A DNA stretch of 64,000 nucleotides from a bacterium. Its GTDB lineage: Bacteria; Hinthialibacterota; Hinthialibacteria; Hinthialibacterales; Hinthialibacteraceae. Below the pieces are notes generated by a model that saw only the letters and a list, made by a program, of their open reading frames with translations, had not been told where the DNA came from and did no database searches. The position numbers were made by a program, and so were the translations under genes. Below, one piece after another: positions 1-64,000 of the stretch (position 1 is its first letter; the number at the start of each line of letters is the position of its first letter). Where the stretch lies: the NCBI GenBank assembly GCA_016125385.1, contig WGLV01000005.1:124001-188000 (forward strand). The letters are read 5' to 3'.

Positions 1-271
1 TCGCCACCAGTTCTTTCATGTATTTACCCGCCTTGAACTGGATGATGTTGCGAGCGGGCACGTCCGCCGCTTCTTTGGTGACGGGATTTCTGCCGACGCG
101 CGCCGGCGTCCGCTTGACTTTAAAAACGCCGAAGTTTCGCACCTCGATGCGCTTTTCCTGAGCCAGAATTTCGATGAATACATCCAAAACGCACTCAACA
201 ATCGCCTTGGTGAGGTTTTTGTTGAGGTTTGTGCGTTCCGCGACGATTTCGATAATTTCTTTCTTAGTCAC
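1..271 (-). CDS. HU/IHF-family DNA-binding protein (C-terminus cut by window edge)
   Basis: About 90 residues are visible and the C-terminal end runs off the left edge. The protein starts MTKKEIIEIVAERTNLNK and carries the family core: a helical N-terminal half, then the beta-arm region with VRNFGVFKVKRTPARVGRNP and the tail NIIQFKAGKYMKELVA. HU-family proteins bind and bend DNA as dimers and help organise the nucleoid. The GNP motif that sits at the tip of the DNA-inserting arm is RNP here, within normal variation. The start is a GTG at 269-271 with GGGAG a short distance upstream; no ATG fits the homologous N-terminus. It lies downstream of the initiator tRNA on the same strand. HU and IHF subunits cannot be told apart with confidence from this fragment. 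Confidence 0.9.
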   Translation of the reverse strand, partial: MTKKEIIEIVAERTNLNKNLTKAIVECVLDVFIEILAQEKRIEVRNFGVFKVKRTPARVGRNPVTKEAADVPARNIIQFKAGKYMKELVA

Positions 272-387
272 GCGGCTCGTCTCCCGATCGTTTACAAAAA
301 CAGATTTAAACGCCTGTTCAGCTTATTACACTAACGCGGCGCAGGCCGATCCATCGCCCTGTTCGCCGCGGGACGTCGCCTCGTATA

Positions 388-459
<72 letters not shown>

Positions 460-648
460 TCATTTCCCATTTATTTGACACAACAAGCCTTATAAGCCCA
501 AGCTACGTTAACCGATCCCTTGTAGGTTGTCAAGGAAATTTCAATGTTTTTATCAAAATCACGCTCTGAAACCTGTTGGTTTCACCATAGTTGAGAATTC
601 GAAGACGAAATGCGGCCGAATCTCAATATTTATCAAATTTACAGGGTC

Positions 649-948
649 TCACTGGGGCGCGAACGTCACCAAGACTTCATCGGGGCCCAGATAATTCATT
701 TTTTCACGCGCGACCTGTTCCCAAGCAGAAGGATCGGTTTGAAGCCGCTCGAGCCAGGCGTCTTTCTGATCTTTTTCCAGTTGGAGTGCGACGAGGTCGC
801 ACTCCAACTGGTAGAGCTTAAGTTTATACTGATCAACCCTGTCGTATCGATGAACGAGCATCGATGCGCAGGCCGCGAGCGTCATGCAGAGGGAGAAAAG
901 CAACCCCCAGGAAATCGGATCACGCAAAAACGCCCGCATCAGTCTCAT
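649..948 (-). CDS. ftsB: FtsB/DivIC-type septum formation initiator protein
   Basis: A 99-residue small membrane protein. A cytoplasmic start (MRLMRAFLRDP) is followed by one transmembrane segment (about residues 12-32, WGLLFSLCMTLAACASMLV). A coiled coil rich in Leu, Gln and Glu follows (KLKLYQLECDLVALQLEKDQ), and the conserved end is REKMNYLGPDEVLV. FtsB/DivIC proteins link the cytoplasmic and periplasmic parts of the divisome with FtsL and FtsQ. The start at 948 places the gene 13 bp after the enolase stop; a longer in-frame version would overlap eno and add unconserved residues. The eno-ftsB adjacency is also seen in enterobacteria, which supports the call. Confident at family level. Confidence 0.85.
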   Translation of the reverse strand: MRLMRAFLRDPISWGLLFSLCMTLAACASMLVHRYDRVDQYKLKLYQLECDLVALQLEKDQKDAWLERLQTDPSAWEQVAREKMNYLGPDEVLVTFAPQ

Positions 949-961
949 GACGGTTTCCGTT

Positions 962-2287
<1,326 letters not shown>

Positions 2288-2545
2288 CTATCGCTATTCA
2301 GCGTTCGCACACGCCCGGACCGTTCCCGATCATGATAGACCAAGAGCAGATTAAATTCTAGTGAAATCTACGCTTAATGTCAATCAGATTACAATCAGGA
2401 ATATATCCGGATTCGCCGTGTAACGCTGTTTGCGTATATTATCGTGTTTTACGCCGTCAGGTTAGACGCCCACAGGCCCTGATGCATTAGTTTTGAACGT
2501 TCAGGAATCGCACTTAGAGTCAGGCAGCCAAATGTTCAGAAACAA

Positions 2546-3511
2546 TCAGGACGATTCTTTTTCACCGTTCAAGTGATTCTGTTTGGATTCGGTACGGCGT
2601 TTGTCGAGCAGCAGGGAGAAATCGAGCCATTTGGCGGAGTGAGTCAGCGAACCGACGGAGATATAATCGACGCCGGTTTCAGCGACGAACGAGACTGTGC
2701 TGAGGTTGATGCCGCCGGAGGCTTCGGTTTCAGCGCGGCCGCCGATGAGGCGGACGGCTTCAGCCATGGTTTCGATATCCATATTATCGAGCATGATGCG
2801 GTCGACGCCGGTCTGGACGGCTTCGGTGACTTCGAGAAGGTTGCGGGTTTCGACTTCGATCGCGTAGCGGTTTCCCCACTTGTCGCGCGCCGCTTTGACG
2901 GCGGCTGTGATGGTTCCACAACTATCGATGTGATTATCTTTAATGAGAACCATGTCATATAAGCCGAATCGGTGGTTCATTCCTCCGCCGACGCGTACGG
3001 CGTATTTTTCGAGTTTACGTAAAAGCGGTACGGTTTTGCGGGTATCGAGGATCCGAGTCTTGGTGTGGCGAATCGCCTTGACGAACTCCGACGTGGTGGT
3101 GGAGATTCCCGACAGGTAGGACAACAGATTCAGCGCGACGCGTTCGCCCACCAATATAGACTGAACCGGACCATCTATGGTGAAAATCGTTCTTCCCGGC
3201 GTGATGGTCTGGCCTTCAGGCGCGTAGCAGATGACCTCAACGTCGGGATCGACGATGTTGAATACTTCCTGAAACAGGGTTGAGCCGCAAAGAATCCCCA
3301 TCTGTTTGACGACGACACGCGCGGAGCCCGGTTTATCAGGCGGCACGGTAGCCAGCGTGGTCACGTCGCCCTGTTCGACGTCTTCCTGAAGGGCGTTTTG
3401 AATCAGGAGAGAGATGGATTCGTCAATCTGAATGGGAACATCAATCAAACCGTCGACGGTCTTGCCGGGATGAGTGACGAATTCCTGATTTTCAAGGGAG
3501 GCGGCGTCCAT
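2546..3511 (-). CDS. nadC: Nicotinate-nucleotide diphosphorylase (quinolinate phosphoribosyltransferase)
   Basis: A 321-residue protein that converts quinolinate and PRPP to nicotinate mononucleotide, CO2 and pyrophosphate in NAD biosynthesis. It has the N-terminal alpha/beta domain (ALQEDVEQGDVTT) and the barrel motifs DTRKTVP, VGGGMNHRFGLYD and IKDNHI, then EVETRN, IMLDNM and EASGGINL. The N-terminus is about 30 residues longer than typical NadC. The start at 3511 is kept because GAGGG lies just upstream. No nadA or nadB is visible in the window. The gene stands alone on the minus strand, about 290 bp from eno, and is divergent from the FG-GAP/TPR gene. Confidence 0.96.
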   Translation of the reverse strand: MDAASLENQEFVTHPGKTVDGLIDVPIQIDESISLLIQNALQEDVEQGDVTTLATVPPDKPGSARVVVKQMGILCGSTLFQEVFNIVDPDVEVICYAPEGQTITPGRTIFTIDGPVQSILVGERVALNLLSYLSGISTTTSEFVKAIRHTKTRILDTRKTVPLLRKLEKYAVRVGGGMNHRFGLYDMVLIKDNHIDSCGTITAAVKAARDKWGNRYAIEVETRNLLEVTEAVQTGVDRIMLDNMDIETMAEAVRLIGGRAETEASGGINLSTVSFVAETGVDYISVGSLTHSAKWLDFSLLLDKRRTESKQNHLNGEKESS

Positions 3512-3802
3512 GAACCCTCACAAGGATGGGAATATGTTTCACATTTGAGGAAACCGGTCCGCTTCGTGATGGACCAACCCTATTTTAGCGCATCCCGCCG
3601 CGCAATGAAGGATTTACACGCCGGCAGAGCAACAATCGCATTATTCAAAGGGGATAACGTACTTTCTTTTGTTGTTCAATGATTACGCCTTTTTTATGAA
3701 CATGCTATCGGCCTCAAATTCGGAGCGGCGCATCGTCTATCGTAAGGTGAATCATGTTTGTACAATCGATGCGCCGATTCAAATCAGCCTGGGAGTGAAA
3801 AA

Positions 3803-6800
3803 ATGAAAGCCCGTTCATTCGCCGCACTTTGCCTATTTTTCTGTTTGACGCATTGGGGATTCGCAGCGGGAGACGTCTCGGAACCGCTGGCGAGAGCCCG
3901 CGCGTTGGGAATCGCGACCATGGAAGAGGATGATTTTTCCGCTTCCATCGCGGCGTTTCAACAAGCGACGGACCTGGCTCCGGAGAGCGCAACGGACTGG
4001 ATCAACCTGGGTAAAGCGCAATATCACGGCGAGGCGTTTCAGGATGGAATCGCCTCACTGAAACGCGGGCTTGAACTTGCGCCGGGCAACCCAATCGCTC
4101 TGTATAACCTTGGATTGATCTATAAAACGCTGGGCGACTTCAATCACGCGGAAGACGCGTTCAGGCAAGTCGTTGAAAGCGACGCGAGCGACCCCGCCTC
4201 GTTGTACAACTACGGACTCACGCTGGCGAACCTGGGCCGCGAGGATGAGGCGGTGCAGTGGTTTGAGAAAACGATTGAAGCCGATCCGACGAATTCCAGC
4301 GCGGTATACCGCCTTCTGCTGCACGCCGCGAAACAGAAGGATCGTGAAAAAAGCATGGCGCTGCAAAAGCAATTTCAGGCGCTGAAGAAGAACGAAATCC
4401 AGCGTCCGCCGGATGCGGTGGATGAGGGCAAGTTTTTCGGCCCGATTGAATACCAGGAAGGCCAACTCGCATCTCCCGAGACATGGGACTCATCGTTTCG
4501 GGTGAACAACGACTGGGCGGAGGCCGCAACCAATTTACTTGGAACGAATCAAGCCCGACTGCTGGCGTGGGTTCCATTGGCGGATCAGTTCGCCGCGATG
4601 CTTTTCGTATCAACCCGCAATGGAGTCGCCGCGATCACGATTAACGCGGCGTTGAAAGAAATCGAGCGGAACGAGATAACCAATGAGCCAGCCGAGGCAT
4701 GCCGTCTGGCGGACTATGATAACGACAAGCGATTGGACGTGTTGTTGATTGGTAGAAATGGTGCGGGATTGTTCCATCAGGAAGAGGATGGTTCATTCCA
4801 CCGAACAAATGCGATTGATGATGAGGATATGAAAGGCGTAAACGACGCCTGCTGGGCGGATTTCGATCATGAGGGCGATCTGGACCTGTTTCTTGCTCGG
4901 CCCGGCGCGGGCGACCGTATTTACCAGAACAACAGCGACGGGAGTTTTGAGAACGTCACGGGGCACGTCGAAGGATTGGATACAGGAGCGAGCGTTTCGA
5001 TCGCGTTCACCGATCTGGGAGGCGATAACGATCTGGACGCGATCGCGCTGCACGCCAACGGAGAGGCGAGCGTCTTTACCAATCAGCGGGAACGGCGCTT
5101 TCAACCCGCGAAGAAGACAATTCTTTTCGTCAAGGATGTGAAGCGCATACTTACCGCCGACCCATCGAACCAGATGGAACGCGAACTGATCACGATTGGC
5201 GCCAACGGCCTGTTTCACATCGCCGCCGACGGCGCGATGAGTGAGAGGCAGTCTGGATCGACGGGCAAGTATCTGACCGTGGGCGATTTCAGCAACGATG
5301 GCTTTGATGAACTGGTTTCGTATGATGAATACGGATCCCTGCTCTTTACCACGCTGACACCCGAGACGACATCACGCACGTCTCTTGCTATCGAGGGCGC
5401 GCAGGAGATTGTTGGGGCGGAGGCGGCCGATCTCGATCTGGATGGCGATCTCGATCTATGGCTGGTGGACGCCGAAGGGCGGATGTGGTTCATCGAAAAC
5501 AGGACGGAGGCGAAAGGCCGGGCGTTCTATGTTCAGGTTCATGGCGTAAAAAACAACACCTTCGGCTATGGCGCCAAACTCTGGTTGAAGGACGGTTTGT
5601 TTCGCGCGTACCGTGAAATCTCTAAACCCGTTACCGCAATCGGGATCGGCAGGCGGGAGTCGGTTGAAGTGGCTCGGCTCACCTGGCCGAACGGCATTTT
5701 CCAAAACGTCATGGACGCTACGACCGCCGCGCCCGATATTCTATCCGTTACGGAAAAACCGGGTTACGCGGGTTCGTGCCCCTTTATTTATACGTGGAAC
5801 GGGGAGCGGTATGAATTCATCAGCGACGCTCTGTCGACCGGCCCGCTGGGGCTCTACGTGGGCGGCGGGTTCTTCCCTCCCCGGCCGGAGGAATACGTGC
5901 GCATCCGTCCCGATCAACTCACTCCACGAAATGGATCGTTCAGTTTTCGCATTCTGGAAGAACTGAGAGAGATCACGTATCTCGATCAACTGGAATTACT
6001 CTCGGCGAGCCATCCCGAAGCGAAAGAGATACACGTCAATGAGTGTTTTACCGTGCCGCCGTTTCCGGAATTCAAACTGGTGGGCATGTCGAATTCAGCG
6101 CGGCCGGTAAAACGGATGATCGATAACCACGGAACCGACGTGACTGAACTGGTGGCGGCCAACGATCACCGGTATCCACAACCGTTTCACGGGAATACTC
6201 ACTATGAAGGCGTGGATGATGAATACTGGTTCGAGATCGATCTGAACGATGTAAAGGATGCGCCGCACGTCATGTTATTTATGACGGGATACGTCGACTG
6301 GCCTAATTCAAGCGTGGCGCGCTCGCTGGAACAGAATCCCTCGCTGGATTTTGTGATGCCCTACCTTCAGGTTAAGGATCGGGACGGTGAATGGAAGTCG
6401 GTAATGAATCCGATGGGATTTCCCGCGGGCAAGTTGAAGACGGTTCCACTGGACGTCAGCAACGTGTTTCTCAGCGAGGACCACACGCTTCGTATCGTCT
6501 CAACGCTGATGGTGAACTGGGACCGTATCTGGGTAGATACGAATCCGATTCTGGATGGATTCAAGATTTCACACCATCCGATGAAAACAGCGGATTTTCG
6601 TTATAGTGGATTCTCGCGAATGTACGATCTGGGTCCGCAGGGGCCGCACTGGTACGACTATACCCAGCGTTCAAGCAATCATCGATGGAGCTATAACACG
6701 GGATTCTATACCCGATACGGCGACGTGTTTCCGTTGCTGGGTGCGTTCGACGATCAATACGTCATCATGGCGCCGGGCGATGAGGTTGCGGCGGAATTTG

Positions 6801-7081
6801 ACGACAATGGACTCGAGCCGGGAGCGACGTATTTTCTAAGGCTGAAGGGCTGGGTAAAAGACGCGGATGAGAGCACGGCGTTCGGCGAGACAGTAGAGCC
6901 GCTGCCGTTTCAGGCGATGAGCGCTTATCCTTACGGCGCCGACGAATCATATCCCATGGATGAGGCGCACCTGGAGTATTTGAGCGAATACAATACGCGG
7001 GAGATTTCTTCGCCCAATGAGGGCTTCAGCCCATCCCGGGAATGGACAGCAGATCGGCCAATCGGCGTGACTCGGCGGTAA
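3803..7081 (+). CDS. Exported TPR, FG-GAP/VCBS and ASPIC/UnbV-domain protein (CRTAC1-like)
   Basis: A 1092-residue exported protein. A signal peptide (MKARSFAALCLFFCLTHWGF) is followed by three to four TPR units (about residues 25-185, for example WINLGKAQYHGEAFQDGI and LYNLGLIYKTLGDFNHAE). At least five FG-GAP/VCBS-type calcium-loop repeats follow (DYDNDKRLDV, DFDHEGDLDLF, DLGGDNDLDA, DFSNDGFDEL, DLDLDGDLDL; about residues 295-565). An ASPIC/UnbV-like segment comes next (GYGAKLWLKDG to VARLTWPNG). The last 440 or so residues begin CPFIYTWNGERYEFISDA and match no domain I can name. I infer an extracellular beta-propeller binding role; no enzyme motif is visible. ATG 3803 has GGGAG upstream and starts a clean signal peptide, so the 15 in-frame codons before it are not used. 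Its end overlaps the convergent adenosine deaminase gene by 56 bp. Confidence 0.8.
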   Translation: MKARSFAALCLFFCLTHWGFAAGDVSEPLARARALGIATMEEDDFSASIAAFQQATDLAPESATDWINLGKAQYHGEAFQDGIASLKRGLELAPGNPIALYNLGLIYKTLGDFNHAEDAFRQVVESDASDPASLYNYGLTLANLGREDEAVQWFEKTIEADPTNSSAVYRLLLHAAKQKDREKSMALQKQFQALKKNEIQRPPDAVDEGKFFGPIEYQEGQLASPETWDSSFRVNNDWAEAATNLLGTNQARLLAWVPLADQFAAMLFVSTRNGVAAITINAALKEIERNEITNEPAEACRLADYDNDKRLDVLLIGRNGAGLFHQEEDGSFHRTNAIDDEDMKGVNDACWADFDHEGDLDLFLARPGAGDRIYQNNSDGSFENVTGHVEGLDTGASVSIAFTDLGGDNDLDAIALHANGEASVFTNQRERRFQPAKKTILFVKDVKRILTADPSNQMERELITIGANGLFHIAADGAMSERQSGSTGKYLTVGDFSNDGFDELVSYDEYGSLLFTTLTPETTSRTSLAIEGAQEIVGAEAADLDLDGDLDLWLVDAEGRMWFIENRTEAKGRAFYVQVHGVKNNTFGYGAKLWLKDGLFRAYREISKPVTAIGIGRRESVEVARLTWPNGIFQNVMDATTAAPDILSVTEKPGYAGSCPFIYTWNGERYEFISDALSTGPLGLYVGGGFFPPRPEEYVRIRPDQLTPRNGSFSFRILEELREITYLDQLELLSASHPEAKEIHVNECFTVPPFPEFKLVGMSNSARPVKRMIDNHGTDVTELVAANDHRYPQPFHGNTHYEGVDDEYWFEIDLNDVKDAPHVMLFMTGYVDWPNSSVARSLEQNPSLDFVMPYLQVKDRDGEWKSVMNPMGFPAGKLKTVPLDVSNVFLSEDHTLRIVSTLMVNWDRIWVDTNPILDGFKISHHPMKTADFRYSGFSRMYDLGPQGPHWYDYTQRSSNHRWSYNTGFYTRYGDVFPLLGAFDDQYVIMAPGDEVAAEFDDNGLEPGATYFLRLKGWVKDADESTAFGETVEPLPFQAMSAYPYGADESYPMDEAHLEYLSEYNTREISSPNEGFSPSREWTADRPIGVTRR

Positions 7082-8144
7082 ATTCGCCCATCATCCGGGT
7101 TTTGGATTCTTCATCCAGAAACGAAGCGCGCAGAGCGTTTTGGGAGAGGGATGGGATTTCGTTGAGCTGATAGCCGCAATACACCAGCAGCTTGGCGAAT
7201 TCTTCGGATAGGTCGACGCGGAAGAAAGCGGGATCATCGGTTCCGATATTGACCGGGACGCCGCACCGGTCCAATTCTCGGATGGGGTGTTTTTCGAGCG
7301 AAGGGTAGACGCCCAGCATGACGTTGCTGGTGGGGCACACGTTCAACGGGATGCGATTCTGAACGAGATGTTCAACAAGAGAGTCGTCCTCAATGGCTCG
7401 GACGCCATGATCGAGGCGTTCCGGTGAAAGCGATTTCAGCGCGGACCAGATCGAATCCGGGCCAAGCTGCTCACCCGCGTGAACCGTTTTACGCAGACCC
7501 AGCGCGGCAGCTGCTTCAAAAACCGTGCGTGAATCTTCTGATGGAAAGCGTTCACCGCCGCCCAGTCCGATGCCTGCCACACGCGGATTGGGATGCGCTT
7601 CGATGGCCCGGACGGTTTCCATCCCCAGTTCCGGACCGAGATCGCGGACGATATCTATTATGTACGCGTGGCGGCGCTTCTCCGAACCGGGGGCCTGCTG
7701 GAGACCGGCATCAATGGCCGATAGAATTTCATTGTATGGTATTCCGGCTCGCATGAACTTATGCGGAGCAAGGGTGAGCTCCACATAGCGGATGTTCTGT
7801 TCATGCAGGCGCCGCCCCAAGTCGATCGAGGCAAGGTAAAAATCTTCCGGTTGGCGGAAGAGAGCGGAAACCTGGAGAAATTTTTGAAAGAAATCGCGCG
7901 GATTCTGAAAATACAACAGCCAGTCGGCGTCAGCACGAGTTCGGATGGAGTCGACGTTGTATTTTCGAGCGAGCGCGTGAATCGTTTCGGGAAACACGGC
8001 GCCTTCAAAGTGGAGATGGATTTCGGCTTTGGGCATAGCGCGGAGATACTTGCGGGTGGAATCAGGCAAGGTCTCCATCGCTCGCGCAGAGGGCGCGGCG
8101 TAACGCCTTTGTTTGAAAAAACGCAGAAGCGGTCTAAAAGCCAT
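7026..8144 (-). CDS. Adenosine deaminase family protein
   Basis: A 372-residue amidohydrolase of the adenosine/AMP deaminase superfamily. It contains the metal-binding HxH (KAEIHLHFEGAV), the catalytic region VHAGE, LDHGVRA, NVCPTSN and the metal aspartates in NIGTDDPAFF. These enzymes hydrolyse adenosine, or a related purine such as adenine or N6-methyl-AMP, to the 6-oxo product. The sequence cannot decide the substrate. I chose ATG 8144 because GGGG lies just upstream and further extension adds unconserved, low-quality sequence; ATG 8078, immediately before the conserved core, is the alternative. Its 3' end overlaps the convergent exported FG-GAP gene by 56 bp. It is divergent from the acetyltransferase gene. 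Confidence 0.9.
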   Translation of the reverse strand: MAFRPLLRFFKQRRYAAPSARAMETLPDSTRKYLRAMPKAEIHLHFEGAVFPETIHALARKYNVDSIRTRADADWLLYFQNPRDFFQKFLQVSALFRQPEDFYLASIDLGRRLHEQNIRYVELTLAPHKFMRAGIPYNEILSAIDAGLQQAPGSEKRRHAYIIDIVRDLGPELGMETVRAIEAHPNPRVAGIGLGGGERFPSEDSRTVFEAAAALGLRKTVHAGEQLGPDSIWSALKSLSPERLDHGVRAIEDDSLVEHLVQNRIPLNVCPTSNVMLGVYPSLEKHPIRELDRCGVPVNIGTDDPAFFRVDLSEEFAKLLVYCGYQLNEIPSLSQNALRASFLDEESKTRMMGEFTAESRRLADLLSIPGMG

Positions 8145-8213
8145 GCTACCCCATCGTCCCCGGATTGCCGGCAAGGAAATCAGCCCTTTATTGAACGGAA
8201 ACAGTACACGTAA

Positions 8214-9215
8214 ATGAGACAAATGAAAGCGGAAATCGCGACTCCAGAGCATTTTGCAATTTTGAATGACGCCTTCGAACGGCTGCGGGATCAGCGGCGC
8301 CAGCGTTGCGTCGATTACTTAGCGGATCCCGGCATCGCCGATTTTCATCGAGATCGCCTGGTGCAATCGATTCGCAGTGAAAAAATCAAAGCGCCGTGGA
8401 TTCTCTATGACACTGGAGGGGCGCTGGCGGTGTTCGGGATCGAAGCGTCGCCGTTTCACAGCGATCACTATGGCGTTCCGTATTATAAAATTCAGCCGTT
8501 TTACTCGTTTTGTGACGATGATGAGAGCGCGAAAGCGATCACGGCGGAGATCGTCAAACGGTTTGATGGAGCGCCGGGTTCGGTGTACACCGCACGGATC
8601 GACGGCGATGCGAGCGCATTGGGATACTGGATGGAAGATGCGGGTTTTTTATCGGTGGGAGCGTCTGTAAGGCTGTCAATCAAACTCAACTTAAACAAAT
8701 CTCAAATTGACAATGGTGTAATATCCACTTATGATACTCTCAACATTCGCCCCGCCGAGCCCGGCGATTGCGAAACCCTGCAACGCATCGGCGCGGAGAG
8801 CCACGAACACAGCCATTTTTTCAGAGAAAAGCGATTTTCAAAAGAAAAAACGCAGGCGCTGTTCGCCAAATGGCTGGGGATGAGTCTCGATCGGCTGGCC
8901 GACCGGGTCTTCATCGCCGAAATGGAGGGGCGTATCGCGGGCTTTTGTTCGCTGTTTTATAACGCTTCGCTGCAGCCCTATACAGGCAAGCGAATCGGGG
9001 TCATCGACTTTATTGTAGTCGACCCGGCATTTCAGGGCGCCGGAGCGGGATCAAAGCTGATCGAAAGCGCGATCGACTGGTTCTCAGGCAAGGCGGACAT
9101 ACTCGAATTGAGAACGATGGCGGAAAACCTGAAGGCGATCCGCTTTTATCAAAAAAACGGCTTCCGGCTTTTATCAACCGATTTTCACTATCACTACTGG
9201 AAAGAGGAGCGCTAA
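8214..9215 (+). CDS. GNAT-family N-acetyltransferase
   Basis: A 333-residue protein. The C-terminal half (about residues 180-330) is a clear GNAT fold. It has motif A with the acetyl-CoA loop (VIDFIVVDPAFQGAGAGSKLI), then a conserved AxRFYQKNGF-like end (KAIRFYQKNGFRL). The N-terminal half is a degenerate GNAT-like region (MEDAGFLSVGASV resembles the end of a GNAT domain), so the protein may be a tandem GNAT with only the second active. The layout resembles sugar-amine acetyltransferases of the WecD type, but the acceptor is not known. No strong ribosome binding site precedes ATG 8214; ATG 8223 is possible. It lies 27 bp before the HNH gene, so the two may be co-transcribed. Confidence 0.75.
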   Translation: MRQMKAEIATPEHFAILNDAFERLRDQRRQRCVDYLADPGIADFHRDRLVQSIRSEKIKAPWILYDTGGALAVFGIEASPFHSDHYGVPYYKIQPFYSFCDDDESAKAITAEIVKRFDGAPGSVYTARIDGDASALGYWMEDAGFLSVGASVRLSIKLNLNKSQIDNGVISTYDTLNIRPAEPGDCETLQRIGAESHEHSHFFREKRFSKEKTQALFAKWLGMSLDRLADRVFIAEMEGRIAGFCSLFYNASLQPYTGKRIGVIDFIVVDPAFQGAGAGSKLIESAIDWFSGKADILELRTMAENLKAIRFYQKNGFRLLSTDFHYHYWKEER

Positions 9216-9242
9216 AGGCCCGCCGGAACCACGCGAGACGAT

Positions 9243-9791
9243 ATGGTGTTATACCAGCATCGGGTTCTCGTCCTGAATTCGAGTTACGAAGCGATCAATA
9301 TCTGCACCGCGCGCCGGGCGCTGTTAATGATGCTGGCGGAAAAGGCGGATCTGATCGAATCTTCTCCCGCGCGCGTCCATTCGGAGACGCTCAACATCCC
9401 TTTGCCCGAAGTAATTCGCCTGAAGCGCTATGTCAGGCTGCCCCATCGCCCTATTCCTTTCTGCCGCAAAAACATCATGCTGCGCGACGGATTCCGGTGT
9501 CAGTATTGCGGGAGCTCATTCAAGCCGGAGGAATTGACGCTGGATCACGTGATCCCGGTTTCGCGCGGCGGCGCGGACAGTTGGAACAACGTGGTGACGG
9601 CCTGCAAGAAATGCAACCACAAAAAAGGCAATCACCTGCTTGAACACATCGGCATGCACCTGCTCAATCCTCCCAAGCGCCCTACCCTGCCCACCTATAT
9701 TCATCTGGTCCGGCTGATGGGGGAGCGGCGTGAAGTGTGGCGAAAATATCTGTATTTCGACGATGACGAGTCCATGAAGGCGACTGTGTAA
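9243..9791 (+). CDS. HNH endonuclease family protein
   Basis: A 182-residue protein with an HNH nuclease fold in the middle. A zinc-binding CQYCG pair is followed by LTLDHVIPVSRGG (the H and D of the HNH core), then NNVVTACKKCNHKKGN with the second CxxC, the Asn and the final His/Lys. The N-terminal 75 residues (VLVLNSSYEAINICTARRAL) are the conserved leader of a chromosomal HNH family widespread in cyanobacteria, actinobacteria and others. No toxin, restriction or phage gene sits beside it, so a housekeeping or DNA-processing role is more likely than mobile-element homing. It starts 27 bp after the acetyltransferase gene. Confidence 0.88.
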   Translation: MVLYQHRVLVLNSSYEAINICTARRALLMMLAEKADLIESSPARVHSETLNIPLPEVIRLKRYVRLPHRPIPFCRKNIMLRDGFRCQYCGSSFKPEELTLDHVIPVSRGGADSWNNVVTACKKCNHKKGNHLLEHIGMHLLNPPKRPTLPTYIHLVRLMGERREVWRKYLYFDDDESMKATV

Positions 9792-10072
9792 CGGCTCCGA
9801 TTCAACCAGCCATCCGCGCATCCGGCTCGCCCCCCCATTGGAAAGCACTCATTCCCCAATCGGCGGAATTGATTTTGATGTTGAAATCGTGTCTTCAAAT
9901 CGTTGAAAACGGTGGGTTCGAGTCTGGATTTTTGTTGAGGATTCAGTAGAGTATTTATCTGTCGCGATCACTCGGTTTGGCTTCGTTGAAATTTACGTTT
10001 CCCTTGCGATCGCCGCGGAACTGACCAAAGTGTGAAAGTATTTTTTAGAACATCCTCTTCAGAAGATAAAAA

Positions 10073-10146
10073 GCGCCTGTAGCTCAGCTGGATAGAGCAC
10101 AGGATTCCGGTTCCTGGTGTCGGGGGTTCGAATCCCTCCAGGCGCG
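10073..10146 (+). tRNA. tRNA-Arg (anticodon CCG)
   Basis: A complete 74-nt cloverleaf. The acceptor stem GCGCCTG pairs with CAGGCGC, the D-arm is GCTC/GAGC, the anticodon stem CAGGA pairs with TCCTG, and the loop TTCCGGT places CCG at 10107-10109. The T-arm contains GGTTCGAATCC and the discriminator base is G. CCA is not encoded. It reads CGG arginine codons. No integrase or direct repeat of the tRNA end is visible downstream, so it does not appear to host an integrated element here. Confidence 0.96.
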
Positions 10147-10442
10147 TTTTCCCTACTCTCCTGTTTTTTGTTCACCGATACGGCTTCCATTCAAATTATG
10201 CATTTCCCGGCGATCTTCGCATTGTCCCAATCACCAACCCGCTCAGCGGAATTTGCTGCTTTTCCTTCTCCCCGGCCAGTTCAGGGAAATAAATATAACG
10301 AAAAATTGTTAAAATGGATCAATAATCTTTTCAAAAGAAGATTTTTCATTATAATGCGGAAATATGCGCAACCGTCTCATTTTTAACCACCTTCGTATTG
10401 AACTTGTTATTATTTTGGTGTTTTTTTGCAGAGATTTCGAGC

Positions 10443-11051
10443 ATGGCAAAGCATAAATTCAAAGAACGAGGCGACTTACTACGCAAATGGCTCCTTCAGG
10501 CCATCGCATGGAAAGGTTCTATTGAAGCTGTAGCCCAAATCATGAGCGTTCACGTTCATACCGTATCTCGAATTATTTCAGAGATGGACGGTAAGTATCA
10601 GTCTAACGGATCGCGAGAGACCGTACGGGCGTTTCAAAAGGGTTTTTCAATCAGCGAGGAGGAATATCAGCGAGGACCCGATCAATATTCCAAGCCTTCG
10701 GTTGACATGCCGCTGAATCCCGAAAGAATTACCCTGGTTTACCAACTCTCACACCTTACCGAAAATCTGAACGACGTCCCCACTCCCCTGTTTATTTCCA
10801 CTTTTCAACATCTGGATAACTGGCGTGATTATTTCGTCGTGATCGTCGACCTGTACGATCGAGGCATGGATCACGGCGTTCAGGCGGTTATCAATAAAAA
10901 CAAGGTTCCTAAAGACGGGGATAAAGTTTTAGTGTGGGCGCGCAAGAGAAATGAATCCGAACCCGGCGCCTACTTCGCTGAATGGAACGCCGAGTTGTTG
11001 AAAGAGGGCGAGAGTCTGTTCGGCGTGTGCGTCCGAACCATCGGCCCCTGA
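10443..11051 (+). CDS. Unknown protein with predicted N-terminal helix-turn-helix
   Basis: A 202-residue protein I do not recognise. Residues 10-50 look like a helix-turn-helix of the HTH-23/Fis type: LLRKWLLQAIAWKGSIEAV, then AQIMSVHVHTVSRIISEMDG, in which SVHVHTVSRII would be the recognition helix. The rest (NPERITLVYQLSHLTENL to FGVCVRTIGP) is a mixed alpha/beta domain with no motif I can name. ATG 10443 follows a GAG-containing leader; the 15 in-frame residues before it are hydrophobic and unlike a protein start. The roughly 300 bp between tRNA-Arg and this gene are AT-rich and probably hold its promoter. I infer a DNA-binding regulator; partner and ligand are unknown. Confidence 0.6.
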   Translation: MAKHKFKERGDLLRKWLLQAIAWKGSIEAVAQIMSVHVHTVSRIISEMDGKYQSNGSRETVRAFQKGFSISEEEYQRGPDQYSKPSVDMPLNPERITLVYQLSHLTENLNDVPTPLFISTFQHLDNWRDYFVVIVDLYDRGMDHGVQAVINKNKVPKDGDKVLVWARKRNESEPGAYFAEWNAELLKEGESLFGVCVRTIGP

Positions 11052-11088
11052 GTCTACCTTTATTCCCTCATTGTGGCGAGTGTTCCGC

Positions 11089-11436
11089 TTAATATTTTTC
11101 GTACTGGAAATTCAAATCCGTTCCGGGTTTGGTGAGCGAGCCAAAATCGAGTTCATTCTCGCCATCTCGAACCTTGAACGACATGGTTCCTTCACCGGAT
11201 ATTTTTGTGAAATGGGCCTTGATCGATCTCGCCGTGAATGAGTATTGGGACGGGGTAATGCCCTTCAGGTTCTGATCGCCCCCCATCGTCTTGACCACGC
11301 CGTCAAACTGCTGTCCCTGTTCTCCGTCTATTTTTATGACTAAGGAAGGATGCGCTTCGATCGGAGGGATCGTTTCGCAACCGCAGAAATTCAAGACAAA
11401 GACGGCGGTAATCATACTTACGTAAACAGTTTTCAT
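11089..11436 (-). CDS. Putative small lipoprotein
   Basis: A 115-residue protein with a lipoprotein-type signal: MKTVYVSMITAVFVLNFCGC, where the cysteine of FCGC or the next one could be the lipidated residue. The mature part (SLVIKIDGEQGQQFDGVV and FTARSIKAHFTKISGEGTMSFKVRDG) looks beta-rich and has alternating polar strands, like a small envelope lipoprotein. I recognise no family. It converges with the helix-turn-helix gene, with 37 bp between the stops. A GGA-containing site lies upstream of ATG 11436. Confidence 0.6.
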   Translation of the reverse strand: MKTVYVSMITAVFVLNFCGCETIPPIEAHPSLVIKIDGEQGQQFDGVVKTMGGDQNLKGITPSQYSFTARSIKAHFTKISGEGTMSFKVRDGENELDFGSLTKPGTDLNFQYEKY

Positions 11437-11561
11437 TCACGCGATCCTTTGTTCTGAAAATCTTGTACCGGAAAGTCTTGATTTTATTCAAAGCGAAAAA
11501 CGATCACAAGACATCAGGTAATTAAATTTTTCAGGCAGGCGTTTGAATCAATTGGGCCGAA

Positions 11562-12800
11562 TCAGGAATAATCAGGAACGATATCGATACAAAGAAGATA
11601 CTGAGTTCCCTGGCTGTTGAATGGGACTGAGATCGTGATGCAGAGATTGCCGGTTGCGAGCGATACATACGGGTCGGTGACGTATTTTCTCATCCCCATG
11701 AAGACGAAAAAGAAATAGGGCTTGTTCGAGTGATCGGTCCCCTTCGGCGCGGGATTATAGAGCGATGATCTGGGTTGGCGATAAGGCCGTCGCTTGCTGA
11801 CGGTTTCCGTAATCTGAACGCCAACGTCATTCAGAATATAGATGCACTCAAAGGAAGGATGCTGTTCGACCCACTCCTGCAATTTATCTTCAAAACGGTC
11901 GATCTTCTGATCGGAAAACTGGTAAATGATATGTGAGACGATGGTATCGTAGGACCGATAACGCGTAATTTTATCGGTGGTTTTATGAATCATGTACTCT
12001 TTGTACTTACTGGCGAGAGGATTGATCAAACTGACCGGATTAAATTGGACGCATTCCTTCACCGGCATGGGGCGGCCCAGGTAAAACCCCTGCAATATAT
12101 CGGCGCCGAGTTCAAGACAAGTTATCGCCTCGTCTTCTTCCTCCACGCCTTCGGCGACGACCAATGAACCGAACTTGTGAGCCAGGTTGATCAGCGAATG
12201 AACGACTTCCTGCTTGTAGTAATGATCGGGAATCTGATGGATGAGGAAACGATCCAGTTTGAGGATGTCCGGCTGGATCACGGTGATCCGGTCGAGGTTT
12301 GAATATCCCGCTCCGAAATCATCCAGAGCGATCATGAATCCCCGGTCGCGCGCCAGTTCAACGAAACGCACCAGATTGGGCAGGTTGTCCGTTTTGGATT
12401 CGAGAATTTCAATTACAACCTGTTTGGGCTGGACGCCATGCGATTCGATGAATTGCTGAAATTCATCGAGTTCTTCAACCGGTTTATCGATGAGGCGGGT
12501 TTCAAAATTAATTGTAAGAAACTGAGCTTCGTTGATCGGGGTAAACGATTCAACAGCCCTTCGCATGCAGAGCTGGTTCAGTTCATGCAAACAGCCATGC
12601 TCACTTGCATGCAGGAATAACTGCGCTGGCGGAATGATTTCTCCCGTGTCGGAGATTCCACGCGCGAGAGCCTCAAAACCGCAAATCGCTCTCTTACTGA
12701 TGGAAAAGAGCGGTTGATAATAAGGGGCGACGCGGCGCTGTTGCAGCAAACGCTGCATGTCAACTGGTGTATATGCCATACTATCGTTTGCGACCCGCAT
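11562..12800 (-). CDS. EAL-domain cyclic-di-GMP phosphodiesterase with C-terminal sensor-like domain
   Basis: A 412-residue protein. The EAL domain is N-terminal (about residues 15-250). It carries the signature EAL at residues 43-45 (GFEALARG), a conserved Asn in LTINFETRL, the loop-6 motif DDFGAGYSN, the lysine in ILKLDRFLI and the final glutamates in VVAEGVEEEDE. The catalytic set looks complete, so it should hydrolyse c-di-GMP to pGpG. Residues about 265-412 (YRSYDTIVSHIIYQFSDQ and ECIYILNDVGVQITETV) resemble a PDC/Cache-like sensor, but no transmembrane segment is present, so that domain would be cytoplasmic. About 330 bp of non-coding sequence precede it. Its effect on motility genes such as fliG is inference only. 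Confidence 0.88.
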   Translation of the reverse strand: MRVANDSMAYTPVDMQRLLQQRRVAPYYQPLFSISKRAICGFEALARGISDTGEIIPPAQLFLHASEHGCLHELNQLCMRRAVESFTPINEAQFLTINFETRLIDKPVEELDEFQQFIESHGVQPKQVVIEILESKTDNLPNLVRFVELARDRGFMIALDDFGAGYSNLDRITVIQPDILKLDRFLIHQIPDHYYKQEVVHSLINLAHKFGSLVVAEGVEEEDEAITCLELGADILQGFYLGRPMPVKECVQFNPVSLINPLASKYKEYMIHKTTDKITRYRSYDTIVSHIIYQFSDQKIDRFEDKLQEWVEQHPSFECIYILNDVGVQITETVSKRRPYRQPRSSLYNPAPKGTDHSNKPYFFFVFMGMRKYVTDPYVSLATGNLCITISVPFNSQGTQYLLCIDIVPDYS

Positions 12801-13134
12801 AGTTTCCGCTCATTCTCTGTACTATAGAACCTGATCGGTTGGTACATTCTGTGCCTGAATTACAGAACCGACTCAAGATTTTCCTACTTAAACGTATAAA
12901 AGCATAGTTCGTTCCATAATGAGCGGCAAGTAAGTAATCATGCAAAAAAACATAAAAATAAGTCGTCACACCCCTTTCTACTGCAACGAAACATTGCATA
13001 ACCCCAGACTATCCCGTGGAGATCGAAAGACAACACCGCTCAAAAGAGAAAATGACGAACAGGTGCATCGCCAGACGAGATTCGGCTGGCGATGGATTGC
13101 GTAAATTTGGACAATGTTTTGTAAGAATCAACAA
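12801..13134. other. Gene-free gap between lepA and the EAL gene
   Basis: No open frame here has both a ribosome binding site and protein-like composition. The stretch follows the end of lepA and precedes the EAL gene on the same strand, so it should hold the EAL promoter. I found no convincing -35/-10 pair and no terminator hairpin after lepA. Confidence 0.5.
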
Positions 13135-14928
13135 TTATATGTCAAGAATGGCCATGAAGGCTTCCTGCGGAATCTCAATGTTTCCGATGTTTTTAAGACG
13201 TCGCTTGCCCTCGCGCTGCTTTTCGAGCAGTTTGCGCTTTCGGGAAATGTCGCCGCCGTAGCACTTGGCGAGGACATTTTTGCGAAGCGCCTTCACCGTT
13301 TCACGCGCAACGATGCGCGAGCCAATCGAAGCCTGAATCGCGACGTCGTATTGTTGACGCGGGACGACCTCACGCAGCTTTTCCGCAAGGGATTTTCCCT
13401 TCTGATAGGCTTTGTCTTTATGCACGATGACGGATAGCGCGTCGACCGGGTTTCCGTTGAGAAGCATATCGAGTTTGACGAGGGTTCCCGCGCGGTATTC
13501 AAGAAATTCATAATCAAACGAGGCGTAGCCGCGTGAGATTGATTTCAGTTTGTCATAGAAATCGAGAACGACTTCAGAGAGCGGGAATTCGTATTTCATC
13601 ATGACGCGGTCGGGGCCGAGATATTCCATACCGTGATCGATCCCGCGGCGGTCCATGGCGAGTTTCATGATGCCGCCGATGTAGTCGGTATGGGTGATGA
13701 TGGTCGCGGAGATGAACGGTTCGCGTATCTCAGCGATTTCTCCGGTTGGAGGAAGTTCGGACGGGTTATCGACCATAAACTCATCGCCATTGGTCTTGAT
13801 AACCTGGTAGGAGACGTTGGGCGCGGTGGTGATCAGGTTCATGCCGAACTCGCGTTCGAGACGTTCCTGTATGACCTCCATGTGCAGCATGCCGAGAAAA
13901 CCGCAGCGGAAACCGAAACCGAGCGCGGCGGAAGATTCCGCCTCAAAATGGAACGCGGCGTCGTTGAGAATCAGCTTTTCGAGGCTCTTGCGCAGCTCCT
14001 CGTATTGATCGGGATTCACCGGATACAGCCCGCAAAAGACCATGCTGAGCGGCGGCTGATAACCTGGGTAAGGTTCAGCCGCACGGTGTTTATTATTGGT
14101 GAACGTATCGCCAATGTGGATGTCGGAGATATCTTTGATGTTGGCGAAGATATAGCCGACCTCTCCCGCTTCCAACCTGTCGACTTTGACTTTTTTGGGG
14201 GTGAAGACGCCGAGTTCCTCGATTTCGTAGACGTCGCCTTCACGCATCATGAGAAGTTCATCGCCCGCTTCAAAGGCCCCATCAAGCATACGAACATAGG
14301 CGACCGCGCCGCGATACACGTCAAACATGCTGTCGAATACCAAGGCTCGCGCGGGGGCGTCGACTTTGCCGGTGGGCGGGGGGACGCGTTTGACGATGGC
14401 TTCGAGGATTTCATGGATGCCGACCCCGGTCTTGGCGCTGCACGGGATGATCTCATCACGCCGGCTGCCGATGAGTTCATGAATCTGGTTGGTGACGCCC
14501 TCGATATCGGCGCTGGGCAGGTCGATCTTGTTGACGACGGGGATAATCTCGACGTTCTGTTCGAGAGCTTTGTACAAATTTGCAAGGGTCTGGGCTTCGA
14601 CGCCCTGAGCGGCGTCGACGACCAAGAGGGCGCCCTCGCACGCGGCGAGCGCGCGGGAGACTTCATACGTGAAGTCAACGTGGCCCGGCGTATCGATCAG
14701 GTTGAACTGGTATTCAACCCCATCATCGGCTTTGTAAATCAAGCGGCAGGATTGCGCCTTGATGGTGATGCCCCGCTCGCGTTCGAGGTCCATGCTGTCG
14801 AGATACTGAGCGCGCATTTCGCGATCGGTCACCGCTTTGGTGGCCTCGAGAATGCGGTCGGCGAGCGTGCTTTTGCCGTGGTCGATATGGGCGATAATGG
14901 AAAAGTTTCGAATGCGTTGTTGTTTCAT
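13135..14928 (-). CDS. lepA: Elongation factor 4 (LepA), ribosome back-translocase GTPase
   Basis: A 597-residue translational GTPase of normal LepA length. It has all G motifs: AHIDHGKST (G1), [11 protein letters not shown] (G2), DTPGHVDF (G3), NKIDLP (G4) and a CSAKTG-type G5. EF-G-like domains III and V follow, then the LepA-specific C-terminal domain with [16 protein letters not shown]. LepA binds ribosomes and affects initiation or elongation under stress. ATG 14928 gives the family start [16 protein letters not shown]; 15 further codons upstream are in frame but not conserved. The gene lies 109 bp after the unknown helical protein gene on the same strand. Confidence 0.97.
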
Positions 14929-15037
14929 ATTGTGTACGAATCGTAGTATATGTTCGAGACCGAAGATCAACAATCCTCAATACACGGGAATTGATGATTT
15001 GAAGGGAAAGCCGCAAAGGATGATTGGTGGGGATCGG

Positions 15038-15967
15038 TCAGAAGCCGAATTTGGACATGAGTTTTTTGGCGAAGGCCATGCGGTTTCCGCTGGAGGCGGG
15101 TTTGTCTTCTTTTTTGGGTTTCGCGGCTTCCTGCTCGGCTTCCAGTTCCGCGACGATTTTTTCAATCATCATCACCACCGCCTGAATCGCCAGCACTTGT
15201 TTGGACCGCTTATCGAGTTTCGATTCGAAGCGGGATAACGCGGCATTCAACTCCCCTTCATTAATTTTGGTCAGATCCAGTTTGCCCATTTCGTTTTTGA
15301 GCAGAAAAGCGTAAACATCGCGGATCAGGAGTTTTGTCTGTTGATCGCTTTTAGTTTTAATGGCGGTGGCGAAGTCTTTGATAAGGTTTTTGACTTTATC
15401 GGAATAAAAATTACCGAGTTCAACTTCTTTATTGTAGATCGCGGCCTGGGATTTCAACTGCGCCGCACCTGAATTGAGTAATTGACACACGAGCGTTTTG
15501 ACCAGTGAATTGGTACAAACATCGTCATCAAGCAGATTGGCTAATTGCTCACGGCAATGGATCGCATCACGCGCGGAATTGGCGCAGATTCGCTCTCGCT
15601 TGTGAAGATAATCGAGGTTCTCTTTTTTCTCGCGCAGGCCAAAGGGGAGTTTTGTAGACTGGAACAGGAAATTGATTAATTTTTTAGAATGGCCGACGGA
15701 TTCCGTAGCCGCTTTATACCGCTCGCTTGGATCGACGGTAAAGTACTCGTCAAGATGCTGATTGATGAGGTCCTGCTGATTTTTGTGCGCGTCTTTGACT
15801 TTTTCGCGCAGGTTCATATCTTTGAACAGATTGGCAACGGAATCGGTGACCAACTGCCCATTTCTACACTTGGTTACAACATCGGATTTGGACAGGCCGG
15901 GGTGTTGACGCAAGTATTGCGTAATCAGTTCATCTTTAATGTGATTGGTTAGCGTCGCACTATCCAT
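15038..15967 (-). CDS. Unknown helical protein upstream of lepA
   Basis: A 309-residue protein of unknown function. It is almost wholly alpha-helical and charged, with no signal peptide and no transmembrane segment. Features that can be seen: an N-terminal stretch resembling a small helical domain (HIKDELITQYLRQHPGLSKSD), several cysteines (ERICANSARDAIHCREQL, DDDVCTNSLVKTLVC), a helical C-terminal part with LDKRSKQVLAIQAVVMMIEK, and a Lys-rich tail ending KKLMSKFGF. ATG 15967 follows GGGATGA at good spacing. It lies 109 bp upstream of lepA on the same strand and may share its transcript. I cannot assign a role. Confidence 0.65.
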   Translation of the reverse strand: MDSATLTNHIKDELITQYLRQHPGLSKSDVVTKCRNGQLVTDSVANLFKDMNLREKVKDAHKNQQDLINQHLDEYFTVDPSERYKAATESVGHSKKLINFLFQSTKLPFGLREKKENLDYLHKRERICANSARDAIHCREQLANLLDDDVCTNSLVKTLVCQLLNSGAAQLKSQAAIYNKEVELGNFYSDKVKNLIKDFATAIKTKSDQQTKLLIRDVYAFLLKNEMGKLDLTKINEGELNAALSRFESKLDKRSKQVLAIQAVVMMIEKIVAELEAEQEAAKPKKEDKPASSGNRMAFAKKLMSKFGF

Positions 15968-16166
15968 GCGCAAGATCATCCCATCAGATCATTCAATTAA
16001 TCTATTGTAAAGAATGGTATTATACACGATTTTAAATGAAAATATCATCAAATCTGAACAATCAGGTATGAAACAATTCAATTCTTTTCGATCCGAAGCA
16101 TTGATCTTCGGCCATACGCACGAGAATATATTGTACGACAACCCTGACAGAGGCGAATAACAGACC

Positions 16167-17024
16167 ATGGACGCAACCGCCCGCCTGCTCATCACCTGCG
16201 CCGACCGCCCCGGCATCGTGGCCGCCGTTTCAAATTTTCTCTATTCGCACGGGGCGAATATCACTCAACTCGATCAACACTCGACCGATCCGGAAGGCGG
16301 CGAATTTTTCATGAGGCTCGAATTCCAGACGCCCAACCTGGACGTATCGAAACCCGCGCTGGAAAACGCGTTTCAGGACGTGGTGGCGGAGCGATTCGCG
16401 ATGAAGTGGCGAATCAGCTACGCGGCGCGTCTGAAACGGGTGGCGATTCTGGTTTCGAAGGTCGATCACTGCCTCGCGGAACTTCTCTGGCACTGGAAGC
16501 AGGGGCGCATTCAATGCGAAATCAGCCAGGTGATCAGCAATCATGAAGACCTGCGGCACCAGGTGGAGTTTTTTGGCTTGCCCTACCATTACGTACCCGT
16601 ATCAGCGGATAAAAAAGAGGATTCAGAGCAGACGATTCTTTCACTGATGGAAGGCAAGACCGACCTAGTGGTTCTGGCGCGGTACATGCAGATTCTGACC
16701 GGAGCGTTCATCGACGCGTATCCGTTTCAGATCATCAATATTCACCATTCATTTTTACCCGCCTTCGTGGGCGCGAACCCATACAAACAGGCGTATGAGC
16801 GGGGCGTCAAACTGATCGGCGCCACAGCGCACTACGCCACCGAACAACTCGACGCGGGGCCGATCATCGAACAGGACGTGGCCCGGGTTTCGCACCGGCA
16901 CAGCGTGGCCGAATTGCGCGAGTTGGGGCGGAATCTGGAACGGTCATGCCTGGCGCGCGCGGTCCGGTGGCACGTGGAAGACCGCATCCTCGTCCATGGC
17001 AACAAGACGATCGTGTTCAACTAA
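16167..17024 (+). CDS. purU: Formyltetrahydrofolate deformylase
   Basis: A 285-residue protein that hydrolyses 10-formyl-THF to THF and formate, balancing one-carbon pools and feeding formate to PurT-type purine synthesis. An N-terminal ACT domain (residues 5-80, TCADRPGIVAAVSNFLYSHG) precedes the formyltransferase domain with IINIHHSFLPAFVGANPY, GATAHYATEQLDAGPIIEQD and VSHRHSV. The catalytic Asn/His/Asp set of the family (INIHH and LDAGP) is visible. ATG 16167 has AGAGGCG upstream. I checked the leader for a folate-type riboswitch and saw none. It converges with the aldo/keto reductase gene. Confidence 0.95.
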   Translation: MDATARLLITCADRPGIVAAVSNFLYSHGANITQLDQHSTDPEGGEFFMRLEFQTPNLDVSKPALENAFQDVVAERFAMKWRISYAARLKRVAILVSKVDHCLAELLWHWKQGRIQCEISQVISNHEDLRHQVEFFGLPYHYVPVSADKKEDSEQTILSLMEGKTDLVVLARYMQILTGAFIDAYPFQIINIHHSFLPAFVGANPYKQAYERGVKLIGATAHYATEQLDAGPIIEQDVARVSHRHSVAELRELGRNLERSCLARAVRWHVEDRILVHGNKTIVFN

Positions 17025-17059
17025 GAGGCGAAGCGTTTTGTAGACGCGCCCAGAGCGGA

Positions 17060-17965
17060 TCACGCGTTGAGATGGCGATCGATGCGCGAGACGTTGTCTT
17101 TGATCTGTTCCTCATTGACCATCCCGATGGTCATGGCGTCCACGAGTTGATTGCCCAGCACAAACCGCAGCGATTCTTCACGCTGTTGCTCGCCCACCAG
17201 CTCGCCGCAACCGAAGATTTTCATGCCGATGACGGCTTTGCCATTGGCGCGGGCGGTTTTGAGCGTTTCCGCGACGTCCTGAACCGTGGCGCCTTCATCC
17301 ATGATTTTGTGCTTGTCATTGATGCGTGAGAAAATCACATCAACCCAGGGATCGCTTGCGGCGGTTTTTAACGCGCCGTAATCATGGCAGGAACACCCCA
17401 CCGCGCGAATCAGTCCCTTCTCTTTCAACTCGCCCATCTCTTCCCGCATGCGCTTGCGATGCTCAGGCCAGTTTGAATCCGTCACGCAATGAATCAGAAG
17501 GATGTCGATGGCGTCGACGTCCAATTCATTGCGGAAACGTTCGAAGTCGGGTTTGGCGGCGTCGGTTTTGGGCATTCCACTCCCACCGGAAAACCACATT
17601 TTTGACAGGATGACGATGTCTTCACGGGGGAGCTCTTTCAGCGCCTCGCGGAAATAGGGATGCGAACCATAGAGATCGGCGAGATCGAAGAAGTTGAGAC
17701 CGGAGTCAAAATACTGGCGCATCAGGCGGGTGAAATTTTTCTGGCCGAGGCGGGTCTGATCGGACTGGCGGGCCCAGCCCCGGGAACCGGTTCCGATGGC
17801 GAGGCGAGAGGCTTTGATTCCCGTTCGGCCCAGCTCGACGCGATCGGTGACGGATTGTTTCGTTGCGGCGTTGGCGGATTGCGGCAAGGCGGATCCCAAG
17901 GCGAGTGCGCCCACGCCCGCGAGACCGGTTTCGACGAATTCACGGCGGTTCAGGTTCTGGTTCAT
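17060..17965 (-). CDS. Tat-exported aldo/keto reductase family protein
   Basis: A 301-residue protein. The N-terminus is a Tat-like signal: the twin-arginine motif LNRREFVETGL, then the hydrophobic stretch AGVGALALGSALP and a likely cleavage after ANA. The barrel carries the aldo/keto reductase tetrad regions: DLADLYGSH (Asp and Tyr), VILSKMWF (Lys) and LLIHCVTDS (His). Family members reduce carbonyls with NAD(P)H. The Tat signal suggests it folds in the cytoplasm with cofactor before export; substrate unknown. GGAG lies upstream of ATG 17965. It converges with purU. Confidence 0.88.
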   Translation of the reverse strand: MNQNLNRREFVETGLAGVGALALGSALPQSANAATKQSVTDRVELGRTGIKASRLAIGTGSRGWARQSDQTRLGQKNFTRLMRQYFDSGLNFFDLADLYGSHPYFREALKELPREDIVILSKMWFSGGSGMPKTDAAKPDFERFRNELDVDAIDILLIHCVTDSNWPEHRKRMREEMGELKEKGLIRAVGCSCHDYGALKTAASDPWVDVIFSRINDKHKIMDEGATVQDVAETLKTARANGKAVIGMKIFGCGELVGEQQREESLRFVLGNQLVDAMTIGMVNEEQIKDNVSRIDRHLNA

Positions 17966-18335
17966 TATTCGATCTCCAGCAAATCGTTTTCAGATTTTAT
18001 ATTCGAGATAGATGGGTTTTGCAAGTAATTTTGGGGATGTCGGTTGCGAAGACAAAAAGAACAGATTGATCGCTTTTTGTCTGAATCAGGATTCACTGGA
18101 TGAAAAAGGATGAGCAGGATGATTGGTCAGAGAGATGTTGGTGGGGTTTTGAATCACGAAAACACGAAGAAATGGAATGGCACGAAGAATTGTTACGCTT
18201 CGCGCACGTTGTCAGTTCGTGATAGAGATCGTCATCGATGCCCTTCACCTGTAAGTTCGCCATGTCAGTCTCCTGAGTTCTGATACGATCAGTTCAGCAT
18301 GAATTCATGACATTGGCTGAAATATTCATGATGAC
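17966..18335. other. 370-bp gap holding an antitoxin remnant
   Basis: No intact gene lies between the aldo/keto reductase and mnmG. The stretch contains the degenerate ribbon-helix-helix antitoxin start listed separately, and a simple-sequence part around 18150-18195 made of short cacgaa/gaagaa units. It looks like decayed accessory DNA between two core genes. Confidence 0.5.
18093..18263 (-). pseudogene. Remnant of a ribbon-helix-helix antitoxin gene
   Basis: The minus strand from ATG 18263 reads MANLQVKGIDDDLYHELT, which matches the N-terminus of Arc/FitA-type ribbon-helix-helix antitoxins. AGGAGACTGAC sits just upstream as a strong ribosome binding site. After about 26 residues (AKRNNSS) the reading turns to Ser/Cys/His-rich sequence unlike the family and stops at 18093. 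The recognition strand survives while the dimer helices and toxin-binding tail are lost. No toxin partner is present. Frameshift or replacement by simple-sequence DNA explains it best. Confidence 0.6.
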
Positions 18336-20207
18336 TCAGGCGGCTTCGGGGTCGCGCTGGTGTTTGAGGACATTGACCCAGAGGACGGTGATGTCTGCGG
18401 GAAAAACCCCGGGGATGCGGGCCGCCTGGCCGATGGTGGCGGGCTGGACGCGCTTGAACTTCTCGCGCGCCTCGTTGCGCATGCCGGAGGCGGCGTCGTA
18501 ATCGAAATCGGGCGGGATGGCGCGGCGTTCAGATTTTCGGTCTTCTTCGATGATCTTGATCTGGCGCTCAATGTAACCCTGATACTTGGTTTCGATCTCG
18601 ACCTGCTCCAGCACGCGGGCGTGCCAGCGGGAGAGATCGACGCCGAATCGATCCAGCCATTCCGCCTTCATGGGCGCGCGGCGCAAGACCTGCTCCAAGG
18701 GGGTGGGATGAGAAATCTCCCCAAGACCGAGTTCGGCGAACAGGTCGCGGGTTGAATCGCTGGGGGTAATCACACGGCTTCGGAGTTCTTCCTTGAGCAA
18801 CGCGGCGTCCCGCTTCCAGCCCTCTACCTCGTCCTTCCATTCGCGGGGGATCATACCCAAACGATAACCGGATTCCATCAGGCGGAAATCGGCGTTGTCC
18901 TGACGCAACAGCAGGCGATGCTCGGCGGAAGCGGTAAAGAGGCGATAGGGTTCCTCGCAGCCCTTGGTGACGAGGTCGTCGGCCAGCACGCCGATGTAGG
19001 CCTCGTCGCGGCGCAGGATGAAGGGCGATTCGCCCCGGACCTTGAGCGCGGCGTTGATTCCAGCGATCAGCCCCTGCGCCGCGGCTTCTTCGTACCCGGA
19101 GGTTCCATTGAGCTGACCCGCCATGTAGAGGCCTTCGAGGCGCTTGCTTTCAAGCCAGGGGTAGAGGTCCTGCGGGTTGGAGAAGAAATATTCAACGGCG
19201 TAACCCGGTTTGACGATTCGAGCACGCTCGAGGCCGGGGATGGTGCGGATAAAGGCTTCCTGCACGTCTTCCGGCAGACTGGTGGAGATTCCATTGGGAT
19301 AGACGACGTTGCAGTCGACGCCTTCTGGTTCGATGAAGATCTGATGGGAGGTCTTGTCTGGGAATTTATGGATTTTGTCTTCGATCGACGGGCAGTAACG
19401 CGGTCCAACTCCCTTGATAACGCCGGAATACAGCGGGGATCGGTCGAGACCGCCGAGAATGGCCTCATGCGTGCTGGCGTTGGTGCGAGTGATATAGCAA
19501 CAGATTTTATTCTGTACGGGCGCCTCGGGATGGTACGAAAACGGCGCAGGCGGTTCATCGCCCAGCTGGCGGTCAAGAGAAGCGAAATCGATCGTGGAAG
19601 CATCAAGCCGCGCCGGGGTTCCGGTTTTGAGACGGCCCAGGTTGAAACCCAGCGCGGCAAGGCAATCGGCGAGAACCTGAGAGGGGCTTTCACCGATACG
19701 GCCGCCGGCGACCTGTTGCAAACCGAAGTGCATGACGCCGCCGAGAAAGGTTCCCGGCGTGAGGATGACGGTTTTTCCGCGAAGATGATTGCCCTGCCGG
19801 TCGGAGACGCCGCACAGGCGGCCCTGTTCGATAAGCAGCGATGAACCTTCGCCGGAGAGCAGATCGAGATGGGGAACCTCGCGGAGGATTTCGACCATGA
19901 TCCGGCTGTAGGCGTCGCGGTCGGACTGGGCGCGAGGCGAACGCACCGCCGGGCCTTTGGAGGCGTTAAGCATTTTGAAATGGATGCCGGCGCGGTCTGC
20001 GACGCGCGCCATGACGCCGCCCAGCGCATCGATCTCACGCACGAGCTGGCCCTTGGCGACGCCGCCGATGGCGGGATTGCATGACATGCGCGCCAGCGCG
20101 CTGGGATCGAAGGTCAACAAGGCGGTTTTGCAGCCCATGTTGGCGGAGGCGTGAGCGGCCTCACAACCGGCGTGTCCACCGCCAACAACGATGACGTCAT
20201 ACTCCAT
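18336..20207 (-). CDS. mnmG: tRNA uridine-5-carboxymethylaminomethyl modification enzyme MnmG (GidA)
   Basis: A 623-residue FAD enzyme that, with MnmE, installs the cmnm5 group on wobble U34 of some tRNAs. It has the N-terminal FAD motif VVGGGHAGCEAAHASA, the family motifs FLGGVMHFGLQQ, LKTGTPAR and YCPSIEDK, and the C-terminal FAD region GQLNGTSGYEEAAAQGLIAG. The C-terminal MnmE-contact domain ends IPGVFPADITVLWVN. Length is normal. GGAG precedes ATG 20207. No mnmE or rsmG neighbour is visible; it is flanked instead by toxin-antitoxin DNA on both sides. Confidence 0.97.
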   Translation of the reverse strand: MEYDVIVVGGGHAGCEAAHASANMGCKTALLTFDPSALARMSCNPAIGGVAKGQLVREIDALGGVMARVADRAGIHFKMLNASKGPAVRSPRAQSDRDAYSRIMVEILREVPHLDLLSGEGSSLLIEQGRLCGVSDRQGNHLRGKTVILTPGTFLGGVMHFGLQQVAGGRIGESPSQVLADCLAALGFNLGRLKTGTPARLDASTIDFASLDRQLGDEPPAPFSYHPEAPVQNKICCYITRTNASTHEAILGGLDRSPLYSGVIKGVGPRYCPSIEDKIHKFPDKTSHQIFIEPEGVDCNVVYPNGISTSLPEDVQEAFIRTIPGLERARIVKPGYAVEYFFSNPQDLYPWLESKRLEGLYMAGQLNGTSGYEEAAAQGLIAGINAALKVRGESPFILRRDEAYIGVLADDLVTKGCEEPYRLFTASAEHRLLLRQDNADFRLMESGYRLGMIPREWKDEVEGWKRDAALLKEELRSRVITPSDSTRDLFAELGLGEISHPTPLEQVLRRAPMKAEWLDRFGVDLSRWHARVLEQVEIETKYQGYIERQIKIIEEDRKSERRAIPPDFDYDAASGMRNEAREKFKRVQPATIGQAARIPGVFPADITVLWVNVLKHQRDPEAA

Positions 20208-20284
20208 CAGGAGAACTCCAGAGGCTAAACGATGTTTGTTTTAGTTGATATTCGAATTTCGAACGGAATTCGCAAGGAGTGCTA

Positions 20285-20629
20285 TCATTGTGTTGAATGC
20301 ATTTTAGACAGCTTGTTTTTTTGAGAAACAGGAACAAATTCGAGCACGACCTTTCTATTCAAAGCCGCCGCGATTCGGCGCAGCATGGAAAGCGAATGGC
20401 CCTCGTAATCCGCGTTTTCCAGCAGAACAATCACTGTGCGGCTGGTTCCTACTCTATCCGCCAATTCCTGTTGAGTGAGCCCCGCCTCTTTCCGTAAATC
20501 GCAGATGTTGCGCGCGATTTCAGCATTCGCCCGCTCTTGTTCAAGAAGGTCTTTCATCTCCGGGTCATTATCTATATACCGGCGATGTAAGATTTCAACG
20601 CCATCCGTCGTTGGTTTCCGATCAGGCAC
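20285..20629 (-). CDS. Xre-family antitoxin (HigA-like)
   Basis: A 114-residue protein with a helix-turn-helix of the Xre/Cro type in its second half: ARNICDLRKEAGLTQQELAD, then RVGTSRTVIVLLENADYEG and SLSMLRRIAAALNRKVVLEF. It would neutralise the toxin encoded just upstream and repress the operon. I chose GTG 20629 because GAGGAG sits 8 bases upstream; the alternative TTG 20633-20635 is too close to that site. It starts 2 bp after the toxin stop. Toxin-first order is the HigBA arrangement. A perfect palindrome over the operon promoter is a likely operator for this protein. Confidence 0.88.
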   Translation of the reverse strand: MPDRKPTTDGVEILHRRYIDNDPEMKDLLEQERANAEIARNICDLRKEAGLTQQELADRVGTSRTVIVLLENADYEGHSLSMLRRIAAALNRKVVLEFVPVSQKNKLSKMHSTQ

Positions 20630-20631
20630 GA

Positions 20632-21000
20632 TCAATTCTCCTCGTACGTATGCCGCAATGGGTTCTCCATAAACAACTGTTTCCGTTTCATTGCACGCTC
20701 GATCTCGACCGGTGGAACTTTCTTTTCTTTTATCAGGCCATGAGAAACCACAATAGCCGCATCCCCATGGAAGAAATACAACATCCGATACTGCACTCCC
20801 TGAAATGAGGCCCTTAATTCGTAAATTCCATCACGAAGATAATCCGCCTCAGGGCGGCGAATTTCATGACCTAAAGCCTTCAAACGCTCGATTCGAACCA
20901 GGCATTTGAGTCTCGCCCGCTTTGGAAGTTCGTCCATCCAGTCCAACAATGGAATTGATTCATCATCTTCCCGATAAAACAGCAAGCGAATAACTGGCAT
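20632..21000 (-). CDS. HigB/Gp49-like (DUF891) toxin of a type II toxin-antitoxin system
   Basis: A 122-residue RelE-superfamily protein of the phage Gp49-like type. Visible markers: an N-terminal strand (VIRLLFYRED), the helical part IPLLDWMDELPKRARLKCL, then the sheet YLRDGIYELRASFQGVQYRMLYFF with the conserved RxxxxxxQYRxLYF pattern, and GLIKEKKVPPVEIERAMKRK. Family members are ribosome-dependent mRNA endonucleases. The start at ATG 21000 fits the family; a TTG four codons upstream is possible. It precedes its antitoxin, separated by 2 bp, so the pair is one transcript. Confidence 0.87.
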   Translation of the reverse strand: MPVIRLLFYREDDESIPLLDWMDELPKRARLKCLVRIERLKALGHEIRRPEADYLRDGIYELRASFQGVQYRMLYFFHGDAAIVVSHGLIKEKKVPPVEIERAMKRKQLFMENPLRHTYEEN

Positions 21001-21017
21001 CGATTCGTTCAATTCGA

Positions 21018-21047
21018 TATTGTCGTAATATTACGACAATAAGTCAA
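21018..21047 (-). promoter_or_regulatory. Promoter and palindromic operator of the toxin-antitoxin operon
   Basis: On the minus strand a -35 box TTGACT (21042-21047) and a -10 box GACAAT (21019-21024) are spaced by exactly 17 bp, ending 18 bp before the toxin start. A perfect 24-bp palindrome (21018-21041, half-site TATTGTCGTAAT) covers the whole spacer and the -10 box. Binding of a dimeric repressor here would block RNA polymerase, as expected for autoregulation by an Xre antitoxin. Confidence 0.8.
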
Positions 21048-21082
21048 TAGGTTTCACACGAGATATACGCAAGGTATTCCTG

Positions 21083-21658
21083 TTACTTTTTGGCCGGGAT
21101 GGGACGGGTTTTGATCAGTATCTTGCGGTTCTCTTTCTGTTCGTTTTTCAATGTGACCATCGATTCGGTTTCATACACCAGCATGGGGATGCTGGTATAC
21201 ACCACGTAATGATTGAAGGGAATGATGAATTCGAAGGGATGGCTGGTTTCATAGACGAAGTAATAGCGATTCTGTTGATCGACGCCGATATCGGAAACCG
21301 GCAAGGTGAGCTGGACGCGGATCAACAACTGTTTGGGTTCTCCCTTTGAGACGGCGGTGGGGTATTTGATCTTGAGCTGGGGGAGATTGGTGGCCTTGGC
21401 GTCCACGACATCGTACTGAAGTTCCTGACGGGTTTTCATATCCTGCACGGTGACGACCTTGACGGGCGCGGCGAGGGTATCGCAATAGAATCCGCCGGAT
21501 GGAAACAGGAATGTGGTGTTGCCCGCGAGGTTATCCGCGACGGTGTAGGTCAACTCGACGCGGCGATTGGTCAGATCAATGACCTCCATGGTGACATCGG
21601 CGAAAGAAGTGATACAAAACGCGGTCAGCGCCGTCAGAGCGAAAATGATTTTCTTCAT
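21083..21658 (-). CDS. Exported protein of unknown function
   Basis: A 191-residue exported protein. A signal peptide (MKKIIFALTALTAFCITSFA) is followed by a beta-rich mature part that begins DVTMEVIDLTNRRVELTYTV and includes TTFLFPSGGFYCD and FVYETSHPFEFIIPFNHYVV. I recognise no family. GGAGTCATATCTC precedes ATG 21658. It lies between the toxin operon and the M23 peptidase gene on the same strand, with separate leaders. A periplasmic or surface role is inferred from the signal only. Confidence 0.65.
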   Translation of the reverse strand: MKKIIFALTALTAFCITSFADVTMEVIDLTNRRVELTYTVADNLAGNTTFLFPSGGFYCDTLAAPVKVVTVQDMKTRQELQYDVVDAKATNLPQLKIKYPTAVSKGEPKQLLIRVQLTLPVSDIGVDQQNRYYFVYETSHPFEFIIPFNHYVVYTSIPMLVYETESMVTLKNEQKENRKILIKTRPIPAKK

Positions 21659-21797
21659 GAGATATGACTCCTTTTTTTATTCTTAACGGATTACCAAATT
21701 GAAAAGAACGGCTTTCTGATTTAATCGAAAGAGAATCGAATCCATCTAACGAAATCAGAATAGACGTCTCAAATCCTATTATAATCGCCGGTGTTTT

Positions 21798-23228
21798 TTA
21801 CTCCACGATGACTTTCACCCGAGCAATCGCCATGACGCCGTTATTCGACTGACGCGCGGCGGTGACGATGTATAATCCCAGCTTGTCGTAATGATGAGAC
21901 ACGGTAGCGAAGTCGTTTTGCGACCGGGTTTTGCCGAATGTTCCATCGCCAAAGTCGATGGCTTCGGCGCCGCCTTCCACACGGAAGGTTCTGACTTTGA
22001 AAAAGACTTCATCACCGGTTTTGATTCCCGTGGTGGGATAGCAGGCGAGGTTCATCGTGGGCGGGAGTTTCTCCACCGGATTTTGGGGATCGATGACCTG
22101 TATCACGCAGAAATCGACGTCTTCTCTCCCCTTGCCGTCACGGACGCGCAGGATTTCGGAATACGTTCCGGGACGGTCGTATACGCGTTTGACGATGGGG
22201 CCGGTCTGGACGCTTCCATCGATAAACTGCCACTGGTACGACTCGATACGGCCGCCATCGCAAATCGACTCGGAACCATCGAGGCGAACGGGTTCGCCAA
22301 CGGCGGCGAGGTGGTGAGGACGGGCGACCGCAAGCAACGAACCGGGATGTTCGCGCAGGTAGGTCTCCATCATAAAAGGATAAGCATTGATGACGGCGCC
22401 GCGCTCATCTCGGATTTCGAAATGAAGGTGCGCCCAGCCGCCGGATGCGCCTTCCTTGCCAAGAACCCCGATCCAGTCGCCCTTATGGACGCGAACGCCA
22501 GGCCGGATATTCGGCAGGATGCGGGCGTGATGGGAATAACGGTACGTCCAGCCATTGTCTCCGCGAAGATAGATCACATCGTACCGGGTAGATACCCACG
22601 GCATTTCTTTCACGATTGGCAAAACATCTTCGCCCGCCGAAAGGACTTCGCCGTCAGACGCGGCGAAGACGCGCACCATACCGTCATAGCCGCCGAAATC
22701 GAGACCATAGTGATAGTAAACGCCTTTGCTCGCGGGAATCTCGTCTCCGTTTACGAATGATTCTTCGTTCGCCATCTGGGTATCGGAAGCGAACCAGCGC
22801 TGTTCAACGGGGTATGTGAACAGGTCAGGATCGACCAGCGGCGCATCGGGGTTCCAGAAACGCAGCCGCGCGGCGTTTTTCTCCGCATCGAAGTTCCAGA
22901 CATTGCCGTGGATGGATCGGTCGACGAAACCGCGCGTGAGCGAGGCGTCTACCTTGACGCCATTGACGATTCGCGGCATGGCGTAACGGGCCACCGGGAT
23001 GACAGCCTGTTCACCGTCGATGGAAATCGAAACGGAGGCCTCGCGAACCGCGTCACGAAGCGTGTCACGAGTTCCATGAATGGCGAGGAGCGTTATCTGC
23101 TTCTGTTCGCCGTTCGCCAGTTGGAATCCATATTCGCCGCCAACAGGGAGATCGACGATAACTGGTTGAGCGAAAGCCGTTTGAGAAAACAACAGTATGC
23201 TGTAAAGAAACAGGATGCACCGATTCAA
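21798..23228 (-). CDS. Exported M23-family metallopeptidase with PKD-like domains
   Basis: A 476-residue exported protein. The signal peptide reads MNRCILFLYSILLFSQTAFA. The M23/LytM zinc-peptidase core (about residues 165-295) contains YYHYGLDFGGYDG (zinc His and Asp), ASDGEVLSAGE, YSHHARILPNI and HLHFEIRDE (the HxH zinc/catalytic pair). These enzymes cut glycyl or meso-DAP peptide links in peptidoglycan. A PKD-like domain follows (VRLDGSESICDGGRIESYQW) and probably a second beta domain at the end. The start is a TTG at 23226-23228, chosen because GGAGG lies 7 bases upstream and it begins the signal peptide exactly; earlier in-frame codons would bury the signal. Confidence 0.87.
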   Translation of the reverse strand: MNRCILFLYSILLFSQTAFAQPVIVDLPVGGEYGFQLANGEQKQITLLAIHGTRDTLRDAVREASVSISIDGEQAVIPVARYAMPRIVNGVKVDASLTRGFVDRSIHGNVWNFDAEKNAARLRFWNPDAPLVDPDLFTYPVEQRWFASDTQMANEESFVNGDEIPASKGVYYHYGLDFGGYDGMVRVFAASDGEVLSAGEDVLPIVKEMPWVSTRYDVIYLRGDNGWTYRYSHHARILPNIRPGVRVHKGDWIGVLGKEGASGGWAHLHFEIRDERGAVINAYPFMMETYLREHPGSLLAVARPHHLAAVGEPVRLDGSESICDGGRIESYQWQFIDGSVQTGPIVKRVYDRPGTYSEILRVRDGKGREDVDFCVIQVIDPQNPVEKLPPTMNLACYPTTGIKTGDEVFFKVRTFRVEGGAEAIDFGDGTFGKTRSQNDFATVSHHYDKLGLYIVTAARQSNNGVMAIARVKVIVE

Positions 23229-23483
23229 TGAATTCCTCCAGAATGATTGACAATCTACAAGCAATGTCTTCCATGCCCGCGCGAACGATTCTACCATTCG
23301 TTTATATTTGGCGCCAAAGTAATCTTCTTACGGAGCAACGCGAAACCTCTCTACCTGTTATTTTCATCGATTGCGCGCCTGCTCACTACCCGCAACACAA
23401 ATTGGCAATAAATATCAGGCATCACCAACGACTCGATTTGAATGTCATGGGGCCGACGCCCATGAGATCAGGAGGACTTCAAG

Positions 23484-24716
23484 ATGGCTCATCTGGCGAT
23501 TTGCGGCGGGAAGCCCGTCCGGACGGAACCGTTTTCCGCCTGGCCGGTGTACGACGACCGCGAGAAACAGGCGTTGATCGAAACGCTGGAAAGCCGTGAA
23601 TGGGGGATCGGCTCGCCCAAAGTGGAAGCATTTGAACGAGAGTTCGCCGAGTTCTGCGGCGCGCGGTACGCGATCAGCTGCACTAATGGCACCGACGCGA
23701 TCTACATCGCTCTGCAGGCGCTGGGAATCGGGGCGGGCGATGAAGTCATTATTCCTCCCTATACGTTCATCGCCACCGCGATCGGCGTGTTGATGTGTAA
23801 TGCGGTTCCGGTGTTCGCCGATATTCACCCCCTGACGTATAACCTCGATCCGGCGTCGGTGAAAGAGAAAATCACGCCTCGCACCAGAGCGATCATCCCG
23901 GTGCATATCGCGGGCAACCCCGCCGACATGGACGGCATCATGGAGCTGGCGAAAGAACATGATCTGTTCGTACTGGAAGACAGCGCGCAGGCGCACGGTG
24001 CCGAATGGCGCGGGAAGCGGGTCGGTCCACTGGGCGATCTGGGTACGTTTTCGTTTCAGACATCCAAAAACCTTTCTTCCGGCGAAGGCGGCGCCATCGT
24101 CACCAATGACGAAGCGCTGTCAGAGCGAGTGCGTACTTTCGTGAATTGCGGCCGGGTCAAAGGCGGGGCGTGGTATGACCATCACGAACTGGCGGGCAAC
24201 CACCGGTTGGGCGCCTTTCAGGCTGCGTTGCTGTCTGTGGGGCTTGAGCGCATCGACGATCAGATGAAGACGCGCGAAGATAACGCCGGTTATCTTCAAG
24301 GCCTGCTGGACGAGCTCGACGGCATCGACATGACCGGCGCGCATGCAGGAACCACGCGGCGGGTTCATCACCTGGGCATTCTGCGATTCGGCAGCGAAGC
24401 GTTCGGCGGTTTATCGAAAAAGCGTTTTGTTGAAGCGCTTAACGCGGAAGGCATTGAATGCGCGGCGGGTTATCTGCCGCTGTATCATTATCATTATTTC
24501 AGACATTTCGCCGAGAAGACCCCGGCTTATGAATCGTTATATCAAGACCGGGTCGATTACGGCGTGGTGACGTGTCCCGTGACCGAGCGGATTTCAGCCG
24601 AGGAAGGCGTCTGGTTGTTTCAGGAGACCTTTCTGGGAAACACGCAAGACATGGACGACGTCGCCGCCGCTATCGCCAAAATTCAAAAACACGCCCACGA
24701 AGCGATTGAATCGTAA
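23484..24716 (+). CDS. DegT/DnrJ/EryC1/StrS-family sugar aminotransferase
   Basis: A 410-residue PLP enzyme of the nucleotide-sugar aminotransferase family. It transfers an amino group, usually from glutamate, to a keto-sugar nucleotide. Visible motifs: the cofactor pocket in SCTNGTDAIYIALQALG, EVIIPPYTFIATA, LEDSAQAHGAEW with the PLP-binding Asp region, and FSFQTSKNLSSGEGGAIV with the Schiff-base lysine at residue 195. The C-terminal region has the usual YYRHFA-like sugar loop (YHYHYFRHFAE). Some family members act as dehydratases, but lysine rather than histidine favours aminotransfer. It is followed 11 bp later by the nucleotidyltransferase, so the pair is probably an operon for an amino sugar. 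Confidence 0.92.
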   Translation: MAHLAICGGKPVRTEPFSAWPVYDDREKQALIETLESREWGIGSPKVEAFEREFAEFCGARYAISCTNGTDAIYIALQALGIGAGDEVIIPPYTFIATAIGVLMCNAVPVFADIHPLTYNLDPASVKEKITPRTRAIIPVHIAGNPADMDGIMELAKEHDLFVLEDSAQAHGAEWRGKRVGPLGDLGTFSFQTSKNLSSGEGGAIVTNDEALSERVRTFVNCGRVKGGAWYDHHELAGNHRLGAFQAALLSVGLERIDDQMKTREDNAGYLQGLLDELDGIDMTGAHAGTTRRVHHLGILRFGSEAFGGLSKKRFVEALNAEGIECAAGYLPLYHYHYFRHFAEKTPAYESLYQDRVDYGVVTCPVTERISAEEGVWLFQETFLGNTQDMDDVAAAIAKIQKHAHEAIES

Positions 24717-24727
24717 AGGAGCGCATC

Positions 24728-26104
24728 ATGGCCGAAACCGCCGTCATCCTCGCCGCCGGACGCGGAACCAAACTGTGGCCCTATGGCGACACCTGGGCCA
24801 AGGCGGCGTTGCCCATCGCCAACTGGCCGCTGATTCAATGGCAGATTGAAACCATGCAGGCCTGCGGCGTCCAGCGTTTTCTGGTGGTGACGGGCCATCA
24901 CGACGGACAGGTGCGCGACGCGGTGTCGGGATTCGACAATGTGGAGTGCATCGATCAGTTGAAGCCGAATGGAACCGCGGACGCGCTTTTGCACGCGCTG
25001 GATTATATCGATGACGAGACCTTTCTCGTCGTGTACGGCGATGTGCTGTTCGCCGAAGAAGACCTGCGCGCGCTGATGGACCGGGCCGGCGACGGCGAAC
25101 CACCCGCCGCCATGGTTCAAGCGTTAAATGGCAAGCCGAGCGGCGAGTGGCTCTGCGCCAATCTGGAAGACGACTTCATCAAAACCATTCTGGGGCATCC
25201 ACGCGAGGCGACGCACCGGCTGTGCGGAGTGTATGCGTTGACGCGCGACGTGGTTCCCTTCGTGGAGAACAACCCCGGCCTGATGACTTCGGTGGAAGTG
25301 GGCGCTATGCCGCCGATGGAGATGGACCTCGCGGAGTCGATCAGCCGTTTCATTCAACGCGGCGGAGAAATGTTCGCTGTAGAAACGCGCGAAGCTTTTT
25401 TTGACATCGACAAGCCGTGGCATCTGCTCGACGCCAACTTCGGGTACCTTGGTTACCTCGGCGCCCGGCTGACGCAGAATGAAATCGCGGCCAGCGCCGT
25501 CATTGAAGACGGCGCCGAGATCGACGGATTCGTGGTGATGGGCGAAAATTCGTTCATCGGACGCGACGTCAAAATCAAAGGCAATCTGTGGCTGGGCGAT
25601 CACAGCCGCATCGTCGACGGCGCCATCGTCGGCGCCAATTGCAGCATCGGTGAAAACACCATCGTGCGCGAATACTGCCGGATCGAAGATCACAGCAGCA
25701 TCGGGCATCGCTGTGTGGTGGGGCACGCCGCCGAGTTCAGCGGCATTCTGATGGACGGAGCGTATTCGTTTCACTACGGCGAATACTGGGGCGTGATCGG
25801 ACGATCAACCGACCTGGGCGCCGCGACGGTGTGCGGCAACCTGCGGTTTGACGATCAGCTCACCGCGCATCGCGTCAAAGGGCGCCGCGAGGTTCCCGTC
25901 AGTGCGTCGGTCAATGCGGCGTTTCTAGGCGATTTTGTGCGAACCGGAGTCAATGCGATCATCATGCCGGGCGTTCGGGTGGGGGCGTACAGCGTGGTCG
26001 GCGCGGGCGTACTGCTCAGCGAAGACCTGCCCAACAACACGCTGGTTCACGCCGAGCAGACGCTCATCAAAAAACCGTGGGGGCCGGAACGATACGGGTG
26101 GTAG
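24728..26104 (+). CDS. Sugar nucleotidyltransferase with left-handed beta-helix domain (GlmU-like)
   Basis: A 458-residue protein. The N-terminal Rossmann-like domain has the nucleotidyltransferase signature LAAGRGTKLWPYGDTWAKAA (GxGTxLxP with a downstream lysine), GTADALLHA and VYGDVLFAEED. From about residue 250 come isoleucine-patch hexapeptides of a left-handed beta helix (FVVMGENSFIGRDVKIKG, IVGANCSIGENTIV). It likely makes a NDP-sugar from a sugar 1-phosphate; a linked acyltransferase step is possible but not proven. AAGGAG precedes ATG 24728. Its last 110 bp are duplicated 688 bp downstream, with a foreign gene in between. Confidence 0.85.
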   Translation: MAETAVILAAGRGTKLWPYGDTWAKAALPIANWPLIQWQIETMQACGVQRFLVVTGHHDGQVRDAVSGFDNVECIDQLKPNGTADALLHALDYIDDETFLVVYGDVLFAEEDLRALMDRAGDGEPPAAMVQALNGKPSGEWLCANLEDDFIKTILGHPREATHRLCGVYALTRDVVPFVENNPGLMTSVEVGAMPPMEMDLAESISRFIQRGGEMFAVETREAFFDIDKPWHLLDANFGYLGYLGARLTQNEIAASAVIEDGAEIDGFVVMGENSFIGRDVKIKGNLWLGDHSRIVDGAIVGANCSIGENTIVREYCRIEDHSSIGHRCVVGHAAEFSGILMDGAYSFHYGEYWGVIGRSTDLGAATVCGNLRFDDQLTAHRVKGRREVPVSASVNAAFLGDFVRTGVNAIIMPGVRVGAYSVVGAGVLLSEDLPNNTLVHAEQTLIKKPWGPERYGW

Positions 26105-26110
26105 CGGGCG
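25995..26110 (+). repeat. Direct repeat copy 1 (3' end of the nucleotidyltransferase gene)
   Basis: A 116-bp stretch that recurs at 26683-26798 with 3 visible mismatches. Copy 1 is the functional end of the nucleotidyltransferase gene, including its TAG stop at 26102-26104 and 6 bp beyond. The two copies are offset by exactly 688 bp and enclose the DUF2200 gene and two attC-like half sites. Confidence 0.95.
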
Positions 26111-26170
26111 ACGCGGACAGGGTCCGCCGCCGAGTCTTTGGGCTGAATGCAACAAAAGCGCTGTTATAAG

Positions 26171-26196
26171 CAAGCCCCTAAACTCAGGCGTTAGAC
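26171..26196 (+). other. attC-like right half site (core GTTAGAC)
   Basis: The core GTTAGAC at 26190-26196 fits the integron consensus GTTRRRY. The sequence before it (GCCCCTAAACTCAGGC) has the layout of the L' side of aadA-type attC sites, whose right end reads GCTTAACTCAAGCGTTAGA. The DUF2200 start codon lies 26 bp after the core, which is typical spacing for a gene cassette. The basis is pattern recognition by eye; attC sites are defined by folding, which I could not compute. Confidence 0.5.
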
Positions 26197-26222
26197 AACC
26201 CAGTGAAAGGCGTGCAAGACAC

Positions 26223-26588
26223 ATGAGCAAATTAAGCGACCACGACGAACGTATTCGCAAGATGACGTTTGCTTCAGTATACCCGCACTATGTTGCAAAA
26301 ATTGAAAAGAAGGGGCGAACCAGGGAAGAGTTGCATCAAGTGATTTCATGGCTTACGGGCTACTGTAACGAAGCAATTCTCCAGCACATCAAGGCGGCCT
26401 CGACTTTTGAAGAATTCTTTGCGCAGGCGAACGTGAACCACAACGCCCATCTGATTACTGGCGTGATTTGCGGCTATCGGGTTGAAGAGATTGAGAACCC
26501 GTTGACTCAGCGGGTCAGGTACCTGGACAAACTGGTCGATGAACTTGCGAAAGGCCGCAAGATCGAGAAGATCCTGCGTAGCGCGTAA
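26223..26588 (+). CDS. DUF2200 family protein
   Basis: A 121-residue cytoplasmic protein matching DUF2200 along its full length. Conserved blocks seen: RKMTFASVYPHYVAKIEKKG, ELHQVISWLTGY, STFEEFFAQA, NAHLITGVICGYRVEEIENP and RYLDKLVDELAKGRKIEKIL. The biochemical role of the family is unknown to me. ATG 26223 starts directly after the attC-like core. The gene lies between two copies of the nucleotidyltransferase 3' end and has an attC-like left half site 66 bp after its stop, so it looks like a captured gene cassette. The nearby gene ends on the same strand give no functional hint. Confidence 0.85.
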   Translation: MSKLSDHDERIRKMTFASVYPHYVAKIEKKGRTREELHQVISWLTGYCNEAILQHIKAASTFEEFFAQANVNHNAHLITGVICGYRVEEIENPLTQRVRYLDKLVDELAKGRKIEKILRSA

Positions 26589-26654
26589 CACGCCGCGAGC
26601 AAATGTTAAAAACCGATGGCTTCCGCCAGTTAACGGCCAAAACAAAATGAGGCT

Positions 26655-26680
26655 GTCTAACAACAGCATGAAACGGACGT
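26655..26680 (+). other. attC-like left half site (core GTCTAAC)
   Basis: The core GTCTAAC at 26655-26661 fits the consensus RYYYAAC. The bases that follow (AACAGCATGAAACGGACG) resemble the left end of aadA-type attC sites, GTCTAACAATTCGTTCAAGC. The site follows the DUF2200 gene but its right half is missing: the duplicated nucleotidyltransferase end begins two bases later. The matching right half lies upstream of the gene instead. Confidence 0.5.
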
Positions 26681-26682
26681 CT

Positions 26683-26798
26683 TGGTCGGCGCGGGCGTAC
26701 TGCTCAACGGAGACCTGCCCAACAACACGCTGGTTCACGCCGAGCAGACGCTCATCAAAAAACCGTGGGGGCCGGAACGATACGGATGGTAGCGGGCG
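26683..26798 (+). repeat. Direct repeat copy 2 (displaced nucleotidyltransferase 3' end)
   Basis: This is the second copy of the 116-bp repeat. Read in the right frame it still encodes GVLLNGDLPNNTLVHAEQTL and ends at the same TAG (26790-26792), but it has no start and is not attached to a gene. Differences from copy 1 include two near CTGCTCAACGGAG and one in ACGGATGG. It is either the original gene end pushed downstream by insertion or a copy brought in with the insert. Confidence 0.95.
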
Positions 26799-26802
26799 GC
26801 GA

Positions 26803-27042
26803 TTATCCATTCAGGCGGGATGATTCAGCCGCATCCACAAGGACCTTTTCGGTGGAGTGAGGTAAATCAACGGGGATAAAGTAATCTACCGGGAATAAAT
26901 AATCTTCGCCCGATTCGTCGATCACTCGAATAAAGCCATCATTTTCCGCAGCTTTATCTGGTAACGATTCATATAATTTCAACTTCTCAAGCGATGCCGG
27001 ATAGTCATCATTTTTTATGCAAATGACAAATTTCTGATTCAT
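26803..27042 (-). CDS. Small conserved protein, second gene of a pair
   Basis: A 79-residue acidic protein: MNQKFVICIKNDDYPASLEK, then LPDKAAENDGFIRVIDESGE and DYLFPVDYFIPVDLP. It resembles small hypothetical proteins that I recall from cyanobacteria and other bacteria, with the core RVIDESGEDYL(Y/F)P. Function is unknown to me. ATG 27042 is preferred over an in-frame TTG three codons upstream. It starts 16 bp after the stop of the 73-residue gene, so the two form an operon. Toxin-antitoxin-like size and pairing are noted but no toxin fold is visible. Confidence 0.7.
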   Translation of the reverse strand: MNQKFVICIKNDDYPASLEKLKLYESLPDKAAENDGFIRVIDESGEDYLFPVDYFIPVDLPHSTEKVLVDAAESSRLNG

Positions 27043-27058
27043 CACACCCAACCTGTTC

Positions 27059-27280
27059 TCACTTGATTTTTATTTCTTTTTTGCCTATTCCATCCGCTTC
27101 ATACCAATGAAGTTCAACCTGGCGAATACTCCCATTCGACAATTCAATTATCGCCTTGCCTTTCATTTTTCTCCAACGCCCATCACCATATGTTTTCTTT
27201 AGACGCTTCAGTTCACGAATCGACCGATTTACAGCAATTGTTTCTCTCTCTGTTATCTCCCCGACAATTTCAAAATTCAT
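27059..27280 (-). CDS. Small basic conserved protein, first gene of a pair
   Basis: A 73-residue basic protein: MNFEIVGEITERETIAVN, RSIRELKRLKKTYGDGRWRK, then GKAIIELSNGSIRQVELHWY and EADGIGKKEIKIK. The RWRKxKGxAxIxLxNG and HWYEAxGIGxKExKIK patterns match a small family of unannotated proteins that I recall from cyanobacteria and other bacteria. Function unknown. It lies upstream of the 79-residue gene, separated by 16 bp. ATG 27280 fits the family N-terminus. Confidence 0.7.
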   Translation of the reverse strand: MNFEIVGEITERETIAVNRSIRELKRLKKTYGDGRWRKMKGKAIIELSNGSIRQVELHWYEADGIGKKEIKIK

Positions 27281-27336
27281 CCATTCATGATTTCCCTTTT
27301 AGTTTAATTATTCAACTTAAATTGTACACCAAAATT

Positions 27337-27747
27337 TCAAGGGATGATTCCGCCGTCGTCGAGCGGGGGCCAGTCGAGTTCGCTGGGGGGGGAGGATTGC
27401 GGCTGAGGAAGCGTTGAAGGCCGCGACTCGCGGGCCTGGCGGCGATGAGAAACGGCGGATTTTTCGAAAAATTCTGAAATCGAAATCGTCTTGAACCAAC
27501 TGGAGTACAGATCATCGAAGCCAAGCGGTTCGCCGCCGATGTCGACGTATTCGATCTGCTGCCAGGGGAAAAAGACGGTGTGGAGCATCTCACGCATCTC
27601 TTCAATGGCGCCCTCGCCCGGCGCAACGCTCTCCAGCGCCTTCACCGGGATGGTATACAGAATCAGGCCGTGTTCATCCTTGACCGTCACTTTACCCAGA
27701 AAACGCTTGCCGTTCAGCAGGTGGACTTCGACCATTTCTCCAATCAT
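27337..27747 (-). CDS. Unknown protein with Pro/Ser-rich tail
   Basis: A 136-residue protein. The first 60 residues (MIGEMVEVHLLNGKRFLGKV, then KDEHGLILYTIPVKALES) look like a small beta-barrel of the Sm/LSm or SH3 kind, with strands around HLLNGKRFLGKVTV and FFPWQQIEYVDIGG. The last 50 residues are Pro, Ser and Gln rich and probably disordered. An RNA-binding or adaptor role would be a guess. AGGGAAG precedes ATG 27747. It follows the CgeB-like gene on the same strand by 75 bp. Confidence 0.6.
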   Translation of the reverse strand: MIGEMVEVHLLNGKRFLGKVTVKDEHGLILYTIPVKALESVAPGEGAIEEMREMLHTVFFPWQQIEYVDIGGEPLGFDDLYSSWFKTISISEFFEKSAVSHRRQARESRPSTLPQPQSSPPSELDWPPLDDGGIIP

Positions 27748-27822
27748 GTTTCACTTCCCTGTTGTTTTTTTTCATTATACCGCATCAGGCCGCGTCTCCC
27801 GCTTTCCTGAAACCGATAGATA

Positions 27823-28974
27823 CTATAACGCCCGGCGGGCGGCGGGAAACGAGCGCAGAACGCTCAGCATCCCATCGACCCGTGCGGCGTAGTGGTGGTC
27901 TCGTTCGCAGCGGGCGCGGCCTCGCGCGATCACCCGCCTGCATTCCAGAACGTGTTCGAGGTAGAAGTCGATTTTGGCGCGGAGGTCATCCACATCGCTC
28001 CAATAGATCGCCTCGACGCCGGGTTCAAAATAGCGCGGGGCGGCTGGAACCCAGTCGGACAGCAGGAATCCACCCGCAAGCGGGGCGTTAAAGTCACGCT
28101 GATTGAGGCTTCCGAGACATTGAATGCTATGGATGTTGATATTGACGCGGGCGCTGGCGAAGAGATCGGGCAGTTCGGTGACGGGGTCGATCCGCCCATG
28201 GAATTTCTTTAATAATGGTGAATCTTTCAGTAAAACCGGCCAATCTTCGTTGCCATAAATGCGCAGATCGTAATCGGAAAGGGATTCCATAACGCGGATG
28301 CGATAGCGGTTGTTCGCTTCCCAATACAGGTAGTTGGCCACCTGGGGCTGAATCTGGATGCACTTGCCCGGCGCATACGGCTCAAGGATGGCGAGTTCAT
28401 CGAAAGTCCGCCCGCGTTCCACCAGTTTCCGTTCGACCAGACGGTCGACGTAATCCCGCATTTCCGGGGAGAGCTGGGCGCGGCGCGCGGACTGGTCGAT
28501 CACGCCTCCCACAAAGCAGACATCGCAGCAGAAATGGTTTTTCATGACGCCCACGCGATCAACGTCAGACGCGAGAGGCATAAAGCCGACTCCACCGGGA
28601 TGGTGAGACTGGAGGAAGTCGAGATAGGTTTCATCAAAACTGAAGGCGAATTCGACAGGCTCGAATGGACGGTCGACAAAAAAGCGCGGGTCATCGAGAT
28701 ACCATACAATTTTGTTTGTCGAGCGCAGCCACGATTCCACATCCAGTTGCAGATACTCATACAGTTGCCCGGCGGATTGGTTGATGAGGAGAATCCAGCC
28801 GGGACGGGTTTTGAGCAGATCATCACGAAGCGTTTTTTTTGAGGCGGGATCGAGCAGCGGCGCCAGGGCCAGACGCGCGTCCCACCCCATTTCACGCAAT
28901 GTGTTGAATATTCTTCGCTTGAATAAGCCGAAGCCACGGTCGGCGGGGTCAGAATAACTCCAGATGACGGGCAT
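27823..28974 (-). CDS. CgeB-like glycosyltransferase
   Basis: A 383-residue protein with the layout of CgeB/DUF3880 proteins. The N-terminal Rossmann half starts VIWSYSDPADRGFGLFKRR and includes KIVWYLDDPRFF. The C-terminal half has the glycosyltransferase-like end GRIDPVTELPDLFASARVNI, LNQRDFNAPLAGGFLLSDW and EPGVEAIYWSDVDDLRAKI, which match the donor-binding part of GT-B enzymes (Glyco_trans_1_2). It probably transfers a sugar to a spore-coat-like, capsular or protein acceptor; donor and acceptor unknown. AGGAAAAACC precedes ATG 28974. Confidence 0.75.
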   Translation of the reverse strand: MPVIWSYSDPADRGFGLFKRRIFNTLREMGWDARLALAPLLDPASKKTLRDDLLKTRPGWILLINQSAGQLYEYLQLDVESWLRSTNKIVWYLDDPRFFVDRPFEPVEFAFSFDETYLDFLQSHHPGGVGFMPLASDVDRVGVMKNHFCCDVCFVGGVIDQSARRAQLSPEMRDYVDRLVERKLVERGRTFDELAILEPYAPGKCIQIQPQVANYLYWEANNRYRIRVMESLSDYDLRIYGNEDWPVLLKDSPLLKKFHGRIDPVTELPDLFASARVNINIHSIQCLGSLNQRDFNAPLAGGFLLSDWVPAAPRYFEPGVEAIYWSDVDDLRAKIDFYLEHVLECRRVIARGRARCERDHHYAARVDGMLSVLRSFPAARRAL

Positions 28975-29103
28975 TTACGGTTTTTCCTTTAATCGAATAT
29001 CACGATACCCGAGTTTAATCGTTATTTAAGGACGCTCTTTTATTCCATCGATTGAAAAGAATGGATTAACCCCTTAAAAACCAAGAATTATCCGGCTCTA
29101 ATC

Positions 29104-29131
29104 TTGGGTTAACCCTCCAATCGGGTATACT
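29104..29131 (+). promoter_or_regulatory. Putative promoter of resB-ccsA
   Basis: TTGGGT (29104-29109) and TATACT (29126-29131) are spaced by 16 bp, about 73 bp before the ResB start. The -10 box is close to consensus, the -35 is moderate. The call rests on motif match alone. Confidence 0.4.
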
Positions 29132-29204
29132 TAACAAAGAGTTTGAGTAAGCATATCTAAATAGGCAGCATCGAATAAAAAATCCAAAAAAGCAAAGTGC
29201 ATCC

Positions 29205-31046
29205 ATGAACAAGAAACTCTCATCTTTGGGTCAGTCGCTTTTCGAATTTCTCGCTTCATTGAAACTGGCGGTCATCCTTCTCCTGATCTTCGTCGTTTTA
29301 CTCAGCGCCGCGACCATTCTCGAATCGAAAACCAGCACGGAAGAAGCCCAGCGTCTTATTTACGGGACCGCGTGGTTTGATTTTCTGCTTTTTGTGCTGG
29401 GAATCAACGTCTTGTGTTCAGCGATGATCCGGTTTCCGTGGAAGAAGAAGCAGATTGGCTTTCTGATCACCCACGCCGGCATTCTGATCATCCTGATCGG
29501 GTCATTGATGACGCGCAAGTTCGGGATGGAAGGCCAGTTGATGTTGTCGGAAGGCGAAGTGGGCGATTCGATCCGAATGAATCAGGTCGCGCTGAGCGTG
29601 AGCGCACCCCAGTTGAACGCCTTCGAGTCATTTAATCCACAGAAGTTCATGGCGAGCGGCATCCCCGCCGGAAAAGCCTTGAAGTATTCCATCGGCGACA
29701 GCGGGCTGGTTTGTTACGTCAACCAATATTTTTCGAACCCCCGCCAGGATGAATCGATCACTAACGATGGAACGTCAAAGAATCCAGCGGTTCGAGTGGC
29801 GCTGAAGCGTCCCGAACTGGAACAGGTCAGCGCGCGAGACTGGCTGGTCGCCAGCGATCCGCAGCGTAACGTCATGGATTTTGGCATGGCCAAGGTCGTG
29901 TTTTCACGCGCGGAGACGGAGGAGGCGCTGGCGAACGCTCTGAAGGCGCCCGGTCAGGAAGACGCCGCCACCGAATCCAAAGGTTCGCTGGCCGTGAAGG
30001 ACGCATCAGGCGAAACGGTGACGACGTTCAGCCTCGAGCAGATTCTGAAAGAGCCGATTACTTTTGAATACAAGGGCGAACAATACGCGATCAATGAAGA
30101 GCAGTATTTCGAACGCGCCAAGGTGGATGGTTCGGAACTGGTTAACGACCCATCCAGCGCGGTGAACCCCGTAATCCGACTGACAATTAACGGTCCCAAA
30201 GGTCCTGAAAAACACATGGCGTTCGCGCTGTTTCCTGAATTCGGGTCGATGCACGGAGGAGAATCAGCAGCCGGTTTCAACGTGACGTTTCAATATAACC
30301 AAGACAGCGGCGGCTCAGTGCAACCGGAAAACCGTCTCGATCTGGTGTATGGGCCGGACGATCAGTTGCACTACCGGACGATGAATTCAGGCGGTTTTTC
30401 AGCGAACGGCATCGTCAAAGCAGGCGAAACGCTGAATACTACATGGAACAATCTGGGCCTGCTGGTGGAAGAGGTTTACCCCAACGCCCGGGTTGAATCG
30501 GCGATCGTCGACGCCGGAGAAAACGCGCCGGGACCGCATAACAATCCGCTGGTTCACGTGCGTCTTGAAAACAACACCGGCGGCAGCGCGGAAGGGTATG
30601 TTCCATTCAACTCGCCGCGGCGCATGATGGTGGGTTCGACGCCGGTCACGGTGGAATTCGGTCAACGGAATTATCCACTGGGCTTCCAGATTCAGCTGCT
30701 CGATTTCCGCGCGCCCCGCTATCCCGGCACCAATCGGCCGATGCGGTTCGAGAGCGACGTCATGCTGATCGATCAGGCGAACAGCGTCCAGCGCAAGCAG
30801 AAAGTTTATATGAATAACCCGCTGGATTACAATAATTTCAAGGTGTACCAGTCGAGTTATATCGAAGGACAGAATGGTCAACCGGATGTTTCGATCTTCA
30901 CCGTCGCCAAGGCGCCGGGAACGCCGGTCATTTACGTTGGGTCGATCGTACTCTGTCTCGGCATGATTTTCATCTTTGGCTCGAAGAAATACGGCTACCG
31001 AAAATCGTCTCCGTTCACCACGGGGCAAGTCATTGAAGGAGAATGA
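29205..31046 (+). CDS. resB: Cytochrome c biogenesis protein ResB (CcsB)
   Basis: A 613-residue membrane protein. Three transmembrane segments sit near the N-terminus (LKLAVILLLIFVVLLSAATI; FDFLLFVLGINVLCSAMI; IGFLITHAGILIILIGSL). A large periplasmic domain of about 450 residues follows, and then a final transmembrane helix (VIYVGSIVLCLGMIFIFGS). With CcsA it forms the system II heme transporter and synthase that attaches heme to apocytochromes c. The conserved end VYMNNPLDYNNFKVYQSSY is present. ATG 29205 starts the amphipathic leader of the family. It overlaps or nearly touches ccsA, so translation is probably coupled. Confidence 0.92.
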   Translation: MNKKLSSLGQSLFEFLASLKLAVILLLIFVVLLSAATILESKTSTEEAQRLIYGTAWFDFLLFVLGINVLCSAMIRFPWKKKQIGFLITHAGILIILIGSLMTRKFGMEGQLMLSEGEVGDSIRMNQVALSVSAPQLNAFESFNPQKFMASGIPAGKALKYSIGDSGLVCYVNQYFSNPRQDESITNDGTSKNPAVRVALKRPELEQVSARDWLVASDPQRNVMDFGMAKVVFSRAETEEALANALKAPGQEDAATESKGSLAVKDASGETVTTFSLEQILKEPITFEYKGEQYAINEEQYFERAKVDGSELVNDPSSAVNPVIRLTINGPKGPEKHMAFALFPEFGSMHGGESAAGFNVTFQYNQDSGGSVQPENRLDLVYGPDDQLHYRTMNSGGFSANGIVKAGETLNTTWNNLGLLVEEVYPNARVESAIVDAGENAPGPHNNPLVHVRLENNTGGSAEGYVPFNSPRRMMVGSTPVTVEFGQRNYPLGFQIQLLDFRAPRYPGTNRPMRFESDVMLIDQANSVQRKQKVYMNNPLDYNNFKVYQSSYIEGQNGQPDVSIFTVAKAPGTPVIYVGSIVLCLGMIFIFGSKKYGYRKSSPFTTGQVIEGE

Positions 31047-31048
31047 TC

Positions 31049-32749
31049 GTGAAAATGATCAACCGCACTTTATTCAGCATCCTGTCTCTACTCACGTTCG
31101 CGGTTCCCTCGTTCGGCCAGGCTTCTTTTAACTACGATGCGCTGAACAGCATCCCGGTTCAGGAGGGAGGCCGAATCAAACCGCTGCAGACGTTCGCGGG
31201 CGAATCGGTCAAAGCCATTTCTGGGCAATGGAAATTTCAGGGCCGTGAACCAGTTAACACGCTTTTGCTCTTCCTGTCGTCGGATGACTGGGCTGACGCC
31301 AAAATCGTGAAGATCGGGTACATCCCTCTGAAAGAAAAACTGGGGCTCGACACCGATCAGATGCGTTTCGCGGTCAACGAGATCATCGCCAACCAGAAGT
31401 TTCAGGATTTCGCCAGCGAGGTTTCACAGAAAAGCCGTTCCGGGGCGAAGATGGACCATCTGGAAAGTGAGATGGGTACGTTGATTCACCAGATCACGAC
31501 CTACCAGATGCTGGTATCCGGCGAGATGTTGACCATGGTTCCGCCGCCGCCCGGTTCGGAAGAAGGCGCCCATTGGGCTTCCGTCGGCGATCTCAGCGCT
31601 TACCCCAAAGAGACGCAAGACAAAATTCTCAACACGTTTCGTGACGTCATCACCGCGTTTCATCACGGCGACACGTCCGCATTCGATCAGTCAAGCCAAT
31701 CGATGAAGACGCTGCTCGCGCAGTTGAATCCGGAAGCGTATCCGCCGAAGGTTCAGATTCAGCGCGAGATTTTCTATAACGAATCCCGCCCATTTCTGAT
31801 GTCGTGGATCATTTACCTGACCGCGTTCATTCTGATTCTGCTGGCGTTTTATTTCACGAAAAGCAAAGCGCTCTACTGGAGCGGGATGGCGTTCGCGGTG
31901 GGCGGTTTTCTCTATCATGGATACGGCCTGTTGTTGCGCGCACTGATCGCGGGGCGTCCGCCGGTATCGAACATGTATGAGACGGTGGTGTTCGTCGGCT
32001 GGGGCATCATTCTTTTCGCACTGATCTTTGAATTCATCTATCAGCGGAAATGGTACGTCGCGGTCGGCTCGTTCGTGGGAACGGGAATGCTGATTCTCGC
32101 GGACATTCTGCCTTTCGACCCGAACATCGAACCGCTGGTTCCGGTTTTGCGCAGCAACTACTGGTTGATCATTCACGTACTGACCATCACCATCAGCTAC
32201 AGCGCCTTCGCGCTGGCGATGGGCTTGGCGCACGTTAACCTGTTCGTCTATTTCTACCGCCCCAACAACAAGGCCCTGTTGCGCGAGTTGAGCTTGTTCC
32301 TCTATCGCGTGTTGCAGGTCGGCGTCGTGCTGCTGGCGGCCGGCACCATTCTCGGCGGCGTATGGGCGGCCGAGTCATGGGGCCGCTTCTGGGGCTGGGA
32401 CCCGAAAGAGACCTGGGCGCTGATTTCCCTGCTGGGTTACATGGCGGTGCTGCACGCTCGCTATACGGGCTGGATTCACGATTTCGGCACCGCGGTGGGT
32501 TCGATTCTCGGCTTTTTCCTTGTCCTGATGACCTGGTACGGCGTGAACTTCGTTCTGGCGACCGGCCTGCATAGCTATGGTTTCGGCGTAGGCGGCGGCA
32601 TGTACGTTCTGGGATATCTGGCTGCTGAGTTTATCTTCATGGGCGCTGTCATCTGGAAGTATACGCGCTACAAAAACATGGTCGCGGCCAGCCGCGCGGC
32701 GAATGACGCTTCGTCATCAATCGCCAATCAGGCTCCGAGCGCTTCCTAG
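31049..32749 (+). CDS. ccsA: Cytochrome c biogenesis protein CcsA with N-terminal periplasmic domain
   Basis: A 566-residue protein. A signal-type helix at the start is followed by about 220 periplasmic residues (PVQEGGRIKPLQTFAGES). Eight or so transmembrane helices come next, with the CcsA core: GRPPVSNMYETVVF and the tryptophan-rich heme motif WGRFWGWDPKETWALI. The system II heme-lyase role follows from the WWD-type motif and the ResB neighbour. GTG 31049 is chosen because GAAGGAG sits 7 bases upstream; ATG 31043 overlaps the ResB stop (ATGA) but is too close to that site, and ATG 31055 is possible. Confidence 0.92.
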   Translation: MKMINRTLFSILSLLTFAVPSFGQASFNYDALNSIPVQEGGRIKPLQTFAGESVKAISGQWKFQGREPVNTLLLFLSSDDWADAKIVKIGYIPLKEKLGLDTDQMRFAVNEIIANQKFQDFASEVSQKSRSGAKMDHLESEMGTLIHQITTYQMLVSGEMLTMVPPPPGSEEGAHWASVGDLSAYPKETQDKILNTFRDVITAFHHGDTSAFDQSSQSMKTLLAQLNPEAYPPKVQIQREIFYNESRPFLMSWIIYLTAFILILLAFYFTKSKALYWSGMAFAVGGFLYHGYGLLLRALIAGRPPVSNMYETVVFVGWGIILFALIFEFIYQRKWYVAVGSFVGTGMLILADILPFDPNIEPLVPVLRSNYWLIIHVLTITISYSAFALAMGLAHVNLFVYFYRPNNKALLRELSLFLYRVLQVGVVLLAAGTILGGVWAAESWGRFWGWDPKETWALISLLGYMAVLHARYTGWIHDFGTAVGSILGFFLVLMTWYGVNFVLATGLHSYGFGVGGGMYVLGYLAAEFIFMGAVIWKYTRYKNMVAASRAANDASSSIANQAPSAS

Positions 32750-32896
32750 CGGGCAGTGCCCGCTGCCCATCTTTTGGGTTGAACGAACCAAGCGCTCCCG
32801 CTGGTCGCTGGCGCAGAATGGATTGAGAAGCGATCACAGAATGTTGATGAACGAAAAACGTTAATTTGTCTAAAAGAAACGTAAAAATCGCCAAAG

Positions 32897-32926
32897 AAAG
32901 GGGCGGGTTTGAAACCCGCCCCTTTT
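32897..32926. terminator. Bidirectional terminator between ccsA and the TIM-barrel gene
   Basis: A perfect stem AAAGGGGCGGGTTT with a one-base centre pairs with AAACCCGCCCCTTT and is followed by TTTTG on the plus strand. It lies between two convergent genes, so it can end both transcripts; the minus-side T tract is weaker. Confidence 0.8.
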
Positions 32927-32949
32927 GTTGTTGACACGTTGTTCGAAAC

Positions 32950-34035
32950 TCAGGTCAGCAGGGTATCCATGAACTTGATACTGCGTTCCAAGTCATACAT
33001 CTGCTGCTTGCCGAGGTCTTCTTTCGGGCGATCGGCGGGATGCTGATAGGGTTTCCCCTGTTCGGCCATCGCCGCGAACAGGGCGAAATCCTTCGCGGGG
33101 ATGTCTTCATATCCGTTCCAGAATTCGGGTTTGAAATAGGCGTACTGGCGCGGATCGTTGATCCAGTTGATGATTTCGAGAATGAACGGTTGATCGGGGC
33201 ACAGTTTTTTCCAGGTGGAGAGATACTGGTTCCAATCGAGCTGGCCGTCTCCGGGCGAGCACCACGCGACTTTGGCGCCGTCTTCATATCGCCAGATAGC
33301 GCTGTCGCGCATGCCGGAGCATTTCACGTACGGTCCGAGAATCTCAAGATTGCTTTGCGGGCTTTCGAGGGTCCATGCCGCATTGCCGGAATCGATGGTG
33401 GCGCCGACGAAATCGGGACCGGCGTTTTCAATAACCCACTTGAGTTCCCACGCCTGCATATCTCCGGCGTGATTCTCAACAGCGATATGAACGCCCGCGT
33501 CGAGCGCCTTCCCGCGAACTTTTTTCAGCGTCTCCACCATCGCCTGCATGTGCCGGCGGATGCCGCCATCGTAGGTTCGATCCTGCCCGGTCCCCTGATA
33601 GCAGCGAGCCACGGGAGAGCCCAGCGTTCTGGCGACGCGAATGACGAGATCGAGATGTTCTTCAGCGGTTCCCCACTTGTTGTTGAACGCCTTTGAGGTG
33701 GGGCAGACGCCGCCGGTTCCCGCGTAGAGTTGAATGCCGTAGCCGTCCGCTTTCGCTTTCAAGTCTTTCAGGTAGGCGTCGTCGAGACTTTCATAGATGT
33801 CGAGATCGGAAAAGAGGACGAGATCAACGCCCAACTGATTGGCGTAATCGACGATTTGGGGCGCCTTCCACTCCAACGCGCGGATGGAGAAGTTGTCGAA
33901 CCCGAGCGGAATGGAACGTTTTTTCGCCCTGGCTTGCGCCGCAAGCGATGGCGCCGCGTTCAACGCCGCCGATGCGGCGGCCGCCGCGCTGATCTGGATG
34001 AATCGTCTTCTATCGCTTCGAATCACTTCATTCAT
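32950..34035 (-). CDS. Exported sugar phosphate isomerase/epimerase-like TIM-barrel protein
   Basis: A 361-residue protein. The Tat-like leader RSDRRRFIQISAAAAASAAL precedes the barrel of the AP-endonuclease-2/xylose-isomerase-like family. Likely metal ligands are visible in HIAVENHAGD (Glu and His), GATIDSGNAAW (Asp) and PFILEIINW (Glu). Family members isomerise or epimerise sugars or inositols. Substrate unknown. GAGGAGACCTC precedes ATG 34035. It stands alone between ccsA and RNase D, divergent from the latter. Confidence 0.85.
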   Translation of the reverse strand: MNEVIRSDRRRFIQISAAAAASAALNAAPSLAAQARAKKRSIPLGFDNFSIRALEWKAPQIVDYANQLGVDLVLFSDLDIYESLDDAYLKDLKAKADGYGIQLYAGTGGVCPTSKAFNNKWGTAEEHLDLVIRVARTLGSPVARCYQGTGQDRTYDGGIRRHMQAMVETLKKVRGKALDAGVHIAVENHAGDMQAWELKWVIENAGPDFVGATIDSGNAAWTLESPQSNLEILGPYVKCSGMRDSAIWRYEDGAKVAWCSPGDGQLDWNQYLSTWKKLCPDQPFILEIINWINDPRQYAYFKPEFWNGYEDIPAKDFALFAAMAEQGKPYQHPADRPKEDLGKQQMYDLERSIKFMDTLLT

Positions 34036-34318
34036 GTTGAGGTCTCCTCAAACGGATTGTTTCCAGCGGACTAACGCCGTATCAAACACACTACGTTACC
34101 ATATTCAACGTCTGGATAAAGAAGGCGGACGATATGTAAGAAGGCAAAAAAAGTTCCAGCACAGGTGAAGCGCGGCTTCGGCAAACAGCGGCTTGCTCGT
34201 ATTATTGGTATTGATTACTCAGCTGAGTTACGACGAAAATCAATATAGTAATAACTATTGATTTCAGGGGTGGCCGGGCGGATGGCCCGCTCCCCATTCG
34301 TAGAAATGGATTGGGAAT

Positions 34319-35539
34319 ATGCAGCATCGCGATTTAATCGATTCACCGGAACGCATCGCCGAATGCGCGGAGAGCCTGCGTTCGGCGGACATCATCGCCG
34401 TCGATACTGAATTTATCCGTGAACGCACCTTTTATCCGACGCTGGAAATCATTCAGGTGGCCACGCGGAGCGAATCATGGCTGATCGACGCCCGCGCGTT
34501 TTTAAACCGCAAAGATTCAGGCGGACTGGGAGAATTGCGTCCTCTTTTTGACGTGTTAGCCGATCCCGGCGTATTGAAGGTTTTGCACGCCGCTCAGGCC
34601 GATCAGGAATGCTTCTACACCAGCTTTGAAATCACCGCACAGCCTTCTTTCGATACCGCGCTGGCGGCCGCTCTGCTTGGATACGGCGACAACATCAGCC
34701 TGCGGAACCTGCTGCGCGACGCGCTGGGCATCCGCATCAAAAAAGGCCACGCGCGCAGCCACTGGACGATGCGCCCCCTGCCCGACCCCATGATCACCTA
34801 CGCCCTGTCAGACGTTGAGCATCTGGTCGAGTTGTGTGAAAAACTGCTGGATGAACTCGATGAAAAAGGGCGGCGCGGCTGGGCGATGGAGCTCTCGCGC
34901 GATCTGGAAGACCCCCGGCAGTATGAACCCCAACCGGATGAGATCGCCAAGCGATTATCGAAAAGCGGCCGGATCAACTCGAAAACGTATCCGGTGTTGT
35001 TTGAGCTGGCGCGCTGGCGCGAGGATCGCATCCGGGAGTTGAACATTCCGCGCAAGTGGTTGGTCGACGATGGCGTATTGCTCGATCTGGCCGAAACGAG
35101 ACCCAAAGACCTCAAACAACTTCAAATGTTCCGAGGCATTCCCAAGGATGAAATCGCCGCGCAGGGCGAGCGCATTCTTGCAGCGATCGAACGGGGGCGG
35201 CAAGGGGAACCCCGGCGCCCCGAACCCGCGCCGTCTTCGCTGAAAAACGAAGACTCCAGCGTGGTGGACGTATTGCGTTGTTTTCTGGAGATTCAGGCGG
35301 AAAAACACGGCGTGGCTTCGCGCTTTTTGATTTCACCGCGAATGATGCCTTATCTGTTCCGTTCGGGAATCGATTGCGCGCAGGACCTGATCGACAAAGG
35401 CGTGTTGACGCAGGCGGCGGCGGATCTGATGGGCGAAGAGTTGATCGACTTCCTGAAGGGGCGGCGGGCCATCGCGTTGCGGAACGGCCGGGTGGAGATC
35501 GTCGCGTCGGAAGCGACCGCCGAGATGGACGTGGACTGA
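34319..35539 (+). CDS. rnd: Ribonuclease D
   Basis: A 406-residue 3'-5' exoribonuclease of the DEDDy type, active in tRNA 3' processing. The exonuclease core has VDTEFIRERTFYP (D and E), LHAAQADQECFY (D) and MITYALSDVEHL (Tyr and Asp). Two HRDC-like regions follow (PVLFELARWREDRIRELN and FLISPRMMPYLFRSG). Length is normal. The C-terminal extension is short. It is divergent from the TIM-barrel gene and converges on the giant protease gene; a strong terminator separates the two stops. Confidence 0.95.
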   Translation: MQHRDLIDSPERIAECAESLRSADIIAVDTEFIRERTFYPTLEIIQVATRSESWLIDARAFLNRKDSGGLGELRPLFDVLADPGVLKVLHAAQADQECFYTSFEITAQPSFDTALAAALLGYGDNISLRNLLRDALGIRIKKGHARSHWTMRPLPDPMITYALSDVEHLVELCEKLLDELDEKGRRGWAMELSRDLEDPRQYEPQPDEIAKRLSKSGRINSKTYPVLFELARWREDRIRELNIPRKWLVDDGVLLDLAETRPKDLKQLQMFRGIPKDEIAAQGERILAAIERGRQGEPRRPEPAPSSLKNEDSSVVDVLRCFLEIQAEKHGVASRFLISPRMMPYLFRSGIDCAQDLIDKGVLTQAAADLMGEELIDFLKGRRAIALRNGRVEIVASEATAEMDVD

Positions 35540-35581
35540 TTTTTTAATATTTCCTCCAATCAACAACGAACAATAAAACGA

Positions 35582-35613
35582 AAAAGAGGGGAGCCGAGCG
35601 GCTTCCCTCTTTT
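35582..35613. terminator. Bidirectional terminator between rnd and the giant protease gene
   Basis: A 14-bp stem (AAAAGAGGGGAGCC, loop GAGC, then GGCTTCCCTCTTTT, one G-T wobble) sits in the gap between the two convergent genes. The A and T flanks make it a standard rho-independent terminator for both strands. Confidence 0.88.
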
Positions 35614-35638
35614 GTTTCGTGCGATGCAGCGAGATGCG

Positions 35639-38600
35639 TCAGGGCGCCAGATCAAATGTCCGGACGCCGGTTACGCGGACTTTATGCGTCCCCTCGCCCG
35701 CGATCTGGGCGATCACCATCATCGGGTTGTTCAGCGCCTGAGTCAGTCCGGTGAGGACGAAGGTACGCGTCTGACCGACGGGCAACTGGTTCAAGGGTAT
35801 CTCCTTCAAAACCATATTGGCGCCGTTGCCGATCAGCAGCGTCATCGTGCCCGCGCTGGACGGCGTGTCGCGCACCACGTCGAACTCGACCGCCATGCCG
35901 CGCGGCGCCACGCTCAGGTCATACAACGCGGCGTAACGAACTGCGCTTTGGCCCGGGGCGAGCTCAAGCACCAGACTGGAGCCTTCGATATGCGCCGATC
36001 CGCGTCCCTGATCGGGCAGGAAGAGGTTTGGCTGCCATTGCCCCAGCGAAATCAGGTTATCGGGCGAGCGAGACACGAGGCTCTGTTCAATAACCAGATT
36101 GTCCACGAACAGCGCCGCCGCCGATGAACCGGAGTTATACACGGTGATGAACGGCATCACGGCGGTGTAATCCTGCCCCAGTTCGGCGACGGAAAGACGC
36201 CACTCGCCGCCGGCGACTTCCGGCGCGGAGTGATATGCGTATCCTACCGAACCCGCCACACCGTTCAACTCGGGGAAACCGCCGATAGCGACCTGAAGCT
36301 GATCGGACGAAGCGAAATACCAAGCCTGAATGTGAATCGGGTTGTGGTCCAGCTCAACGCGAGGTCCCATCACAGTCACCAGCGCGCCAGCGGGAACGCT
36401 GACTTTCAATCCGACACCGTTGGAGGCGTCCGGATTGGAGGGATCGATCGGCGCGTTATCGATCGAAACCTGCGCGGTGGGCGGGAAAGCGGCGAAGCCC
36501 AGGCCGAACAGCGATTCGCCCTTGGGTTCGAACGGATAAACGTAACGGCGCTGACCCAGCGGCGGCGTCGGCGTCGCGGTCGCCGTCGGTTGAGGCGTCA
36601 GGGTCGGCGTTCTCGTCGGCGTGGCCGTCCGTGTCGGAGTCGGCGTAATGGTCGGCGTGGGAGCGCCGGGAACCAACGTCGGCGTGATCGTCGGAGACGG
36701 AGTCCGCGTCACCGTCGGAACCGGAACCGAGGTTGAAGTCGGCGGCGCCGGAGGCGTTGTCGGCGTTTGCGTCGCGGCGGGCGGAACCGGGGTATTGGTC
36801 CGCGTCGGAGCCGGCGTGACCGTCCGGGTCGGCGTAATGGTTGGAGTGGGCGCGCCGGGAACCAGCGTCGGCGTGATCGTCGGCGTCTGGGTCACGGTGG
36901 GGGTCCGCGTGGCCGTTGGCGGAATCGGCGTGTTGGTCGCCGTTGGGGTACGCGTCACCGTCGGAGGAACCGGCGTCACAGTGGGCGTCGGGGTTCGCGT
37001 GAGGGTTGGCGTGACAGTCGGAGTCGTCGTCGGCGCCGGGGTTGGAGTAATCGTCGGCGTAGTGGTCGGCGCTGGAGTCGGCGTAACGGTTGGAGTACGC
37101 GTGGCCGTGGGCGTACTGGTCGGCGCCGGGGTATTGGTGGGCGTCGGCGTCACGGTCGGGGTAGGCGTATTCGTCGGAGTCGGCGTGGGGAGCACGTTGA
37201 AATTGATAAACACGCCGCCGGGGTATGGATTATTTGAAGAATCGTTTGAATCGATGCGCAAACGGCGCTGGAACTGGCCGGAAGGCGCTGAATTGAAATC
37301 AACCGAAACCGTGATCTTCTGATTGGCGCCCGGCGCGACGTTGAACGGCGCGGGTGGGTCGAGCGTGATCCAATCGGACGCGATGTCAGGGGCGATGGAG
37401 GTTACGTTCAGCGTACCCACGCCATCGTTATAGACGCGGAACGACTGGCTGGTGTTGTAACTGGGGAAATATTCATTCACCAGCGCGAACGCCATGTTGC
37501 CCGCCGGGACCGAGGTCCCCCGCACTTTCGCCATCCATGTACCCGCTTGTGGATTGTTGACGAAGACCTGTTCGACGTTATCGACCGTGTTAACGCCAGT
37601 AGTGGCCGCCGCAGTGGGCGCGTCTTTGTTCAGTTTCCATGGATAGTATTCCTGCCCATTGGGCGCAACCAGGACGAGATCAAGATTGTTGATGAGCGGT
37701 GCATCGGTTTCGACCGGACCGGCGGTATCCGTCCAGACCAGCGTCACTTTCAGGCGGGGCGCCCCAGACGGCACGGATATCTGATACGGGACGAACGATC
37801 CGTTGGAGACCTCTCCCTCACGCCAGCTGCGGTTTTGAATCAGTTCGGCGGTGTTTTGCGCCTGAATCAGCCCCCAGCCGTATTCGTAATCGGGACCGGT
37901 GCGGCCCAGATCTTTGACGCCGTGGATGATCAGCGCTTTGAACGCGGCGGTGGTGGGCTCGGCGGATAGTTCCTGCTTATAGTACTGATAAAGAAGAACC
38001 GAAGTTCCGCACGCGCTGGGCGACGCCATCGACGTACCGGACATATAGCCGTGGCCATTGTTGAGCGTGGTGGAATAGAGCGTCACGCCATTGGCGCAGA
38101 TATCGGGTTTCACACGGCCATCGTTGGGCGGCCCCCAACTACTGAACGACGACATCGTATCGTCATCATTCAGGGCGCCGATGGTCAGAATATTTTTGGC
38201 GACGCCGACGGGGCCGATGGTGTCATAGGGGCCGTCACGGCGCGGACCGTTGGTATAAGCGTCGGGCCCGTCATTGCGATCGTTGCCGGCCGATTTGAAG
38301 ACGATCAGGCTCTTTCGATAGATCAGGTCGTCATAATTGCGCGCGCCGAGCGCGTACAGACCAAACAGGCGATTTCCGTAATCGACCCAGCTGCTGCCGT
38401 TGTAATACCAGCCAATGATGTAGCCGTAGGAATGATTGGTGAGCCGAACGCCCAGATTATACGCCGCGTCCATCTCGCTGACATCGTTCGTCCAGTCATA
38501 CGAGCGAAGGGTGACGCTGGGCGCCATGCCAAGCGCGCTGGAGGTCGGGTTGCCGGAACCGCCGATGGTGCCCGCCACGTGCGTGGCATGGTTTTCATAA

Positions 38601-41600
38601 TTGCCGTTGGACGAGTCGCCGTAACTGAGGCGGCTGTTCAATTCATTGTGCGGATAAACGCCGCCGCCGTCCCAGATTCCCACGATGACGTCGCGGCCAT
38701 TCAGCGCCCAAGGCAATCCACGGAGCAGGTCGGCCTGCGAGCGGTGCGCGGCGGTGACGTTGTCTTCTTTGAAATCAGGTGGAATGGGTTCGACCCAGCG
38801 CACGACGTCGAGCGCCGCCAAACCAGCCATCGCCAGGGGGCGCAGGGCGACGCGGTAAACGGAATGATATTCCTGCGTCAGTACTTCACCGCCGATGGAG
38901 GCGACCGCCGCGCGGGCGTTTTCATCGCTGACGTCGCTGAAGAAGAGGACGCTGACCGCAACACGGCCATCCGCATAGCGCGCATTGGGCGGGAACTGAT
39001 CGTCAACCGCCATTGGCGACAGTTTGTCGATCAAAGTCGAATTCATCGTCCAGCGTACGCGATCGGATTTGCCGAGACTCATCAGCGATGAAGTTCCATT
39101 GCCACTGGATTCAACCGCAGCCCAGAAGGCGTTGTTGGGAATGTAATCGAGCAGATGGACGCCGCGTTCGGCGAGATCCTGCTGCTGTTGAAGCGATGGC
39201 AGGCGTTCGAACTGAATAAGTGCGTGAGTCACGCCCGCAGAAGAAGAGCGAGGCTGAGCGTTGTTGAACATCTGAACGAAGTTCTGCTGTTGCGTATGAA
39301 TCACGCCGGTGCGTAAGTAGATGTTGAAGTCATCCACAACCGGCTGTTCAGGCATGGGCTGTTTTAACGCAACGTTGTTGAGCCCGTTCGGCGCCGAATT
39401 TCCACCGGAATTGTTGGTGAAATCGAGCGAGAGCGGTTCGACGCGGATCGCCGGATTCCCGGGGATGGGCGTCGCGGTCGCCGTCGGAGTTGACGTGGGC
39501 TGAACCGCGGGCAGCGTGGGCGTTGGTGTCGCGGTAGGCGCAGGCTGCTGGGTCTTTACGTCAATGGTGTAGACGCCTGTGGTGTCGTAATAGCCGATGA
39601 CGAGAGCGTAATAGGTTGAATTGGCCTGAAGCGCGATGCTGACTCTGGAGAAGAAATCCACGCCGCCGTCGTCATCAACGGCGATGACGTTCGTGCGGTT
39701 GTTGGGCCCCAGGATCAGCAGGACGGTGTCCATGCCCGCCTGTCCGGAAACCTGATGCGTTTCAATCACGTATGTTCCCGCGTTAACGGTTTCAAAACGA
39801 TACCAGTCTTCGCTGAAAGACTGCTCGATCGCACCTTGAAGCGCCGGGCCATTGACGCTGATCACCGCGGTGTTATCCGGAGTCGCGGTTACGGTCGGGG
39901 TTGCCGTGCGCGTGGGAGTCGGCGGTTGAGGCGTCGGCGTACTGGTTCGCGTGGGAGTCGGCGCGCCTGGAACCAGCGTCGGCGTAATCGTCGGGGTGTT
40001 CGTCCGCGTCGGGGTGGACGTGGGCGGTAATGGCGTCGCTGTCACGGTCGGCGTATGGGTGCGCGTAGGCGTGGACGTTGGCGGCGCAGTCGGCGTTACG
40101 GTCGACGTTGGCGCGCTGGTTGGAGTCCGGGTAATCGTCGGCGTCTGGGTAATCGTCGGAGTATTGGATGGCGTTGAAGTCGGCGCGCCTGGAACCAGCG
40201 TCGGCGTAACGGTCGGGGTCGATGTACGAGTCGGCGTCGACGTGGGTGGCTGCGGCGTGTTGGTTCGCGTCGGCGATGGCGTCGGCGCGGGGGTAAACGT
40301 CGGCGTACTTGTCGCTGGAGGCGGCGGAGGCAACGTCGGCGTATTGGTCGGCGGCGTAATTGGAGACGGAGTGATGGTCGGGGTCCGCGTCACGGTCGCG
40401 GTAGGCCGGGGCGTAGGGCTGCTGGTCACGGTGGGCGTCAGAGATGGCGCCGGCGTGCTGGTGACTGTCGGGGTCACCGTCGCGGGGACCGATTGACGGT
40501 ATTGAACTGGGCCCGCGTGATCGAACGGCCCATACATGAGCGGGGTTCCGCTTCGGGTCAGGACTAATACCTGAAATTCATAATCATCGCCAAATTGCGG
40601 CCCAGAGGCGTATTGCGCCTCAATCAGCGCGGAAGTCGACGCACTCCATTCAAGGAAGGTATCGGTGGTATTGGCGGCGCGTCCCAGATAATCGAAATTG
40701 CCTGTGCGGTTTCTCCGGACGAAAACCTGGACCTCACCAATGTCGGATGGATCGATCAATCCAGGCTGGAAAACCCAGCGCACCACCAGATCGCGGCTGG
40801 CCAATTCATCGAAATCGGCGCCGTTGCTAATGTCGTCCAGCGAATCGATGGTATCAGTCACCAGAACGGAATGAACCGGATTAACGTTCAGAACAAGCAC
40901 AGACGCGGTGTCGGTCACGGCGGGCTGAAGGCCATCGTTTACCGTCAGCTCAAGCACGTACAGACCCGCCACGGAAGGCGTAAAGGATATCTGTTGACCG
41001 CCGGTGGCGGAGAGCTGGTTCAGACTCAGATTGGGGCCGCTGGCGATCGACCATTGAAAACTATACGAACCATCGCCGCCCGCACCAGAACCGGTCAGCG
41101 CGAGAGTCGACTGGATCAGCGCAATCTGACTGGCGCCGGCGTCCGCTGTGACGAGCGGATTCACGGTAACGGCCACGCTGTCGGTCGAGGGCGGCAGGAC
41201 GCCGTCATCAGCGGTAATCTGCAATACATAGACGCCCGACTGGGTTGGCGTGAAGGTTGGTTCTTTCGTATTGGCGAGCGTCATCTGGGCGGGGTTGAGA
41301 TTGGGGCCGTCGACGATGCTCCATGAATACGTGTAGGTTCCATCGCCTCCGTTGGCGCCGCCGCTGAGGATGATGGTGTGACCGATGTAGGTATTACGGT
41401 AGAGACCGGCGTAGGCGCTGACATAGAGAGGCATATCAACAAAGCGGACGCGCTGATTGCCGGCGTCGGCGATGTACAGGTCGCCATCCTGCTCGACGAA
41501 AACAAAATTCGGGCTGTCGAGATCGGCGGTCAGGGCGTTTACGTTTTCACCGAAGTAAGATTCGCGCCCCGTGCCCGCGACGGTGTCGATGATTCCTTCG

Positions 41601-42532
41601 TGATTGATACGCCGGATTACGTGGTTACCGGTGTCGGCGATGAAAATCTGCCCTAATGGATCAACCCGGACGCCTTCGGGGGAACGCAATTCGGCTTGAA
41701 CTGCCGGACCGCCATCGCCCCGGTATTGAGGATTGCCAATGCCCGCGACGGTGGAAATGATTCCATTGCCCACTACCTTGCGGATGACATGATTGCCCGT
41801 ATCGGCGAAATACAAGACGCCATCCGGACCAAGCGCGACTCCGGATGGAGTATTCAGGCGGGCTTCGATGGCGGCGGTGTTCTGACCGGTGAATCCCTGA
41901 AAGCCATTGCCCGCGACCGTGTAAATGCGGCCATCCAACGCGACCTTGCGAATGCGATGGTTGAGAGTATCGGCGATGTATATTTCGCCATTATCGGCGA
42001 CAAAGAGGTCGCGAGGACGATTGAGGCTGGCCTCCAGCGCGAGTGCGCCTTCGCCGGAAAAGCCGATGCCGCCGTTACCCGCCACGGTTTCGATGGTTCC
42101 ATCCGCGAGTACCCGGCGGATGCGGTTGTTGAAGGTATCGGTGAAATAAACAATGCCGTCTTTTACGAAGACGGCTTCAGGTTTATTGAGCGGAGTCTGT
42201 GCCGCGACCGTGTTTTCAACATCGAAACCAACAGCGCCATTACCCGCGACGGTGGATATCACACCAGCCGGCGATATTTTACGGATGCGATTGTTCTGCG
42301 TATCGGCGATGTAGAGGGTTCCATCGTCAGCGGCGAATACCGATGAGGGTTTGGAGAGATGAGCGGACGTCGCCTGAACGCCGTCGCCGTTATAACCCGC
42401 GTCTCCTGTACCGGCGACGGTAATGATGGTGGCGGCTCCCTGCGCAATCACTGGTTGGCTAATCGCCGTCATGACGCCGATCAGCAGGGATAAAAACATA
42501 AATCCGCCGTGGAGATGGGCTTTCCCGTTCAT
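35639..42532 (-). CDS. Giant secreted protease: NHL repeats, PKD domains, PPC domain, subtilisin (S8) domain, Thr-Pro linkers
   Basis: A 2297-residue exported protein. Order: signal peptide; six NHL repeats of about 57 residues (about 34-366, each with DTxNNRIRK-type ends); two PKD/Ig-like domains (about 370-545); a beta domain; a Thr-Pro linker (680-885); a PPC domain (about 887-994, [19 protein letters not shown]); a propeptide-like region; and a subtilisin domain. The catalytic triad is Asp1288 (GIWDGGG), His1318 (NHATHVAGT) and Ser1501 (SGTSMASP). A jelly-roll domain like those of KP-43-type subtilases follows, then an Ig-like domain, a second Thr-Pro linker (about 1780-1990) and a terminal beta domain (about 300 residues). 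ATG 42532 lies 8 bases after GAGGG; ATG 42538 is too close to it. It is divergent from the PPC-repeat gene. Confidence 0.9.
36560..37190 (+). repeat. Short-period repeat DNA encoding the second Thr-Pro linker
   Basis: The plus strand is built from near-repeats of GTCGGCGT and similar 6-9 base units, which read on the minus strand as TPT, TVTPT and [12 protein letters not shown]. The unit GCGCCGGGAACCA recurs at about 36660 and 36850. Such DNA is prone to slippage and may vary between strains. Confidence 0.8.
39880..40490 (+). repeat. Short-period repeat DNA encoding the first Thr-Pro linker
   Basis: Same repeat type as the second linker tract, with the VPGAPT-encoding unit at about 39960 and 40180. 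The two tracts share long near-identical words and could recombine, which would delete the subtilisin domain between them in frame or out of frame. Confidence 0.8.
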
Positions 42533-42782
42533 TTGCATCGCCCTCGTTTAGAGATGTCTCAACCAGAACTTATTGGTAAGAGGATGTATCAATACAAATC
42601 AAAAACAATCGACTTTACCAAAAATTGTAACACTATGCAAAACTATTTTAAAGCTAAAAATCCATTTTTTTTTCAAAAAAACGATTTTCGAGACACAAAT
42701 CAAAAAAAATCAATATAATGAAACAATCGGATGTGGATTTGTTCAATTATATTCAATGCGGCAAGGAAAAGAACCCAAAATC

Positions 42783-45700
42783 ATGAAAAAGTTGATTGTT
42801 CCAATCATTTTCGGCTTGTTCTGTCTGAATCTTCAGGCTCAAGTGAATTTCGATCCGTGGGACCCGGGTGATGACAACCTGATCGGAGCGACGGAGTTAG
42901 CGATCCCGTCCTCGGATGTGATCGAGCATGGTCCTCATACTCTGTCTTCAGGTGATAATGAAGACTGGTTTGTTTTTACCCTGTTGGGCGGGGTATCGTA
43001 TGAATTTTCAACCACGGGAACTATCCAGTTAACTGGCGAACTGCTGGCGCTGGACGGGAAAACGATCGTGGTCAGCGCCCTGGACGCCAATCAGGCGGGA
43101 CAGATTCGGATTCAATACACGCCGAGTGAAAGCAGCCAGTTTTATCTTCATATCTCCAAAACCATTCAAAGCGATTCCGGTACGTACCGGGCCCGTTTTC
43201 GAGGGGTGGACGGAAGTACTCCCGGCGACGAGTGGGACCCCGCCGACGATAACGCCGCCGGAGCCACCGATCTGGGCGCACTGACCTCATCGCCACGCAC
43301 GCACGGGCCTCATCTGCTTGACGCGAACGATCATGAAGACTGGTTCCGGTTTACGGTGAAAGCGGGTGAGGCGTTTCTGCTTTCTTCCATCGGAAACGCC
43401 AACGTGAAAGGCGAGTTGTATCGCAGCACCGGTCTGGTGAAACTGACGGGCAATGACGATGCAAACGGAGTAAACTTCGAGATTCGTTATCAACCCCCCT
43501 CGGATGGAGAACTATGGCTTCGAGTTACGCTGTCTGGCGATGAGGTATTCGGCGAATATACGATTTCTTACTACAGCGGCGTAGAACCTCCCGCCCCCGG
43601 TGATGAGTGGGACCCTCAGGATGACACGGTGAACAGCGCCACCAACCTGGGTGAACCGGGCGACGCCGAGATGACGCATGGCCCCCACACGCTGAGCGCC
43701 TCGGACCGGGACGATTATTTTTTATTGAAACTGACTGGCGGATACGAATATGAATTCACCACCAGCGGCGACTCCAATACGGTGGGTGAGATTCTTCTGG
43801 ACGACGGCGTCACGCAAACATCGGAAGACGTGGACAGCGGCGACGGGCTGAATTTCAACATTCTCTACAGCGTCGCCGAAACGGGAACCTATTATCTGCA
43901 TGTGCGGGAATTCGCGGGCGAAGACGCGTCGTATACCCTGCACTACCGCCGTACGCAAAAGCTGCCCGAACCCGCGAGCGACGAATGGGATCCCGGCGAT
44001 GATTCTCCCGCTGGAGCGGTGGCCTTGAGCGATCCAGCCGCGAACGAGCAGACGCACGGACCGCATACGCTATCCAGCGTGGACTTTGAAGATTGTTTCT
44101 CTATTCAACTGAAACAGGGCGTCCAATATGAATTCTGGACGAGCGGCCTCGCGGACACCATCGGGACTCTCGCTTATCATGTCGATCCCACGTTCGTACT
44201 GAGCGAGGAAGACGGCGGCGGGACGCAATCCAATTTCCGCATCGTCTACACCCCGGTGAGCGACGGGCGGTTTGTGTTGAGGATCAAGCAATACGATCCC
44301 GGCGCCGCGGGCGAATATACCCTGCACTACCGGCTGGTGGAAACGCCGTCCGAAGAAGGAGACGGCTGGGATCCGGCGGATAACTCGCCCGAAACATCGA
44401 CGCCGCTCACCCTCGCCAGCCCGAATGGCGGCGTTCACGGCCCGCATCGCATCGGTGGAGGCGACGGCGTCGACTGGTTCCAGATCGTTCTCGAAAAAGG
44501 CGTCTATTACGAGTTTTACTCAACCGGCGAGGCCGATACTGAAGCCGCGTTGTATCTCCCAAATGGAGAATATCAACTGGCATCGGATCAGGACGGCGGC
44601 GCCGGGGCGAATTTTGATCTCGCCTATACCCCGGTGGAAACCGGCGTATATCTGCTGCGCGTCCGAGAAGAACTGGGCGCCAGTGGGGTGTATGACCTGC
44701 GTTATTTCAGTTCGCTGCAAGCCGCCGCTCCCACGGGAGTTTCGCCCAACATGGTATATAAACTGAATGACGCCAGTGAATTCACGGCTATTGGAGGCGG
44801 ATTCAGTGGAGCGTTTCCCAGCGGTGAAGCCATTATTGGCGATATCGAACAAAGCCCGCTTCTTTACGGTGATGGACGCGGGGCGGTGATCACCACCGGA
44901 CCCAACGCGGTCATGCTGCTTCAGTTTCCCGAAGTGGATGCCGGGAGCGGGCGGCTGCTGCTGAGAGCGTCGATCAAAGCGAACAGCCCGGGCGCACAGG
45001 TTTGGCTGGCGGCGATGGACGTCTCGCTGGACGGCTCGGCGGCATCGACGATGTACGCCAACAGCGCCGTTCTTCAAGACGGCTATCAGCGAGTCTGTAT
45101 GATATACAATCCTCCCAGCGGAGCGGCCGCGCCCATTGTTCAGATCGTCAATTCATCCGGCGCAGAACCGGCACAGGTCGTAATCGATACGCTTGAAGTC
45201 TATATCCTGCCAGCGGAAGGCGCATGGCCGGCGGAGCTGTTCTTCCCGAATACAAACGCTCCAGCCGGTTCGGGGCCGAGGTTCGCCATACGCAAGGCGT
45301 TCTCGTTGAATGACGCCGTTCAATACACCGAGGTTCCGGGAGGTTTCACGATCAATCCGGATACCGGCGAAAAACTCTATGGCGCGGGGATCACGGAGCA
45401 AGGCCCGATTCTGTATAACGAATCGAGGCCTTCGGATGGCTTGGGCGTTTCCATCATGGCGGGTCCTGGGGAGGTACAACTCCTGACGTTGCCTACCGTG
45501 CAAACCGGCGCCGCAACCGCTTTAATTCGCGCCAAAATCAGGACATCGGATGCGGGTTCCGCACCAGCGCTGGCGGCGTTGGACGCATCGTTGAATGGAA
45601 CGATCGCGGCGGACATTCCGGCGAACAGTGGAATCTTTTCACCAGCGGATGGGACCCTGTCGGTGATTCTGAACGCTCCATCGGGCGCAGTGGTTCCTGT

Positions 45701-45827
45701 GGTTCAACTGGCGAATCTGACAGGCGGCGGCAATGTGATTCTCTACGTGGATGAGGTGGAAGTTTATCTTTTACCGAACAGCGGAGGGGTTCCCGCCTCG
45801 GTCGCGGGTGGAATGAGTACTCGGTAG
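42783..45827 (+). CDS. Exported protein with five PPC-like repeats and two C-terminal beta repeats
   Basis: A 1014-residue exported protein. After a signal peptide (MKKLIVPIIFGLFCLNLQAQ) come five repeats of about 126 residues. Each opens with a W-D-P motif (DPWDPGDDN, DEWDPADDN, DEWDPQDDT, DEWDPGDDS, DGWDPADNS) and continues HGPHTLSSxDxxDWFxFxLxxGxxYEF, the pre-peptidase C-terminal (PPC) pattern. The aspartates suggest calcium binding. The last 350 residues hold two copies of a second unit (YKLNDASEFTAIGGGF and FSLNDAVQYTEVPGGF; both end in xxxYLLP). No catalytic motif is seen. ATG 42783 begins the signal peptide. It is divergent from the giant protease, which also has a PPC domain. Confidence 0.85.
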   Translation: MKKLIVPIIFGLFCLNLQAQVNFDPWDPGDDNLIGATELAIPSSDVIEHGPHTLSSGDNEDWFVFTLLGGVSYEFSTTGTIQLTGELLALDGKTIVVSALDANQAGQIRIQYTPSESSQFYLHISKTIQSDSGTYRARFRGVDGSTPGDEWDPADDNAAGATDLGALTSSPRTHGPHLLDANDHEDWFRFTVKAGEAFLLSSIGNANVKGELYRSTGLVKLTGNDDANGVNFEIRYQPPSDGELWLRVTLSGDEVFGEYTISYYSGVEPPAPGDEWDPQDDTVNSATNLGEPGDAEMTHGPHTLSASDRDDYFLLKLTGGYEYEFTTSGDSNTVGEILLDDGVTQTSEDVDSGDGLNFNILYSVAETGTYYLHVREFAGEDASYTLHYRRTQKLPEPASDEWDPGDDSPAGAVALSDPAANEQTHGPHTLSSVDFEDCFSIQLKQGVQYEFWTSGLADTIGTLAYHVDPTFVLSEEDGGGTQSNFRIVYTPVSDGRFVLRIKQYDPGAAGEYTLHYRLVETPSEEGDGWDPADNSPETSTPLTLASPNGGVHGPHRIGGGDGVDWFQIVLEKGVYYEFYSTGEADTEAALYLPNGEYQLASDQDGGAGANFDLAYTPVETGVYLLRVREELGASGVYDLRYFSSLQAAAPTGVSPNMVYKLNDASEFTAIGGGFSGAFPSGEAIIGDIEQSPLLYGDGRGAVITTGPNAVMLLQFPEVDAGSGRLLLRASIKANSPGAQVWLAAMDVSLDGSAASTMYANSAVLQDGYQRVCMIYNPPSGAAAPIVQIVNSSGAEPAQVVIDTLEVYILPAEGAWPAELFFPNTNAPAGSGPRFAIRKAFSLNDAVQYTEVPGGFTINPDTGEKLYGAGITEQGPILYNESRPSDGLGVSIMAGPGEVQLLTLPTVQTGAATALIRAKIRTSDAGSAPALAALDASLNGTIAADIPANSGIFSPADGTLSVILNAPSGAVVPVVQLANLTGGGNVILYVDEVEVYLLPNSGGVPASVAGGMSTR

Positions 45828-45875
45828 GGATTTGAATCAAAAAGCAGGATTTAAAATCCCCAAAAAACCACACCG

Positions 45876-45909
45876 GATGGACTCGACTTTATGTTGAGTC
45901 CATCTTTTT
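45876..45909 (+). terminator. Terminator after the PPC-repeat gene
   Basis: The stem GATGGACTCGAC, loop TTTAT, and GTTGAGTCCATC (one G-T wobble) are followed by TTTTT. It lies about 48 bp past the stop of the PPC-repeat gene and before the convergent DUF134 gene. Confidence 0.85.
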
Positions 45910-45944
45910 ATCACAATGACCGGATAATTTCCCGAACGTGAAAG

Positions 45945-46415
45945 TTATATTGGCGTGGGTTGATAGGTGGATTGCTGGGCCATCTGGCAACAAGGGCCGC
46001 TTTGTTCAGCAAACAGGCAGATCGAATTGTGAGAACCGCATTCGGGGCAATCACCCGGAGGGCAGTTGCCCGCTTCGATGCTCCAGAGGTGGCCGCAATC
46101 GCCACAACGGAAATCGCGCATTTCAACGTAGGAAACGTTGCCACCACCGATACGGATCGCTTTACCTTCAATGATGGCGCGGGCGATTTTACGGCGAGCG
46201 GACTGGACAATTCGCCCGAAGGTCGCACGGGAGACATCCATGCGCTGGGCGGCCTGTTCGTGATAAAGGCCTTCCACATCAGCCAGACGAATCGCTTCGA
46301 TCTCGTCGAGATTCAGCTCTTCTTCCTGAAGTTTACGAGAAGAGACGCCCTGCGGTTTGTAATAGAACGCGCTGGGTTCGGCCTGGATTTTTCGACATGT
46401 TTTTGGTCTGACCAT
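45945..46415 (-). CDS. DUF134 family DNA-binding protein with C-terminal cysteine cluster
   Basis: A 156-residue protein. The N-terminal DUF134 part (VRPKTCRKIQAEPSAFYYKP) leads to a sigma-70-region-4-like helix-turn-helix: LNLDEIEAIRLADVEGLYHE, then QAAQRMDVSRATFGRIVQSA. The C-terminal 50 residues have CGDCG and CPECG pairs with more cysteines (ICLFAEQSGPCCQM), which suggest a zinc ribbon or metal sensor. The family is thought to regulate genes, often near metal or Fe-S functions; targets here unknown. ATG 46415 has GGGGAACAA upstream. Confidence 0.85.
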   Translation of the reverse strand: MVRPKTCRKIQAEPSAFYYKPQGVSSRKLQEEELNLDEIEAIRLADVEGLYHEQAAQRMDVSRATFGRIVQSARRKIARAIIEGKAIRIGGGNVSYVEMRDFRCGDCGHLWSIEAGNCPPGDCPECGSHNSICLFAEQSGPCCQMAQQSTYQPTPI

Positions 46416-46614
46416 TTGTTCCCCAAGCAGGACAAGTTTAATCAAGCAGATCGTTTATTTAAGTGTACGGCGCCTCGACGCAAAATACAACTGTATTTTT
46501 TATAATGTATGAAAGATTGCCCTTGATCGGGTATGATTTGGCTTCATGCTAGGCAGCGAAAACCGGCCGGGGGGCATTCTGGCCACCCAATTCCGACAGG
46601 AGAGTATACCGACC

Positions 46615-46935
46615 ATGGAATGGCTGTCATCGGCCCTGGGGCATTTCGCCTCCATTTTTTCCGATTTTAACTTCTGGACGATCATCGGGTATATCGGACA
46701 ATTGTTCTTTGGAGGCTCTTTCGTCGTTCAATGGATCGCTTCAGAACGGAAGCGGGAGAGCGTGATTCCCGTATCGTTCTGGTACATGCGGCTGGTTGGC
46801 AGCGTGATCCTGCTGGCGTACGCCGTTCTTTACCTCAAAGATCAGGTCATGATTCTGGGTTTTCTCTTCAACAGTTCGATCTATATTCGTAATCTTTATT
46901 TCATCCATAAAAAAACTAATCAAGCGGCCGCATAA
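46615..46935 (+). CDS. LAB_N-domain membrane protein
   Basis: A 106-residue inner-membrane protein with the lipid-A biosynthesis N-terminal (LAB_N) domain. Three helices are visible (IIGYIGQLFFGGSFVVQW; FWYMRLVGSVILLAYAVLYL; VMILGFLFNSSIYIRNLYFI) with the conserved SxxPxxFWxxRLxGS-like motif (VIPVSFWYMRLVGS). In many bacteria it sits beside lipid-linked glycosyltransferases and is thought to help move or modify lipid-sugar intermediates. It converges with the GT39 gene with 11 bp between stops. ATG 46615 follows a GGAG-containing leader. Confidence 0.9.
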   Translation: MEWLSSALGHFASIFSDFNFWTIIGYIGQLFFGGSFVVQWIASERKRESVIPVSFWYMRLVGSVILLAYAVLYLKDQVMILGFLFNSSIYIRNLYFIHKKTNQAAA

Positions 46936-46946
46936 GGCAATTCAGT

Positions 46947-48638
46947 TCAGTTTGTGGATTCATCGGCGGGTGGCTGGTTGAACGCCGGATCCACGATTCG
47001 ATAGACGTCGAAGATTTCAAGAAATACGTCCTGCCCCAAGCGATATGGGATGTTCCGCCCCCAGATGCTGATGGTTCCATAGAAGCCGGCGCCCCAGAAG
47101 TTCTGAGATCGGACAGGGAGGGTCCCGTTATATTCCACCGATTCGATTTTGTCCTGGTGGGAGAGATAATCCGGGTTATCCGCCAGTGCGGCGCCTTTAT
47201 CAACCCGGTTGGGAACGATCAGAATATCACCTTCACGCGGCGCTTCGCCACCCCGGCGAAGTTGAGAAAACCCGGCTTCTTGCGCGTAAAACATCCAGCC
47301 CCAGTGCCCTGCGAACCAGACATGCCGATCGTCATTCGCCCAAGTCCGCTCAGCCTGGCGGGCGAATTCGCGATAGGTATTGGCGTACTCATAATCCGAC
47401 GCCTGGACCGCGGCGGCGAGAACGGTTTGAGCAATCAGCAGAACACTTAACAGAATGGTAAGCGTCTGATGAAAGCGAGGGGATGAATCACGCTGGAGAT
47501 AACGGATCGAGAGCAGCATCAACGGAGGCAATGCCGGCAAGAGGTGCCGAACCGCCTGAAATGGAACGAAGAGAACGGAAAACAAGACCGGCGCACATAG
47601 CCAGGCGAACAAAAACAGCGAATCGCGGCGTTCTTCACCCGCCCATTCCCACAAGAAAGCGATTCCCCTTCGGATAGAATCGAGCAGCAACAGGAGTATG
47701 ACCGCGAAACCGGTAAGCGCCCAGAACAGATATTCAAATCCCGCCAGATCGTCGAGATAAGATTCAATCGCAAAATATACGAGAGGCGTACTCGCACACA
47801 GGATCAGCAGCATGCTCCAGTCTCGCCGCCACACGGCCCTGACCAGTATTGCGGGGAAAATGAACAGGCAAGAGCCCACCACCAGAAACGCGCCATATAA
47901 TTTATCCTGCCAGGATATTCCTCCTTCGCTACGACGTTCGGACAATAAATATATGATATGAACGGCGTCATACATAACAACGTTTTGCAGGCACCACAGC
48001 GCCAATATCGCGATGATTGGCCATATCCAGACTATATGGCGTGGTTTATTCACAAAAAGCGGATACATCACCAGCAGGGGTAAGGTGATTATCGAGGAAT
48101 ATTTGGTCAGCGCCGCCAATCCGGACAAGACGGCGCCCCCAAAAAGAAGCCATCGCCGGTCGCGGTCGACTCCCAGAATAAATAACGCTACGCCCAAAGT
48201 CCCCAGCCCCACCGCCGGAACGTCGCGCATGACATTGCCGGAAACCACAACCGCCGGGCTGGTCAGAATAAACAACCAGGGCCACACAGAGCCATGACAG
48301 AACCGATCGCTCAACAACGCGGCGCCCCACCCCAGCATGAAAACAAACAGCATCATCGCCGCATGCAGCGCGATTTCGTTATATCCAAACAATGACACGA
48401 AAGGCGCGAGATAATAACTGAGCACCGGCGGGTTGGTGGTCACTTTCCAGAGAGGTTGCAACTGTCCGAACCAGTCGAAATCGGAGGCGAAGGGGTCGAG
48501 CGGATTTTGAATTATATTTTGTGAAGCGGCGAGAACCACCGTGTCATCGATATGAAAGGGTTTATTTAAAAACGGGATGGTGGTCAGCAGAACCAGCGCA
48601 ATTACGCCCCATGCCGTTCGTCTGGAAAGCCCAAGCAT
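46947..48638 (-). CDS. ArnT/PMT-like glycosyltransferase (GT39/GT83-type)
   Basis: A 563-residue polytopic membrane protein with about 11 helices. The first periplasmic loop has FHIDDTVVL with the acidic residues expected of the catalytic loop in GT-C enzymes, and the RDVPA motif (NVMRDVPAVGLGT) is present. Such enzymes use a polyprenyl-phosphate sugar made by GT2 enzymes like its neighbour and transfer it to lipid A, protein or polymer. A C-terminal periplasmic part follows (YRLGQDVFLEIFDVYRIVDP). ATG 48638 shares its A with the TGA of the GT2 gene (TGATG), so translation is coupled. Confidence 0.88.
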   Translation of the reverse strand: MLGLSRRTAWGVIALVLLTTIPFLNKPFHIDDTVVLAASQNIIQNPLDPFASDFDWFGQLQPLWKVTTNPPVLSYYLAPFVSLFGYNEIALHAAMMLFVFMLGWGAALLSDRFCHGSVWPWLFILTSPAVVVSGNVMRDVPAVGLGTLGVALFILGVDRDRRWLLFGGAVLSGLAALTKYSSIITLPLLVMYPLFVNKPRHIVWIWPIIAILALWCLQNVVMYDAVHIIYLLSERRSEGGISWQDKLYGAFLVVGSCLFIFPAILVRAVWRRDWSMLLILCASTPLVYFAIESYLDDLAGFEYLFWALTGFAVILLLLLDSIRRGIAFLWEWAGEERRDSLFLFAWLCAPVLFSVLFVPFQAVRHLLPALPPLMLLSIRYLQRDSSPRFHQTLTILLSVLLIAQTVLAAAVQASDYEYANTYREFARQAERTWANDDRHVWFAGHWGWMFYAQEAGFSQLRRGGEAPREGDILIVPNRVDKGAALADNPDYLSHQDKIESVEYNGTLPVRSQNFWGAGFYGTISIWGRNIPYRLGQDVFLEIFDVYRIVDPAFNQPPADESTN

Positions 48639-49645
48639 CAATCATCCAACCGTTCGTTTATGTAGTATGGGCGTTCGTCGCGACGGCGATAATATGTGAT
48701 TATCTCGGCGAACAGGCCAAGAAGTATCGAATGGACGCCAAGAAGAAAGGCGATCCCACCGATTCCAAGCGACCACAGCCCCGCCACGGAATGAACGAAA
48801 AAACCCAGAATCACACCGACCAGAATAAGCAGACTTCCCAAAGCGCTGAACAGGATTCCATATTTTCCGAACAGATGAGAGGGATTCTGGACGAAGCGAG
48901 TCAGCACGATCACGGTCGCGAAATCAAGCAATCCGCTGAAAATGCGTTCCGCGCCGAATTTACTGCGCCCCGATCGCCGGGGGTGATGAGTAACCGGCGT
49001 TTCAGCGATGCGGAACCCAAAATGCGCCGCCAGGACCGGAATGTAGCGGTGCATCTCGCCGTAAATCATGACTTTTTTGATGACCTCGCGGCGATAGGCC
49101 TTTAAGCCGCAATTAAAGTCATGCAGATGAATACCCGTCATGGATGAAACCGTCGCGTTAAATAATTTGGAAAACAGTTTTTTTGAAAGCGGGTCTTTCC
49201 GGTTCCGCTTCCAGCCTGAGACAAGATCGTACCCTTCATCCAATTTCGCGAGCAGAGAGGGCAGCTCGGCGGGGTCATCCTGCAGGTCGGCATCCATGGT
49301 GAATATAACATCGCCGCGCGCATGGTCAAAACCAGCCGCCAGCGCGGGCGATTTTCCCCGATTCACCCAAAAGCGGAATACGCGCACGCGGGAATCCCGT
49401 TCATGAAGCGATTTCATGACGTCGAACGAACCATCCGCGCTGCCGTCGTCGATCATCAGGAGCTCAAACGGCTTGCCGAGCGGAGTCAGCGCAACGCATA
49501 TCTGATCGTAGAGCGGTTCGAGCGTGTCACGTTCATCGAAGACGGGAATCACCACGGATATGTATGGTTTTTCTATGATGGAAATGATGCGTCTCCTCTC
49601 AATTCCGGCCAGAGAAATCTCTCGCCTACACGCGCAATTATACAA
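48638..49645 (-). CDS. Polyprenyl-phosphate glycosyltransferase, GT2 (DPM1/ArnC/GtrB-like)
   Basis: A 335-residue protein. The GT-A domain starts ISVVIPVFDERDTLEPLYDQ and has the donor motif DDGSADGS, the metal motif DADLQDDP and the family block VSGWKRNRKDP. Two C-terminal transmembrane helices follow (ILFSALGSLLILVGVILGFF; LWSLGIGGIAFLLGVHSIL). It should load a sugar from a nucleotide donor onto polyprenyl phosphate in the inner membrane. The start is uncertain: TTG 49643-49645 is the first in-frame standard start, but GAGGAG lies 5-8 bases before ATC/ATT codons at about 49583-49588, and homology begins only at KPYISVV. It is coupled to the ArnT-like gene. Confidence 0.9.
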   Translation of the reverse strand: MYNCACRREISLAGIERRRIISIIEKPYISVVIPVFDERDTLEPLYDQICVALTPLGKPFELLMIDDGSADGSFDVMKSLHERDSRVRVFRFWVNRGKSPALAAGFDHARGDVIFTMDADLQDDPAELPSLLAKLDEGYDLVSGWKRNRKDPLSKKLFSKLFNATVSSMTGIHLHDFNCGLKAYRREVIKKVMIYGEMHRYIPVLAAHFGFRIAETPVTHHPRRSGRSKFGAERIFSGLLDFATVIVLTRFVQNPSHLFGKYGILFSALGSLLILVGVILGFFVHSVAGLWSLGIGGIAFLLGVHSILLGLFAEIITYYRRRDERPYYINERLDD

Positions 49646-49753
49646 AAAGGCGATTCACCTATAAGGGATATCGGTTTTAGCTGACAGGCGGCTAATCGGG
49701 GTGACGATAGAAAAATCGGTGTGATTCAGATGATATATTTCTGATGAGAGAGA

Positions 49754-50776
49754 TCAGGTCATCATTTCGTCGGCGCCGCCGCGATTGATGATGATTTCGC
49801 CGGATTCTTCAAGCCGGCGGATAATGGCGACGATTTTCTGTTGAGCTTCTTCAACCTGTTTGACGCGCACCGGCCCCATGAACTCCATGTCTTCACGGAT
49901 GTTGTCGGCGGCGCGGGAGGAGACGTTGCTGAAGATTTTTGTTTTGACTTCTTCGTTGCCGCCTTTTAACGCAACGGCAAGTTCTTTCATGTCGACTTCG
50001 CGCAGCACCTGCTGAATGGCGCGGTCGTCGAGCAGAATGACGTCGTCGAAGGTGAACATCAGTTTTTTGATTTCGACAGCGAGTTCCTGGTTTTCTTCTT
50101 CCAGCGTTTCGAGGATCGATTTTTCCGTGGCGCGGTCAACGCGGTTCAGCAATTCAGCAAGAGCCTCGATACCACCCGCGACGGAGAATTCCTGTGAGAG
50201 AACGGTGGCGATTTTGCGTTCGAGCACGCGCTCGACTTCAGAGATGATCTCCGGCGACGTTTGATCCATCGTCGCGATGCGCAACGCGACCTCGGTTTGC
50301 ATTTCAGGCGGCAGAGCGGACATAATGACGGCCGACTGGTCGTATTCGAGGTGCGCGAGAATCAGGGCGACTGTCTGAGGGTGTTCGCTCTGAATGAAGT
50401 TGAGCAGATGGTTGGGATCGACTTTTTTCAGGAAGTCAAACGGCGTCCCCTGCAGCATGCCCTGAAGGCGTTCGATGATTTCCATCGCCTTGCCGGGGCC
50501 AAGGGCTTTTTCAAGAATTTCACGCGCTGTTGAGATACCACCGTGGCTGACGTACTGTTTGGCCATCGCGGTGTGATAAAACTCTTCGATGACCTGCGTC
50601 GTCAGTTCCTGCGGCACGTTGCCGATATTCGCCACTTCGAGGGTGATCTGCTCGATTTCTTCATCGGACAGGCAGCGATACACATCGGCGGAAATGTCGG
50701 GCCCCAGAGTGATCATGAGGATCGCCGCTTTTTTCCGTCCAGACAGTTTCGCTTTTTCTTTCGCGCCTCGAACCAT
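49754..50776 (-). CDS. fliG: Flagellar motor switch protein FliG
   Basis: A 340-residue protein of normal FliG length. The N-terminal region (RKKAAILMITLGPDISADVY) contacts FliF; the middle domain carries the EHPQT motif at residues 131-135 with the hydrophobic patch QTVALILAHL. The C-terminal torque-generating domain has KKLMFTFDDVILLDDRAIQ and the charged helix REVDMKELAVALKGG. It sits on the cytoplasmic face of the motor and sets rotation direction. No other flagellar structural gene lies beside it; its neighbours are a GT2 gene and an AT-hook gene, so it is detached from the usual fliF-fliG-fliH cluster. Confidence 0.97.
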   Translation of the reverse strand: MVRGAKEKAKLSGRKKAAILMITLGPDISADVYRCLSDEEIEQITLEVANIGNVPQELTTQVIEEFYHTAMAKQYVSHGGISTAREILEKALGPGKAMEIIERLQGMLQGTPFDFLKKVDPNHLLNFIQSEHPQTVALILAHLEYDQSAVIMSALPPEMQTEVALRIATMDQTSPEIISEVERVLERKIATVLSQEFSVAGGIEALAELLNRVDRATEKSILETLEEENQELAVEIKKLMFTFDDVILLDDRAIQQVLREVDMKELAVALKGGNEEVKTKIFSNVSSRAADNIREDMEFMGPVRVKQVEEAQQKIVAIIRRLEESGEIIINRGGADEMMT

Positions 50777-50926
50777 GATTTTTCAGTCTAAATACTTTCG
50801 CTTAATCTGTATTGAGCGGCGTCGGCAAGCAGACCTCACCCTTTATAGGGTGTTATCGGCCAATACTGAAAATGATAAATGCTTTTTTGATTTTTCGTAA
50901 GCAATTTGTTATCAGGCCCATCGAAT

Positions 50927-50959
50927 AAAAAACCCCCGATCCGTGGGATCGAGGGTTTT
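50927..50959 (-). terminator. Terminator of the AT-hook protein gene
   Basis: On the minus strand the stem CAAAACCCTCGATCC with loop CAC pairs with GGATCGGGGGTTTTTT. It lies 24 bp after the stop of the AT-hook gene and before fliG, so it insulates fliG from upstream transcription. Confidence 0.85.
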
Positions 50960-50982
50960 GAGCCAATCTGAAGATGGTTTGA

Positions 50983-51480
50983 TTACTTCAGGGCGTACAA
51001 GCCGCGGCCCGATTTTTTGACGAGGCCTTTGTCAACCTGCTTTTTCAATTCGAGGTACAGCACGCGGCGCGGGTCTTTGCTTTTTGATTTGTAGCCTTTT
51101 TCCTGCAAGCCCTTCATAATCGCTTCGACGCCCTGCGGTTCTTTTCCTAACACTTCAAGCAAGAAATCTTTCAACGATTTGGCGGCGCGCTTGCCGCGAG
51201 GGGCGCCTGCCTTGGCGGGGCGGCCTCGTTTGCCGGTTCCCGGCGGGCGGCCGCGCTTGCCGGTTCCAGCGGGACGTCCCGGTTTGCGTCCCCGGCGTTT
51301 GGGCTGACTCATGGCTCCGGAAACGGCGCCGCTGACGGATTGGGTGAACGATTCCACCGCATTTCGGAACGGTTGAATTTTTTCATCCGCTTCCATCGTC
51401 GCCTTGTCTTTGACGAGAGCGAGCAATTCGTCAAGAGAGTAGGTGCTGAGAATGGTATTGGCACTTGGTTTTGCTGGCAT
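50983..51480 (-). CDS. AT-hook/histone H1-like DNA-binding protein
   Basis: A 165-residue basic protein. The middle has three AT-hook-type motifs (RGRKPGRP, KRGRPPG, KRGRPAK), which bind AT-rich minor grooves. The C-terminal 60 residues (SLKDFLLEVLGKEPQGVEAI, then MKGLQEKGYKSKSKDPRRV and GLVKKSGRGLYALK) look like a winged helix of the HARE-HTH or histone-H1 sort. The N-terminal 60 residues (YSLDELLALVKDKATMEADE) are helical. A nucleoid-associated or regulatory role is inferred. GGAAGGG precedes ATG 51480 and a strong terminator follows, so it is a single-gene unit. Confidence 0.8.
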   Translation of the reverse strand: MPAKPSANTILSTYSLDELLALVKDKATMEADEKIQPFRNAVESFTQSVSGAVSGAMSQPKRRGRKPGRPAGTGKRGRPPGTGKRGRPAKAGAPRGKRAAKSLKDFLLEVLGKEPQGVEAIMKGLQEKGYKSKSKDPRRVLYLELKKQVDKGLVKKSGRGLYALK

Positions 51481-52320
51481 TGATATTCCCTTCCTCTATT
51501 TGTCGTGTTGATTCTATTTTATTGATTCAATTCGATCAAATTATAGGCCAGTTATTGTAGTTGTCCATACAATAATATGAATATTTTCACATTTTTTGCT
51601 TGATTGGGGTTGTATTTTAATATTTTTCGCGCAATCGACCGGATTTCAGCACAAAAATCAAGATAATCCAGTGCTGTATTTAATCTGTTATAAAAAACGC
51701 GGTAAACGTCATGATGCCACTTTCTTTCAACTTTACTCATCATCCATTCACATGGATACAGATCGATTTGGAGGAAAGCCAAACATGGAACGGATAATTT
51801 TTATTGACATACTGGTTGAATAAAGAACTATCCGGCAGTGGATCATAGTGTCACATGCGAAGCCATTATCCGGTTAATTCTCTCGGAGAAGGATGAAATG
51901 GTTACGTCGAAAAATGTACGGCTTTCTCTTATCAATGCCCAAGCCATCGCGTCATCATTTTTCTGTATACATCTGCTTCAAGAAGTGATTATTTACAGAT
52001 TCAACATGTTGATTTAATCTTTAGGATCCATGAAAAGATATGGGACGCTTTATCCAGCATTTAACCGTTTTTTTTATTCTTCTATCGCACAATTCTCTCA
52101 CTTCTCCGCTGCGTGGATAACGCAAAAAGATAAACATTTGTTCAGCACAAAAACTCCCAAAGGCATCCATTTTTCTGATAAATTAATCACTTTCGGTGAA
52201 ACAATTGACTTGTCAGGAAGAGTTTGTTAGGGTTCCGGCAAGATTGCCGAGTCTCATGTTACTGCCCATACGAACTGATATCTCAACTCGTTAAAGCACG
52301 GCCGCCAAGGAATCATTTTC
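51481..52320. other. 840-bp AT-rich gene-free region upstream of the sugar transporter genes
   Basis: I find no gene I can support here. The DNA is AT-rich. Two tiny frames have good leaders: ATG 51785 after TTGGAGGAAAG encodes only MERIIFIDILVE, and ATG 51898 after GGAGAAGGATGAA encodes about 39 residues with no family resemblance. Either could be a leader peptide, but composition does not prove coding. The region should hold the promoters of the AT-hook gene and of the transporter operon. Confidence 0.45.
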
Positions 52321-53373
52321 ATGTCCCATTTGCATCGCGCGCTGGATCTTCTGGGGATCGCCATCATCTTCGCCCTGCTCTGTATTTTTTTCAGCATTCT
52401 TTCGGACCTGTTTCCTACCCTGAATAACATTTCATATCTTCTAATTCACGCCTCCGTCAACATCATTATCGCGACGGGGATGACATTTGTAATCAGCGCG
52501 GCGGAAATCGATTTATCGGTTGGTTCGCTCATGGCGGTTTGCGGTATGGTTACGGCGCTTTTGCTGAAAATCGATCCAGCAACCGGGACGAATATTCCCG
52601 CATCAGCGGCATCAGCGATGCTTAGCTATTTTCCCGATTTGTTTCCTGGAGCGATCAGCTGGTGGATTCTTTCCACCATTATTTTTCTCGCGATCGCCCT
52701 GGCGCCTGGAGTAATCGCGGGTGGATTAACCGGTTTGATCGTAGTGTATTTCGGCGTGCCCAGTTTTATCGTTACGCTCGGCTTTATGCTGATCTTGCGC
52801 GGGCTGGCCCGTTATATGACAAACGCCGCCCCCATTACCGGCTTGCCAATCGTATTTTTCAGCGTTGGCACCGGATCGTTGTTCGAAATCGGCGATTTCA
52901 GATTCGCTTACAGCGTTGCGATCGCTTTATCCGTCGCGGCGGTGGGCGCCATCACGCTGGCCTGGACGCGGTTCGGCAGGCGCGTTCTCGCTGTGGGCGG
53001 CAATCTGGAAGCATCGTTTCTCAGCGGGGTCCCCGTTGGAAAAACGCGGCTGATGGTCTTCGTCGTATCCGGGTTTTGTACGGCGATCGCCGCAATCATA
53101 CAAACTTCGCGGCTATCCATCGGCGATCCCAACGCCGGCGAGGGGTATGAACTCGATGCGATCGCCGCGGTTATCATCGGCGGCACGAGCCTGTTCGGGG
53201 GAAAGGGCACCGTAATTGGTTCTCTGTTCGGCGCGTTGATCATCGCCGTCCTGCGTAATGGATTGGACTTAATGAGCGTCACCGACCATGTCAAGCAGAT
53301 GGTGATCGGGGGAATGATCATCTTCGCCGTTCTGCTCGATTATTACCGGAGACGTTTGTACGCAAGAGCCTGA
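52321..53373 (+). CDS. ABC transporter permease, ribose/simple-sugar type (RbsC-like)
   Basis: A 350-residue inner-membrane permease of the BPD_transp_2 family with about 8-10 helices. Visible family blocks: ATGMTFVISAAEIDLSVGSL (the canonical TxVIxxGxIDLSVGS motif), GVIAGGLTGLIVVYFGVPSF, IVTLGFMLILRGLA and DAIAAVIIGGTSLFGGKGTV with the coupling-helix region. It should move ribose or a similar sugar into the cell with a binding protein and an ATPase. The ATPase (RbsA) is not adjacent. ATG 52321 follows AAGGAATC. Confidence 0.93.
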   Translation: MSHLHRALDLLGIAIIFALLCIFFSILSDLFPTLNNISYLLIHASVNIIIATGMTFVISAAEIDLSVGSLMAVCGMVTALLLKIDPATGTNIPASAASAMLSYFPDLFPGAISWWILSTIIFLAIALAPGVIAGGLTGLIVVYFGVPSFIVTLGFMLILRGLARYMTNAAPITGLPIVFFSVGTGSLFEIGDFRFAYSVAIALSVAAVGAITLAWTRFGRRVLAVGGNLEASFLSGVPVGKTRLMVFVVSGFCTAIAAIIQTSRLSIGDPNAGEGYELDAIAAVIIGGTSLFGGKGTVIGSLFGALIIAVLRNGLDLMSVTDHVKQMVIGGMIIFAVLLDYYRRRLYARA

Positions 53374-53604
53374 AGATTCCATATCAATCATTGCGCATCG
53401 CCTCTTATTCTTCACCGCTTCAGGCTGCACTTTTCACTCAAACCATGATATTTTCGACGCCAAAGAAGCGGGCGGACTCAATGCGGCGCAACTCATCTTT
53501 CTCTGATGGGTTCCGTTGACAGGTCTATGATCAATTGTGCTGTGAACATTTCGCTCACCGCTTCAACCATGATTCAGTCACCTTAATTCGCGGGAGGATC
53601 CATC

Positions 53605-54546
53605 GTGAAACGCAGAACCGTATTGCATAGCATGACCGCTCTTGCGGCGGCCGCAGGAGTTCCCGCCATCGCGCAAGGAAAGAAATACAAAATCGCGCTG
53701 GTCATGAAAGCGCTTTCAAATCCATTTTTTCACGCCATGGAAGTCGGCGCGCGCGAAGAAGCGGATCGCCTTGGCGTAGAGTTTTTCGTTCAAGGGACGA
53801 ACAAAGAGACCGACATCACTCAGCAGATCAGCATTGTGGAAAATTTTATCACACGGCGAGTCGACGCCATCGTCATCGCGCCCGCCAGTTCCACGGCGCT
53901 CGTCCCTCCCCTGTTTCGCGCCCAGGCGCAAGGCATCTATGTTGTGAACATTGATAATCCACTTGATGAAGCCGCCAAAAAGCAAATGAACCTGCAATGT
54001 CCGTTCATCGGTTCGGATAATGCGCTGGGCGCTTCGCTGGCTTGTCACGATCTGGTGGCGGCGATGGGTGGGCGCGGCGACGTAGCGATTCTGGAAGGGA
54101 TTCCCGGCGTGATCAACGCGGAGTTGCGCAAGCAGGGCGCCATGAGAATATTTGACGCGGAGCCTGAAATTAAAGTGGTCGCATCACAAACGGCGGAATG
54201 GGAAACCGAGCAGGCGTATCAGGCGTTCACAAACATGCTGACCGCTCATCCAACCATCAAAGGACTCTTCGCCGCGAATGACAGCATGGCGCTGGGCGCA
54301 ATCCGCGCCATCGACGCCGCCGGCAAGACGGGACAAATCGCCGTGACTTCGTACGACAATCTCGAAGCCGCTCAAGAAGCCGTGCTGGCGGGCAAGATCA
54401 TTTCGACCATCGATCAACATCCGGAATTGATGGGCGCCTACGGCGTCCGTGCGGCGAAAGATCACCTGGATGGGAAGGAAGTCGCCGCAACGATTTCGAC
54501 TCCACTGGACGTCGTTGATTTCCGCCGATTGACGTTGAAACTGTAG
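53605..54546 (+). CDS. Sugar-binding periplasmic protein (RbsB-like)
   Basis: A 313-residue exported protein. The leader KRRTVLHSMTALAAAAGVPA is Tat-like with two arginines, cleaved probably after AIAQG. The mature part is a type I periplasmic binding fold: KYKIALVMKALSNPFFHAME, FITRRVDAIVIAPASS, YVVNIDNPLD, FAANDSMALGAIRAI and SYDNLEAA. These match ribose/xylose/inositol binders. The start is GTG 53605 after GGGAGGATCC. It lies 231 bp after the permease with no gene between. Ligand is not decided. Confidence 0.92.
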   Translation: MKRRTVLHSMTALAAAAGVPAIAQGKKYKIALVMKALSNPFFHAMEVGAREEADRLGVEFFVQGTNKETDITQQISIVENFITRRVDAIVIAPASSTALVPPLFRAQAQGIYVVNIDNPLDEAAKKQMNLQCPFIGSDNALGASLACHDLVAAMGGRGDVAILEGIPGVINAELRKQGAMRIFDAEPEIKVVASQTAEWETEQAYQAFTNMLTAHPTIKGLFAANDSMALGAIRAIDAAGKTGQIAVTSYDNLEAAQEAVLAGKIISTIDQHPELMGAYGVRAAKDHLDGKEVAATISTPLDVVDFRRLTLKL

Positions 54547-54563
54547 CATCGAGGATCAAGGGC

Positions 54564-55475
54564 ATGAAACGGATTTTCGTCGCCGGCAGTTCTAACACAG
54601 ACCTGATCGTACAATGCGACCGGCTGCCCGGGCCCGGTGAAACCGTGCTGGGAGGCGACCTGGTACGCGCGCAGGGAGGAAAAGGCGCCAATCAGGCGGT
54701 CGCCGCCGCCCGGTTGGGAGGTCAGGTGACCTTTTTCTGCCGCGTCGGCGAGGATGGTTTTGGTGAAGCAAGCCTGGCGGCGTATCAAAGCGAAGGGATC
54801 GATACGCGTTTTTGCGTCAAAGATAAAAGCGCGGCATCCGGCGCGGCGTTGATTCTGGTGGATCGGGCCGGAGAAAACTCGATCGCCGTCGCGCCGGGGG
54901 CGAACGCTAACCTGTCTCCACGGGACGTGGAGCCTTTGCAGGACGAGGTACAGGAAGGCGATCTGATTCTCCTGCAGCTGGAGATTCCCATCTCCACGGT
55001 TCGACGGGCGGCGGAAATCGGTTACGCAAAAGGCGCACGGGTAATACTCGACCCCGCGCCCGCGCCCGAGGCGGGATTGCCGGCCTCACTTCTATCGATG
55101 CTGGATACGATCACGCCCAATCAACACGAAGCCGATTTATTGTGCGGTTCAATCAGTTCGAATCAGGGACCGGAAACACTGCTTGAACGAGGCGTCAAAC
55201 AAGTCATCGTTACGATGGACCGGGAAGGATGCCGGTTAATCAGCTCCACCGGTTCAAGATCTTTTCCCGCTTACCCTGTACAGGCCGTCGATTCCACTGC
55301 GGCGGGCGATGCGTTCGCAGGGGCCTTCGCCGTGGGACTGGCCGAAGGCTTTAACATCGATAACGCCATCAGCTGGGCCCAGCAAGCGGCGGCGTTATCA
55401 GTTACCCGCATGGGAGCGCAGCCGTCGCTGCCAACAAGAAAAGAACTGTTGACATACGATTTCCATACCGGATAA
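54564..55475 (+). CDS. rbsK: Ribokinase
   Basis: A 303-residue PfkB-family kinase. It has the N-terminal GSSNTDLIVQCDRLPGPGE and GGKGANQAVAAARLGG, the signature near the C-terminus DSTAAGDAFAGAFAVG with the catalytic Asp of AGDAF, and the nucleotide region NQHEADLL. It should phosphorylate ribose, or a close sugar, after uptake by the adjacent transporter. It starts 17 bp after the binding-protein gene with GAGGATCAAGG upstream, so the two are co-transcribed. Confidence 0.93.
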   Translation: MKRIFVAGSSNTDLIVQCDRLPGPGETVLGGDLVRAQGGKGANQAVAAARLGGQVTFFCRVGEDGFGEASLAAYQSEGIDTRFCVKDKSAASGAALILVDRAGENSIAVAPGANANLSPRDVEPLQDEVQEGDLILLQLEIPISTVRRAAEIGYAKGARVILDPAPAPEAGLPASLLSMLDTITPNQHEADLLCGSISSNQGPETLLERGVKQVIVTMDREGCRLISSTGSRSFPAYPVQAVDSTAAGDAFAGAFAVGLAEGFNIDNAISWAQQAAALSVTRMGAQPSLPTRKELLTYDFHTG

Positions 55476-55527
55476 ATTGTTTTCTTTTCTATTGATCGGC
55501 GCCCCCCACAATGTGAATATCAAACGG

Positions 55528-55561
55528 AATCCGGTGGACTCTTATTCGGGTCCACCGGATT
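55528..55561. terminator. Terminator-like hairpin between ribokinase and the beta-helix gene
   Basis: A perfect 12-bp stem AATCCGGTGGAC, loop of 10, GTCCACCGGATT. It lies between two convergent genes. The T tract after it is short (TATTGTTG), so efficiency is uncertain. Confidence 0.7.
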
Positions 55562-55602
55562 ATTGTTGTCAAGCGATTTTCGATGGCCGCAACCGCGAAA
55601 GT

Positions 55603-56865
55603 TTAGCGGAGCATCCACCAGGCATGCACTGCGCTGGGCGGTTGAAACGCATAAGCGCCGATATCGATTGTGGAGTCGCGAGGCGTCAGGTCAAAATCGT
55701 GATCGGGGGCGGATTCATCCATTACTCCGGCTCCGATAGCGGGTGAATCGGGTTGGAGATGGAAATCCAACGCGTCTTTGTCAACAAACAGGGGATCGGC
55801 GTTGCTGTTTCCCTCACCCGGATAAACGCTTTCACCCGAAATGATGGAATGGGAAATATCGATGGTGGAGCCGGGTTCCAGTTTGATCGGAAGCTGATCA
55901 TCACGCACCCAGATGATGTTATTCACCGCGCGGCAATGAGCGGGATTCTGGTGCATCCAGATTCCCTTGTCGCAATCGATGATGGTGTTATTCACAACGG
56001 TGATGTCGGCGCCATTTTTGAATCCAACGCCGGATTCACAATCGATAATTACATTGTTGATGATGATCGGGTGGGTATCCTGATCGCCGGAGACTCCTAT
56101 CGGATCGTGGCTTCCGCCGCGATGATGCATAATCAGGTTGCCGTCCACGATGGCATCGCAGGTGTCGAGGTCAATCGCATCGTCATCTCCACCGTAAAAT
56201 GTGTTGTGGGAGATATGAGGGACGGGACCGGGAAGAGATGTTTCTCCGATATCGACCGCGTCGCTGTAGCCATAGCGATGCATGAATGTGCAATATTCGA
56301 CGACGGCCGGAGCGTTAAAGCCGTGAACGGCTTCGTTTTCTCCTTCACCAAACCAACAATCGCGAATCACCACGTTCGGCGCGTCGCGCATGTGAATGGC
56401 CTTGCGGTTAAAATCATCCGGCCAATCTTCAAACGTACAGCTTTCAATCAAAACAGCGCCGGTGGATTGATATACGTTAATCATTCCGATCCGGTCGCCG
56501 CCAGAATCGTCTCCCCGGCTGACGAAGCAGTGTATAACGTCACCAGCGCCCTGATCTTCATAATTGATCGCGCCCCAGCGGCTGGTATTTTGCGGCTCCA
56601 CATGAATCGGTGAATCGACTTCGCCCCGCAAATCGAGACGGCCATAGACGAAGATCGACCTGCCGGAGGCGAGTTGAAGCCGAACCCCTGGTTCAGCCGT
56701 AACGGATACGCCTTCAGGGATCGTCACGTCGGCGGTGATCACCCAAGGATTCTCGGAAGCCGACCAGTGTTCATCGGCGTCAATACGTCCCGAACGAGTC
56801 GCGGCAAGCGACGAGACCGCAGTCAAAGCACCGAGGCACAGTACGCAAGTTATCATTGCTCTCAT
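55603..56865 (-). CDS. Exported right-handed parallel beta-helix protein
   Basis: A 420-residue exported protein. The signal peptide MRAMITCVLCLGALTAVSSL ends near LAA. The mature part is a run of short strands and Asn/Asp turns typical of pectate-lyase-like beta helices: GAVLIESCTFEDW, PNVVIRDCWFGEG, AVVEYCTFMHRYG, PHISHNTFYGGDDDAIDLD and HPIIINNVIIDCESGVGF. An end cap with SPAIGAGVMD and DIGAYAF follows, the DUF1565-like C-terminal motif. It likely binds or cuts polysaccharide; catalytic residues cannot be assigned. AAGGATTGA precedes ATG 56865. Confidence 0.88.
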   Translation of the reverse strand: MRAMITCVLCLGALTAVSSLAATRSGRIDADEHWSASENPWVITADVTIPEGVSVTAEPGVRLQLASGRSIFVYGRLDLRGEVDSPIHVEPQNTSRWGAINYEDQGAGDVIHCFVSRGDDSGGDRIGMINVYQSTGAVLIESCTFEDWPDDFNRKAIHMRDAPNVVIRDCWFGEGENEAVHGFNAPAVVEYCTFMHRYGYSDAVDIGETSLPGPVPHISHNTFYGGDDDAIDLDTCDAIVDGNLIMHHRGGSHDPIGVSGDQDTHPIIINNVIIDCESGVGFKNGADITVVNNTIIDCDKGIWMHQNPAHCRAVNNIIWVRDDQLPIKLEPGSTIDISHSIISGESVYPGEGNSNADPLFVDKDALDFHLQPDSPAIGAGVMDESAPDHDFDLTPRDSTIDIGAYAFQPPSAVHAWWMLR

Positions 56866-57245
56866 TCAATCCTTCTCCTTCTGTTTTGAGTCGTGGTTAT
56901 TTTGGGCGATTCTCTGGTTTTATCACTTTTTTTCATACCAAGGATAAGACAATTGCTTGATGAAATAGAGCACCCAGATTCACAAGCATCTTATCTTACG
57001 ATATATTTGAAATCACAATCCTACAGTTGACGTCCATTAATTTGCGTACGTCATCCGATCGGGATCTTAACCATAGATATATCATGCGATCCGTCAAATG
57101 TACGCTATGAGCACGAATGGGCGTTCGGCTCAGGATAAAACATGCGGTTTTTTTTCGGAAAACGAAACTAAAACGCGATACCGGACGACAATTTTATTCT
57201 CCTGAATCGTTTCAAATCTGATTTCGAAGCTCGTGAGTTGACCCG
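56866..57245. other. 380-bp gene-free gap
   Basis: No supported gene lies between the beta-helix gene and the 314-residue gene, which are divergent. The DNA is AT-rich near 56900-57060. It must hold both promoters, but I saw no -35/-10 pair that stands out. Confidence 0.5.
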
Positions 57246-58190
57246 ATGAGCGATCTATTACGCGCTTTTGAATACAGCCTGGTGGAACGAATGGAAGCGC
57301 TCCTGGATTCGTTTCATCAACACCTGCTCGATCAGGGACTTTCAGCCCGGCAGGCGGAAAAGCGGCTTGCGAACGCCGATCTGTTTTTGATTCAATATCA
57401 CACATTTCAATATCTTGAAGACATCGACGCCCTGACCCCCGCGAAAGCGTCTGATTTTCTCAATCACTGGTATTTCCAGAAAGTAGACGCTCCATCGGCG
57501 AAAGACTTGAGAATGGTTACGGACTCGATTATCAGCCTGTTCAATTATCTCAAACGGACCGAAACGATTCCGGAGGAACAGGCGGATTTTCTGTTAGCCG
57601 CCTGTGGTGTTCGCGTTCCATTCGAAACCCGTCTGGAGGAACACCGAGGGAAGGCGCGATATTTACGCACAAGGCGCAGTGAAGCGGATTCCGCCGATTC
57701 TCGAAATTTTTCGGACTCCCGCTATGGTGATGCCTACCATGAACTGGATACCTACCGCACCCTGACCGAATTGTTTCGAGACATGGAAGACGATTTGAAG
57801 AATGAAGAGCGCATGAGCAAGGTGGTTGATCTGAAATCACATCGGACGCGAGTACAGCAACCTCAGCCAGCCTATCAAACAGAGCGAGCGGAAGAGGTCA
57901 ATTTGCGTGAATGGGCGTTGGCGTTACACCGGGTTAATCGAGTATTTCAACGCTGGCTCGAACGCTTTGGACATTCAATCCGTGAGGCGCCCACCGATCA
58001 GCTTTCGGCTTTTTTGCAATACGAAGACATCCTGGTTCGAATCGTACAACTCAGCCAACAAAAACAGCCCACCGCCGCTGAGTTGACAACTGGAAAAAGA
58101 CAGTTGAACCGCCTCGATAAGCGATTGTGGGATTTAAGAAGGCGGATCGCTCTCGATCTGAATCTCGATCTACGATCACTGCGGTTGTGA
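57246..58190 (+). CDS. Unknown protein with N-terminal integrase core-binding-like region
   Basis: A 314-residue cytoplasmic protein. The first 110 residues (MEALLDSFHQHLLDQGLSAR, LFLIQYHTFQYLED, LTPAKASDFLNHWYF, ITDSIISLFNYLKR-like) look like the SAM-like core-binding domain of tyrosine recombinases. No catalytic domain follows: there is no R-HxxR-Y set. A disordered middle (residues about 140-205) and a helical end (NLREWALALHRVNRVFQRWL) complete it. Function unknown. The GT87-like gene starts within its stop (TGATG), so the two are translated together. No strong ribosome binding site precedes ATG 57246. Confidence 0.6.
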   Translation: MSDLLRAFEYSLVERMEALLDSFHQHLLDQGLSARQAEKRLANADLFLIQYHTFQYLEDIDALTPAKASDFLNHWYFQKVDAPSAKDLRMVTDSIISLFNYLKRTETIPEEQADFLLAACGVRVPFETRLEEHRGKARYLRTRRSEADSADSRNFSDSRYGDAYHELDTYRTLTELFRDMEDDLKNEERMSKVVDLKSHRTRVQQPQPAYQTERAEEVNLREWALALHRVNRVFQRWLERFGHSIREAPTDQLSAFLQYEDILVRIVQLSQQKQPTAAELTTGKRQLNRLDKRLWDLRRRIALDLNLDLRSLRL

Positions 58191-59458
58191 TGAATTATTC
58201 CGCTCCATTGCGTTCACTCAAGCAGGTCTCTACCGCTCCTCTTCCCGTCTGGGCCGCCATCGTTGCATTTTTTTGCGGTTTCAGTCTAATCTTCTTGCGT
58301 TTTAGTGAACTGGCGAATCTGCAATGGGATTTCGGCGCCTATTACGTCTCAGCGAAGACGATTTTCGCGGGAGGAAACCCGTACGATCCAGATTCAACTC
58401 TTGCGGCGGGCGCGGCGATTCGAGAGGCGGATTTTTTCGGGTTGCTCTATTTGTACCCGCCTTTTTTTCTGCGGATGCTTTATCCGTTGATTCATCTCGA
58501 TCTATTTTCGGCTTCGTTCTGCTGGTTCGTATTGAAATGCGCCGCGATCGAAGGAAGCATTTTTTTTACCGCCTACCTGTTGGGAATACCCGTCAACATT
58601 TTTTCCTTGACATCCCTGAATGGGGCGGCGTTGATATATCGTCCTTTATCGCTCGATCTCGCTGCGGGTAACGTTGCTGTATTTGAGATGTTTTTTGCTC
58701 TGGCTGCTTTCAGTTCCTGGAGAAAAGGCTGGGAGGGATTCTGTGGAGGTTTCATCGGACTCTGTGGATCGCTTAAGATCACTCCCTGGTTCATGATGAT
58801 TTTCCCATTGCATCTCAGAAGATATAACTTACTTAAAGGTTTTGCTTTAACGATTGTTTCTTTAGTTTTAGTTTCAGCTGTGGACTGGAACGCCACCCGA
58901 GAGTACATGGCATTTTCTCATGGGGATATCGCAGTTCACCACTGGGATGAGCAAGTTCAAAGCATATACAATATCTCGTTGAATTCTTTTATCTTGAGAA
59001 CGTTTGGCTCGACATACTTTTACGATCCGCTGATCGACGCGCCGGAGCTTATTCCGATTCTGACGCCTCTTGCGCCGATTATTTTATTTGTATTATTTAT
59101 TCTCATTCTTAACAAAGATAAGAGATCGTATCAGGAGATGATTCATAACAACAGTTTTTTAAGTGCATTACTACTTCTGTCGCTCCTGGTTTCGCCGCGG
59201 ATGGCAGGTTATACCCTCGCATGGACGTTCTTTCCGGCGATCCAGATTTTTTATGAGGGGTTCCGGCGAAAAAAACTGGGGATTATCCTGCTCAATCTTG
59301 CCGGATTAGCGCTCATTTTGTGGTACACACCTCCCTCATCCATCCATCGTGGAATTGAACAATTACTCATAGACCGCGAGTTGTTCGGATTAATCATTTT
59401 TTATGTTTCATCTTTACGTCTATACTATCTATCAATAGAGCTAAGCAGTGGACAATAG
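58190..59458 (+). CDS. GT87-like (DUF2029) polyprenol-dependent mannosyltransferase-type membrane protein
   Basis: A 422-residue polytopic membrane protein with about 10 helices. The first periplasmic loop has LQWDFGAYYVSAKTIFAGGN and PYDPDS, matching the DUF2029/GT87 pattern DxxxYYxAAxAxLxGxxPY. LYLYPPFFLRMLYPL is also typical. Enzymes of this GT-C group transfer mannose or similar from polyprenyl phosphate. The start ATG 58190 shares its A with the upstream TGA; an earlier in-frame ATG would overlap the previous gene by 60 bp and add basic unconserved sequence. Confidence 0.8.
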   Translation: MNYSAPLRSLKQVSTAPLPVWAAIVAFFCGFSLIFLRFSELANLQWDFGAYYVSAKTIFAGGNPYDPDSTLAAGAAIREADFFGLLYLYPPFFLRMLYPLIHLDLFSASFCWFVLKCAAIEGSIFFTAYLLGIPVNIFSLTSLNGAALIYRPLSLDLAAGNVAVFEMFFALAAFSSWRKGWEGFCGGFIGLCGSLKITPWFMMIFPLHLRRYNLLKGFALTIVSLVLVSAVDWNATREYMAFSHGDIAVHHWDEQVQSIYNISLNSFILRTFGSTYFYDPLIDAPELIPILTPLAPIILFVLFILILNKDKRSYQEMIHNNSFLSALLLLSLLVSPRMAGYTLAWTFFPAIQIFYEGFRRKKLGIILLNLAGLALILWYTPPSSIHRGIEQLLIDRELFGLIIFYVSSLRLYYLSIELSSGQ

Positions 59459-59624
59459 AATTATTATCGATTGATTTTATTGTTGTTAGAGCGATATAAA
59501 TGTTGTATGCTGATATTCGATATAACCATAGCGCTTTTCGCTTCATTCATTCGAATGAACGATCAAGGACTTATTCTGAAATAATCCACATTTTTTTCGT
59601 GGAAAATTCAAGTTTTGCTTTTCC

Positions 59625-59661
59625 GGAGTCGATAATGATGTCGTAATCTGATATCGACTCC
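59625..59661. promoter_or_regulatory. Inverted repeat upstream of flgM
   Basis: Perfect 10-bp arms, GGAGTCGATA and TATCGACTCC, are separated by 17 bp. The second arm ends 5 bp before a TTGACT that could be a -35 box (59666-59671). No T tract follows, so it looks more like a binding site than a terminator. The function is inferred from position. Confidence 0.4.
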
Positions 59662-59733
59662 ACGCTTGACTTGTGGTACGATATCTTTTATTGGATCACG
59701 AAGGGACCAAGGGGCGATTGAAGGAGAGGACAA

Positions 59734-60045
59734 ATGGTAGACTTATCAAGCATTCAACCATCGTCTAATCGACCCAACCAGATTTCAGAGCGATCGGTCT
59801 CGAAGACTTCGTCAAACAGGGCGAAAGAATCGTCTTCGACCCCGAGTACAAGCACGGATCGCATTGAAATTTCGGCGGGCGCTCGAGAGGCCGGCGTACT
59901 GAACCGATTGGTGAAATCGGCGCAGTCAGAACCCGACGTTCGCGTCGACGCAGTAGAACAAGCGCGTCAGCGTCTCGCCAATGGCGAGTATGAAGGCGTG
60001 GAAGTTTCGAGAGAAACGGCGAAGAAGATTCTGGGATTCGTTTAA
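59734..60045 (+). CDS. flgM: Anti-sigma-28 factor FlgM
   Basis: A 103-residue protein. The N-terminal half is Ser-rich and disordered (SSNRPNQISERSVSKTSS). The C-terminal sigma-binding half has STDRIEISAGAREAGVL, then RVDAVEQARQRLANGEYEGV and SRETAKKILGFV, matching the FlgM pattern DRVEIS...R...VxxLKxAIxxGxYxVDxxxIAxKIL. FlgM holds sigma-28 inactive until the hook is complete, when it is exported. AAGGAGAGGACAA gives a strong ribosome binding site. It stands alone, with no flgN, flgK or fliA beside it, and is ended by a strong terminator. Confidence 0.88.
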   Translation: MVDLSSIQPSSNRPNQISERSVSKTSSNRAKESSSTPSTSTDRIEISAGAREAGVLNRLVKSAQSEPDVRVDAVEQARQRLANGEYEGVEVSRETAKKILGFV

Positions 60046-60230
60046 TCGCCCCTTGCGGTTCTCTGAATTTCGCCGTTTCCCATCCCCATGATCCAAAATT
60101 CCCCTGTGTCTCCCAGTAGTTCTTCAATTCATCGACACAAAAATCAACTACCCAATTGACGGCTTTTATCATTAAGCATGCGCATGGATGCGCAATGATT
60201 TTTACGATCATACCGATTCATAAGCAATCA

Positions 60231-60259
60231 AAAAAAGAGCGGCGCATGCCGCTCTTTTT
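60231..60259. terminator. Bidirectional terminator between flgM and the TlpA fusion gene
   Basis: Stem AAAAAGAGCGGC, loop GCAT, GCCGCTCTTTTT. The A and T runs on both sides allow termination of both convergent genes. Confidence 0.92.
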
Positions 60260-60298
60260 AACTTGACCTGTTTTGATTCGCAGAGGATTGGCTATTCT

Positions 60299-61573
60299 CT
60301 ACCCTTCTTTTGTTTCAGACGTTTGGGTCTCGTTTTCTTCAGATGGTTCCTTTTCTTCGCCGCTCATCATCTTGACGATCCGTTTTTCGATATCTGGGTC
60401 AAATCCCGGAATATAGTCACGGATCATGCCGTCTTTATCAATCAGCACAAAGGTGGGAAAACCCGTCACTTCATACAGCTGAGAGATCGCGCCGTCATCA
60501 AGTGCGACATTCGGGCTGAACCCATTCGATTCAAGAAACTGAGTGACCTTCGAGGCGGTCTCCTGCTGATTCAGCGAGAGAATGTAGAGGCCTTTGTCTT
60601 TGTATTTTTCCGCGATTTTTTCCATGATGGGCATTGAAGCGCGGCACGGCGGGCACCAGGTCGCCCAAAAATCGAGTATGACATAATTCTTTCCACGCAT
60701 TTTTGAAAGACTGAATTCACCGCCATCCATCAAGGGGATGACAAAATCAGGCGCTAAAGGGGGCATCGAAATCGCGTTCGTCAGCGAATCGGCTTTGCGA
60801 GCGCTTTTGGGGATATCAAACGCGAACAGATCGGGGTCGACACTATCATCAATCACCCACCCATCAAACGAGATGGTGTTCTCTATCGACATCCCTTCGG
60901 TTTGAGCCTCTTGCCCCCGCCCAACGAATTCATTCCAGTTGGGCTGGATTCGCAGGGGGACTTGGGGATCGTCCGCCGCGATCCAGATGGTGTATGGAAA
61001 ATCTCCACGGGTGAGTTCGATTCTGTGCGCATCGCGGTCGTTGATCTTTTCATCCCCAGCGTAAGCCATGATCGAGGCGTTTTTCAGAAATGCGTCCAAG
61101 CCTTCCGGTCCCGCGAAAAAATCGAGATAAACCCATTCGGGGTTGGGGATTCCCCGAACAATATTTTCGTCATCCGGGAACACGGTCAATTCAGTTATGG
61201 ACGCAGGCGCGGGAGCCTGCGCGTAGGAATCAGTGGATGGGACGTACCATGTGAGATTCTTGCCGTCCGAAACCACGGACAGACCTTCATTGCCCTCGAT
61301 AAAGCGCCAGGCGAACAGATTGGGGCGTTTCCATGCGAGAACGTATAATTTCTGATAGCCATCTTCAACATCGCCCATTTTGACGCTGACCTTGCTGATG
61401 ATTTCCACCTTAGCGCTATCGATTTTCCGAATCGCTTTAATGGAATCGGCGACGATCTGCCGGGCTTTATCGTCGATAATGGGATCGGGTTTCGGGTCTG
61501 TTTGTGACGAAACCGATTGAATTAATAATAGTGAAGATAGAAATACCAAAACCACTCGCGGCGACAGATACAT
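60299..61573 (-). CDS. Exported fusion: LolA/DUF2092-like domain plus TlpA-family thioredoxin
   Basis: A 424-residue exported protein. After a signal peptide (VVLVFLSSLLLIQSVSSQ) the first 260 residues resemble the LolA/DUF2092 fold, with KLYVLAWKRPNLFAWRFIEG and VVSDGKNLTWYVPSTDSYAQ. From about residue 272 a redoxin domain follows: PDFVIPLMDGGEFSLSKMRG, FWATWCPPCRASMP with CPPC at 307-310, and VTGFPTFVLIDKDG with the cis-Pro. The thioredoxin part should reduce or oxidise thiols in the periplasm, possibly for cytochrome c maturation with ResB/CcsA. The lipoprotein-carrier-like half may bind a hydrophobic ligand. The tail is Glu/Ser/Thr rich. AGGAG precedes ATG 61573. Confidence 0.88.
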   Translation of the reverse strand: MYLSPRVVLVFLSSLLLIQSVSSQTDPKPDPIIDDKARQIVADSIKAIRKIDSAKVEIISKVSVKMGDVEDGYQKLYVLAWKRPNLFAWRFIEGNEGLSVVSDGKNLTWYVPSTDSYAQAPAPASITELTVFPDDENIVRGIPNPEWVYLDFFAGPEGLDAFLKNASIMAYAGDEKINDRDAHRIELTRGDFPYTIWIAADDPQVPLRIQPNWNEFVGRGQEAQTEGMSIENTISFDGWVIDDSVDPDLFAFDIPKSARKADSLTNAISMPPLAPDFVIPLMDGGEFSLSKMRGKNYVILDFWATWCPPCRASMPIMEKIAEKYKDKGLYILSLNQQETASKVTQFLESNGFSPNVALDDGAISQLYEVTGFPTFVLIDKDGMIRDYIPGFDPDIEKRIVKMMSGEEKEPSEENETQTSETKEG

Positions 61574-61667
61574 ACTTTTCTCCTGAAAATGAGTTGCCGG
61601 TCATTCCGAACCTGCATTCATAATATCTCAATTTACGTGATTTCGCCAAACCGGGAGGAGGTATGAA

Positions 61668-63353
61668 TCAGGCCCGGATCACCGCAGCGGGATTCATGAA
61701 AGACGCCGCTTCTTTGAACCGTCCGGAATCAAGCAGCAGAAGGCCATATTCGGACCGCAATTGGGGATGCCTCGGGAAACGTTTCACCACCGGTTCAAAG
61801 GCTTCTATCGCCTTTTGAGGCGTGCGCAGCCGCCGGCACATATCCGAGTAGGTTAACAACACGTCCAGCGCGGGATCACGGCTGGCGAGCCAGTCTTCAA
61901 GTACCTGGACGGCGCGGCCGGTTTCACCCATCGCGGCGGCGCACTTCGCCATCAGAATGAGGTTGCGTGGGCGGGCGGGTTCGATTTCACACGCGATACG
62001 GGCGTACGCCTGCGCTTCGAGGTACTCTCCCTCATCGTAATCAAGCATCGCCAGCCAATATGGCGCGTCCGGATTCGATTCGTCCAGTTCGATGGCGCGC
62101 GTAAAAGCCTTTCTGGCGGGCTCGTGCATTTTGCGATTTCGATAAATCCGGCCCAGGGCGACCTGAGAAGCGGCGCTATCATCTTTCTGGCGGATACCCG
62201 CGCGCAGGACTTCGAAAGCGCGATCTTCGTCCAGATTGCTTTCAAAGAGGCAGATTCCCAATTTGTGAAGAGTTTCCGCGCGATGGGGTTTTTGTTTGAC
62301 GATCCGGGTGAAAGCCTGCACGGCGGCCTGCCAGCGGCGCAAGCGCATGGCGGCGTCGCCCCATCGTTCAATATATTTGATTCGAGGGTCTTTCTCGACG
62401 GTTTTTTGAAAGTAGGTGAATGCTTCTTCGAGGTTGCTTGACTCGAGCGATTCGGCCAGCGCGTAATAATCAAAGGCTTCCGCATCGGGGATTTCGACGA
62501 TCATGCGGAGTTCCATCTTGAAGGCGATGGCGTTGCCGATCCGGTTATAGATTTTTGCGCGGAGTCGATGAGCCTTGATGTGAAACCGATTGAATTTAAA
62601 AAGCTGGTCGAGTTGAGACAAGGCCGTTTTGTAGCGCTTGGCCTGAAAGGCTTCACGCGCGGATTCATATAAAGCCTGCACCTGGTTCTCGGCGATGCTG
62701 GGGACGGCGGAAGCGAGGCGGAAAATGATCGCATTCAAAATTTTGATGCGCGTCTGGATGTCGACGTTTTGAATTTTCTGACGGATCTGCACATCGAGTT
62801 TACCCCGTTCAGCCGGGGGCAGATGGCTCAGGCACTGGCTGAAGGTTTCGAGGAGCGATTCAGAGGTTTTGCGATCCTGGGTGACCTGGTGATCGAATCG
62901 TTTGAATAATTTCAGAACGATTTCCCCGCGTTCAATGCATTCTTCTCTCAGGGACGAGGCGCGTGAGAGCAGGATCGGGTCCGGTTCCGCTTTTTGTTTT
63001 TCGCGGATGAGTTCGATTTCTTTTTCGGTTTTTTCCAGTTGAACTTTCAGTCCAAGGAATTTTTCAGCCTCGCGCTCGTATTCAACAGCGGTCTGTTCAC
63101 TTGCGTTTGACAAGCGTCCCAATTTACGATGCTGTTCAATTTCACGATGGGTTTCGACAATCGCGGCGCGAATCTGGTCGGCGAGTCCATCGCGGATGAC
63201 GCGCGTGAACAATTCCGCCTGTTCCTGTTCATTGTCGACCTTGTCATCCTGAATCGTCCGGACGGAGCGCGTGAGCGATTGCAGCTTGGCCTGTTGGCGA
63301 AGCGCGGCGGCGCGCCGTTCAAGTTCAGCTTTCCGATTCGCGGCCTCGTTCAC
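61668..63353 (-). CDS. Coiled-coil and TPR repeat protein
   Basis: A 561-residue cytoplasmic protein. The first 200 residues are coiled coil (AELERRAAALRQQAKLQSL; VQLEKTEKEIELIREKQ). From about residue 225 a run of TPR units follows (ALYESAREAFQAKRYKTALS, YERWGDAAMRLRRWQAAVQA-like, ETLHKLGICLFESNLDEDRA, ASQVALGRIYRNRKMHEPAR, PYWLAMLDYDEGEYLEAQAY). It probably is a protein scaffold. The start is GTG 63353, overlapping the FapA/DUF342 stop by 4 bp (GTGA), so the two are co-translated. No export signal. Confidence 0.8.
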   Translation of the reverse strand: MNEAANRKAELERRAAALRQQAKLQSLTRSVRTIQDDKVDNEQEQAELFTRVIRDGLADQIRAAIVETHREIEQHRKLGRLSNASEQTAVEYEREAEKFLGLKVQLEKTEKEIELIREKQKAEPDPILLSRASSLREECIERGEIVLKLFKRFDHQVTQDRKTSESLLETFSQCLSHLPPAERGKLDVQIRQKIQNVDIQTRIKILNAIIFRLASAVPSIAENQVQALYESAREAFQAKRYKTALSQLDQLFKFNRFHIKAHRLRAKIYNRIGNAIAFKMELRMIVEIPDAEAFDYYALAESLESSNLEEAFTYFQKTVEKDPRIKYIERWGDAAMRLRRWQAAVQAFTRIVKQKPHRAETLHKLGICLFESNLDEDRAFEVLRAGIRQKDDSAASQVALGRIYRNRKMHEPARKAFTRAIELDESNPDAPYWLAMLDYDEGEYLEAQAYARIACEIEPARPRNLILMAKCAAAMGETGRAVQVLEDWLASRDPALDVLLTYSDMCRRLRTPQKAIEAFEPVVKRFPRHPQLRSEYGLLLLDSGRFKEAASFMNPAAVIRA

Positions 63354-64000
63354 GCGGTTTCCTCCCCGTCATCGTCAAACACACGTTCCTGATAAGGCGA
63401 TGGCGTCAATTTGCCGTCCGCGAAGGTGATGGTGGTTGGGCCGGTGGGTTTACGAATTTCCATTCCCTTGCCGAGGATTCGGATAATCACGCCGGGGTAG
63501 ATGGTTTTTTCAGCACGAACGGTGCGCAGGGCGGATTCGCTGGCATGAAGGTCCGCTTTCGCCTTGCTGGTTCTTGCTTCAAGAGATTGCAGTTCCGATT
63601 CGGTTTTATTGTAGTTTTCCATGAAGATTCTGAATTTTTCATCTTCTTCAGAAGCGTTTGGGGGGAACTTTTTACGCATCTCTTTCAGTTTTTCCATCTG
63701 TTCGTTTTTATCCTGCAGCATCTTTTCCAGGCGTCCTGCCTGCTCGTGCAGTTCCGGGAGTTCTTCTCCCAGAATTATTTCAGTGCGGACGCCCAATTCA
63801 GAACCGATCGTCTTCGCGCAGACGTCTTCCCACGCGAGAACGCGTCCCCCGATTATGGCGCCGTCTTCTCCCTCGCAGTGAACCCGGCGCGCTTTGACGT
63901 GAGACTGCATGATCTCGCCCTGCGCGACGATTTTACGTTCGGCCTGAACGGTTGCGTTTTTGATGTATTGGCACTGAACGTCACCTCCGGAAACGATGAA
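63350..64000 (-). CDS. FapA/DUF342 family protein (N-terminus cut by window edge)
   Basis: The last 216 residues are visible. They start IVSGGDVQCQYIKNATVQA and RKIVAQGEIMQSHVKARRVH, a stretch of the right-handed beta-solenoid with GDV/GGxV turns. A coiled coil follows (LHEQAGRLEKMLQDKNEQME; KTESELQSLEARTSKAKADL). The end is a small beta part (TIYPGVIIRILGKGMEIRKP) and an acidic tail. FapA-type proteins are linked to flagellar and cell-polarity control in Vibrio, and related proteins to developmental or motility control elsewhere; the role here is not known. It is coupled to the TPR gene. Confidence 0.85.
   Translation of the reverse strand, partial: FIVSGGDVQCQYIKNATVQAERKIVAQGEIMQSHVKARRVHCEGEDGAIIGGRVLAWEDVCAKTIGSELGVRTEIILGEELPELHEQAGRLEKMLQDKNEQMEKLKEMRKKFPPNASEEDEKFRIFMENYNKTESELQSLEARTSKAKADLHASESALRTVRAEKTIYPGVIIRILGKGMEIRKPTGPTTITFADGKLTPSPYQERVFDDDGEETA

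Follow-up and report, generated by a model that had tools for sequence, protein, structure and literature searches.

Sequence and model analysis of a modular subtilase predicted to be nested in a split ASH domain

The closest solved relatives of the protease described here, both by sequence and by fold, are KP-43 (1wmd) and SubHal (5fax). To our knowledge, targeting domains at the N-terminus are normally lost from a protease that matures by removal of its N-terminal propeptide. KP-43 enzymes carry an N-terminal propeptide, which is removed by self-cleavage (PMC11982257). A 2008 survey of prokaryotic subtilases lists the order 'PPC-Subt' and nowhere mentions NHL (PMC2605481).

The window (i.e., the whole analysed stretch of DNA, 64,000 nucleotides) is from genome G000, which belongs to a small phylum of which 14 genomes were examined. 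It encodes a protein of 2299 residues whose catalytic domain and jelly roll align to KP-43 chain residues 9-430, almost the entire mature enzyme (profile, 190 bits), and whose S8 unit yielded a Foldseek E-value of 7e-32 and a TM-score of 0.78 by target; the region N-terminal to the S8 domain matches stand-alone relatives. KP-43 is without flanking modules, whereas the whole zymogen unit here appears to lie inside an ASH domain of a much larger chain. The joined halves of this domain match positions 3-91 of the ASH / HYDIN_VesB_CFA65-like Ig domains (PF22544) above the cut-off, and the joined shells can be aligned with contiguous bacterial ASH domains over their full length, but the A-B loop is interrupted by a 652-residue protease. 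The N-terminal 334 residues match NHL/TEN_NHL propellers of the teneurin type (PF25021, PDB 9ifo); unlike in the latter, neither a YD shell nor other teneurin parts are present and the propeller is fused to a protease. The nested architecture is recurrent and apparently undescribed: no description of an ASH-nested protease was found in the open full-text literature.

Domain composition of the protein and its neighbour

The preliminary description of the gene claimed a large multi-domain protein with a subtilisin protease in mid-chain and an intact catalytic triad, and both are borne out by the reading frame, the Pfam matches and the S8 catalytic residues D1290, H1320 and S1503, with N1419 as oxyanion residue (Table 1). 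Its length of 2297 residues and its numbering (Asp1288, His1318, Ser1501) correspond to initiation from the second Met (M3); the first ATG gives 2299 residues. Its list of parts stands for the NHL propeller, the two PKD domains, the linkers, the jelly roll and the C-terminal beta domain, while the PPC domain is PPC-like only; it included neither the FN3-like domain nor the prodomain (about 200 residues) nor the split ASH domain that surrounds the protease. The predicted signal peptide suggests that the protein is exported.

Table 1. Features of the subtilase gene and of its divergent neighbour (positions in the window)
Feature	Residues	Position	Strand	Basis
Whole ORF, modular subtilase	2299 aa	35639-42538, stop included	-	One uninterrupted frame; Pfam
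Signal peptide (predicted)	1-33	42440-42538	-	Sequence inspection
NHL beta-propeller (TEN_NHL/NHL)	37-370	41429-42430	-	Pfam; relatives
Two PKD domains	375-465 and 466-552	40883-41416	-	PF22352, two stretches
FN3-like domain	553-683	40490-40882	-	Fold by inspection; conserved in relatives
Thr/Pro linker 1	684-886	39881-40489	-	66% T+P
PPC-like domain	887-997	39548-39880	-	Sub-cut-off Pfam; position; conservation
Short Thr/Pro linker	998-1028	39455-39547	-	Composition
Strand A of split ASH domain (predicted)	1029-1042	39413-39454	-	Joined Pfam, conservation, AF2, strand-A scan, profile-profile
Variable spacer and subtilase prodomain	1043-1256	38771-39412	-	AF2; stand-alone KP-43-type homology; end inferred from KP-43
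Peptidase S8 catalytic domain	1257-1570	37829-38770	-	Pfam, triad, KP-43 alignment, Foldseek
KP-43-type jelly roll	1571-1691	37466-37828	-	1wmd alignment, AF2, Foldseek
Strands B-G of split ASH domain (predicted)	1694-1783	37190-37459	-	PF22544, profile-profile
Thr/Pro linker 2	~1784-1994	36557-37189	-	70% T+P (over 1783-1994)
C-terminal region	1995-2299	35642-36556	-	Single copy in genome; conserved in two relatives
Divergent neighbour, PPC-repeat protein	~1014 aa	42783-45827	+	Pfam; CBM-like C-terminal repeats

Profile searches confirmed the propeller, with matches to NHL/TEN_NHL (PF01436/PF25021) above the cut-off in 5-6 stretches (E 1e-35 to 1e-38, 94.5-122.5 bits) and an identity to the propellers of two relatives of 70% and 44%, respectively. 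The PKD pair reached 61 bits, well over the cut-off, and the Pfam scan yielded no significant match for the FN3-like domain. The N-terminal PPC segment, scanned alone, scored 20.5 bits, which is below the gathering threshold of PF04151 (25.9); it is in the expected position and is kept in relatives. The claim that an N-terminal propeller is unusual for a subtilase held, large N-terminal modules being confined to five nested proteins among the 61 S8 proteins of the phylum. As to the claim that a PPC domain ahead of the subtilase is abnormal, the N-terminal placement stands for the PPC-like domain, but the arrangement is not as uncommon as was claimed, the order 'PPC-Subt' being present in the survey (PMC2605481); two nested relatives also have N-terminal PPC or PPC-like domains (L059 and, by reading, L058).

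The C-terminal region, which yielded no significant Pfam match, probably consists of two beta-sandwich (CBM-like) domains; its model has a pLDDT of 57, at which the matches to CBM22 and to a surface-glycan-binding protein are a hint at most. The neighbouring PPC-repeat gene is separated from the subtilase gene by a gap of about 244 bp (likely start 42783) and may encode a functional partner. The divergent pair is kept in G001 (neighbour at L036:7245-10412) and in G004 (L037:3896-6622), which points to shared regulation or a common function.

The split ASH domain and the protease unit within it

Insertion of a KP-43-type unit (prodomain, S8 domain and jelly roll) into the loop between strands A and B of an ASH/HYDIN-type Ig-like domain is well supported by sequence comparison and by the predicted model. 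The B-G half starts without a first strand, and a typical ASH first strand is located at residues 1029-1040, 652 residues off. The B-G half alone scored 21.7 bits against PF22544 in the protein scan (27.2 in the genome search), whereas joining residues 1029-1045 to 1694-1780 raised the score from 21.7 to 28.8 bits, which passes the cut-off of 25.5. In the profile-profile alignment, 12 joined shells and 25 contiguous ASH domains stayed in register over the whole length from strand A onwards, apart from a gap of 5 residues at the protease site; the score was 113.7 (99.7 without strand A). A scan with a strand-A matrix built from contiguous ASH domains only ranked the proposed site first in 11 of the 12 nested proteins and second in the other one (509-1692 upstream windows each); no strand-A candidate was detected just before strand B in these proteins. 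Five homologues all share the strand-A residues I, R, P, L, L and F, and differ from one another in both sequence and length over the 30 positions that follow.

The AF2 model of residues 1027-1783 (23 sequences) has a pLDDT of 82.8. Residues 5-8 and 11-15 of the segment were assigned to strands by DSSP (pLDDT ~87), as strand calls and not as pairing, and are followed by a disordered stretch, the prodomain, the S8 domain, the jelly roll and the ASH remainder. Structure prediction, which had been proposed as a check, is accordingly in line with the S8 domain and jelly roll and, at the level of strand calls, with the nest of strand A and the ASH half.

The catalytic domain matched Peptidase_S8 (PF00082) with 128.5 bits over residues 1281-1556, and both the D/H/S triad and the oxyanion Asn of the S8 fold are intact. 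The predicted strands at residues 1572-1691 form a jelly roll directly after it, to which the weak Pfam matches following the protease (PF04151 and PF01483, PPC and P-domain) correspond. A proprotein convertase was considered and rejected, the P-domain PF01483 scoring 12.5-13.5 bits against a cut-off of 21. A homologous prodomain region is present ahead of the S8 domain according to the stand-alone relatives and the AF2 model, and in the profile alignment the first residue of mature KP-43 falls at about residue 1257. In stand-alone relatives, which come from many phyla, the match is confined to about positions 73-661 of the segment, and these limits mark the insert borders.

Predicted retention of the N-terminal arm and competing readings

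The domain order, the triad, the nest and its conservation are shown at the level of sequence and predicted structure, and from these we infer a clamp function of the split ASH domain. The favoured reading, with a probability of roughly 0.6, is that of a nested, exported KP-43-type subtilase in which this domain holds the N-terminal arm after self-cleavage. The subtilase would fold and cut itself at the junction of prodomain and catalytic domain (about residue 1257), as in KP-43, and the first 1256 residues, comprising the NHL-PKD-PKD-FN3-PPC arm, would be freed unless held. Strand A, upstream of the cut, would stay lodged in the ASH sheet, the other strands of which lie downstream of the protease; because strand A and strands B-G are predicted to form one domain across the cut, the two halves should stay together without a covalent bond. 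The active protease would then retain its N-terminal binding arm and its C-terminal beta-sandwich arm, with the Thr/Pro linkers spacing the parts. Probable ligands of the arms are carbohydrates or proteins on particles or surfaces, and the protease would act on the held substrate in extracellular nutrition or surface processing.

Donor-strand complementation in pili, where an incomplete Ig-like fold is filled by a distant strand, offers an analogy, and no homology is claimed; in pili the strand is bound non-covalently, as strand A would be here, but strand A is part of the same polypeptide and precedes a self-cleaving protease. A pilus example is FimA (PMC6615685).

In the census of the 61 S8 proteins of the phylum, based on family-search coordinates (a first motif-based triad scan had missed many S8 proteins), the catalytic domain is preceded by 789-1280 residues in the five nested ones and by at most 340 in the other 56, whose additional modules are all C-terminal (six of these 56 are truncated at the 5' end). 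Nesting coincides with large N-terminal modules in 5/5 versus 0/56 proteins, with a Fisher p of about 2e-7 if these were independent, whereas the five nested proteins are homologous. These figures, together with the self-cleavage known for KP-43 relatives (PMC11982257), speak against the main competing reading, in which the nest is real and serves as a rigid two-point mounting that fixes the protease and shields short linkers, propeptide cleavage being irrelevant or absent. We regard this reading as unlikely, though as a real rival, because the two reprolysin-like inserts leave hardly any space within the nest for a propeptide; reprolysin-like nests without an obvious propeptide (L104/L105) fit such a mounting, as does the occupation of the ASH loop by non-peptidase inserts in G071. 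For the same lack of propeptide room, retention of the arm cannot be the sole reason for nesting.

A simpler account, a surface protease with domains strung like beads, an unusual N-terminal propeller and PPC domain, and linkers that set the cutting distance, was advanced in the preliminary description. The domains and linkers do exist, as judged from Pfam and composition, and binding through the propeller with cutting at a linker-set distance is plausible for the predicted arm; as a full account it is improbable, since it has no place for the split ASH domain or for the expected self-cleavage, by which the propeller would be cut off. Least probable of all is the absence of any split domain, with residues 1029-1042 a chance or linker motif and residues 1694-1783 an ASH domain lacking its first strand or starting differently. 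Random 14-mers did score as well as strand A in several proteins when joined HMM scores were compared, the join lacking native loop spacing, and this control was replaced by the strand-A scan and the profile-profile alignment; both of these, the joined Pfam score, strand-A conservation and the AF2 model are all contrary to it, and the strand-A motif is also found upstream of unrelated peptidases ahead of the same ASH shell.

If retention by the split ASH domain is correct, a split Ig-like clamp would offer a generally applicable means of keeping N-terminal targeting domains after propeptide removal, and it would explain why nested subtilases have N-terminal propellers and their relatives do not. 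The shell apparently swaps unrelated proteases, which would bear on the assembly of large secreted enzymes.

Occurrence of the nest in relatives and other inserts of the ASH loop

The search for the same NHL-PPC-S8 order, proposed earlier, recovered the full order from NHL to C-terminus in two relatives and part of it in a third genome. G001 has the order NHL-PKD-FN3-linker-PPC-linker-ASH[S8]-linker-C-terminus, with 63% identity over the nested segment, and contig C1 of G004 has it with one PKD domain (51%). The G004 record is labelled Omnitrophota; misclassification as Omnitrophica has been reported for the OLB16/SURF_12 lineage (PMC10066038). In G008 (48%, contig cut at both ends), the NHL-first order is shared up to the ASH domain and then diverges. 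On this contig (G008:C606, L057/L039), the nested subtilase is followed by a second strand-A motif, PEIHIDPLTLSL, and then by a papain-like C1 peptidase, beyond which the contig stops before any ASH remainder. The nested unit on contig C65 of G004 is preceded by five PPC-like repeats, and a nested KP-43 unit with FG-GAP repeats and a contiguous ASH domain is present in L060 (labelled BRC1). A protein from a MAG labelled Gammaproteobacteria (L059:5370-10712) combines an M6 metallopeptidase, an InlB B-repeat-like region, two PPC domains and an ASH-nested subtilase in one polypeptide.

The ASH B-G profile detected only six loci in the phylum, i.e., the five nested S8 proteins and one M6 case. The latter appears to be spread over two contigs, G013:C203 ending inside the M6 domain behind PEIRIEPLSLNF and G013:C430 running from M6 into the ASH half, and these probably represent one M6 gene; the strand-A scan ranked the proposed site first in its N-terminal half. 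The M6 shell is 42% similar to that of the window, as similar as several S8 shells (38-48%), which suggests from sequence that inserts are exchanged within one shell lineage.

Beyond the phylum, the same shell is occupied in G142 by a C1A peptidase together with its lectin-like domain, in G290 and G416 by S8 proteins of another, classical type, and in G432 and G439 by reprolysin-like metallopeptidases. The nested proteases described here are a sample of those in genome records and metagenomes, and the insert families are a minimum. These sequences show that unrelated peptidases of several phyla occupy the same ASH loop. That the A-B loop is a reusable socket for at least four unrelated peptidase families (S8, C1A, M6, reprolysin-like) in several phyla and, in addition, that the split Ig-like domain is a non-covalent clamp which keeps N-terminal binding modules after zymogen self-cleavage is a combined claim that we put forward tentatively, at slightly below even odds.

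Use of the loop by peptidases only was rejected: in a G071 protein (L108:2462-5515), A-B loops of ASH domains hold non-peptidase domains of about 200 residues, twice in the same chain. The C-terminus of this protein resembles a T9SS sorting signal. At G004:C15:13312-14676, a match to the S8 family contains a single in-frame TGA within a frame of 1113 aa.
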